Assembly (NCBI GenBank): GCA_003021745.1 | Contig: PXQY01000048.1 | Span: 1-37,814, forward strand | Reading direction: 5' to 3' | From: Halobacteriales archaeon QH_7_69_31 | Lineage (GTDB): Archaea; Halobacteriota; Halobacteria; Halobacteriales; Haloarculaceae | DNA length: 37,814 nt | Shown: positions 1-37,814 of the stretch, piece after piece | How the letters are laid out: every line of letters begins with the position of its first letter | Numbering within the stretch: position 1 is the first letter of the stretch | The notes under the pieces: model-generated | The model's database searches: none | Told to the model about the DNA's origin: nothing | The model's input: the letters and a program-made list of their open reading frames with translations, nothing else | Position numbers and translations under genes: made by a program

Positions 1-732
1 CGCGATGGTGTTCCAGAACTACGCGCTGTACCCGCACAAGACCGCCCGGGAGAACATCGGGTTCGGGCTCCGGATGACCACCGACCTCACGGAGCAAGCG
101 ATCCGCGACAGCGTCGAGGACGTAGCCGGGACGCTCGGCATCACCGACCTGCTCTCCGAGAAGCCGGCCGCGCTGTCGGGCGGCCAGCAGCAGCGGGTCG
201 CCCTGGGCCGGGCCATCGTCCGGGACCCGGACGTGTTCCTCCTGGACGAACCGCTCTCGAACCTCGATGCGACGCTGCGGAGCCGGATGCGAACCGAGAT
301 CCAGCGGCTCCAGCGCGAACTGGAGGTGACGACCGTCTACGTGACCCACGACCAGACCGAAGCGATGACGATCGGCGACCGCATCGCCGTCCTCCGGGAC
401 GGTCGCCTCCAGCAGGTCGCGACGCCGATGACCTGCTACCACGAGCCCGCAAACCGGTTTGTCGCGTCGTTCATCGGCGAGCCGTCGATGAACCTGCTGG
501 CGTGCACGTTCGACCCCGACTCGTCGACGTTCGACGGCCCCATCGCGTACCCGGCCACCGAGCGGCTGGCGGCCGCCGCGGCCGACAGATACCGGTCGAC
601 GAGAGCGACCGGGTCCGCGTGATTCTCCCGCAGGACGGCGTACATCTATTCGACGGCGAGGATGGCGAGGCGCTCCACCACCCGGACCGCGAGGACTCGA
701 CCGACCCGGCCCCCGGCTCCCCCGACGGGTAG
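1..732 (+). pseudogene. Sugar-type ABC transporter ATPase, 5' end outside window, C-terminal domain damaged
   Basis: This is the nucleotide-binding subunit of a MalK/UgpC-type importer; the Walker A motif lies upstream of the window. Visible are the Q-loop ([11 protein letters not shown]), the signature [14 protein letters not shown], Walker B ([12 protein letters not shown]) and the H-loop (VTHDQTEA). The first frame stops at 622. The next frame carries what looks like the last strand of the TOBE domain ([19 protein letters not shown]), ending with TAG at 730-732. In MalK homologues roughly 80-100 residues, including the RPED-type segment, lie between these two parts. I therefore infer an out-of-frame internal deletion near position 590. 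The ATPase core is intact, so a truncated protein might still be made. No permease or binding-protein gene is visible downstream. The family call is very secure; the deletion is inferred from family knowledge. Confidence 0.85.
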
Positions 733-952
733 GGCTTCGCCCGTCCGGCCCGCCATCTGACGGAACCGGATGCGTTCCGGACTCCTGTTCCGGATCGGTA
801 CAGCCGGCTGGAGGCGTCGGATGGCCGGTACCGGCGACCCCTTCCGAGGCTTTCCCCGGCCCCGCCGTACTCCGCGAGCCGGCCGCTGGCGCCGATGAAC
901 CGTCGAAAGCTGTTTGAGGGAGCGCGGGGAAGGTGGATGTGGTGTGGTGTCG

Positions 953-1456
953 ATGTACAAGCACATTCTGGTTCCGACGGACGGCTCGGCGGGGATGACC
1001 CGGGTGATCGACCACGCCGCCGACCTCGCGCGAGCCCACGGCGCCGACCTCCACTTCCTGTACGTCGTGAACACGGCCAGCTTCGCACACCTCCCGATGG
1101 AGACCTCCTGGGGCAGCGTCACCTCGATGCTCAGAGAGGAGGGCGAGGCGGCGCTCCAGGACGCTGCGGACCGCGCCGTCGCCGACGACTGCGTCACCAC
1201 CATTACCGAGGGACCGCCCAGCCGCGAGATCGTCGCCTACGCCCGCGAGGCCGACTGCGACCTCGTCGTGATGGGCACCCACGGCCGCGGCGGCCTCGAC
1301 CGGCTCATCCTCGGCAGCGTCGCCGAGCGCGTCGTCCGGACCGCGGAGGTCCCGGTATTGACGGTCCGCGTCGGGGAGGCCGGACGCACGCGGGAGGCCC
1401 CCTCCGAGGAGTCGGTCGTGACGCCCGACCCGGCCGTCTCGGAAGCCCTCGAGTGA
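953..1456 (+). CDS. Universal stress protein (UspA family)
   Basis: The gene encodes 167 residues of a single-domain cytoplasmic Usp, a Rossmann-like fold that in this family often binds ATP and dimerises. It begins MYKHILVPTDGS and carries the nucleotide-binding signature GTHGRGGLDRLILGSVAERVVRTAEVPVL near residues 105-135. An acidic tail of about 25 residues follows. The ORF track begins at 914, but the family N-terminus MYKHILVP fixes the start at 953. It follows the damaged ABC ATPase and converges with birA. A second, diverged Usp lies at 7755. Usp roles in haloarchaea are diverse, so only the family is assigned. Confidence 0.93.
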   Translation: MYKHILVPTDGSAGMTRVIDHAADLARAHGADLHFLYVVNTASFAHLPMETSWGSVTSMLREEGEAALQDAADRAVADDCVTTITEGPPSREIVAYAREADCDLVVMGTHGRGGLDRLILGSVAERVVRTAEVPVLTVRVGEAGRTREAPSEESVVTPDPAVSEALE

Positions 1457-1566
1457 CCCGGCGGACCCATCGGGGAACCGCCCGAGTGAGGGGGGTTCGC
1501 GTCGGTGCCGTTCTCGACTGACCCGGCCCGCCACCGTGCTGTCTCCGGGCGACCGGGCGGGCCGGC

Positions 1567-2499
1567 TCAGGCCGGCCGCAGGTGCTCGCAGTCGCCGGCC
1601 GACACCCGCGTCTCGCCGTCGGCCGTCTCGACGACCAGCGTCCCGGGGAACTCGACGTCGACGGCGGTGCCCACCACCTCGCCGCCCAGCGTCTCCACCC
1701 GGACCCGACGCCCGAGCGTGGCCGCCCGCTCGCGCCACGCAGGCAGCACGCCCTCGGGGTCCGAGCGGAGTTCGTGGAACCGTTCCAGGAGGTCGCGGGT
1801 CAGCGTCGCCCGGTCGACGTCGCCCGCCCGTTCACGGACCGTCGTCGCGGTGTCGGGAACCGCTCCGGCGTCGACGTTGGCGTTCAGCCCGACGCCGACG
1901 ACGACCCAGGAGACGCGGTCGGCCTCCCCCTCCATCTCGGTCAGGACGCCGGCCAGTTTCCGCTCGCCGTCGTCCCCGGCGACCAGGACGTCGTTCGGCC
2001 ACTTGATCGTCGCCTCAACGCCGACCGCCCGGACGGCCTCGGCCGTCGCGACCGCCGCCGCCAGCGTGTACACCGGGACCTGGGCGGGTGGGAGGTCGGG
2101 CCGACAGACCAAACTCAGCCACACGCCGCCCGACGGGGACGCCCACTCGCGGTCCATTCGGCCGCGGCCGCCGGTCTGTTCGTCCGCGAGGACCACCACG
2201 TCCGCGACGCCCTCGTCGGCCAGAGCGCGGGCGCGGTCGTTGGTGCTCGCTATCTCCTCGTAGTACTCGACGTCGAACGGCGCATCGAGGCCGAACTCGA
2301 CGGCCTCGCCGCCGAACTCCGGGACGGCGGTCAGCTCGTAGCCGGCCTCGCGGCTCTCGATGCCGAAGCCCGCCTCCCGGAGGGCCTCGACGTGCTTCCA
2401 GACCGCCGCCCGCGAGACGTCGAGACGGTCAGCCAGTCGTGGCCCCGAGACGGGGCCCTCTGCCAGCCCCTCCAGTACCCGGCGTCGGATCCCCTGCAT
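1567..2499 (-). CDS. birA: Biotin--protein ligase with N-terminal HTH (BirA)
   Basis: This 310-residue enzyme makes biotinyl-AMP and transfers biotin to the lysine of biotin carboxyl-carrier domains, for example of acyl-CoA carboxylases. Residues 1-60 form a winged helix (SGPRLADRLDVSRAAVWKHVEALREAGF). The catalytic domain starts with YYEEIASTNDRA and contains the biotinyl-AMP loop GGRGRMDREWASP, then KWPNDVLV and KLAGVLTE. A C-terminal SH3-like domain (GRRVRVETLGGEVVGTAVDVEF) completes the bifunctional architecture. The start at 2499 lies about 28 bases after a TATA-like box, consistent with a leaderless mRNA. A 12-base perfect palindrome sits just upstream and could be an operator, which is inference only. 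Confidence 0.95.
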   Translation of the reverse strand: MQGIRRRVLEGLAEGPVSGPRLADRLDVSRAAVWKHVEALREAGFGIESREAGYELTAVPEFGGEAVEFGLDAPFDVEYYEEIASTNDRARALADEGVADVVVLADEQTGGRGRMDREWASPSGGVWLSLVCRPDLPPAQVPVYTLAAAVATAEAVRAVGVEATIKWPNDVLVAGDDGERKLAGVLTEMEGEADRVSWVVVGVGLNANVDAGAVPDTATTVRERAGDVDRATLTRDLLERFHELRSDPEGVLPAWRERAATLGRRVRVETLGGEVVGTAVDVEFPGTLVVETADGETRVSAGDCEHLRPA

Positions 2500-2520
2500 A
2501 CCCGACCGGTCGGCGCCGGG

Positions 2521-2531
2521 AGATAAATAGC
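2521..2531 (-). promoter_or_regulatory. TATA-like box for birA
   Basis: Minus-strand CTATTTATCT is centred about 28 bases before the birA ATG. That spacing is typical of leaderless haloarchaeal promoters. Confidence 0.55.
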
Positions 2532-2548
2532 CGGGTGCACTGGCTTCT

Positions 2549-2560
2549 TACCAGCTGGTA
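2549..2560. promoter_or_regulatory. 12-base perfect palindrome upstream of birA promoter
   Basis: TACCAGCTGGTA is its own reverse complement and lies about 25 bases upstream of the birA TATA-like box. BirA here has an N-terminal HTH, so an operator is possible, but nothing in the sequence proves binding. Confidence 0.35.
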
Positions 2561-2593
2561 TAGTTTGGAGCGGCCCGCGTCAGGTCGTTCGTC

Positions 2594-2601
2594 TGTATAA
2601 C
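2594..2601 (+). promoter_or_regulatory. TATA-like box before structured repeat copy 1
   Basis: TGTATAAC is centred about 25 bases before the conserved first bases (AGCATCCG) of repeat copy 1. Copy 2 has an equivalent box at nearly the same spacing, which supports both as promoters of the elements. Confidence 0.5.
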
Positions 2602-2622
2602 TCGATTGGTTAACATAACTCC

Positions 2623-2768
2623 AGCATCCGCTGAGGGGGCTTCGAAGAAGCCCCCCGAGGCGGTTCCCGGACGATGGCGCCGAAGTCGTCCGGGTCCGGT
2701 AGCGCGCGGGGGCTTAAGGCGAGCCGTAGGCTCGCCGAACGGAGCACGTGCTATTTTTCCCCACGTTT
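2623..2768 (+). ncRNA. Putative structured non-coding RNA, tandem copy 1
   Basis: This is a 146-base element, close to identical in long blocks with 2913-3060. The plus strand folds into several helices. First, CCGCT/GGCGG encloses GGGGGCTTC-GAA-GAAGCCCCC. Second is a hairpin CCCGGACGA/TCGTCCGGG. Third, TAGCGCG (2700-2706) pairs with CGTGCTA (2747-2753) around GGCGAGCC-GTA-GGCTCGCC. TTTTTCCCC follows directly, like an archaeal terminator. Relative to copy 2, the differences in the first and third helices swap G-C with G-U, which keeps pairing only when the plus strand is the RNA. No known RNA family is recognised, and transcription is inferred. Confidence 0.5.
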
Positions 2769-2835
2769 ATGCCGCGGGCGGCGGGCAGCGCCCCCGCCGG
2801 GTGTCGTTGCGGCTCCGCCGCCACGCGTGAGCGGT

Positions 2836-2859
2836 GTTCGCCGCCGGACGGCGGCGAAC
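2836..2859 (+). repeat. GC-rich hairpin in the spacer between the two RNA-like repeats
   Basis: GTTCGCCGCC and GGCGGCGAAC form a perfect 10-bp stem with a 4-base loop. A different perfect GC hairpin occupies the matching place after copy 2. The spacer 2769-2880 holds no convincing gene. Confidence 0.6.
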
Positions 2860-2880
2860 CCGCGGAGCTTGCAAAAAGTG

Positions 2881-2888
2881 GTTTATAG
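2881..2888 (+). promoter_or_regulatory. TATA-like box before structured repeat copy 2
   Basis: GTTTATAG lies about 28 bases before AGCATCCG of copy 2, within TGCAAAAAGTGGTTTATAG. A near-copy of that string, TGCAATAAGTGGGTCTTATAG, occurs at 3101-3121 where the thiolase stop codon lies. Confidence 0.5.
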
Positions 2889-2912
2889 AAACCGATTCGA
2901 TAACGGGAGTCT

Positions 2913-3060
2913 AGCATCCGCCGAAGGGGGCTTCGCAGAAGCCCCCCGAGGTGGTTCCCCGGACGAGGGCGCCGCAGGCGCCCGAGTCCGGTAGCGCGCG
3001 CGGACTGGAGGCGAGCCGTAGGCTCGCCGAAAGGAGCACGCGCTATTTTTCCCCACGTTT
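2913..3060 (+). ncRNA. Putative structured non-coding RNA, tandem copy 2
   Basis: This 148-base sister of 2623-2768 has the same order of helices. CCGCC/GGTGG encloses GGGGGCTTC-GCA-GAAGCCCCC, where only the loop base differs from copy 1. The second hairpin is longer: CCGGAC/GTCCGG, then a tandem GA/GA internal loop, then GGGCGCC/GGCGCCC with loop GCA. TAGCGCG (2992-2998) pairs perfectly with CGCGCTA (3039-3045) around the invariant GGCGAGCC-GTA-GGCTCGCC hairpin, and a T5CCCC run follows. Minus-strand ORFs across both copies repeat a peptide like NVGKNS-CS-RRAYGSP, which I regard as a by-product of the repeat. Confidence 0.5.
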
Positions 3061-3072
3061 TTGCCCGACCGA

Positions 3073-3093
3073 GCGCGGCGCACCGCGCCGCGC
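3073..3093 (+). repeat. GC-rich hairpin after RNA-like repeat copy 2
   Basis: GCGCGGCGC and GCGCCGCGC form a perfect 9-bp stem with a 3-base loop. It stands between copy 2 and the 3' end of the thiolase frame, and could act as a terminator for either side. Confidence 0.5.
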
Positions 3094-3116
3094 GAGGGAG
3101 GTGCAATAAGTGGGTC

Positions 3117-4167
3117 TTATAGCCGCTCGATGATCGTCGCGATGCCCTGGCCGAAGCCGATGCACATCGTGCTGAGGCCGTAGCGGCCGTCGCACTCCTC
3201 GAGCTGGTAGGGCAGCTTCCCGACGAGCGCCGAGCCGGTGGCGCCCAGCGGGTGGCCGTGGGCGATGGCGCCGCCCCAGACGTTGGTCCGCTCCCGGTCG
3301 GCGCCGGTCTCCTCGAGCCATGCTGCGACGACCGAGGCGAAGGCCTCGTTGACCTCGAACCGGTCGACGTCCTCGACCGTCATGTCGTTCTGATCGAGAA
3401 TCTCCTCCGTCGCCGGGATCGGGCCCTTGAGCATCGTGACGGGGTCGACGCCGACAACGTGGGTGTCGACGATCCGTGCCATCGGGTCCCAGCCGTGTCT
3501 CTCGGCCGCCGCCTCGCTGGCGACGAGCAGTCCGCCGGCGCCGTCGACGATGCCGGAGGAGTTGCCGGCGTGGTGGAAGCCCTCGCCCGGCGCGCGGAAC
3601 GACAGCGGGAGATCCGACAGCGTCTCCACGTCGGTGCTCGGGCGCGGGTGTTCGTCCTCCTCGACGCGGACGTCCTGGCCCTCGACTTCGGTGTCGACGG
3701 GCACGACCTGGTCGTCGTACTTGCCGGCCTGGGCGGCCTCGCCCCACCGCGTCTGGGACTCGGCGGCGAGTTCGTCGAGGTACTCACGGGAGAAGCCGTA
3801 CTCCTCGGCGATGCGCTCGGCGCCCTCGCCCTGCGTGGTCAGCTCCTCGAAGTGCTCGAAGTAGGTGTCGGTGACGCTCTGGCCGTCCGACCCCATCGGG
3901 ACGCGGGTCATGTGCTCGACGCCGCCGGCGATGATCCCCCCAGCCGGCGACCATCGGCGCGAGCCGGGCGATGTTCAGTCCCTGTTCGTCGACGGGCGTC
4001 ACGCAGCCGTAGACGACGTCCTCGACGGTCTCGGGGTCGAAGCCGTTCCGCTCCCGCAGCGCCGTGAGTGGTTCGGCGGCGAGGTCCTGCGGGTGCGTGT
4101 CGCTGAACGAGCCGTCCCGCTTCCCGAACGGCGTCCTGACGGCGTCGACGATGACTGGCGTGCTCAT
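3117..4167 (-). pseudogene. Acetyl-CoA C-acyltransferase (thiolase), active-site segment deleted
   Basis: Thiolases cleave 3-ketoacyl-CoA, or condense acetyl-CoA, through an N-terminal nucleophilic cysteine. The N-terminal frame runs from MSTPVIVDAVRTPFGKRDG to GLNIARLAPMVAGWG. At a run of six G (minus strand, 3936-3941) the sense jumps to another frame, continuing IIAGGVEHMTRVPMGSDG to the normal end CIGFGQGIATIIERL. In homologues about 35-40 residues lie between these parts, including the CGS nucleophile block. NEAFA, the HGHPLGATG histidine and the C-terminal CIG cysteine remain. The two parts together are about 40 residues short of the usual ~390. As written, the gene cannot make an active thiolase; a true deletion or an assembly error are the alternatives. 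An internal ATG at 3911 could yield only the C-terminal part. Confidence 0.88.
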
Positions 4168-4330
4168 GAGACAGCCTAACAAAGGTAACTGCCGCCCTTG
4201 GGCGTTGCGGTGCGCATAGCAGGGGGTTTAATGGCCGGCCGGGGTCGCCGGCCAACGGCGCTGCCGGATCCCCGGGTGGCGTCTGTTCCGGAGACAGCCT
4301 GACCGTCGACTATACCTGAGACAGCCTGAC
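4168..4330. repeat. Three copies of GAGACAGCCT(G/A)AC
   Basis: The 13-base word occurs at 4168-4180 (with A), 4291-4303 and 4318-4330. The first abuts the thiolase start codon. The last two are 27 bases apart with CTATACC between them. The stretch holds no gene; shared regulator sites or a small repeat are both possible. Confidence 0.45.
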
Positions 4331-4387
4331 TCCCGACGGCGGTCGGGAACCGGTAAGCTTCAAAGCAGGGGGCTCCTATCTCGATGT

Positions 4388-4549
4388 ATGAGCCTCGCTG
4401 TGGAACGGGACTGTCCGTACTGTGAGACGTCCCGGGAGTTCTACCAGGCCGCGAGCACCCGCCACCACCTCGGCGTGAAGGAGAAGTGGCACTGCCCGGA
4501 GTGTGACTACGGGTTCGTCACCATCGACGGCATCGACACCAGCGCCTGA
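4388..4549 (+). CDS. Small zinc-ribbon protein (53 aa)
   Basis: This short gene is missing from the ORF track. It encodes MSLAVERDCPYC and ends GFVTIDGIDTSA. Two CxxC knuckles (CPYC near residue 9 and CPEC near residue 36) form a likely zinc beta-ribbon, with a basic, aromatic stretch between them (HHLGVKEKWH). Proteins with this pattern are common one-domain haloarchaeal genes of unknown role, and DNA, RNA or protein binding are all possible. The out-of-frame ATG at 4384 stops after 13 codons, so the ATG at 4388 is chosen. Confidence 0.82.
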   Translation: MSLAVERDCPYCETSREFYQAASTRHHLGVKEKWHCPECDYGFVTIDGIDTSA

Positions 4550-4662
4550 CCGCCGGACCCCAACTGCCCGCGGCCCCCGCACCCCGTCGACATCACCGCT
4601 GCTCCCTCCCGCCGCCGTGACGGACGCGGCGATCGGTCCGAACAGGCGACCGCGGAGGGTGC

Positions 4663-6129
4663 TCAGACGTCCTCGAGCGCCTGCCAGGAGAGCCGCGGGT
4701 TGCGAGCCGCCGCGACCTGGTCGATCCGCCGGGCGGCGGTCCGCTCCGGGGCGTCGGCCCGCGCCGCCTCGTCGTCCCCGCGGGCGGCGTCGAAGGCAGC
4801 GGTGAGCTGGTCGAGCGTGCGCTTCGACTCCGACTCCGTCGGTTCGGTCATCAGGGCCTCGTCGACGATCTCGGGCCACTTCGTCGTCGGCGGATGGACC
4901 CCGTAGTCGAGCATCCGCTTTGCCACGTCGGCGGCGTCCGTCTCGCCCGCGCTCGCGACGAACTCGTGGTGGAACGGCCCGAACGGCACCTCGTAGTCGA
5001 TACGTTCGGCCAGGTAGTTCGCGTTGAGGACGGCCTTCGCGCTGGCGTCGGCCAGCCCGGCGTCCCCGAGCCGCGCGATGTAGGCGAACGCCTTCACCAG
5101 GACGAGCCAGTTGCCCTCGTAGCCGTGGACCTTCCCGATGGTCCCCTCGGGGGTGTAGCGCTCGTAACGGCCGTCCGTCTTCCGAACGTGGGGGTCGGGG
5201 AGGAACCGGGCGAGGTCGTCGGTGACGCCGACGGGCCCCGCGCCCGGGCCGCCGCCGCCGTGTGGCGTGGCGAACGTCTTGTGGACGTTGTAGTGCATGA
5301 CATCGAACCCCATGTCGCCCGGGCGGGCGCGGCCGAGCAGCGCGTTCAGGTTCGCACCGTCGTAGTACAGGAGGCCGCCGACGTCGTGGACCATCTCCGC
5401 GATATCCCGGATGTCCCGCTCGAACAGCCCGAGCGTGTTCGGGTTCGTGAGCATCAGCGCCGCGGTCTCACCGGAGAGGGCCGCCTCCAGCGCATCCAGG
5501 TCGACGCGGCCGTCCTCGCCGCTGGGCAGCGTCACGACGTCGTAGCCCGCCATGGCGGCCGACGCGAAGTTCGTGCCGTGGGCGGAGTCGGGGATGAGCA
5601 CCTCGCTGCGCTCGTCGCCGTCGGCGCGGTGGAACGCGCGGGCGATCCGGATGCCGGTGAACTCGCCGGCGGCGCCGGCCGGCGGCTGGAGCGTGACCGC
5701 GTCCATCCCACCGATGCGGCCCAGGTAGTCCTGGAGCCGGTAGAGGAGCTCGAGGGTGCCCTGGACAGTCTCGCCGACGCGGTCCGGGTGGACGAGACCC
5801 GCCGGGGTGGCGGCGACGTCCTCGATGAACGCGGGATTGTGCTTCATCGTACAGGAGCCGAGCGGGACGGGCCCGGACTCGACGCCGTAGTTCATCGCCG
5901 ACAGCCGCGTGTAGTGCCGCGCCAGTTCCGGTTCGGCCAGCGCCGGCAGCTCCAGGGTCTCGCGGGTCAGTTCGTCCGGCAGCGGCGAGTCGACGTCGAC
6001 GGTGTCGAGGGTCTTCTCGGCCAGGAGCGGCTCGTAGGTGTCGGCGTCCTCGGTCCAGCGAGCCTGGTCGTACCGCAGCGGCTCGCCGGGGGTCCCGTCG
6101 GAGGTCGAGTCGGCGTCATCGTCCGTCAT
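4663..6129 (-). CDS. gcvPB: Glycine dehydrogenase (decarboxylating) subunit 2
   Basis: With GcvPA this forms the P-protein of the glycine cleavage system. It is a pyridoxal-phosphate enzyme that decarboxylates glycine and passes the aminomethyl group to the lipoyl arm of H-protein. The 488 residues fit the subunit-2 family. The PLP lysine lies in [48 protein letters not shown] and [12 protein letters not shown] are typical surrounding blocks. The start codon overlaps the stop of gcvPA by ATGA, showing translational coupling in a two-gene operon. The C-terminal ~40 residues ([19 protein letters not shown]) are an acidic, alanine-rich extension. Genes for T- and H-proteins are not in the window. 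Confidence 0.96.
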
Positions 6130-7454
6130 CGGGCGGCCTCCTCGAGCGCGGCAACGAACGCGTCGCGTTCGTCCGCGGTGGTCCCGGTCGCACAGATCTG
6201 GATCTCGTGGTCGCCGACGACGTGGACAGCGTGGCCGGCCGCCCGGAGGTCGGCGGCGACGGCAGAGGCGGGCCGGTCGGTGCGGGCGGGGAACTCACGG
6301 AAGTGGTGGCGGTCGTGGACGGGTGCCCTCACGCCGCTGACGTCGTCGACCCGGGCGGCAAGCTCCCTGGCCTCGGTGACGCAGTCGTTCGCCAGGTCGA
6401 CGAGGCCGTCGGGGCCGAGCCAGGCGGCGTGCATCGCGACGCGGAGGGCGACCCACGCCTGGTTCGTGCAGATGTTGGAGGTGGCCCGCTCCCGGCGGAT
6501 ATGCTGTTCGCGGGTCTGCAGCGTGAGCGTGTAGGCCCGGCGGCCGCTGTCGTCGGCGGCGGCGCCGACGAGCCGGCCGGGCACCTGGCGGAGGAACGCC
6601 TCGCGACAGGCGAACAGCCCGATGCCGAACCCGTAGGCGGTCGGAACGCCGAGCGCGGCGGCGTCCCCGACAACGACGTCCGCGCCGACGTCGGCCGGCG
6701 GCCGGAGGACGGACAGCGCCACCGGGTCGGAGCCGACCGCGAACAGCGCGTTGGCCCGGTCGGCCACCTCGCCGATGGCCGCCAGTCGTTCCTCGATGGC
6801 GCCGCGGACCGTCGGGGTCTCCGCGTACACCAGAAGTGTCTCCTCGTCGACCATCGCGTCCAGCGCGTCGACGTCCGCGTTGCCGTCTGTCATCGGGTAG
6901 GACTCGACGGTCACGTCGTGGCCGGCGACGTAGTTCTCCAGGGTCCGACGGCGCCCCGCCTGGAGGTGGGCGGGGACGAGCACGCGGTCGCCGGACGCCG
7001 CCCGGACGCGGGCGGCGAGCGTCGCCGCCTCGCCGAGCGCCGAGGCCGCGTCGTACATCGAGCAGTTCGCGACCTCGAGGCCCGTCAGTTCGACGAGCAG
7101 CGACTGGTACTCGAACAGCGCCTGGAGGAACCCCTGGGCGACCTCCGGCTGGTACTGCGTGTAGCTCGTGAGGAACTCCGAGCGATCCGCGAGGTGCTCG
7201 ACCATGGAGGGCACGTAGTGGTCGTGGTGGCCGCGGCCGAGGAACTCGACGAGGTCGTCGTTCCCGCTGAGCGTCCCCTCGACCAGCGCCCGGACCGCCT
7301 GTTCGCTCCGGGCCGGAATCTCGAACTCGCCGTCGAACCGGACCCCCTCGGGGATGTCGAACAGCGCCGTCTCGTCCGCCGCCCCGACCGCCGAGAGCAT
7401 CGCCTCGATCTCGGCGTCGGTGTGTGGCACGTAGGGGCTGCCGTGAGCGGTCAT
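6126..7454 (-). CDS. gcvPA: Glycine dehydrogenase (decarboxylating) subunit 1
   Basis: This is the 442-residue partner of GcvPB in the heterotetrameric archaeal and Gram-positive type P-protein. The N-terminus [24 protein letters not shown] matches the family, so the start is placed at 7454 rather than at the ORF-track start 7646. Other blocks are [57 protein letters not shown] and [13 protein letters not shown]. Subunit 1 lacks the PLP lysine, as expected, and contributes to the active site at the interface. It is first in the operon and overlaps gcvPB by four bases. No glycine-sensing riboswitch is recognisable upstream. Confidence 0.95.
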
Positions 7455-7754
7455 GGAAACGGGACGTCGTCGGGTTGCGCGCCACCGGTAATGAGAGCCC
7501 CGGTTCAAGGCCGCCCCGACCGGGGTTTTCCCTCCACCGGTCCCCTTCAATGGGTCGCTGGAGACTCCAGATGGCACCGGACCGACCGGCCATCCACCCC
7601 GAGCCACACCGGACCTGCCGGCCAGCCAGCCCGACCCACAGTCCATCGGGTCCCACCTCCGGTCACCGTCCCGGGCACATCGCCCGGACTATTCGGGCCT
7701 CCTGGCCGCCACCCGGCGTGCACACTTAAGTGAGTGGGTGGGGACGTCACGGGC
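7455..7754. other. Divergent intergenic region between gcvPA and a Usp gene
   Basis: No gene is seen here. The middle carries an imperfect GC-rich direct duplication: ACCGGACCGACCGGCCATCC, then ACCGGACCTGCCGGCCAGCC about 30 bases on. ACTTAAG at 7724-7730 is centred about 28 bases before the Usp ATG and is a good TATA-like box. A weak CTCATTACC lies upstream of gcvPA. Confidence 0.5.
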
Positions 7755-8144
7755 ATGACAACGTATCTGGCCGCGACCGACGGCGTCGCCACGAGCAGGC
7801 GGCTCGGACGGTACCTGAGCCGCCACGTAACGGAGGCCGAGACCGTCTACGTCGTCAACTCCCTGCCGGGCGGGAACGAGACCACCGACGACGACGTCCT
7901 CGACGGCGAGGAGGCCATGGCGACGCTCGCCGAGGACCTGCCGAACACCGAGACCCACCAGCTCGTCCGCGGCAACGACCCGGCGACCGACATCAAGAAG
8001 TTCGCGAACGCACGGGACGCCGACGAGGTCGTGATCGGCATCCGTCAACGGAGCCGCACCGGGAAGCTCGTGTTCGGCTCGACCGCCCAGGAGGTGCTGC
8101 TGTCGGCAGATATACCCGTCGTGGCTGTACCTATGGAGACATGA
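7755..8144 (+). CDS. Universal stress protein-like protein
   Basis: This 129-residue diverged UspA-fold protein begins [11 protein letters not shown] and ends [20 protein letters not shown]. The loop [22 protein letters not shown] replaces the usual GxxGxGxxxxxxGS, giving a modified nucleotide site. The ATG at 7755 is chosen over the track start 7734 because it opens the Usp fold and lies about 28 bases after ACTTAAG, suggesting a leaderless transcript. Its stop overlaps the next gene by ATGA, so the two are probably co-translated. Confidence 0.88.
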
Positions 8145-8410
8145 GCACAGACGAACTCGAAACCGCACTCGATCGACTCCGCAGCGCCCGGGACGCCGTC
8201 GACGGCGAGGCCGCCGGCCGCATCGACACGACCGTCGGCAAGGTCGAACGGGCCATAGAGGAGGACCGAACCCTCGACCACGGGGCGCTGGCCCGCATCA
8301 CGCGGACCGTGGAGGAGGTCGCCGAGGACGCCGACGCCGACGCCACCGAGAAGCTGAGGGCCGCGAAGGACGCCGTCTCGAGCTACCGCGAGGGCGTCCC
8401 CGGCGCCTAA
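8141..8410 (+). CDS. Small acidic alpha-helical protein (89 aa), coupled to Usp
   Basis: I do not recognise a specific family. The protein ([22 protein letters not shown]) is rich in Glu, Asp, Ala and Arg with heptad-like spacing, and is predicted to be mostly helical with a short coiled coil. It has no signal peptide or membrane segment. Its ATG overlaps the Usp stop codon (ATGA). Tight coupling suggests the two products act together, for example as a Usp-binding partner, but this is inference. Confidence 0.75.
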
Positions 8411-8423
8411 CCCGGTCGGACCG

Positions 8424-9707
8424 TCAGGTCCCGGCCTCGGTCGCCCCCTGGCCGTCGGCGAGCAGTTCCGCCGCGAGCAGCGGGACGAAGGTGCCGATGT
8501 CGGTGACCATGCCGACCGCCTGTGCGGACCCTCGGTCGAGCAGCTGGGTCACGGTCGCCGGGTCGATGTCGACACAGACCACGCGCGTCGTCGACGGGAG
8601 ACAGTTTCCGACGGCCACCGAGTGCAGAAGCGTCGACAGCATCAGCACCATGTCTGCCTCGTGGGCCTGTTCTCTTATCGCCTCCTGGGCCTCGACCGCG
8701 TCCGTGATCGTCCCGGGGAGGGGACCGTCGTCGCGGATCGAGCCCGCGATCACGTATGGGACGTCGTTCGCCACGCACTCGTACATCACGCCGGAGTCGA
8801 GCCGGCCCGCCTCGACGGCCGCCTCGATGCCGCCCGCCCGGATGATCTCGCTGATCGCGTAGATGTGGTGCTGGTGGCCGCCCCGGGCGTGGTCCAGCGT
8901 CTCCGTGTTCACCCCCAGCGAGGTCCCGTAGAGGGCCCGCTCGACGTCGTGGACCGCGAAGCCGTTCCCGATGGAGAGCGCGTCGACGTAGCCACCCTCT
9001 ACGAGACGGGCCAGGTCGTCGCGGGCGCCGGAGTGGATCACGGCCGGGCCGGCGACCACCAGGACGGTTCCGCCCTCGGCCCTGGTCTCCTCGATGGCAC
9101 CGGCAATCTGCCGGATGGTCGACTTCGAGGGCCGCTCGGCCGACACGCCGCCCTGCATGAAGCCGAAGGCGCCTTCCTGGCCGCGGGGCCGCTCCGGCGG
9201 CTGGACCCTGATCCCGGACTCGCCCGTGACGACCAGGTCCCCCGCCTCGACCGCGTTCAGCGTTCTCGTCCGTGCGCGCACGGCCGACCGGCCGTTAGCG
9301 GCGGCGTCGGCCCCGTCCGTTTCCTCCACGACGACGGCACAGTCCATCTCTGCGTCCTCGACGTCGATCCACTCGCCGTCGTACCGGATCTGGGTCGGGT
9401 GGTTCGTCGTGGAGTAAAAGCCCTGTGGCACGACGCGGTCGTCCGGCGCGCGTTCGAGGGTCGCGTCGTCGGGGTCCGCGGGGTTCGCGCCCTGCTGGTG
9501 GAGGTCGTGGACGATCCGCTGGAGGTCGTCCTCGGTGTCGGCCGTGACGAGCAGGCGGGCGTAGGATTCCTCGTCCTTCCGCCGGCCGATCTCGAACTCC
9601 TCGACGTCGAAGGAGCCGCCCTGATCCATGACGATGCCGAACGCCGCCTGCATCATCCCCGAGTCGATGATGTGGCCCTCCAGCTCGACGACGCGGGAGA
9701 CACTCAT
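8424..9707 (-). CDS. LOR/SDH-type archaeal ornithine cyclodeaminase (TIGR00300-like)
   Basis: These 427 residues match the archaeal family related to the C-terminal half of cyanobacterial AgrE/ArgZ. There it converts ornithine to proline and ammonia using a bound nicotinamide cofactor. The N-terminus (VVELEGHIIDSGMMQAAFGIVMDQGGSFDVEEFEIGRRKDEESYARL) is the LOR/SDH conserved domain. The C-terminal part holds VVAGPAVIHSGARDDLARLVEGGYVDALSIGNGFAVHD and DHARGGHQHHIYAISEIIRAGGI. The start at 9707 (MSVSRVVELEGHI) is chosen over 9761 because homology begins there. It converges with the acidic small gene upstream. A role in proline or arginine metabolism follows from the family and is not shown locally. 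Confidence 0.82.
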   Translation of the reverse strand: MSVSRVVELEGHIIDSGMMQAAFGIVMDQGGSFDVEEFEIGRRKDEESYARLLVTADTEDDLQRIVHDLHQQGANPADPDDATLERAPDDRVVPQGFYSTTNHPTQIRYDGEWIDVEDAEMDCAVVVEETDGADAAANGRSAVRARTRTLNAVEAGDLVVTGESGIRVQPPERPRGQEGAFGFMQGGVSAERPSKSTIRQIAGAIEETRAEGGTVLVVAGPAVIHSGARDDLARLVEGGYVDALSIGNGFAVHDVERALYGTSLGVNTETLDHARGGHQHHIYAISEIIRAGGIEAAVEAGRLDSGVMYECVANDVPYVIAGSIRDDGPLPGTITDAVEAQEAIREQAHEADMVLMLSTLLHSVAVGNCLPSTTRVVCVDIDPATVTQLLDRGSAQAVGMVTDIGTFVPLLAAELLADGQGATEAGT

Positions 9708-9814
9708 GGACGCGAGGATGGGGGCGGGGGGTAAGACGATTGTGGGTCCACCCGGGAACAAGTACGGTTGAAATTGGGTAAATGCCTATCAAATGCGATC
9801 CGGAACGCAGGATC

Positions 9815-10213
9815 ATGGCAGGTGCCACAACCACGCGATCGGAGGTACAGACCGGCAGCGGCCAGCAGAAGACCGTCGCGCTCATCTTCGGGGCGGTGTT
9901 CACCCTCGTCGGGATACTCGGACCGATACTCGGCGGAGCGAACGACCCCCTGATCGTCTTCGGCCGGAACTACCTGCACGACGTCGTCCACCTCGCGAGC
10001 GGTCTCGTGGGGCTCGGTGCCGGGGCGTACGCCGGCGGGACGTTCGCGGGCGAGTACCTGAAGGGTTTCGGCGTGGTGTATCTGGTCGTCCCCCTCGCCG
10101 GGTTCGCGCTCCCCGGCGTGTTCGAGAACCTGATCGCGCTGAACATGGCGGACAACGTGCTCCACCTCGTGCTCGCCGTCGGGCTGTTGGGCGCCGGGTT
10201 CGGACTGGACTGA
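9815..10213 (+). CDS. DUF4383-like integral membrane protein
   Basis: This 132-residue protein has a short polar N-terminus followed by about four hydrophobic helices: TVALIFGAVFTLVGILGPIL, VVHLASGLVGLGAGAYAGG, VVYLVVPLAGFALPGV and NVLHLVLAVGLLGAGFGL. The pattern LVGILG and HDVVHLASGLVGLGAG and the final NVLHLVLAVGLLGAG fit DUF4383 proteins, which are membrane proteins of unknown role. The track begins at 9782 (MPIKCDPERRI); I prefer 9815 (MAGATTTRSE), but the longer start cannot be excluded. It diverges from the ornithine cyclodeaminase-like gene. Confidence 0.75.
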   Translation: MAGATTTRSEVQTGSGQQKTVALIFGAVFTLVGILGPILGGANDPLIVFGRNYLHDVVHLASGLVGLGAGAYAGGTFAGEYLKGFGVVYLVVPLAGFALPGVFENLIALNMADNVLHLVLAVGLLGAGFGLD

Positions 10214-10471
10214 CGACGGCTCGCCGCCTCGCTTCTTCGGGACGCAACCGGGGTAGCGACGTCTCGAAACAGTGCCTTCGCGCCGCTGGGTCGGGCCCTG
10301 CGGCGAGAAACGTACGTCTCCGCTACTCCTGGGTCGGGTTGCCGGCTTCCCTGTAACGCGTGGGAGCCAGCGACCCTCGAGGGCGCCAGGGCCTACAGCG
10401 GACAGCACAGGTGCCCGCCAGGTGAGGAACCCCGAACGGACGGAGATGCACCCGAACGCAGCCGCCGGCGG

Positions 10472-12856
10472 TTACAGGGGCGTGCCGGCGATCAGCACGG
10501 TGTCCGTCCCGCCGAAGGTGTCCGACTCGGAGCCGTGCTCTCTGTCTTCGTCCTCCGGGAACGCCCACTCGGTGAGGACGGCCTCCGCCGGGCCGAGCGA
10601 GTACGCCCCGGACTTTCCGGGGCCGCCCTCCGGCGTGCGGACGAAGTACGTGAACGTCACGCTGGCGTCACCGTCGACTTCGCTCGCCGACACAGTGTCG
10701 TCGCTGGCCGACTGGAAGAGCCGGAGCCGGGTCCGGGACTCGCCCGTGTCGCCCTGGTCGGCGGCGACCGTCGCCTGGTCGCTGTACTCGTCGATCAGTG
10801 TCCACTCGGCGGGGATCTCGTCGTACACCTCGACCTCGTCGGTCGCCTCGTCGTCGAACGAGTCGATGGTGACCGAGACCTGCTGGGTGCGTGAATCCTG
10901 ATTGACGGAGCTGTCGGTGCTCCGGCTCCCCGACGCGGTGAGGTCGATCACGTCCGGCGGCGTGACCGTCTCCGGCGGCTCCACGAGGGCGTCGAGGCCG
11001 GTGTCGAGGTCCTCGATGGTGAGGACGCCGTTGGCGAGGTCCTCGGCCGTCTCGACGGCCGCCTCGGCGTCGACGAACCCGGTACCGGTGTTGACGACCC
11101 GGTAATTCGGGTTGTGGTCGGCCGCGGCGTGCTCGAGGACGCGCATAGTGTCGATCGGCGACAGCTCCTCGCCGCCGCTTTCCTCGCGGTGGGCCTGCCG
11201 GACGAGCATCGCGATGCCGGCCGCGCCGGGACAGGCCATCGAGGTCCCGGACAGCCGCCCGTAGAACGGTTCGCCGGCGCCGAACTCGCCGAGCGGCCCG
11301 AGGACGTCGAACTTGTCCTGCGTGCTCATGACCTGGTTGCCGTGGGTGCTCAGGCCGGGGCGGTACAGCGTGATTGGCCGTGCACTCCGGAGATCGCCCG
11401 TCTTCTGGTATGAGGTGTACTCGATCTCGTACTCGGCTGTGACCGAGTCCTCCGGCTCGAGTTCGATGAGATACTCGGAGCCGCCGACGACGTCGACGGT
11501 CAGGGTGTCGTGCTGTTTCAGGATCTCCTCGCGCGACTGTGCGATCTCGACCCAATCGTCGCCACGGCTCTCGTAAACTCGCATCCGGACCCACTGACCC
11601 TCGGGATTCAGCGACAGCGTCAGGTCGACGAGGTCGACGTTATCGGCGGTCGTGAAGTGTTCGTAGTTCGACCCGGTGTCCTCGTCGACCACACCGATGA
11701 GGGCGGGCCCGGTGTTCACTGCTGGCCCGACAGAGCCTGTAAACGTCTGTTCGTTGACCGTCCGGGTTCCGTTGTTCTGGATGTCGAAGAAATCTTCTAG
11801 ATTGCTGATCAGGAGGTCGCGGTCGTAGAATTCCGCCCGGACGTCACTCCGACCCCGAGACGAGAAGTCCACTATCGGGCGGTTGTTCGCGTTGTCCTCC
11901 GGGTCGATCGTCTTCTGGGCGGCACCGACACCGAGAACGTGCGGCGCCTTCGCGAACCGGCTGCCCGTGTTTTCACCGGCCTCGCCGTCGTTCCCGTACG
12001 CGAAGACAGGGAGGACACCTTCCTGGAACACCTTCCACGTGGCGACGTTGACCGGGTCGTTCGGGTTGTAGACGTTCCCGCGGGCGACGCCGTATGAGTT
12101 CGACACGACGTCCGGCTGGAAGTCCGGCTCTGTCCGGATGCGGCCGAGCAGGTGGTTCCAGGCGGACACGACGTACGGCAGGTAGATGTACTGGGTCGTG
12201 CTGTAACTGGTGATCGTTGCCCCTGGGGCCATCCCGGTGTAGTCGCCCCGCACGCCGCCACCGCCATCGCCGGCGGCGATCCCGGTGCAGTGGAGCCCGT
12301 GGCCCAGTTCGTCGGTGTCGCCATCGCGGGCGTCCACCCAGAACGGAGCGCGGGGGCCCGTCGGTTCGTCGACGTAGCGGTAGTTCGCCTCGACGCGGCC
12401 CCGGAAGCCGGGGTGGCTCCCGTCGATCCCGGAGTCGATGATGGCGAAGTGTGCGTCTTCGCCCTCGTAGCCCAGCTCGTGGGCCGCGTCGACGGCCATG
12501 GACTCCCGGGACGTCGAGTCGTTGTACCACTCGAGTTCCTCGGCGCGCTTGACGCGACGCACCGAGGGCCAGCCGGCGACAGTCTGCAGCTGGTCGGCGT
12601 CGAGGAACGTCCACGCGATGTCGACGTGCTCGAAGACGTGGTACGGTTCATCGAGGTCCAGCGAATCCAGTCGCGTCGCGCTCTCGCTGTCGTCGAAGAC
12701 GATCAGCGACTCCTGGAGGCCGCCGTTTTCGTCGAACGAGTCGTCCAGGACGCGTGTCGACACCTCGGAGGCGCCGGCCGTCCCGGTCAGCGCTGCGCCG
12801 GCGCCCGCGGCGCCGACGACCTGCACGAACCGCCGTCTGGGTAGTTCACCGTGCAT
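10472..12856 (-). CDS. Tat-exported subtilisin-like serine protease (S8), with large insert
   Basis: This 794-residue secreted protease starts with the Tat signal MHGELPRRRFVQVVGAAGAGAALTGTAGA, in which RRRF is the twin-arginine motif. A pro-region of about 110 residues follows. The catalytic Asp lies in FAIIDSGIDGSHPGF, the His in ELGHGLHCTGIAAGDG, the oxyanion Asn in FAYGNDG and the Ser in LSGTSMACPGAAGIA. Between the Asn and the Ser lies an insert of about 190 residues, including DTLTVDVVGGSEYLIELEPEDSVTAEYEIEYTS, resembling a pre-peptidase C-terminal-like beta domain. About 170 residues after the Ser form a second beta-rich tail ending in DTVLIAGTPL. The start at 12856 is set by the Tat motif; the longer ORF is spurious. 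No membrane anchor is visible, so release to the medium is likely. Confidence 0.93.
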   Translation of the reverse strand: MHGELPRRRFVQVVGAAGAGAALTGTAGASEVSTRVLDDSFDENGGLQESLIVFDDSESATRLDSLDLDEPYHVFEHVDIAWTFLDADQLQTVAGWPSVRRVKRAEELEWYNDSTSRESMAVDAAHELGYEGEDAHFAIIDSGIDGSHPGFRGRVEANYRYVDEPTGPRAPFWVDARDGDTDELGHGLHCTGIAAGDGGGGVRGDYTGMAPGATITSYSTTQYIYLPYVVSAWNHLLGRIRTEPDFQPDVVSNSYGVARGNVYNPNDPVNVATWKVFQEGVLPVFAYGNDGEAGENTGSRFAKAPHVLGVGAAQKTIDPEDNANNRPIVDFSSRGRSDVRAEFYDRDLLISNLEDFFDIQNNGTRTVNEQTFTGSVGPAVNTGPALIGVVDEDTGSNYEHFTTADNVDLVDLTLSLNPEGQWVRMRVYESRGDDWVEIAQSREEILKQHDTLTVDVVGGSEYLIELEPEDSVTAEYEIEYTSYQKTGDLRSARPITLYRPGLSTHGNQVMSTQDKFDVLGPLGEFGAGEPFYGRLSGTSMACPGAAGIAMLVRQAHREESGGEELSPIDTMRVLEHAAADHNPNYRVVNTGTGFVDAEAAVETAEDLANGVLTIEDLDTGLDALVEPPETVTPPDVIDLTASGSRSTDSSVNQDSRTQQVSVTIDSFDDEATDEVEVYDEIPAEWTLIDEYSDQATVAADQGDTGESRTRLRLFQSASDDTVSASEVDGDASVTFTYFVRTPEGGPGKSGAYSLGPAEAVLTEWAFPEDEDREHGSESDTFGGTDTVLIAGTPL

Positions 12857-12947
12857 CGTGTCTCCCACTCTCGCGTCCTCCCCCTTCAAGGGAGTAGAAA
12901 AACCGTCCAAACGTCCGTGGTATAACCGTCCGAACGTCCGACCCCGC

Positions 12948-13337
12948 TCAGTCGGCGGTGGTCCGACGATCGACCGACCATTTCCAACCGGAGGCGGTCC
13001 GCAGGCCCTCGAACAGCCGTCGCAACCCAGGCGGGTCCGTCCCCGGGAGCGCGTGAAACTCCACCGTCCCGTCGCGGACGGCGACGCGGAACGTATCCCC
13101 CGTTCGGTGGTCGTGGACGAGGTACAGCGGCATCGGGAGGTCGAACCAGTCCCCGTAGGTGTAGCCGTCGGCCGACAGCACCGATTCGACGAGTTCGACG
13201 AGGCCATCGTCATCGACGGCGGTACCGGGCGCGAGGTCGAAGGCGGTCTGACCCTCGTACTCGACGCCGCCGCGGCGCGGATATCGACGCCTGGGCCGCT
13301 CGGCGATCGCGAACCGGGGCGTCGATTCGCGCGTCAC
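12948..13337 (-). CDS. Uncharacterised haloarchaeal protein (129 aa)
   Basis: The family is not recognised. The product begins (V)TRESTPRFAIAERPRRRYPRRGGVEYEGQTAFDLAPG and continues with YTYGDWFDLPMPLYLVHDHRTGDTFRVAVRDGTVEFHALPGTDPPGLRRLFEGL. It is soluble, with a basic start and a mixed alpha/beta body and no cysteines. The GTG start at 13337 is chosen because a TATA-like GCTTAAGC is centred 27 bases upstream; the track start at 13448 would add an unlikely basic tail. It is the first gene upstream of the subtilase on the same strand, 91 bases apart. Confidence 0.72.
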   Translation of the reverse strand: MTRESTPRFAIAERPRRRYPRRGGVEYEGQTAFDLAPGTAVDDDGLVELVESVLSADGYTYGDWFDLPMPLYLVHDHRTGDTFRVAVRDGTVEFHALPGTDPPGLRRLFEGLRTASGWKWSVDRRTTAD

Positions 13338-13360
13338 GATGCGAGTTTCGTCGGCTCCCC

Positions 13361-13368
13361 GCTTAAGC
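13361..13368 (-). promoter_or_regulatory. TATA-like box deciding the GTG start of the 12948-13337 gene
   Basis: The self-complementary GCTTAAGC is centred 27 bases before the GTG at 13337, the usual leaderless spacing. Confidence 0.5.
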
Positions 13369-13532
13369 TTCCGGTGGGTCGGCGTGTGGATGGAACAGTT
13401 CTCGGACGGACGTGATCGAACTGGAGCCGTTCCCGACGACTCCACCACCCGGGGTCCTGAACCGTCCGTGCGAGCCCCGGCCCACCGGGCCTGGCCGGGG
13501 CCAGACCGGCGTCATACGGTGGTCTGACGTAA

Positions 13533-13540
13533 TTTTATGG
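13533..13540 (+). promoter_or_regulatory. TATA-like box for the RDD-family gene
   Basis: TTTTATGG is centred about 26 bases before the ATG at 13563. Confidence 0.55.
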
Positions 13541-13562
13541 GACGTGTCGCCCAGGGAGCCGT

Positions 13563-13997
13563 ATGGGAACGTTCGAACGGCCCACCCCGAACCTCGGCAC
13601 CGAGCGGGACATCCTCGAAAAGCGCGCGATGGCGTTCGTCGTCGACCTGCTCATCCTGGCCGTCGTCCTGGGACTCGCGACCAACGTCGCGTTCATGGTC
13701 GCAGTGCCACTCGGCTTCCTCTCGATGGCGCTCAGCGTCGTCGTCGCGTTCGCGTACTTCAGCTACCTCGAGGCCGCCCTCGGCCAGACGCTGGGCAAGA
13801 CGGCCATGGGCATCGTGGTCATCTCGGAGGACGACGACCCCATCTCGACGAGGGCGTCGCTGATCCGGACCCTGTTGCGTCCCGTCGACACCATCGGCCT
13901 CCTCGCCATGTTCCTGACGGACCGGCGGCAACGGCTCGGCGACCTGGCGGCCAACACGATCGTCGTCGACACCAAGGCCAAACCCCCGGCGCTGTAG
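13563..13997 (+). CDS. RDD-family membrane protein
   Basis: The 144-residue protein has two to three membrane helices (AFVVDLLILAVVLGLATNVAFMVAV and LGFLSMALSVVVAFAYFSYLEA). RDD signatures are visible: the first Arg-Asp pair in RAMAFVVDLLI, then GQTLGKTAMGIVVI, and the closing DRRQRLGDLAANTIVVD. RDD proteins are small membrane proteins proposed to act in transport or membrane assembly, but most are uncharacterised. The start follows a TATA-like box at leaderless distance. About 770 bases without an intact gene follow it. Confidence 0.88.
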   Translation: MGTFERPTPNLGTERDILEKRAMAFVVDLLILAVVLGLATNVAFMVAVPLGFLSMALSVVVAFAYFSYLEAALGQTLGKTAMGIVVISEDDDPISTRASLIRTLLRPVDTIGLLAMFLTDRRQRLGDLAANTIVVDTKAKPPAL

Positions 13998-14388
13998 ACG
14001 GGCGAACGTTCAAACACGGAGACGGGGCCACGTCCCCGCGTGTACTGATCCGTCGTCGGCGGCCGGACGAGACGGGAGCGCGGGACACCGCCGCCGAACG
14101 CGTTCGTTCCGCCCGCTCGAATCAGCGGCGGCACCCGGTTTGCCACTCGAATCGCGGCCCCCGCACGACGTGCGGCCCACCCACATCGCCGCGGCACGGT
14201 CCCGGGACAATCTGTGGGTCTCCGATCCCAGCACTGCAGGAAGGGTGAACCCATAGACAGGCGTCCACTGACGTGACGGCTGATGGAAATCACGGTCCGC
14301 TCCCGTTCACTGGCGAGGACCCCGAGATTGGGAGCGTTCCTAGACCGCGCGGCCGCGTGGGCCACTGATCATCCGCTCGAGAACACCC

Positions 14389-14660
14389 CACGGCCGAGGG
14401 ACGGACCTCCTGGCCGTCATCGACGGCGACGGCACCCTCCGAGAGGGGGCCTCGGCGCTGGTCGACGCGGACCTCCGGACGCCCACGTTCGTGGTCCCGG
14501 CCGGCCGCGGCAACTCCACCGACAGACACCTCTACGGCGACGCCGATTGGCCGGCGCTCGCTCCAGGGGGAGGCTCGCCGCCGGCGCCGACGCCCGCCCG
14601 CTGGACGTCGGCCGGGTCGACTGTACCCCGACCATCCAGCAACGGTACGTGAGGGTCGCC
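14389..14660 (+). pseudogene. Diacylglycerol/lipid-kinase family remnant
   Basis: Within the 774-base gap 13998-14771 one frame reads GRGTDLLAVIDGDGTLREGASALVDADLRTPTFVVPAGRGNSTDRHLYGDADWPALAPG. This matches the catalytic core of the diacylglycerol-kinase/LCB5 family, whose signature is GGDGT followed by P-GRGN. The sense then moves to another frame (RLAAGADARPLDVGRVDCTPTIQQRYV). No family N-terminus precedes it, and the C-terminal half is missing. The first Gly of GGDGT is Asp here. It is a decayed fragment of a lipid kinase gene. The remaining gap sequence (13998-14388 and 14661-14735) shows no feature I can support. Confidence 0.7.
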
Positions 14661-14736
14661 TACCCCGGCGGGATGATTGCGCTTGGGGGGGCGAACGATT
14701 CATGAACGATGGCGTCGAACCGGTGGCGCACAAAAA

Positions 14737-14746
14737 GCATTTATCC
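14737..14746 (+). promoter_or_regulatory. TATA-like box for the REC-PAS-PAS gene
   Basis: GCATTTATCC lies about 30 bases before the ATG at 14772. Confidence 0.45.
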
Positions 14747-14771
14747 GTGAGCCTGTGTGTAAGTAGCACAC

Positions 14772-16010
14772 ATGTCGATGAAACCGGGCCCGCCCGACAC
14801 GGGGGCCCGCGAGGAGTCGATCTCGGTCGTCTACGTCGACGACTACGAGGAACTCTGTGAACTCACGGCCGAGGGCCTCGAAGACGCGAGCGACCGGCTC
14901 GCCGTCGAGACGACGACCGACCCCGAAACCGTCCTCGACCGGGTCGAGGAGTTCGACTGCGTGGTGGCCGACTACGCCATGCCGGAGATGGACGGCCTGG
15001 ACCTGCTCCGCCGCGTCCGGGTCACCACGGAGGAGCTTCCCTTCATCCTGTACACCGGTCAGGGGAACGAGAACGTCGCGAGCGAGGCGATCTCGCTCGG
15101 CGCGACCGACTACCTGGCGAAGACGGGCGGCCCCGAGCGGTTCATCCGTCTCGCCCACCGGATCGAGAACGTGGTCGACGCCGGACGCGCCTCGGCCCAA
15201 GCCAAGCGGGCGCGACAGCGAGCGCGGGCCACCATCGAGCGGGAGCGTGGCCGGCTGCACGCGCTCATCGAGTACTCGCCGACTGTCACGGGGATACTCG
15301 ACGGCGAGGGCCGGTTCCAGTTCCTCAGCCCGTCCGTGGAGGACGTCACCGGCTTCTCGTCCCACCAGCTCCAGGGGGAGATCGCCTTCGAGTACGTCCA
15401 CGATGAGGACCGGGAACGGGCCGAGCGGGCGTTCGGCAACCTCCTCGAGGAGCCGGGCCGATCGGTGACGGTCGAGATCCGCTTCCGGGAACGGGAGGGC
15501 GGCTGGCGCCACGTGGAGGTCCACGGGACCAACCACCTCGAGAACCCGGACGTCGAAGGAGTCATCTTCAACGCCCAGGACGTCACCGACCGGAAGCAAA
15601 CCCAAAACGAGCTCAGCCGGGAGCGGACCCTCACCCAGCGGGTGTTCGAACTGACGCCGTGCCCGCTCATGTTACTCGGCGAGGAGGGTCGGATCCGGCG
15701 GGTCAACGACCGTGCCACCGAGGTGTTCGACGCGGACCGGTCGACGCTGCAGGGCCACCGGCCGGCGGAGTCGTCGGTCACGTTCCGGGACGACCGCGGC
15801 GACGACATCGACGCCGGCGACGACCTCTGGGCGGTCGTTTCCCACGCCCGGCGACCGGTCCGGGACGCCGAATGTGTCGCCGCGCTGCCGAGCGGCGAGT
15901 ACCGCCTCCGGGTGAGCGCCGCCCCGATCAGGGAGGCCGACGAGCGGTACGTCCTCGTCGCCGTGGAGAATGCGGACCCGCTGCAGTCTGGCGACGACGA
16001 CACCACGTGA
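14772..16010 (+). CDS. REC-PAS-PAS signalling protein without a kinase domain
   Basis: This 412-residue cytoplasmic sensor has a receiver domain at residues ~17-135. The acidic pocket is at VYVDDYEEL, the phospho-acceptor Asp in CVVADYAMPEMDGLDLL, the Thr in ILYTGQGNE and the Lys in YLAKTGG. A coiled linker follows (KRARQRARATIERERGRLHALIEY). The first PAS (~160-275) ends with VIFNAQDVTDRKQTQNELSRE, and a second PAS (~280-395) is more diverged. No H-box or HATPase region follows; the protein stops at SGDDDTT. Such REC-PAS proteins are frequent in haloarchaea. It may receive a phosphate from a separate kinase and relay by protein contact. Confidence 0.9.
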   Translation: MSMKPGPPDTGAREESISVVYVDDYEELCELTAEGLEDASDRLAVETTTDPETVLDRVEEFDCVVADYAMPEMDGLDLLRRVRVTTEELPFILYTGQGNENVASEAISLGATDYLAKTGGPERFIRLAHRIENVVDAGRASAQAKRARQRARATIERERGRLHALIEYSPTVTGILDGEGRFQFLSPSVEDVTGFSSHQLQGEIAFEYVHDEDRERAERAFGNLLEEPGRSVTVEIRFREREGGWRHVEVHGTNHLENPDVEGVIFNAQDVTDRKQTQNELSRERTLTQRVFELTPCPLMLLGEEGRIRRVNDRATEVFDADRSTLQGHRPAESSVTFRDDRGDDIDAGDDLWAVVSHARRPVRDAECVAALPSGEYRLRVSAAPIREADERYVLVAVENADPLQSGDDDTT

Positions 16011-16196
16011 GGCGGCTGCGACCGTCGCCCGGCGTGACACGCGTGCGGATCGAGACCGCCGAGGGCGGCCTACTCGGCCAGGTCCGCCAGACCGACGCCG
16101 TCTCGTCGGCGTCGGCAGCGGGCACGACCCGACGGTCGAGCACCGCGCTCCGGTCGGGGCCGGAAACGCTTTGTATCGGCGCGTGCCATTCGAAAC

Positions 16197-16547
16197 GTGG
16201 ACGACGACCGGAGCATCGAGGACGTCCTCGACACCATCGGCGATCAGCACGCCCGGACGGTGCTCGCCTCCATCAGCCGGGAGCCGCGGTCGGCCAAGGA
16301 GCTGAGCGGGGTCTGTGACCTCTCGCTGCCGACGATCTACCGGCGCCTGGAGATCCTGGAGGGACACGACCTCGTGACCGAACGGACGACCGTCGCCGAG
16401 GACGGCAACCACTACAACGTCTACGAGTGCAACTTCGAAAGTACCGTCATCCGGCTCGAGGACGACGAGTACAACGTCCGCATCTACCGGAGGGAGAACC
16501 TGCCGGATCGGTTCACCCAGCTGTGGGACGACCTGAGCCCGGAGTAA
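16197..16547 (+). CDS. ArsR-like winged-helix transcriptional regulator
   Basis: The 116-residue protein starts at GTG ((V)DDDRSIEDVLDTIGDQHARTVLASISREPRSAKELSGVCDLSLPTIYRRLEILEGHDLVTERTTV). The helix-turn-helix is at about residues 31-55 (AKELSGVCDLSLPTIYRRLEIL) and the wing (AEDGNHYNVYECNFESTVIRL) follows. No metal-binding cysteine pair is seen. A short TTTGTATC about 27 bases before the GTG supports a leaderless start. The next gene, a small membrane protein 44 bases downstream on the same strand, is likely part of the same regulatory pair. Confidence 0.85.
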   Translation: MDDDRSIEDVLDTIGDQHARTVLASISREPRSAKELSGVCDLSLPTIYRRLEILEGHDLVTERTTVAEDGNHYNVYECNFESTVIRLEDDEYNVRIYRRENLPDRFTQLWDDLSPE

Positions 16548-16561
16548 CCGCCGTCACGTAG

Positions 16562-16569
16562 TTTTAATA
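16562..16569 (+). promoter_or_regulatory. TATA-like box for the small membrane protein at 16592
   Basis: TTTTAATA is centred about 26 bases before the ATG at 16592, so this gene may have its own leaderless promoter as well as read-through from the HTH gene. Confidence 0.5.
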
Positions 16570-16591
16570 CCGCCGCCGGGGTTGCCGGCCT

Positions 16592-16882
16592 ATGGTCACG
16601 GTCCTCCAGGGCGTGCTCGTCCTCGTGCGGCTCGCCCTCTTCGGGCTCTCGCTCGGCCTCACGCTGATCAGCTTCCAGGCGTACACGAAACGGCCGAGCG
16701 AGCGCCTCCAGTACGCGTTCATCGGTTTCGCGTTCATCAGCATGGGGATCGCGGTGACGAACCTGACGACCCAGGTCGCCCTCGACAGCGACCTCGGGTC
16801 GACCCTCCAGCTCCTCCAGATCGCCGAGACCATCCCCTACATCATCGGCTTCGTGATGATCTACCTCTCGCTGTACCGATAG
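16592..16882 (+). CDS. Small membrane protein next to HTH gene (DUF7521-like)
   Basis: This 96-residue protein has three hydrophobic helices: VTVLQGVLVLVRLALFGLSLGLTLISFQAY, LQYAFIGFAFISMGIAVTNLTTQVAL and IAETIPYIIGFVMIYLSLYR. It has little else, and the C-terminus is at the membrane. I recall haloarchaeal genes of this kind (DUF7521) beside winged-helix regulators, which matches the pair seen here. The family name is from memory and needs a profile search. The function is unknown; a membrane sensor for the neighbouring regulator is one possibility. Confidence 0.75.
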   Translation: MVTVLQGVLVLVRLALFGLSLGLTLISFQAYTKRPSERLQYAFIGFAFISMGIAVTNLTTQVALDSDLGSTLQLLQIAETIPYIIGFVMIYLSLYR

Positions 16883-17014
16883 CGGATGATCCGGCCTTCG
16901 CCGACCGCTCGCTGTCGTCCGAGGGGAGGTTCGTCGCGTGGGCCCGCCATCGGCCGCTCGATGGCCGCCCCGTCGAGCGGTTCGTCGCGTGAGCCCGCCA
17001 GCAGCCGGGGCGGC

Positions 17015-17137
17015 CTACAGGAGGGTACCGGCGGCGAAGTACGCGACGCCGACGAGGAACGTGAGACCCAGCACGCCGGTCGTGATGAGGACGACGGGCG
17101 AGAGCTGCTCTTCGTGCTCGACGATGAGGCGGTCCAT
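17015..17137 (-). CDS. Single-helix membrane microprotein (40 aa)
   Basis: The sequence MDRLIVEHEEQLSP is followed by one membrane helix (VVLITTGVLGLTFLVGVAYFAAGTLL). The start at 17137 is chosen because the track start at 17317 adds a basic, unstructured stretch that overlaps the divergent gene at 17218. A T-rich CTTTTTCC lies 25-30 bases upstream. The function is unknown, and the small size lowers certainty. Confidence 0.6.
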   Translation of the reverse strand: MDRLIVEHEEQLSPVVLITTGVLGLTFLVGVAYFAAGTLL

Positions 17138-17217
17138 GGCCACCTCGACGGCACGGGCCGGAAAAAGCGTTTGGGGACGGAAACGTTCATCCGTCCCACA
17201 GCGCTGTCCCCACGTGG

Positions 17218-17796
17218 ATGTCGCTGGACCGTCGTCCGGCGGCCGGGGTGGCTGACCGCTCGCCGCTGCCGCCAGTCCTGGCCGTCGTCTGTGGGCTGCC
17301 CGGCGTCGGCAAGTCAACCGTGGCCCGCGCCATCGCGGATCGGATACCCGCCACCGTCCTCCGCACGGACGTCCTCCGGACGGAGCTGTACGCCGACCCC
17401 TCGTACACCACCGCCGAAACCGTCGACGTCTACGACGAACTCCTCACACGGGCGTTCGACCACCTCGACGTCGGGGAGTCGGTCGTGCTCGACGCGACGT
17501 TCAAGACCGGCGAGCGCCGCATCCAGGCCCGCGACCTCGCCAGCCAGGTCGGTGCCCGGTTCCGGCTCGTCCGCGTCGAGTGCGAGGCGTCGGTGCTCGA
17601 GGGCCGCATCGAGGAGCGGGACGGGGTGAGCGACGCCGACTTTGACGTCCACGTCGAGTTCCGCGACCGGTTCGAGCCCCTCGCCATCGACCACGTCGTG
17701 GTCGACAACTCCGGGTCGAGGGCCGCGACCGAGGACCGCGTCGCGCGGGCGTTCGGGGACGTGGTCGCTGCCAACCCGCGCCGACCGGCACGCTGA
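17218..17796 (+). CDS. P-loop kinase (AAA_33 / zeta-toxin-like fold)
   Basis: The 192-residue P-loop protein carries Walker A GLPGVGKST (residues ~25-33), a LRTDVLRTELY lid-type region, VVLDATFKTGERR as a Walker B-like element and a VECEASVLEGRIEERDG arginine-rich segment. This pattern is typical of small nucleotide, sugar or antibiotic kinases that share the AAA_33 fold, and of domains found fused to aminoglycoside phosphotransferases. The substrate cannot be told from sequence. It diverges from the membrane microprotein at 17015-17137. There is no antitoxin-like neighbour, so a zeta-type toxin role is unlikely. Confidence 0.83.
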   Translation: MSLDRRPAAGVADRSPLPPVLAVVCGLPGVGKSTVARAIADRIPATVLRTDVLRTELYADPSYTTAETVDVYDELLTRAFDHLDVGESVVLDATFKTGERRIQARDLASQVGARFRLVRVECEASVLEGRIEERDGVSDADFDVHVEFRDRFEPLAIDHVVVDNSGSRAATEDRVARAFGDVVAANPRRPAR

Positions 17797-18121
17797 AAGA
17801 GCCCTCGGATCGAACCTCCGTGGTCGGACCGAACCTACGGGTCCCTCGCCCGACGGGTACGGTTACCCGATAGTAACCCGGACGAGTGCCGCGACGCCCC
17901 CGGACACATCCCGGGACCGTCCATCGCGCCCGATGGCTTCCGGCATCACGGTGGGAGCCGACGCAGTGCCGGTGCCGATTCCGGTCGGGTCCTCGAGGTC
18001 GCTCTCCGAGTGTCACCGTCTTTATGGGACATGACTCCGAAGCGGCGTCTCGAACCGTGAACGACACTCCGCCCGCTACCTCCGTCGTCGTCTCGAGCGT
18101 GGCCACCGTGCCGGAGGATCC
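17797..18121. other. Gene-free stretch before a membrane-protein gene
   Basis: No convincing gene is present. TTTATGG at 18021-18027 could be a promoter. A GTG at 18057 opens 22 codons whose stop overlaps the next ATG as ATGA, a possible leader peptide that I cannot confirm. Confidence 0.35.
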
Positions 18122-19120
18122 ATGAGCGGGGACGTGAGTACGGCGCGTTCGGTGCGGAGCATCGACGGCGCGCGGGAACGAGCGATGCACTGGTTCCTTC
18201 TCGGCGGCAACCGCCTCGCCGTGTCGGCGGTCCTCGTCGGAGCCGTCGTCGCCGTGTTCGTCCCCCTGACTCAGTTCGGGGTGCTGGCCGTCGGGCCGAA
18301 AAGCGCCGCCGCGTCGGCCTTTTCCAGTGGCCTCATCGCCGGAACGGTGACGCTCGTGACCATCGCACTGTCCATCGACCAGCTCATCCTGTCGCGCGTG
18401 TTCGGGTCCCCGAACGAGCTGTTCGACCGCCTCGGGGGGACGGAGGACCTCCGCGGTCGCCTCCGGGACCGCGCCGACGAACCGGCCGTGCCGAACGACC
18501 CGGCCGAGTTCCTCGAGCTGGTGGCCGAGACGCTGACCGAGCGCGCGAACCGCCTCGGATCCTCGCCCGGCGACGCCGACGGCCTCCCGGCTGAGGTAGC
18601 GGAGTACGCGACGGGAATCGCCGCCTACGGGGAGAGCATGTCCGGGAAGATAGAGGGCCAGACAGCCATCGTGAACATCCTGGAGGTCATCCTCGGCACC
18701 GAGTACGCCCGGAACCTGACCGCGACGCGACACGTGCGAAACGAGTACGGCGACCGGCTCTCCGAGGCGGCACTCGGGGAACTCGAAGCCATCGTGGACC
18801 TCCTGGAAGCTGTCGCGGTGACACGGCAGTTCTTCAAGACGCTCTCGCTCCAGCAGGACCTCGCCCGACTCTCCCGGCTCGTCGCCTACAGCGGGTTCGT
18901 CGCACTCGTCGTCAGCATCGCGATGGCGCTCATCTACCGGCCGGACTCCGTCACCGTCCCGGCGCGGCATCTCCCGCTCGTGTTCAGCCTGGCAATAGGG
19001 GGCATCCTCGCGCCGCTCGCCGTCTTCCTCGCGTACGTGCTCCGGTCGGCCACCATCGCCCACCATACCGTCTCAGTCGGGCCCTTCGTCCCGCCCGAGG
19101 AACGGGCAGACGAGGGGTGA
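18122..19120 (+). CDS. Uncharacterised four-helix membrane protein (332 aa)
   Basis: Two N-terminal membrane helices (LAVSAVLVGAVVAVFVPLTQFGVLAV and FSSGLIAGTVTLVTIALSIDQLIL) are followed by about 170 soluble, acidic residues with coiled-coil character. Two C-terminal helices (LVAYSGFVALVVSIAMALIY and LPLVFSLAIGGILAPLAVFLAYVL) come next, then an acidic tail. Sequence and shape match haloarchaeal membrane proteins of unknown function. SRVFGSPNELFDRLGGTEDLRGRLRDR and the LDLLEAVAVTRQFFKTLSLQQDLARLSR-like segment stand out as conserved-looking blocks. No enzymatic motif is seen. Confidence 0.8.
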   Translation: MSGDVSTARSVRSIDGARERAMHWFLLGGNRLAVSAVLVGAVVAVFVPLTQFGVLAVGPKSAAASAFSSGLIAGTVTLVTIALSIDQLILSRVFGSPNELFDRLGGTEDLRGRLRDRADEPAVPNDPAEFLELVAETLTERANRLGSSPGDADGLPAEVAEYATGIAAYGESMSGKIEGQTAIVNILEVILGTEYARNLTATRHVRNEYGDRLSEAALGELEAIVDLLEAVAVTRQFFKTLSLQQDLARLSRLVAYSGFVALVVSIAMALIYRPDSVTVPARHLPLVFSLAIGGILAPLAVFLAYVLRSATIAHHTVSVGPFVPPEERADEG

Positions 19121-19455
19121 GGAGCCGTCGTCACGCCGGGATTAGCAGACCTCGTTTGTCGGGACGAGCTGGCTCGCCACGTCCGGACCGGTCACGCGTC
19201 CCCTGGGGGGCGAGCCGGTCGGCCCCGGGCGCGTCGGCCACCTCGACTCTCGACCCATCGGAGTCGGATTCAGCAGGAGGCTCGGCGACGACCGTACGCC
19301 CACGGTCAGCGTCCGCGACGTTCGGTCGACGGGCAATGGTACACGGCACCCACCACTGGGACCCCTCCACGTGTCCTTTGAACGCCGAGCTTGCCGCTAC
19401 CATTACAATCGAGCACGCAGAGTTGCTCGCCACGAACCAGGAGAGAGCAACCGAA
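19121..19455. other. Gene-free stretch before the broken sensor gene
   Basis: No gene, repeat or clear promoter that I can support. The minus-strand ORF 19131-19499 has no recognisable domain and overlaps the start of the sensor frame. Confidence 0.4.
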
Positions 19456-21256
19456 ATGTCTTCCCAATCATCCCTCCCGGGCGGTTCGCCCGAACCCATT
19501 CACATCCTACACGTCGACGACGAACCGGACTTCACCGACCTCGCCGCGACGTACCTCCAGCGCGAGGACGACCGTTTCAGCGTCCACACCGAACGCAGCG
19601 CGAGCGACGGGCTGGATCGGCTCGCCGACGAGCGGTCGAGTTCCTGGAGGCGGTTCGAGACGACCATCCGGACCTCCCGTTCATCCTGTTCACCGGGCGA
19701 GGGTCCGAAGAAGTTGCCAGCGAGGCCATCTCGACCGGGGTGACCGACTACCTCCAGAAGGATACGGGAACGGAGCAGTACGCGATCCTGAGAAACCGGG
19801 TGGTAAACGCCGTCGATCGGCATCGGGTCGACCGCGAGAGCCAGCGGATGCGAGAGCGGATGGAGCTCGCACTCGAAGTGACCGACTCCGTCATCTTCGA
19901 GGTCGACCCCGACACCGGGGACCTCCGCAGCCACGGGGCGATGGGAGAGGTCTTCGACGAACCGTCCGGGGACGGAAAGAAAGGGGCCGACTTCGTGGAA
20001 CGGGCCGTCCACCCCGAGGACCGTGACCGGCTCCATGAACGGTTCGGCCGGATGCAGCGAGGCGAGTCCGAGTACGACGTCATCGACTACCGGACGAACC
20101 CCGCGGTCGGCCGGCAGTGCTGGATGCGGGGCCACGCCTATTACGAGGACAGCGACGAGCCCCGCATCGTCGGCTTCGCGACCGACGTCACCGAGCAGAA
20201 AACCCGGGAACGGCGACTCCGGGAGCTGAACGAGCGGTTCGAGCACCTCGCGGAGGCCGTCCCACAGGGGCTCTTCATCGTCGCGGCCGACTACTCGGAG
20301 GTCCTGTACGTCAACTCCGCGGCGAAGGAGCTGTACGGGATCGACGGCGAGGACGTCGCCGCGGACCCGTCGTCGTGGCAGCGACACGTCCACCCGGAGG
20401 ACCTCGACCGACTCCGGGCCGACGTCGAGACACAGCGCGCCGGTAACGTCGAGGAGCCACAACACCAGGAGTTCCGGGTCCAGCACCCGGAGCGCGGGAC
20501 ACGCTGGCTCACCGTCGACCTGTACCCCATCCGTGAAGACGACGAACTCGAGCGCCTAGCCGGCGTCGCGACCGACGTCACCGAGCGCAGGGAGCGCGAG
20601 ATGGAACTGATGCGGTACGAACGGATCGTCGAGGACCTCGAGGACGTCGTCGCGATACTCGCGCCGGACGGAACGATACGGTACGCGAACCCCGCAGTGG
20701 GACGGACGCTGGGGTACGAGCCGGAGGCCCTGATCGGCGAGGACGGCTTCCCCGACCAACCACAGGCGACCGTCGACGCCCTGAGTGCCGCAATAGACGA
20801 CGTCGTCGACCAGCCCAGCGAACCACGGACGATCCGGACCGAGATGCGACGGAACGACGGGTCGGCCTGCCGGGTCGAGGCGACGCTGCGGAACCGGATC
20901 GACGACGACACGCTCCAGGGCATCCTCGTGGCCATCCGCGAGATACCCGAGCGAAACGAGGACCAGGCGTAGCGACAGCGCCCGAACGAAGGGCCCGAAC
21001 AGTTTGCAGCGCGATCAGTCACGACCTCCAGAATCCGGTGGACGTTGCGGCGGGACGACTGGAACTGGCCCGCGAGGGGTGCGACAGCGAGCACCGCGAC
21101 GCCGTCGAGGGCGCACACGACCGCATGAATGCGGTCGAGTATCTCCTGATGCTAGCCCGGGATGGCGACCGCGTGAGGAAACCGGAGCCGGTGGTCGCCG
21201 CCGACTGGCTGGATGCTGCTGGCAGAACGTCGGACGGCCGACGCGACCATCCGTAG
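19456..21256 (+). pseudogene. REC-PAS-PAS-PAS histidine kinase, broken at several points
   Basis: The gene starts MSSQSSLPGGSPEPIHILHVDDEPDFTDLAATYLQ, a receiver domain. Near 19635 the sense jumps frame (SASDGLDRLADE, then FLEAVRDDHPDLPFILFTGRGSEEVASEAISTGVTDYLQK). About 20 residues that normally hold the phospho-acceptor Asp (SDYDMP-type) are missing. Three PAS domains follow intact to IPERNEDQA, then TAG at 20970-20972. The same frame continues RQRPNEGPEQFAA, so the amber codon looks like a nonsense change. After another frameshift near 21010 comes the H-box AISHDLQNPVDVAAGRLELAREGCDSEHRDAVE. The HATPase domain is absent, and similarity ends near 21210. At least four lesions make a working kinase implausible, though an ORF covering the PAS domains remains. 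Confidence 0.87.
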
Positions 21257-21260
21257 GTCC

Positions 21261-21452
21261 ACCGACCGGATGATATGGGACGGTTCCTGGCGTCCCGATG
21301 ACGAGCGCGCCGATCTCCGTCGCCACGACGGCGCATAGCGCGGCGACCCCGAGCGTTCGGTAGTAACCGGCCCACGTGATCCCGTACCGCGTGACGACCT
21401 CCATGTAGAGGTCGACGTCGCGGCCGGTGGGGTCGTGAATCGCCGGATGCAC
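21261..21452 (-). pseudogene. Possible 5' fragment of a membrane-protein gene
   Basis: The minus frame reads MHPAIHDPTGRDVDLYMEVVTRYGITWAGYYRTLGVAALCAVVATEIGALVIGTP, a plausible N-terminus with one membrane helix. The frame then runs into sequence antisense to the truncated kinase and loses protein-like character. It may be a gene cut by the same rearrangement that removed the kinase ATPase domain. The family is not recognised. The rest of 21257-21510 shows nothing else I can support. Confidence 0.35.
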
Positions 21453-21510
21453 TGCGGCGGCCCTTCATCGTTGCGGCATACGTTCTCGCCGTGGTGCTTT
21501 GTGCGTAGCC

Positions 21511-21569
21511 ACGATCTATCCATAGTGAATCGGTTTAGCGGCTCTATCGAAACCGCTCGTTCCGTTACG
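21511..21569. repeat. Cassette-end repeat L1
   Basis: TCTATCCATAGTGAAT, then GTTTAGCG, CTAT-GAA-CCG and TTCCGTTAC, recurs at 23776-23833 in the same order. Both copies lie directly at the 3' end of a PIN-toxin gene. Confidence 0.7.
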
Positions 21570-21575
21570 AGATTG

Positions 21576-22055
21576 CTACCATCCCGCGTCGTCTGCCTCA
21601 ACCAACTCGATTGCGTGCTCGATAAGCGGCGGCGCAAGATATAGGTTCGATTCCTGTTCTAATTCCCGAAGTACGCGATTTGTGGCCGCTTCGGACAGTG
21701 CTCTCTGACTGTACCCATACAGGACAACTCCAACCGAACCGTGGACCTCGATGTCCTCCTCTCTCACGGTATTTCGGGCGTCTAGATCGTCGGTTAACAG
21801 TACAGCGTCTCGTTCGGTGCAGAGGACGAGCGCCGCTGTCTCTCCCGGGTCGAGATGCGGATGCGTGGATTCGGTATCGACCGTGACCCGTTTGGCAGCA
21901 AATTCCACCTCGGAAATATCGGTTTGACCACGTTCGAGTTCCTCGAGAACGATTCCGGGAACGAGTAACTCACCGGTCAGTTCGAGTAAGGCGAGAACGT
22001 CCGCCTGAGCGAGATGTATCAACGGTCCGGTATCGGCAACGACCAATCTACTCAT
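21576..22055 (-). CDS. PIN-domain toxin (VapC/DUF3368-like)
   Basis: This 159-residue putative ribonuclease is the toxin of a type II toxin-antitoxin pair. The PIN acidic residues are visible: Asp in VVADTGPLIHLAQAD, Glu in IVLEELERG, Glu in DPGETAALVLC and the Asp pair in VLLTDDLDARNTV. It is followed by SVGVVLYGYSQRALSEAATNRVLREL, typical of the DUF3368 group. It lies 9 bases after the antitoxin gene on the same strand. Its base composition is lower in GC than neighbouring core genes, consistent with transfer. A homologous but diverged toxin lies at 23830. Confidence 0.9.
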   Translation of the reverse strand: MSRLVVADTGPLIHLAQADVLALLELTGELLVPGIVLEELERGQTDISEVEFAAKRVTVDTESTHPHLDPGETAALVLCTERDAVLLTDDLDARNTVREEDIEVHGSVGVVLYGYSQRALSEAATNRVLRELEQESNLYLAPPLIEHAIELVEADDAGW

Positions 22056-22064
22056 CCGGAACGC

Positions 22065-22319
22065 TCAGGCATGGAGTCCCCACTCAACGTCCTCCTCAAC
22101 TGCATCTCGGGCGGATTCGACCTCTTCGACGACTTCGACGCCCAGTTGGTCGACTGCCTCCTCACGCGTAATCTCGTCGGCGAGATACCTTCTAACGAGC
22201 ATGTTCCGATACAACGTCTCGACACCGGTTTCGACCGCCCGCTGGATGACCGCCGATTCATCGATATCGTGGTGTTCGGCGAGTTCCCGAACGTGGTCCG
22301 ACACAGCATCGGTTGCCAT
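22065..22319 (-). CDS. Antitoxin of PIN-toxin pair 1 (UPF0175-like)
   Basis: The 84-residue, acidic, helical protein begins MATDAVSDHVRELAEHHDIDESAVIQRAVETGVETLYRNMLVRRYLADEITREEAVDQLGVE and ends EDVEWGLHA. The N-terminal half is DNA-binding-like (ribbon-helix-helix or HTH type), and the C-terminal acidic tail is the usual toxin-wrapping part. It precedes the toxin by 9 bases. A TATA-like box centred 27 bases before the ATG supports this start. The second cassette encodes a homologue with the same ending (EDIDWGLNA). Confidence 0.85.
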   Translation of the reverse strand: MATDAVSDHVRELAEHHDIDESAVIQRAVETGVETLYRNMLVRRYLADEITREEAVDQLGVEVVEEVESARDAVEEDVEWGLHA

Positions 22320-22342
22320 TGGAGTACGTTAGACGCCTATCA

Positions 22343-22350
22343 ATATAAAT
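22343..22350 (-). promoter_or_regulatory. TATA-like box of toxin-antitoxin operon 1
   Basis: Minus-strand ATTTATAT is centred about 27 bases before the antitoxin ATG. Confidence 0.6.
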
Positions 22351-22437
22351 TCGGGTCCGACCGGAGACTCGTGTTTAGTAAGGAGATCGCTCAGCATGAA
22401 GCTGACCAAGGCCTATGTCGAATCTAGCCACAACCAG

Positions 22438-22488
22438 ATACCCTCAGAGACGTCGTCTACCCTAAACAAATGACGGCCTCGGCACTCA
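22438..22488. repeat. Cassette-end repeat R1
   Basis: ATACCCTCAGAGACG, CGTCTACC and GGCCTCGGCACTCA recur in the same order at 24640-24689. Each copy lies about 90-120 bases upstream of an antitoxin start. Confidence 0.72.
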
Positions 22489-22550
22489 CGACGCACGATC
22501 TATTCCCAGGCCTCGGCCGATTAGACGGTGGATACAGATCGACCGAGACG

Positions 22551-22778
22551 CTATCTATCGAGTAGCGGGGAGTCTTCGAACGTTTCGCGGTCGGGACGCT
22601 CGTCTTCGAGATGGCGGGCGGACTGAAGTTGTGAGTTCACCAGCGTGTTTACCTGCTCTCCCCAGTCCTCGTCGGGATGCGTTCGAACGTACGCTGCCCA
22701 CTCGCGGATCTGGCGGCGCCGCTCCTCGCGATTGCGGGCGTGTCTGTCGTCACTATCCCCTGAGTCGTTCGTATTCAT
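22551..22778 (-). CDS. Small charged protein coupled to a nucleotidyltransferase (75 aa)
   Basis: MNTNDSGDSDDRHARNREERRRQIREWAAYVRTHPDEDWGEQVNTLVNSQLQSARHLEDERPDRE is a short, highly charged, helical protein with no recognised domain. Its start overlaps the 3' end of the nucleotidyltransferase gene by 26 bases, so the two are translationally linked. It may be the second component of a toxin-antitoxin-like pair; which partner would be toxic is unknown. Confidence 0.75.
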   Translation of the reverse strand: MNTNDSGDSDDRHARNREERRRQIREWAAYVRTHPDEDWGEQVNTLVNSQLQSARHLEDERPDRETFEDSPLLDR

Positions 22779-23343
22779 CCTCGACCCCGAGTTTCATGAC
22801 GTGTTCTTCGAGTGCTGTCCTGTTAAGGCTTGGTCCCGCGACTTCGTGGAGGTAGAGTGCGTCTTCGTAATCCCTCCGGGCACCCATATCGAGTTTGTAG
22901 GCGATCTGGAACTCCAGCGAGCCAACACGGATGGTTTCTCCGCCGAGGCGGACGTGGATAGCGTCGTCGAGGGAGGTACGATCGTGCTCGTCGGAGGCGA
23001 ATTTGAGTTCGACGTTCGGAACTCGGTGTCCGTCTTCGGCGATACGGACCGGGAGGTCGTCGGCCAACGTTTCACGCAAGTCGTCGAGGGGCATCGCCGA
23101 GCCCCAGTAGCCCGCCTCCTGGAGTCGCGTCGCCAGCTCATCGGCCGTTCCCTCGTCGAACCGTTCCGTGATCACGTCGATGTCTTCGGTCGCACGGGAG
23201 CGACCGAACAACACGGCCACGTAGCCGCTCACGACGGAGTACTCGATGCCTACGTCATCGAGGATGCCGCCGACCTCCAGCATGAGTCTGTCGAGGTCAC
23301 TGGGCGGTTTGTCGATGACGACTCCCTCGTCATTGAACTCCAT
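22753..23343 (-). CDS. Nucleotidyltransferase-fold protein (AbiEii-like)
   Basis: This 196-residue protein has the Pol-beta nucleotidyltransferase core YSVVSGYVAVLFGRSRATEDIDVITERFDEG. Here GR-RATEDIDV carries the two metal-binding Asp, and FASD / NVELKFASDEHDRTSLDDAI may supply the third. The same fold occurs in AbiEii-type toxins and MNT antitoxins, which transfer nucleotides to tRNA or proteins. It is the first gene of a two-gene minus-strand operon sitting between two PIN toxin cassettes. A TATA-like box about 31 bases before the ATG supports the start. Homology to a defence or addiction protein is likely; the exact substrate is unknown. Confidence 0.82.
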   Translation of the reverse strand: MEFNDEGVVIDKPPSDLDRLMLEVGGILDDVGIEYSVVSGYVAVLFGRSRATEDIDVITERFDEGTADELATRLQEAGYWGSAMPLDDLRETLADDLPVRIAEDGHRVPNVELKFASDEHDRTSLDDAIHVRLGGETIRVGSLEFQIAYKLDMGARRDYEDALYLHEVAGPSLNRTALEEHVMKLGVEDEYERLRG

Positions 23344-23370
23344 TCGTTGTCGACCTGTGGGTCTGCTATC

Positions 23371-23378
23371 TTTATAAG
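23371..23378 (-). promoter_or_regulatory. TATA-like box of the nucleotidyltransferase operon
   Basis: Minus-strand CTTATAAA lies about 31 bases before the ATG at 23343. Confidence 0.55.
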
Positions 23379-23732
23379 TGCGGGGACGTGTCGGTCTCGC
23401 TCGGAGATACGAGTGGAGTTACGCGAAAGCTACCTCCAGTGAGCGACCCACTGCCGCAACACCTGCAAGCGCCCCGGCTTCGGATCCCAGTCGGTGTCTT
23501 CCGGTCGCATTCGCCCCCCCGGTCGGCACGCTCGAACGCTTCGGACGCTTAACGGCCACAGGCCTCAGTGATTTCGTTAACGCGGTCCGAACGTCCAGCT
23601 GCCATCGGGAACAGCGCTCCCTGTTGTCGACAGACGCACTCACGAGCGGGACATGAATTTACGGCATTCGACATCGACTGACCATCATCCGTTCTAGGGT
23701 ACGTAGTGCTCCGACGTTCGTTCACTTCACGT
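23379..23732. other. Gene-free stretch in the accessory region
   Basis: Nothing is recognised. Minus-strand ORFs 23419-23643 and 23549-23737 have no domain. The short MAAGRSDRVNEITEACGR end of the latter could be a gene remnant. Confidence 0.35.
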
Positions 23733-23765
23733 CGCAAATGTATGCATAGAAAGCTGGCCTCGGCA
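23733..23765. repeat. Repeat R3, adjacent to cassette 2
   Basis: This 33-base string contains TATGCATAGAAAGCTGGCC and matches 25628-25660 at all but three positions. Its GGCCTCGGCA core is shared with R1 and R2. Confidence 0.7.
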
Positions 23766-23775
23766 TTTGTGACTC

Positions 23776-23833
23776 ACGTTCTATCCATAGTGAATGTGCT
23801 TAGCGCGGCTATAGAATCCGTTCATTCCGTTAC
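23776..23833. repeat. Cassette-end repeat L2
   Basis: Second copy of L1 (TCTATCCATAGTGAAT and following blocks), reaching the stop codon of PIN toxin 2. Repeat R3 lies only ten bases to its left. Confidence 0.7.
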
Positions 23834-24300
23834 ATCTCGTCCAGCGTCTTAATGCCGCGCTCCACAACCGCTTCGGTCACGAAGAGGCTCGTTTCGCGCT
23901 GAAGTGCTCGCATACGCCAGGCCGCTTCGTCTCTGTGGAGCAGCCCGCGGCCGTAACCGAGTGCGATGACGCCGATGGAACCGCGTACTTCGACGCCTGC
24001 GTCGGCTGCCGCCTCGCGGGCCGCGAGGTCGTCGGTTAGAAGAACCACTGCGCGCTCTGTCGTGAACGCCAGCGCGGCGCGTTCACCTGCATCCAGTTCT
24101 TTGGATTCGACCTTCTCCACGTCCGCTTCGACGAGTTCGTAGGACAGATCGGAGAGCCCGTCGGGAACGCCACCTTTCTCAATTTCCTCGTAGACCGTCT
24201 CCGGTATCAGGAGCTTATCGAACGCTGACAGTAGTTCGAGCGAATCGATTTCGGCGAGGTGAATGAGCGGTCCCGCGTCCGAGACAGCCGCAAGCCTCAC
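23830..24300 (-). CDS. PIN-domain toxin (VapC/DUF3368-like), second cassette
   Basis: The 156-residue homologue of the toxin at 21576 has AVSDAGPLIHLAEIDSLELL, an EEIEKGG glutamate, LDAGERAALAF and VLLTDDLAAREAAADAGVEVRGSIGVIALGYGRG. All the PIN acidic positions are present. The start is a GTG whose bases overlap the antitoxin stop as GTGA, which gives close coupling. The two toxins are clearly diverged, so this is not a recent duplicate. A ribonuclease role is inferred from the family. Confidence 0.9.
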   Translation of the reverse strand: MRLAAVSDAGPLIHLAEIDSLELLSAFDKLLIPETVYEEIEKGGVPDGLSDLSYELVEADVEKVESKELDAGERAALAFTTERAVVLLTDDLAAREAAADAGVEVRGSIGVIALGYGRGLLHRDEAAWRMRALQRETSLFVTEAVVERGIKTLDEM

Positions 24301-24548
24301 GCGTTCAAGCCCCAGTCGATGTCTTCCTCGACGACCTCAAGTTCTCGCTCTGCTCGTTCGAGTTTCGTTCGACCGACATGTTCGATGGCTTCCTCGCGGT
24401 TGAGTTCTCCCTCAATATACTGTGCGAGTATGAGGTCTTCCCACAGGTCTTCGAGACCGCGTTCAAGCGCTCGTTCGAATACCTCTGACTCCGGAAGGCC
24501 GCGAGCCTCGGCGATTTCTCGAACCCGGTCGGAAATTTCAGCAGCCAT
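24297..24548 (-). CDS. Antitoxin of PIN-toxin pair 2 (UPF0175-like)
   Basis: This 83-residue protein reads MAAEISDRVREIAEARGLPESEVFERALERGLEDLWEDLILAQYIEGELNREEAIEHVGRTKLE and ends EDIDWGLNA, parallel to the first antitoxin. The track start at 24686 and the ATG at 24575 are rejected. The latter lies inside the TATA-like box (ATTTATG), while 24548 lies about 28 bases after that box. It overlaps the toxin by four bases. Confidence 0.86.
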   Translation of the reverse strand: MAAEISDRVREIAEARGLPESEVFERALERGLEDLWEDLILAQYIEGELNREEAIEHVGRTKLERAERELEVVEEDIDWGLNA

Positions 24549-24572
24549 ATCGTGTGATTGCTCGGCAACATT

Positions 24573-24580
24573 CATAAATC
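24573..24580 (-). promoter_or_regulatory. TATA-like box of toxin-antitoxin operon 2
   Basis: Minus-strand GATTTATG is centred about 28 bases before the antitoxin ATG at 24548 and decides that start. Confidence 0.6.
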
Positions 24581-24639
24581 CGTGTCTGCCTACCCGGCGA
24601 AAACCTGAACGGGGCATGTGGATACCGTGGTCACAACGA

Positions 24640-24689
24640 ATACCCTCAGAGACGCCGTCTACCTTCAAAGCTGGCGGCCTCGGCACTCA
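24640..24689. repeat. Cassette-end repeat R2
   Basis: Second copy of R1; the stretch AAAGCTGG-CGG-CCTCGGCACTCA also matches the right half of R3 and R4. Read on the minus strand it contains ATGAGTGCCGAGGCC, possibly the start of a lost gene. Confidence 0.7.
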
Positions 24690-24956
24690 TGATTCGTGAT
24701 ATCGAACGTGTTCAGTCCAGTTGTCGACGCCCACTCCCGCTGGCCCGCGTACCCTTTCGTTACTCTTCGAGCAGTGGGTACTGCGAGAGAATCGAGAGGG
24801 CTTCCACCGGGAAGGGGACTCCAAAATCCGGTCCCGAATCGACGCGGCATTCGATCGGGAGCCGACAACGGCGTCCGCTTTAGCTCGCACATTACGCTGT
24901 TCGATAGTTCGTTGCACGTCCGTTCCCAATCGCATTCCCACCGACCGATAGCTTTA
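24690..24956. other. Gene-free stretch before the phosphodiesterase
   Basis: No gene or repeat that I can support. Three overlapping ORFs here are mutually exclusive and show no domain. Confidence 0.35.
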
Positions 24957-24964
24957 GTTTTATT
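24957..24964 (+). promoter_or_regulatory. TATA-like box for the YfcE-like gene
   Basis: GTTTTATT lies about 23 bases before the ATG at 24984. Confidence 0.5.
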
Positions 24965-24983
24965 TCCCGGGAGGGTTTTCGAC

Positions 24984-25523
24984 ATGCAGGTAGCCATCCT
25001 CTCGGACATGCACGTCCCCGGTCAGGCAGACGCTCTCCCGGACGAGTTCGCTGATCTGGTCGCCGACGCCGACCACGTCGTCCACGCTGGCGACTTCGGA
25101 TCGTTGGACGCTATCGAAACGGTGCGTGGCCTGGCGGACGACCTCACCGCAGTCTACGGCAACGCCGACCCCATCGACGCTCCGCTTCCCGCCGTCGACG
25201 CGGCCGAAGTCGGTGACGTCACGTTCGTCGTCCACCACGGGGAAGTCAACCCCATCGAGCGCGCGCTGGTCCACGCCGCCGAGGGCATCGTCAAGCAGCG
25301 CGACGACTGGCTGGACGCCGTCGCAGACGTGGCCAACGCCCGCGCGGAGGACCCGGTGGTGGGCGTCGCCGGCCACAGCCACGAGGTAGAAGACGAGGTC
25401 CACGAGGGTGTCCGCGTACTCAATCCGGGTTCCTCGACCGCCGCTGGCCATGCGGAGGCGGCGACGATGATGACCGTAGCGGTCTACGACGGCGACGTCG
25501 AGGTGACACTCCACGAGACCTGA
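24984..25523 (+). CDS. YfcE/MJ0936-like metallophosphoesterase
   Basis: The 179-residue calcineurin-fold phosphodiesterase has the metal-binding blocks in order: ILSDMHVPG, VVHAGDFGS, VYGNADPI, VVHHGE and AGHSHEVED, then RVLNPGSST. Members hydrolyse phosphodiesters, including artificial substrates and, in some cases, cyclic nucleotides. The true substrate is unknown. The start at 24984 is fixed by the MQVAILSDMH block; the ORF's 96-residue upstream extension is spurious. It stands between repeats R2 and R4, but its composition resembles core genes. Confidence 0.92.
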   Translation: MQVAILSDMHVPGQADALPDEFADLVADADHVVHAGDFGSLDAIETVRGLADDLTAVYGNADPIDAPLPAVDAAEVGDVTFVVHHGEVNPIERALVHAAEGIVKQRDDWLDAVADVANARAEDPVVGVAGHSHEVEDEVHEGVRVLNPGSSTAAGHAEAATMMTVAVYDGDVEVTLHET

Positions 25524-25627
25524 GAGAGGTTCGCCGGAGGCGCCACCCGCGGTAATAACGTGTCGATTACGTTACCTGTTCGGAGACCGTAGCAGACGCG
25601 ATTTCCCGACGTCCCTGTATTTCTCCT

Positions 25628-25660
25628 CGCAAGCCTATGCATAGAAAGCTGGCCTCGGCA
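25628..25660. repeat. Repeat R4 at the right edge of the accessory region
   Basis: Almost identical to R3 (three mismatches in 33 bases), and continuing as CTCA like R1 and R2. It lies 27 bases from the 3' end of the small broken gene at 25688. Confidence 0.7.
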
Positions 25661-25687
25661 CTCATAGGGCTCGTCACCGCCGGGTTG

Positions 25688-26053
25688 TCACGCCGACTCG
25701 GAGCACGCGCTCATCATTGGCCGGCCGAGAGTAGCGAGCGCAGTCTGTTCAACCTTCCCACCGACGAAAAGAACGTCGTCGTCGAAGGCGAACCGGGCCT
25801 CGTCGTCACCGAAGTTCACGAACAGGTCACCGTCAGTCATCTCGGCGAAGACGTCGTCGCTGTCCTGGATGGCGTCCTGGAGGAGCTCCCCGACGGACTG
25901 GCCGGTCTCGGCGGCCTCCTCGAGCAGGTCCACGGCGACGTCCGGGGCCGACGAGGGCTACTCGATGGCTTGCTGGAGCAGGTCCCCGAGGGTTTGGCCG
26001 GTGTCTTCCAGTTCCGCCTGGAGGTCCTCGAACAGCGCCTGGGCGTCTGTCAT
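25688..26053 (-). pseudogene. Small acidic protein with internal duplication, interrupted by an amber codon
   Basis: In one continuous frame the minus strand reads MTDAQALFEDLQAELEDTGQTLGDLLQQAIE, TAG, then PSSAPDVAVDLLEEAAETGQSVGELLQDAIQDSDDVFAEMTDGDLFVNFGDDEARFAFDDDVLFVGGKVEQ. The halves are related (ETGQ-LG-LLQ-AI), so the uninterrupted protein would be two similar helical motifs plus an acidic beta segment. The stop at 25958-25960 interrupts it. The C-terminus (ALATLGRPMMSACSESA) may be altered by the nearby repeat R4. The family is not known. A 31-residue product or re-initiation at an internal codon cannot be excluded. Confidence 0.6.
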
Positions 26054-26155
26054 CGTGTCCGAGCGCTCGACCCGGACCGGCATAGGTATGGTGGTCGCCG
26101 CGGGCGTTCGGCGACCCCGTGCCCTTTTGGTCCGCGCGGCGGTCACGATCCGGTG

Positions 26156-26851
26156 ATGGCGACACCGGCCGCGAGCTTCGTGGTCCCAGCGCGCAACGAG
26201 GTGGACTACCTCGATGCGACGCTCGCGAGCATCGGCTCCCAGACCACAGCGCGGCCCTACGAGGTCGTCGTCGCCGACGGCGACAGCACGGACGGGACCC
26301 GGAGCGTCGCCCGGCGCCACGGTGCGACGGTCGTCCGGGAGGGCGGCCACAGCATCGCAAGCGGACGGAACCGCGGCGCGGCCGCGGCCGCCGGCGAGTG
26401 GCTGGCGTTCGTCGACGCCGACACGACCCTGGCGCAGGAGTACCTCGAGCGGATGCTCGCTTTCGCCGACCGGGAAGGGCTGGCCGCGGCGTCATCACGG
26501 TGTCGGATCGACGGGCCGCGGCGGGCGAAGGCCATGGAGTGGACGATCAACCACGCCTTCCCGCGCCTGTCGGCCCCGATCCTGCCGGGGTTCAACACGG
26601 TCGTCCGGCGGCAGGCCTTCGAGCGCGTCGGCGGCTTCCCCGATGTGCCCAACGAGGACACCGCGTTCAGCCGCCGGCTCGGCCGGCGCGCCCCGACGGC
26701 GTACCACCCAGCGACGCTCGCCACAACGTCGGGTCGCCGCGTCGCCGACGCCGGCCTGACCGGCACGCTGCTGCACTACCTCCGACTGGACGTCCGCCGG
26801 CTCCGGGGCCCGGGGCGGCCCGCAGGCGACCCCGTCGGGGACGCCGATTAG
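26156..26851 (+). CDS. Family 2 glycosyltransferase
   Basis: The 231-residue GT-A enzyme has SFVVPARNEVDYLDATLASIGSQT, VVADGDSTDGTRSVA and the metal-binding LAFVDADTTL (DxD), followed by GFNTVVRRQAFERVGGFPDVPNEDTAFSRRLGRRA, the acceptor-side ED block. It transfers a sugar from a nucleotide or lipid-linked donor, probably to a lipid or glycan at the cytoplasmic face of the membrane. No membrane helix is visible. The start at 26156 begins the domain; the longer ORF is antisense to the broken small gene. No other glycan genes are nearby. Confidence 0.92.
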   Translation: MATPAASFVVPARNEVDYLDATLASIGSQTTARPYEVVVADGDSTDGTRSVARRHGATVVREGGHSIASGRNRGAAAAAGEWLAFVDADTTLAQEYLERMLAFADREGLAAASSRCRIDGPRRAKAMEWTINHAFPRLSAPILPGFNTVVRRQAFERVGGFPDVPNEDTAFSRRLGRRAPTAYHPATLATTSGRRVADAGLTGTLLHYLRLDVRRLRGPGRPAGDPVGDAD

Positions 26852-26884
26852 GGTCCCCCAGAGAGCGCCGGGTGACGAGGTAGC

Positions 26885-26891
26885 GTTAAGT
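26885..26891 (+). promoter_or_regulatory. TATA-like box for the zinc-ribbon gene at 26915
   Basis: GTTAAGT is centred about 27 bases before the ATG. Confidence 0.45.
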
Positions 26892-26914
26892 GCGTCGGCG
26901 ACGGATTGACGACC

Positions 26915-27058
26915 ATGTCAGTCCATACCACACACCGGTGTCTGACCTGTGGCTTCGAAGCGCAGACGGACGACGCCTGGGACACCGTCGAGCACCCGCC
27001 GCTCGGGGAGCTCACCCAGTGTCCCGAGTGTGGCAGCACGAACACCCGCTCGGTGTAG
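26915..27058 (+). CDS. Small zinc-ribbon protein (47 aa)
   Basis: This gene is absent from the ORF track. It encodes MSVHTTHRCLTCGFEAQTDDAWDTVEHPPLG and ends CPECGSTNTRSV. The knuckles CLTC and CPEC bracket 25 residues and form a likely zinc ribbon. The function is unknown, and many haloarchaeal zinc-finger microproteins have this form. The start is supported by GTTAAGT at leaderless distance. Confidence 0.82.
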   Translation: MSVHTTHRCLTCGFEAQTDDAWDTVEHPPLGELTQCPECGSTNTRSV

Positions 27059-27123
27059 CGTACCGACACGGACGGTGATGCAGGCTGCATCGTATGTGGG
27101 CCCGTCCACCGGTCGCCGGCCTC

Positions 27124-27267
27124 GTTTGGGTACCGTGCCGCAGCGGCATTCAGTCGGCCCGGTCCGGGTACCCTGCAACCGCGGCAGTCAGTCGGCCCGG
27201 TCCGGGTACCCTGCAACTGCGGCAGTCAGTCGGCCCGGTCCCGGGCCCGGGAGCGGTCAGTCGCACC
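27124..27267. repeat. 38-bp tandem repeats beside dys
   Basis: Units at 27124-27161, 27162-27199 and 27200-27237 have the form GT-CGGGTACCCTGCAAC then GCGGCAGTCAGTCGGCCCG. The last two units are nearly identical and the first is diverged. A partial fourth unit (27238-27267) reaches into the 3' end of dys. The unit is not a CRISPR repeat, as there are no spacers. The rest of 27059-27123 holds no feature. Confidence 0.85.
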
Positions 27268-28264
27268 GGTCCCGTGCCGCGGCGACCAGTAGCGGGAACG
27301 TGATGGTCGCGTCGGCGTACACGGAGACGCTGCGGGCGTCCGTCTCGAGTTTCCCCCACGACCGGGCCTCCTCGAGCGTGGCGCCGGAGAGCCCGCCGGT
27401 CCCTGGCGGGTCCATCGTCAGCTGGACGGCGTAGTCGTAGGCGCCCGGCGTAACGAGCATCGTCTGGAGGACGTAGTTCTTCGGAACGCCGCCGCCGACC
27501 ACGATGGCGGCCATCGAGTCGGCGCCGTGCGCGAGATCGTTCAGCGGCGACATGTCGGCCAGCGCGTCAAGCGAGAAGCCGCTCACCTGCGAGCGGAGCC
27601 ACGCCTGCAGCCCCAGTACGGAGTCCTGGATCGCCGGCACGTGGAGTGGCACCTCCTGCTCGTAGGCGGCCGCGGCGATGCCGGGCGCCGCCGCCACGTC
27701 CTCGCCGTCGTTCACGACGGCGTTGGCCCGGCCGAGTTCGCTAGTGAACTCGGCGATCGAGACGATCTCCTCGCCGACCGCCTCGAAGACCTCCGCGCGG
27801 AGGTGCGCCTCGAACTGTGCGAAGTGCTCCTGGGGGAGGTAAACGTTGTAGATCCGGTCGACTTCCTCCTCGCGCAACCGCTCGTCGAACTCGCGGGCCG
27901 ACAGCTCCGGGTGGGTCTCGCGGCCGTGGTGGTGGGTGCCGCCGATGGCCTCGATGGCGTCGTGGGTCAGCGTCGCGCCGGTCGTCACCAGGGCGTCGAC
28001 GTGGCCGTCCCGGATGAGGTCGGCGACGATATCCCGCATCCCGGCGGGCACCATCGCGCCGGCCAGCCCCAGGAACGTGGTGGTGTCCTCGCGGGCGAAG
28101 ATCTCGCCGGTCAGTTCGACGGCCTCGTGGAGGTCGGCGGCGCCGATGCCGGCCTTCCCGTACTCGTCGGCCAGCTCGGCGACAGTCATCCCCGCCGCAA
28201 CGTCGGCGTGCTCGACCGGGTCGTGGCCGAACTCGGCGCGGTCCGGGGCGTCCTCCTCGCTCAT
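27257..28264 (-). CDS. dys: Deoxyhypusine synthase
   Basis: The 335-residue enzyme transfers the aminobutyl group of spermidine (agmatine-derived in some archaea) to a lysine of translation factor aIF5A, using NAD. Key blocks are FLGLAGAMVPAGMRDIVADLI, DALVTTGATLTHDAIEAIGGTHHHG, HVPAIQDSVLGLQAW, GGGVPKNYVLQTMLVTPGAYDYAVQLTMDPPGTGGLSGATLEEARSWGKLETDA with the catalytic lysine in WGKL, and VYADATITFPLLVAA. Length and order match the family. The C-terminal codons lie in the edge of the 38-bp repeat array. Confidence 0.96.
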   Translation of the reverse strand: MSEEDAPDRAEFGHDPVEHADVAAGMTVAELADEYGKAGIGAADLHEAVELTGEIFAREDTTTFLGLAGAMVPAGMRDIVADLIRDGHVDALVTTGATLTHDAIEAIGGTHHHGRETHPELSAREFDERLREEEVDRIYNVYLPQEHFAQFEAHLRAEVFEAVGEEIVSIAEFTSELGRANAVVNDGEDVAAAPGIAAAAYEQEVPLHVPAIQDSVLGLQAWLRSQVSGFSLDALADMSPLNDLAHGADSMAAIVVGGGVPKNYVLQTMLVTPGAYDYAVQLTMDPPGTGGLSGATLEEARSWGKLETDARSVSVYADATITFPLLVAAARDRCD

Positions 28265-28358
28265 TGTCGCCAGGAGGGTCGGCGGCCGCTTGAAGCCCGC
28301 GGACTCGGGCAGAGACGGGTGGGTAAGGCTAATTGTAGCCCCCTCCCGGGACGAGGTG

Positions 28359-29168
28359 TTAGGTGGCCGTCGGTCGATCGGCGCCCGCGGTCAGGCGACG
28401 AGCGACCAGGACGAAGAACACGGCGGCGACGAGGCCCACCGGGGCGACGACGGCAGCGGCCGCCACCGCCGCGAGGACACCGTCGCTGTACGCAAGTCGC
28501 GAGAGCGGGAGCGAGAACGCCGTGGCCGGGACGGCGAACCCGAGGAACGCGAGTGCGGCCTCCGCACGGCTGGTGGTCAGGCTTGCGCTGTGCCGGATCG
28601 CCTCGAGGAGGTCGTCCTCGTTCGCCACCACGAGATACGGCGCGAGATACGTGAGATATCCCACCACGTAGATACCCACAAAGGCGACCGGGATGAGGAA
28701 CGGCGCCGTTGTGAGGAGGAGGACGATGGCGCTGAGGACGACCAACATGAGGGCCTCGTAGGCCACCAACGACCGCCCGTATCGGCGGACGTTCGCCACG
28801 AAGTCGAACATGCCCGTCCGAATCGACTGGTCGATGCTCCCCAGGTAGCCGGCCAGGAGAAGGCCCGTCGCGACGACGTAGGCGGCAAGCGAGAGCAGGA
28901 ACGCCGCGCCGAATGCCACACCGACGACGGCCGGGAGCGTGGCGGGGTCGATACCGCCGCCAGCATCGGTCGGTGGCTGCACGAACGACCAGATCGTGAC
29001 GAACGAGTGCGGCATCGGGAACGAGACCGAGAACACCCGGCTGGTGTCGGTGCCGAGTCGGACGAGGTCGTTCCAGCGGAGCAGCGCAACCACGAACGGA
29101 AGGACCGCCAGGACGGCGACGTCCCGGGTCTCTTGGAGGGCCTCCCGAAGGACGGCGGGCAAGTGCAT
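28359..29168 (-). CDS. Multi-pass membrane protein (269 aa)
   Basis: The protein starts MHLPAVLREALQETRDVAVLAVLPFVVALLRW and has about six hydrophobic segments. Clear examples are LPAVVGVAFGAAFLLSLAAYVVATGLLLAGYLG, LMLVVLSAIVLLLTTAPFLIPVAFVGIYVVGYLTYLAPYLVV and GVLAAVAAAAVVAPVGLVAAVFFVLVARRL. The loop YLGSIDQSIRTGMFDFVANVRRYGRSLVAYEAL is typical of haloarchaeal membrane proteins of unknown function. The start is the ATG at 29168, after TATATATC at about 29198-29206; the longer ORF to 29579 is antisense to the next gene. Confidence 0.8.
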   Translation of the reverse strand: MHLPAVLREALQETRDVAVLAVLPFVVALLRWNDLVRLGTDTSRVFSVSFPMPHSFVTIWSFVQPPTDAGGGIDPATLPAVVGVAFGAAFLLSLAAYVVATGLLLAGYLGSIDQSIRTGMFDFVANVRRYGRSLVAYEALMLVVLSAIVLLLTTAPFLIPVAFVGIYVVGYLTYLAPYLVVANEDDLLEAIRHSASLTTSRAEAALAFLGFAVPATAFSLPLSRLAYSDGVLAAVAAAAVVAPVGLVAAVFFVLVARRLTAGADRPTAT

Positions 29169-29223
29169 GGGGCCTGAAACCGGATAGATGACGCCGGCTG
29201 ATATATACCGCGGGTTCGTGGCC

Positions 29224-29721
29224 TCAGAGTTCCACCTTCGTCGTCGGGTCGTCCAGCTCCCACAGCAGTTCAGGCAGGAAGGCGTCGAGGTGGTCGACGA
29301 CGCGGCGCTCGCTGACGTCCAGGCCCTCGCAGTGCTCGTGGGCCGCCGCGCGGACCGAGACGTGGATGTCGCCGGCCTCGACGTGGACCTCCAGCGGGAA
29401 CACCGAACACCGGGCCGGCTTCCAGTCGTGCTCGGCCTGCAGCGCACAGAGGCCGTCCTCCCCGAGGAAGAAGCACGCCTGGCCGTCGGCCGCGGCGTGC
29501 GGGTGGCCGTCGGCCTTCGGCTCCCGGCGGAGGAAGTCCCGGCCGCGGAACGCCGCGATGGCGTCGGCCAGCGACTCACGGGCGGCGAGTTCCAGCAGGT
29601 CCTTCTCGTACAGGAGGACGCCGTGGCGGCAACACCACGTGCAGTCGTCGACGCACTCGAAGGTCAACGAGGGGTCGAAGTCGACGACGGCCTCCCTGCC
29701 GGGGAACACCTCGACGCGCAC
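29224..29721 (-). CDS. YkgJ/UPF0153-like cysteine-cluster protein
   Basis: This 165-residue protein contains CVDDCTWCCRHGVLLYEKDLLELA and CFFLGEDGLCALQAEHDWKPARCSVFPLEVHVE. It matches the CxxxCxxCC ... C ... C-x-FPL signature of UPF0153 proteins, which bind zinc or an iron-sulfur cluster. The biochemical role is unknown. The start is a GTG ((V)RVEVFPGREAVVDFDPSLTFEC) because the ORF-track start lies 120 residues upstream in sequence with no family character, overlapping the next gene. Confidence 0.85.
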   Translation of the reverse strand: MRVEVFPGREAVVDFDPSLTFECVDDCTWCCRHGVLLYEKDLLELAARESLADAIAAFRGRDFLRREPKADGHPHAAADGQACFFLGEDGLCALQAEHDWKPARCSVFPLEVHVEAGDIHVSVRAAAHEHCEGLDVSERRVVDHLDAFLPELLWELDDPTTKVEL

Positions 29722-29783
29722 AGCGGCGGTCGGGGAGCCAGCGGGAAAGGGATGTCGGGCGCGGGTCCGGAGCGATGAACGCC

Positions 29784-30482
29784 TCAGGTCCGCAGTGCCG
29801 CGATGACGTTGCGGAGCTGCCGCGTGCCGTTCTCCAGCAGTGCCCGAGGGAACCGTCGCCGGGCGGTCCGCAACGCCTCCTCGAGGGCCTCGCCGGCGTC
29901 CTCGTGAAGGCCGGGGCCGTGGCCGGTCAGGATTCGCTCGGGTTCGCGGCCGGCAAGCGCCGCCCGAGGCGGCGTCAGCCGGCGAAGCAGCATCACGCCG
30001 AGGGCCTCCTCGCCGGCGCGGAGGTACTCTGCCGTGCCGACCGACTCCCCGACCACGAGCGTCTCCCCGTCGGTCAGCCCGTACTCCTGCCACCAGGAAC
30101 TGCGGGCCACCGTGAACAGCTCGTACCCACCGACCGCCGTGCCGACCTCCAGCCGAGAAACGGGCGCGTCGAGGCGGTCCTCGAGGCCGGTCATGGACGC
30201 CGGCAGCGTGACCGGAACGTCGTACCGCTCCGCGACGACGTCGGCGTCTCGTATGTGATAATTCGACAGAACAATCACGCCGGCGACCTCACCCAGGTCC
30301 CCCAGGAGGTCGGCGACGCCCGGCGCACAGAGCGGGTCGACGAGCCAGACGCCCTCGTCGGTCGAAAGCGCGTGGCTCGCACGCTCCATCGTCTCCTCGG
30401 GGTGGGCGATCCAGCCGACGCCGCCGTCCCACCGGTCTACGACTGCCGGGTCCGTCGGCTCGGCCGTCGCTTTCGCCGGCAT
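29784..30482 (-). CDS. Metallo-beta-lactamase-fold protein with altered metal motif
   Basis: The 232-residue protein has the overall order of an MBL-fold hydrolase: GVWLVDPLCAPGVADLL, VIVLSNYHIRDADVVAERYDVPVTLPA, ETLVVGESVGTAEYL and ILTGHGPGLHEDAGEAL. The usual HxHxDH metal motif is NYHIRD here, so metal binding may be weak or different. Such proteins are frequent in haloarchaea and their role is unknown. The start at 30482 (MPAKATAEPTD) is preferred over 30509. It is separated by low-complexity DNA from tfs on the same strand. Confidence 0.78.
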   Translation of the reverse strand: MPAKATAEPTDPAVVDRWDGGVGWIAHPEETMERASHALSTDEGVWLVDPLCAPGVADLLGDLGEVAGVIVLSNYHIRDADVVAERYDVPVTLPASMTGLEDRLDAPVSRLEVGTAVGGYELFTVARSSWWQEYGLTDGETLVVGESVGTAEYLRAGEEALGVMLLRRLTPPRAALAGREPERILTGHGPGLHEDAGEALEEALRTARRRFPRALLENGTRQLRNVIAALRT

Positions 30483-30539
30483 AGGCCGCACAACCGGAGA
30501 GCGGGCCAAAAGTGTTGCCGGGGTTCACCGGCCCGGTGA

Positions 30540-30860
30540 TCCCCTGCCCGACTCCCGTGTCGTCGCTCCCGCTGGTCATTGCTCGCGGCTCGCTCCGCTC
30601 GCCGCTCGCGTCTCCGAGGCCCTCGCTTCGCTCGCGCCTCGCACCTCCCGCTCGCCCATCCGGCGGCGCTCCCGCTGGTCGCGCCGCCCGGCTCGCTCAG
30701 TCCGAGGCCTCGCTCGTTCACGGCTCGCTTCGCTCACGGCTCCCGACGGCTCACGGCTCCCGCTGGTCGCCGTTCGCGGATCCGAGGACCTCCTGCTCGC
30801 CGTTCACGCATTCGGAGCCGCTCCCTCCGGTCACGGCTCCCGCCGCTCGGCCTCGCTGTT
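30540..30860. repeat. Low-complexity CGCTC/GCGAG-rich repeats
   Basis: Many short imperfect copies of CTCGCTTCGCTC, CACGGCTC, TCCGAGG and CTCCCGCTGGTCGC fill the 380 bases between the MBL-fold gene and tfs. ORFs here are artefacts of the repeats. Similar sequence is common in haloarchaeal intergenic DNA. Confidence 0.65.
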
Positions 30861-30864
30861 GCCC

Positions 30865-31188
30865 CTAGCTGTACCCCCGCCACCGGTTGCCACACTCGGT
30901 GCACTTGAAAAAGCGCGTCGGCGGTTCGTCGGCCGACCCGGTCTGTTTGATCGTGTACCACGCCTCGCCGTTGCCGCAGGACTCGCAGGTAATGTCGTCG
31001 GCGGTGGGTTTGCCCTCGAAGTCGGCGTCGGCGGAGGACTCGATGACGTCGCCGTCGGTCTGGGACTCCGTCGAGACGAACGCCTCGGCGCGGTCGGGGT
31101 CCTTCGACTGGCTCGCACCGCAGGCCGAACACGCCATCTCGCCGTCCCGGGGCCGCATCATCGCGCCGCAGTCGTCGCAGAACTGCAT
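30865..31188 (-). CDS. tfs: Transcription factor S (TFIIS-like)
   Basis: This 107-residue factor reactivates arrested archaeal RNA polymerase by stimulating RNA cleavage. The N-terminal zinc ribbon is MQFCDDCGAMMRPRDGEMACSACG. The C-terminal ribbon is ITCESCGNGEAWYTIKQTGSADEPPTRFFKCTECGNRWRGY, with the catalytic DE pair in SADEPPT. Length and both ribbons are complete. A TATA-like CTTTAGG about 27 bases upstream overlaps the stop codon of the upstream gene, so tfs probably has its own leaderless transcript. Confidence 0.96.
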   Translation of the reverse strand: MQFCDDCGAMMRPRDGEMACSACGASQSKDPDRAEAFVSTESQTDGDVIESSADADFEGKPTADDITCESCGNGEAWYTIKQTGSADEPPTRFFKCTECGNRWRGYS

Positions 31189-31212
31189 ACCCGGCCGGAG
31201 GGTCCAGGCGGC

Positions 31213-31659
31213 CTAAAGCGTGCGGTCCGGGCTCTCCCCTTCGAGGACGCTGGAGGCACCGTGCCGGTCGGCGACCACGGGGCAGTTCTGCACCCGGAAG
31301 CTGTCGGTGTCGACGACCTCCGCGATGGTCGTGCCGGCGTGCGAACAGGCCACGTCCGGCGGCTCGGTGAAGTACTCACACCGCTGGCAGTACTTCGACT
31401 TCGGGACGACGGTGGTCTCGGCGTCGGCGTCGACCTCCAGGTCGACCTGCCGGGTCGGGCTCTCCTCGGCGAGCCGATCGAACAGGTCGCCGTCGACGTC
31501 GGCGCCCTCGTCGAGTTCGGCCCAGACCTCCCCGTCGACGTCCGCCGCGTCGAGGTCGGCGAACGGGTCGGCAGTCCCGTCCGCGCCGTCGGCCGGCTCC
31601 GCGCCGTCGGCCGACCCGGGGCCGTCACCGGCATTCCCCTCGGGCGCTCGCTCACCCAT
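31213..31659 (-). CDS. Uncharacterised haloarchaeal cysteine-containing protein (148 aa)
   Basis: An acidic, low-complexity N-terminal half (GERAPEGNAGDGPGSADGAEPADGADG) is followed by a conserved-looking domain KSKYCQRCEYFTEPPDVACSHAGTTIAEVVDTDSFRVQNCPVVADRHG. Four cysteines (CxxC, then C and C) probably bind a metal. The ATG at 31659 overlaps the stop of the upstream coiled-coil gene by eight bases, and an in-frame ATG at 31674 is an alternative. It forms an operon with 31652-32458 and precedes tfs. The function is unknown. Confidence 0.78.
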   Translation of the reverse strand: MGERAPEGNAGDGPGSADGAEPADGADGTADPFADLDAADVDGEVWAELDEGADVDGDLFDRLAEESPTRQVDLEVDADAETTVVPKSKYCQRCEYFTEPPDVACSHAGTTIAEVVDTDSFRVQNCPVVADRHGASSVLEGESPDRTL

Positions 31660-32458
31660 CCGGCTCACCTTCATCGGCCGGCCCCTCGCCGGGGCCGCCC
31701 GCGTCCTCCGCCGGCTCCGGCCCGGTCAGGACGGTCCTCGTGAAGACGATGCCGGTCGTCGTGAGGTCCCGGAGTTCGGTATCACAGTGCGGACACGACG
31801 GCTCCGAGAGCAGCGGGACCGAGACCGTCCCCCCACAATCGTGACACGTCCCCTCGGTGACGCCACGGTGGCTCGCGGCCGTCCGGAGCCGTTCCAGGTG
31901 ACGGCGTCGCTCCGTGGTCGCGTCCTCACCGTCACCCGTCAGGTCCACGAGGACCCTCGCGAGCGTGTCGAGCTTGCCCGTCGCGTCCGCCACCTCCGTG
32001 TCCAGTTCCGCGACGTCCTCCGAGAGGTCGGCGTGGTCGGATGTCACGGCGTCGAGCCGGTCGTCGAACCGGGCGATCTCGTCGTGGGTGTGGTCCGTCT
32101 TCGCCCGGTTGCGGACCGCGTCCCGGAGCTGCAGGACGCGGTTCCGGATCGACTCCAGGTCGTCCTCGAGGCCGGCTTCCATCGCGTCGAGCCGGTCCTC
32201 GACGGCCGCCAGGTCCGACCGGTGGTCCTGGAGTTGGGTGCGGACCTCGGTTTCGATCAGGTCGGAGACGTCGGCCTCGTCGGCGAGCGACCCGCCGTCG
32301 CCGTCGTGGTCGGCCGTCGCCCGGTATGCGCTCGCCACCTGGACGAGCAGTTCCTCGCGAGACACCCCGAGGCTGGCCGCCCGGTCGTCGAGCCACTCCT
32401 CCAGCGGCGGCGGCAACGAAAGGGCCTCATCGGCCCCGTCCGCCGACTCGGTCGCCAT
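31652..32458 (-). CDS. Coiled-coil protein with N-terminal helix domain and zinc ribbon (268 aa)
   Basis: Three parts are visible. Residues 1-50 (LPPPLEEWLDDRAASLGVSREELLVQVASAYRA) resemble a CopG/ribbon-helix-helix-like segment. Residues ~70-185 are a long acidic coiled coil (VEDRLDAMEAGLEDDLESIRNRVLQLRDAV). Residues ~205-240 are a zinc ribbon (GTCHDCGGTVSVPLLSEPSCPHCDTELRDL). The C-terminus is low complexity. The start at 32458 is supported by CTTAACTTT about 29 bases upstream. It overlaps the next gene, so both are one operon. A DNA-associated or structural role is plausible but unproven. Confidence 0.8.
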   Translation of the reverse strand: MATESADGADEALSLPPPLEEWLDDRAASLGVSREELLVQVASAYRATADHDGDGGSLADEADVSDLIETEVRTQLQDHRSDLAAVEDRLDAMEAGLEDDLESIRNRVLQLRDAVRNRAKTDHTHDEIARFDDRLDAVTSDHADLSEDVAELDTEVADATGKLDTLARVLVDLTGDGEDATTERRRHLERLRTAASHRGVTEGTCHDCGGTVSVPLLSEPSCPHCDTELRDLTTTGIVFTRTVLTGPEPAEDAGGPGEGPADEGEPDG

Positions 32459-32575
32459 GTGCGAGCCGTAGGACCGTTGGAAAGTTAAGGGTTCGCCCCC
32501 CGGACCGCGGTCGCTCCCGGCCGTTTCCGGCCGCCGTGCGCGTCGAGGTCCGGGGACCACGGGTGGACCGGCAGG

Positions 32576-33412
32576 CTACCTGATCTTCCGGACGTCGCTG
32601 ATGTCGAAGCCGGCGTCGCCGATCTCCGTCTCGAACCGGACGATGTTCTCGTCTTCGATCCTGGACAGCACGCCGCGGAACTGCTTTACGATCATGGTCC
32701 GGGCCCGGGAGGAGCCGCCGCTCTCCCACTCGAAGGACAGCGTCCCGTCGGCCGCATCGACGAGCTGGCCGTGCTGCTGGGCGTCCAGCGTCTCCCGATT
32801 GACGTGGGCCAGGATGAGCCCACCCCAGTCGTAGGCCGCCCGCGACAGGCCCTTCAGGAGCACCGGGATGTCGGGGAAGGGGAGGTCGGCGTTCCGGGCG
32901 CCGACGAGGTCCGCCAGCGAGTCGATGACGACCACATTGCCGGCGCCGTGTTCGGTGAGCCGGTCGCCGAGCGCCTCCGGGACGGCCTTCCGGTCCTGGG
33001 ACTGGCCGAGTTCCGAGACCGCCCGGGTCCGGTCGGCGTACCACTGCCGGGGTACCTGGCTCAGCCGGAAGAACTCCGGCGAGAGGTCGTGGAACTCGAC
33101 GTTGCCGATGCTCTCCTCGACGATCTCGTCGTCCATGGCGAGGGTGATCTCCCGTTCGACCTGTCGGGCTGCCGCGGTAAAGGAGATATAGTGGACCTCC
33201 CCGGGTGTCGTCGCCCGGTCGTCGAGGCCGCCGTAGTAGAGGTCGAAAAGCTCCGGGTCGCCCTCTGCGAGGCCGTTCATCACCGCGGCGGTGTACATGA
33301 ACTCCCTGGCGCCCGCCCCCGCGTCACCGGACAGGAGGACGACGCTCCCCGGCGGGGCCCCACCGCCGATCGTCGTGTCGAGCCGCCGGATCCCGAACGG
33401 GATGCGGTCCAT
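32576..33412 (-). CDS. KaiC/RecA-superfamily ATPase-like protein, Walker A altered
   Basis: The protein begins MDRIPFGIRRLDTTIGGGAPPGSVVLLSGDAGAGAREFMYTAAVMNGLAEGD, the KaiC/GvpD-like fold. A Walker B-like VVVIDSLADLVG follows near residue 170, then GLILAHVNRETL and a C-terminal FETEIGDAGFDISDVRKIR. The P-loop reads GDAGAGARE, without the lysine of GxxGxGK, so ATP hydrolysis may be lost. Proteins like this occur widely in haloarchaea and are often called HTR-like. The start at 33412 is chosen because ATTTAAGG at 33434-33442, overlapping the upstream stop codon, lies at leaderless distance. Confidence 0.82.
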   Translation of the reverse strand: MDRIPFGIRRLDTTIGGGAPPGSVVLLSGDAGAGAREFMYTAAVMNGLAEGDPELFDLYYGGLDDRATTPGEVHYISFTAAARQVEREITLAMDDEIVEESIGNVEFHDLSPEFFRLSQVPRQWYADRTRAVSELGQSQDRKAVPEALGDRLTEHGAGNVVVIDSLADLVGARNADLPFPDIPVLLKGLSRAAYDWGGLILAHVNRETLDAQQHGQLVDAADGTLSFEWESGGSSRARTMIVKQFRGVLSRIEDENIVRFETEIGDAGFDISDVRKIR

Positions 33413-33433
33413 ATACATCCCAACGCGCCCGGA

Positions 33434-33442
33434 CCCTTAAAT
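33434..33442 (-). promoter_or_regulatory. TATA-like box overlapping a stop codon
   Basis: Minus-strand GATTTAAGG contains the TAA stop of the GHMP gene and is centred about 26 bases before the ATG at 33412. It would serve the KaiC-like gene. Confidence 0.5.
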
Positions 33443-34426
33443 CGTGGAGCCGTCCCCGGCCTGTTGCACGCGTGCGCCCTCGTTCCTGGCGCGGACGACC
33501 CGGACCGTCCCGTCGACGCCGGCCGCCGCGAGGGCGTCCTCCGCGGCCGCCCGCGCCCGATCGGCCATCGAGTCGTCGGTCACACCGAAGACCGTCGGGC
33601 CCCAGGAGGACTGGCCCATGCCGCGGACGGCCGGCCGATCGGCCAGGGCGTCGACGATCCGGCCGGCGGGCGGCCGGTAGACGCCGCCCTGCTCGTCGGC
33701 GTACCACGCGCCGTTGAGGCGACCGAACGCGCCGACGGCGTCGCCGAACGCCGCGAGACGACCCTCGGCGACCGCCGGGAGGAGCCGCCGGACCAGGAGT
33801 GTCGCGAGGTCGTCGGCGACCGCCGGGTCGGCCCCCTCGACGACGGCGCGCATCCGCTCGGTCTCATCGTCGCCGCTCGGCCCGGGGTCTGCGTCCGGGA
33901 CCACGAGCAGGAACCGCCACGACGGCGGGAGGTCCCGGCGGACGGCGACCGCCGGGACCGTCCACTCGCCGACGGCCGGCGGGTCGACCGTGAACCGTTC
34001 GGTCGGGTGCCCGGCGTCGATCACGAACCCGCCGGCCTCGAAGGCGGCGACACCGACTCCGCTCCGGCCGCCGCGGCCCATCGCCGGCGCCCGCTCGCGG
34101 ACCGCCGGGGCCCGGTCGTGGGCGGCCGTGACGGCCGCGAGCGTCGCCAGCGCCACCTGGGTGCCGCTCCCGAGGCCGACGTGGCGCGGCAGCGTCGACT
34201 CGACGGTGACGTCGGCGCCGGCGACGTCTATGACCTCGCAGGCGGTCCGGGCACACGCCGCGACGAACGGGTCCGCACAGTCGACGCCGTCGCCCCGGTC
34301 GGCCCGGAGGACCACGCGTGGCTCGTCGAGGGCGACGCCGACGCCGCCGTAGAGCCGCTCGTGGGCCAACGAGAGGTTGCAGAAGCCGACGTGGAGCCTG
34401 GCTCCCGCCTCGACGCGGACCGTCAT
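33437..34426 (-). CDS. GHMP-fold beta-ribofuranosylaminobenzene 5'-phosphate synthase-like enzyme
   Basis: The 329-residue protein begins MTVRVEAGARLHVGFCNLSLAHERLYGGVGVALDEP. It contains the GHMP glycine motif TLPRHVGLGSGTQVALATLAAVT, then GRGGRSGVGVAAFEAGGFVIDAGH and a C-terminal GMGQSSWGPTVFGVTDD. This matches RFAP synthase, which joins PRPP and p-aminobenzoate in methanopterin-type C1-carrier biosynthesis. Haloarchaeal members may serve a folate-like carrier. The start at 34426 is set by the family N-terminus; the 808-residue ORF upstream is antisense to ilvD. It diverges from ilvD across a 174-base gap. Confidence 0.88.
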   Translation of the reverse strand: MTVRVEAGARLHVGFCNLSLAHERLYGGVGVALDEPRVVLRADRGDGVDCADPFVAACARTACEVIDVAGADVTVESTLPRHVGLGSGTQVALATLAAVTAAHDRAPAVRERAPAMGRGGRSGVGVAAFEAGGFVIDAGHPTERFTVDPPAVGEWTVPAVAVRRDLPPSWRFLLVVPDADPGPSGDDETERMRAVVEGADPAVADDLATLLVRRLLPAVAEGRLAAFGDAVGAFGRLNGAWYADEQGGVYRPPAGRIVDALADRPAVRGMGQSSWGPTVFGVTDDSMADRARAAAEDALAAAGVDGTVRVVRARNEGARVQQAGDGSTI

Positions 34427-34600
34427 CGGCCGGCTTTCGCCCCTCCGGCGGTTGTGGGTTTCGGCCGCGACACCGGCCCGCCCGGGTCGGACGAATGATA
34501 CTGTCGGTGGCGACGCCGTCCGGGGCCGCCCGTGGGCGGGCCGCCGTTGCACCGCAGTGCGGACACGGGTGGTTAAGGCGCTGGACGGCGACTGGCTCCC

Positions 34601-36346
34601 ATGAGCCGCCAGGAGCCACCCGACCGCGGGTCGGGCCCCGGCGAGAAGCCCGGCCACCTCCGGAGCCGGGAGGTCACCGAAGGCATCGACCGGGCGCCAC
34701 ACCGCGCGATGTTCCGTGCGATGGGGTTCGACGACGAGGACCTCGCCAGCCCGATGGTCGGGGTCGCCAACCCGGCCGCCGACCTCACGCCCTGTAACGT
34801 CCACCTCGACGACGTCGCCGACGCCGCGACCGACGGCGTCGACGCCGCCGGCGGGATGCCGATCGAGTTCGGCACCATCACCATCTCCGACGCCATCTCG
34901 ATGGGCACGGAGGGGATGAAGGCGTCGCTCGTCTCCCGGGAGGTCATCGCCGACTCCGTCGAACTGGTCGCGTTCGGCGAACGGCTGGACGCCCTCGTGA
35001 CGATCGGCGGCTGTGACAAGAACATGCCCGGGATGATGATGGCCGCCATCCGGACCGACCTGCCGTCGGTGTTCTGCTACGGCGGGTCGATCATGCCCGG
35101 CGAGCACGAGGGCCGCGCGGTCACCATCCAGAACGTCTTCGAGGCCCGCGGCGCCGTCGCGACCGGCGAGATGAGCGAGGCGGAACTCGACGACCTCGAG
35201 CGGAACGCCTGTCCCGGTGCCGGCTCCTGCGGCGGCATGTTCACGGCGAACACGATGGCCGCCATCAGCGAAGCCATCGGCTTTGCCCCCCTCGGCAGCG
35301 CCGGCCCACCCGCCGAGCACGACGCCCGCTACGACGTCGCCCGCGAGGCGGGCGAGGCGGTGGTTTCCGCCGTCGATGCCGACCGTCGCCCGTCGGATTT
35401 CCTGACGAGGGAATCGTTCGAGAACGCCATCGCCCTGCAGGTCGCCATCGGCGGCTCTACGAACGGCGTCCTCCACCTGCTCGCGATGGCCGCCGAGGCC
35501 GGCGTCGACCTCTCCATCGAAACGTTCGACGAGATCAGCGTCCGCACCCCGAAGATCGCCGACCTCCAGCCCGGCGGCGAGCGCGTAATGAACGACCTCC
35601 ACGAGGTCGGCGGCGTGCCCGTCGTCCTCCGGGAACTCCACGACGCGGGGCTGCTGGACGGTGACGCGCTGACGGTCACCGGCGAAACGCTCTGGGAGGC
35701 GCTCGAGCGGGTCGACCCGCCGACCGTCGAGGAGCTGGACGTCGACTTCCTGTACAGCGTCGAGTCGCCGAAGAACGATCAGGGCGCCATCCGCATCCTC
35801 ACGGGCAACCTGGCGCCGGACGGCAGCGTGCTGAAGGTTACGGCCGACGAGGACCTCCACCACGAGGGCCCGGCGCGCGTGTTCGAAGACGAGTCAGCCG
35901 CTACCGAGTACGTCCAGGGCGGCCACGTCGAGTCGGGCGACGTCATCGTCATCCGCAATGAGGGCCCCCGCGGCGGGCCCGGCATGCGCGAGATGCTCGG
36001 CGTCACCGCCGCCCGCGACGGCCAGGGCCTCACGGCGGATGTCGCGCTCGTCACCGACGGGCGCTTCTCGGGGGCGACCCGCGGGCTCTCCGTCGGCCAC
36101 GTCGCCCCGGAGGCCCACGACGGCGGCCCCATCGCCGCGCTGGCGGACGGCGACACGGTCACCATCGACGTCCCCGACCGGACGCTCGCCGTCGACCTCA
36201 CCGACGCCGAGCTGGCGGACCGCCTCGACGCCCGGGAGCAACCGGCTCCCACCTACGAGGGCGGCGTCCTCGGGAAGTACGGCCGGGCGTTCGGCTCCGC
36301 CGCCCGGGGGGCCGTCACGAACCCTGGCGTCGCCCGACGGGACTGA
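34601..36346 (+). CDS. ilvD: Dihydroxy-acid dehydratase
   Basis: This 581-residue enzyme dehydrates 2,3-dihydroxy-isovalerate and -methylvalerate in valine, leucine and isoleucine synthesis, using an iron-sulfur cluster and Mg. The family blocks are [35 protein letters not shown] (cluster Cys), [18 protein letters not shown] (two cluster Cys), [28 protein letters not shown] and [23 protein letters not shown]. Length is normal. GGTTAAGG about 30 bases before the ATG is a weak TATA-like box. No other branched-chain biosynthesis gene is in the window, so ilvD stands alone. Confidence 0.97.
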
Positions 36347-36460
36347 AGCCAGACCCCGCAAACCGCGAAAAACCCCCGCGGCGGACTGCCGAGGGCGATC
36401 CGAGTCACGCGTTGCTTTCCAAGCAGGACCACCCACCCGGGACGGTCGGCCCGCGGGCCG

Positions 36461-36737
36461 TCACTCCGCATCTGGTTCGACGAGCGAGGGCTCCTCGCCG
36501 TCGCCGTGCCGGACCTCGATCGTGTGGCGGGTGTGTCGCGCGTGGGCTGCCGCCCAGCGGCGTGTCGGCCGCTCGGCGAGGAACGCCTCGCCGTCCGGAC
36601 TTCTCGACGGCCCGGTTGCCGACCCGCAGCTCGTCGAGTTCGTAGGACAGCGTCCAGGACCGGTCGCAGCGCGAGCAGGTGACGGTGGGGACGTCCTCGA
36701 CATCCTCCGAAGCCGGCGAGCCGCTCCGGTCGGTCAC
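36461..36737 (-). pseudogene. Small zinc-finger protein split by a frameshift
   Basis: The first frame reads MTDRSGSPASEDVEDVPTVTCSRCDRSWTLSYELDELRVGNRAVEK, with a CxxC knuckle. The natural continuation SPDGEAFLAERPTRRWAAAHARHTRHTIEVRHGDGEEPSLVEPDAE is in a different frame, ending at 36461. Joining them near 36598-36602 gives one sensible protein of about 90 residues. A one- or two-base indel is the simplest cause. The family is not recognised. The remainder of 36347-36460 and 36738-36808 holds nothing else that I can support. Confidence 0.65.
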
Positions 36738-36808
36738 GTGCCGCGGTCGGGCGTCCTGGTATTTAGACCCACCGGGCCGTGGCTCGACGGCGACGAAACT
36801 GCCACCAC

Positions 36809-37814
36809 TTACTCGGAAGGCGTCGTCTCGAAGGACGTCGAGTTCGTCTCGCCCGTCGGGTAGTCGTTCGCGTCCGTCAGTTCGTACTTGATGTCGTATG
36901 CGGTAGTCGACGCGGTGTCGGCGTCACTGGTGTCGGTGTAGTCGGCAGCGATGACGATCCGGTCACCCTCCAGGTCGGACTCGGAGTTGGTCTGGTAGGT
37001 CACACTTTCCACCTCGTTGTTCGCGTTCAGGGAGATCGAACCGTTACCTTCGACGATGGTCCAGTTGGCGCTGTCGCCGTCGTGGCTGACGTCGCCGCTC
37101 GTGTTGGTGAGGTCGATCCTGATCGATGCACCGCCGGTGTCCTCGCCCAAGGTGAAGCCCATCGTCTGGTTCACCCGACGTTCGCCTGCCGGGACGTCCT
37201 CGACGGTCGGCTCCTTGATGAGCGTCGGCGGGTCTATGGTCACGGTCCGGGAGTCCGTGTCATTGCGTGCGTCGGCTACGAGTTCGGCGTCACCGATATC
37301 GTCGCTGTCGAGTTGCTCCGTGTCGTACGTCATCGTGACGTTCGTCGACGCGCCAGGTGCCAGTTGGACCGTCTCCTCGGGTCCACCCTCGCCCGCCAAC
37401 GACAGTAGGATCCCTGAATCGCCCTCGGCGCCGCCCTCGTTCGTGGCCCGGACCGTCGCGGTGAAGGTCTCGCCGTACTCGATGGGCTCCCCGGAGTCGA
37501 CGATCTCGACCTCGATCTGCTGGCCGGACGTCGTCTCGAAGGACGTACTTTCGGTGTCGCCGTTCTCCCCCTCGGCGTACGAGTCAGCGCTCTCGACCCG
37601 GTACTCAACGTCGTAGCGGATGTCGGCATCGGCCGAGGAAGCGTCGACGCCGGACCCCTGGAACCTGATAGTGTCGCCCTCCGCGTCGTCGGACCCGACC
37701 TTGTAGGTGACTTTCCCGTTATCGAGGTCCGGGGAAAGTTCCGAACCGTCGCCCTGGACGATGGTCCAGCTCCCGTCGTTTCCGTCGTATTCGACGTCGT
37801 CACCGGTGTCGGAG
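36809..37814 (-). CDS. Repeat-containing surface or secreted protein, 5' end outside window
   Basis: The minus frame is open from the right edge to TAA at 36809-36811, giving about 334 visible residues. Two homologous modules of about 95 residues bracket a beta-rich domain. Module one contains DGNDGSWTIVQGDGSE, EGDTIRF, YDVEYRVESADSYAEGE and STSFETTSG. Module two contains DSANWTIVEGNGSI, EGDRIVIAADY, YDIKYELTDANDYPTGETNSTSFETTPSE. Between them, YGETFTATVRATNEGGAEGDSGILLSLAGEG and APGASTNVTMTYD resemble CARDB/Ig-like folds. High Asp, Thr and Asn-x-Thr content suits extracellular glycosylated proteins. The C-terminus ends directly after a module without a PGF-CTERM or membrane anchor. The signal peptide, if any, lies outside. 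Confidence 0.82.
   Translation of the reverse strand, partial: SDTGDDVEYDGNDGSWTIVQGDGSELSPDLDNGKVTYKVGSDDAEGDTIRFQGSGVDASSADADIRYDVEYRVESADSYAEGENGDTESTSFETTSGQQIEVEIVDSGEPIEYGETFTATVRATNEGGAEGDSGILLSLAGEGGPEETVQLAPGASTNVTMTYDTEQLDSDDIGDAELVADARNDTDSRTVTIDPPTLIKEPTVEDVPAGERRVNQTMGFTLGEDTGGASIRIDLTNTSGDVSHDGDSANWTIVEGNGSISLNANNEVESVTYQTNSESDLEGDRIVIAADYTDTSDADTASTTAYDIKYELTDANDYPTGETNSTSFETTPSE

Follow-up and report, generated by a model that had tools for sequence, protein, structure and literature searches.

A tandem pair of repeats in Halobacteriales archaeon QH_7_69_31 belongs to a large and apparently undescribed family of structured RNAs of salt-loving archaea. Members of the family share a plus-strand fold, a T5C sequence at its end, a composite closing module and a position pinned to a convergent stop codon. 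The pair lies in a 37,814 nt stretch of contig PXQY01000048.1, referred to here as the window.

The tandem pair and its relatives

A repeat search of the window detected two direct repeats with 85 % identity over 123 nt and a spacing of 292 nt (Table 1), in agreement with the first-pass annotation, which had described two copies sharing the same helices. The substitutions listed there are present in the sequence (CCGCT/GGCGG in copy 1 against CCGCC/GGTGG in copy 2, CGTGCTA against CGCGCTA, and a GAA against a GCA loop). The extent given for the pair, 2594–3060, was too short, as copy 2 reaches 3113 and a further hairpin region follows T5CCCC in each copy. That annotation also did not include hairpin 4, the large number of copies, their pinning to stop codons or their association with thermosome genes.

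Table 1. Positions of the tandem elements and flanking genes in the window
Feature	Positions	Strand	Basis or remark
5' neighbour, birA-type gene (biotin ligase)	1567–2499	−	ORF; function judged by eye; divergent from element
TATA-like box of copy 1, TGTATAAC	2594–2601	+	Sequence; not conserved family-wide
Copy 1, overall	2623–2881	+	Opened by AGCATCCG at 2623
Copy 1 structured core, AGCATCCG...T5CCCC	2623–2762	+	Covariance model R1 match 2623–2773, E 2.1e-28; T5CCCC from 2754
Copy 1 hairpin 1	2628–2663	+	Outer arms CCGC 2628–2631, GCGG 2660–2663
Copy 1 hairpin 1, inner part GGGGGCTTC-GAA-GAAGCCCCC	2635–2655	+	Fold and alignment
Copy 1 hairpin 2	2667–2699	+	Fold and alignment
Copy 1 closing helix TAGCGCG...CGTGCTA	2700–2753	+	Encloses hairpin 3 (2718–2736, loop GTA)
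Copy 1 T5C terminator (putative)	2754–2759	+	Sequence
Copy 1 terminator module (putative), ACGTTTATGCC-long variable hairpin region-GCAAAAAGTGG	2763–2881	none	
Copy 1 end motif, GCAAAAAGTGG	2871–2881		
TATA-like box of copy 2, TTTATAGA	2882–2889	+	Sequence; immediately 3' of copy 1 end motif
Copy 2, overall	2913–3113	+	Opened by AGCATCCG at 2913
Copy 2 structured core, AGCATCCG...T5CCCC	2913–3054	+	Covariance model R1 match 2913–3065, E 3.0e-34; T5CCCC from 3046
Copy 2 hairpin 2, CCGGAC-GA-GGGCGCC-GCA-GGCGCCC-GA-GTCCGG	2959–2991	+	GA/GA internal loop, GCA loop
Copy 2 closing helix TAGCGCG/CGCGCTA	2992–3045	+	Encloses hairpin 3 (3010–3028, loop GTA)
Copy 2 T5C terminator (putative)	3046–3051	+	Sequence
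Copy 2 terminator module (putative), ACGTTTTTGCC-hairpin 4-GTGCAATAAGTGG	3055–3113	none	Inverted repeat I2
Copy 2 end motif, GCAATAAGTGG	3103–3113		
Thiolase stop codon	3117–3119	−	3 nt beyond the end of copy 2
Convergent thiolase gene	3117–3911	−	ORF as listed; Pfam Thiolase_C/Thiolase_N

DNA searches placed the element at six positions in the source genome and gave matches in 18 of 60 relatives. Of 20 Natronomonas genomes, 17 were matched by a covariance model built from 33 copies; the source genome gave 24 matches and one complete genome (G002) 80–82, many of them weak or partial; weaker matches were obtained in 110 of 148 genomes of the taxonomic family. The 3' motif is present in named records of Haloarcula, Halorientalis, Halorarius, Halorussus and Halobacterium, and a few exact matches of the 3' pattern also occur in unrelated bacteria. 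No family of Rfam 15 reached its gathering threshold on the element, the best weak match scoring 18 bits where 36 were required, and C/D or H/ACA box motifs and a K-turn were not seen by eye. A literature search of limited coverage found no description of this RNA family. Elsewhere in the window, Rfam matched the C/D box RNA sR-tMet at 25651–25722 on the minus strand (68 bits, cut-off 50).

Fold and strand of the core

In an alignment of 93 copies, 97.7 % of the consensus-helix cells are paired, and 287 cells carry changes on both sides, compared with 71 in shuffles and 6–33 in slid controls. Fitting of the alignment to the structure works in favour of both the pairing and the double-change figures. 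Hairpin sequences differ greatly between copies, and in some copies hairpin 1 is wholly replaced by a different, still pairing sequence. The homologues keep the consensus helices by compensatory change, and the earlier claim of a conserved plus-strand fold and not a protein is borne out. The unpaired segments GGUUC and AGCAUCC are also conserved in the core. In both window copies the arrangement AUCCG-hairpin-CGGUUC looks like an inside-out version of a tRNA T-arm, with GGUUC and AUCC flanking a CCG/CGG stem on opposite sides; this likeness may be due to chance.

Folding energy gives no evidence of strand, because the minus strands of the window copies also beat dinucleotide shuffles (z −3.0 and −4.6, compared with −3.6 and −6.5 for the plus strands). 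The terminal loops of hairpins 1–3 are of the type G-N-A or G-N-N-A in 119 cases and of the complementary type in six, whereas those of hairpin 4 are balanced (25 GNA/GNNA, 17 complement), and a GA/GA internal loop is found in hairpin 2 of 63 copies. By these features the core is a plus-strand fold and hairpin 4 is strand-symmetric. Both RNA and single-stranded DNA form stable GNA-type loops and GA motifs; alone, they therefore fix the strand and not the molecule.

Strand had originally been assigned from G-U pairs. This argument holds for hairpin 1, the only place with a clear excess of G-U over A-C (about 15 to 4), and is weak overall, with about 25 to 20 in the consensus pairs of the 93 homologues once two doubtful pairs are set aside. 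Naive G-U against A-C counts, which were noisy and included spurious helices, were discarded in favour of consensus pairs and loop types. Loop type and the GA/GA internal loop are stronger strand evidence than G-U pairs.

Gene ends, closing module and upstream sequences

Among 140 elements, the end motif falls within 0–7 nt of a convergent stop codon 116 times, counting convergent open frames of at least 80 codons, while random positions in the same loci and the 5' boundary of the element do so in 2.8 % and 2.9 % (3 of 103) of cases, respectively. This pinning is seen at orthologous and unrelated genes alike. On the 5' side, neighbour orientation is evenly divided (43 : 43, half being co-directional) and distances are scattered; some loci carry back-to-back pairs of elements, one facing each flank. 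That the far end is nearly always near a convergent stop codon suggests a small ncRNA joined to a shared signal for ending transcription.

The 110 neighbour genes fall into 75 clusters, with Pfam assignments to core metabolism, translation and replication, and include ribosomal protein S19e, COX3, glutamine synthetase and the small subunit of DNA polymerase. A fatty-acid/CoA regulon, suggested by thiolase, acyl-CoA dehydrogenase and ETF neighbours, was rejected on account of this diversity. At one locus (L232, 1475–2554, minus strand) the neighbour encodes a beta-CASP type protein (Beta-Casp, RMMBL); aCPSF1, a termination factor of archaea, is of this type. Thiolase orthologues without the element mostly carry a T4-5 tract at about +17 to +30, and the others no clear tract. 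A close relative (G013) has only a copy-1-like 3' end behind the thiolase stop codon, a state that deletion between the repeats would also produce.

A plus-strand terminator had been proposed for each copy, and the core does end in a haloarchaeal-type T5C: T4-5C follows the closing helix in most aligned Natronomonas copies and in the other genera listed. The T stretch and subsequent C lie downstream of the putative transcribed unit, the sequence pattern of a T5C terminator; when assayed in Haloferax volcanii, T5C stopped 95 % of transcripts (PMC7237163). At three loci (L012, L076 and L011) an additional block GTTTCAC-hairpin-GTTCAAC, or similar, separates the closing helix from the T tract.

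The element is closed by the strand-symmetric hairpin 4, T5GC-hairpin-GCA5GTGG. GTGYAAAAAGTGG occurs 53 times in one genome, against 0 for the reversed pattern. The composite module TTTCCCCAMGTTTTTGC-N12-42-GCAAAAAGTGG was detected in 42 of 394 genomes of the class, representing 13 of 86 genera, and the reversed composite pattern had no match among the class genomes listed. In two genomes of another family, tandem modules without the RNA core are positioned directly behind sequence that by eye resembles a tRNA 3' end, which suggests that the module is itself a gene-end signal. These loci (L339, 670–930; L340, 593–1090) combine tandem modules, in 85 nt steps in L339, with repeated pieces resembling tRNA 3' ends, an arrangement reminiscent of integration or duplication events that recurred at the end of a tRNA gene.

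Of 30 module loci examined across the class, about half are found behind a thermosome gene (C-terminus GGMGGMM), mostly with 2 nt between module and stop codon, and this association extends over several genera and families; automatic frame choice misplaced a few thermosome loci. A stop codon lies within 0–7 nt at 21 of the 28 class-wide loci that could be tested, whereas only 2.7 % of random positions are that close.

Conservation begins abruptly at AGCATCCG. The TATA-like box reported in the first-pass annotation is present upstream of both window copies and fails as a rule for the family: an AT-rich box at −36 to −24 was found in 21 of 91 copies, compared with two and six in control windows, and a TATA promoter at a fixed distance was not found as a general feature upstream of these Natronomonas copies. 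Presence of the AT-rich box is independent of the orientation of the upstream gene. Five copies of one genome, G016 (L050, L051, L053, L054 and L026), carry AAACTGAAACGA about 25–35 nt upstream of AGCATCC, which was not noticed in copies from other genomes. Haloarcula-type thermosome loci share a conserved upstream block around GAAAATATAGAACCGCGGTGATTGTC, with one change in L308 and L311 and a divergent sequence in L305, and CGAAAGAAA is located upstream in the Halobacterium-type and three of the four Halorientalis-type thermosome loci. We read both blocks as putative promoters of the plus-strand RNA, being promoter-like by sequence. The thermosome gene's own promoter contains TATATAGAA in most loci examined, and resembles the Haloarcula element promoter, not the Halobacterium one.

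Function and origin of the elements

We consider it slightly better than an even chance (a probability of about 0.55) that the element is a convergent structured ncRNA gene fused to the bidirectional terminator of the adjacent gene. We infer that the RNA is transcribed as such and that the module terminates transcription both ways. Each copy would be a small ncRNA gene facing the end of its neighbour head-on. The plus-strand RNA would start near AGCAUCCG, form three hairpins and terminate at T(4-5)C; next would come the strand-symmetric module CCCCA(A/C)GT5GC-hairpin-GCA5GTGG, set directly against the end of the convergent gene and giving that gene a T5 tract too, so that one bidirectional terminator could serve both transcription units. 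The use of the element would be in ending and insulating the transcription of (often housekeeping) genes, and the RNA core may be a by-product, a binding platform or a local regulator. With half of the 5' neighbours co-directional and no conserved Natronomonas promoter, some copies could instead be the 3' tails of upstream genes.

Against this reading, a terminator does not obviously need placement within 7 nt of a stop codon. The distance to the stop codon is the sole constrained genomic distance, and would suit a 3'-UTR element of the convergent gene, whose mRNA would read through into a hairpin that protects or regulates it from behind the stop codon. Hairpin 4 would be able to form in such an mRNA, and the T5G tract need not stop every transcript. 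We nevertheless think it rather unlikely that the element acts in this way, as the loops of hairpins 1–3 and the GA/GA motifs fit the opposite strand only, and both the T5C terminator and the promoter-like blocks at thermosome loci point the other way. A family of trans-acting small RNAs with one function and many gene copies, for which gene ends are safe sites only, would be consistent with the conserved unpaired segments and the putative terminator of its own; such a family is very improbable given the large differences in hairpin sequence between copies, and it leaves the pinning unexplained.

Copy number within the genus is patchy, ranging from 0 to 82 per genome, and many thiolase orthologues lack the element, as might be expected of a MITE-, REP- or SINE-like element, non-autonomous but mobile, whose insertions behind genes serve no cellular role. 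However, near-identical copies are absent (the best pair among 37 in G002 is 92 % identical), orthologous, paralogous and unrelated copies are all about 74–77 % identical, and several copies are kept at orthologous genes, those at thermosome genes across families. No terminal inverted repeats were noticed and there is no fixed flanking target, the upstream columns being unconserved and the 3' flank fixed solely by its distance to the stop codon. Counts of Y1 transposases (PF01797) do not correlate with copy number, with 36 copies in a genome that has none and no copies in a genome with five. The lack of near-identical copies, the equal divergence and the Y1 counts would be better fitted by an old spread followed by maintenance than by an active transposon, and we regard a mobile element without cellular role as unlikely.

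Bacterial REP/BIME elements are palindromic, are present in many copies and often lie behind genes. The haloarchaeal element shares these three properties, but is about 200 nt long, has a single orientation relative to the gene and a covarying multi-hairpin core, and is not correlated in number with Y1 transposases. Palindrome-associated transposable elements (PATE) and IS200/IS605 MITEs of haloarchaea are likewise short noncoding elements with hairpins; unlike these, the present family has no fixed flanking target or near-identical copies and is pinned to stop codons. Rfam families are comparable in being structured RNAs, though none reaches threshold here. The T5C terminators of Haloferax volcanii (PMC7237163) also have T5 and then C at the presumed RNA 3' end and a T tract behind genes, but the present elements differ in having a fixed composite module with a palindromic hairpin, apparently bidirectional by sequence, which is fused to a structured convergent RNA and placed 0–7 nt from the stop codon; 3' UTR medians reported for Haloferax are 58–97 nt.

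We tentatively speculate that a self-contained unit of structured RNA and bidirectional terminator has been added only a few bases from the 3' ends of dozens of unrelated genes to form a gene-boundary system, in which the RNA would help to end or control the convergent gene. The spacing could then stem from some mechanism of addition or from selection, and the ancestral target was perhaps the thermosome gene. The elements would constitute a new and widespread archaeal ncRNA family. We know of no other case of their arrangement, in which a structured RNA gene is joined to a convergent terminator and pinned to a stop codon. The way in which convergent transcription is terminated in haloarchaea would become directly testable, as would a control of housekeeping and chaperonin genes by such RNAs.
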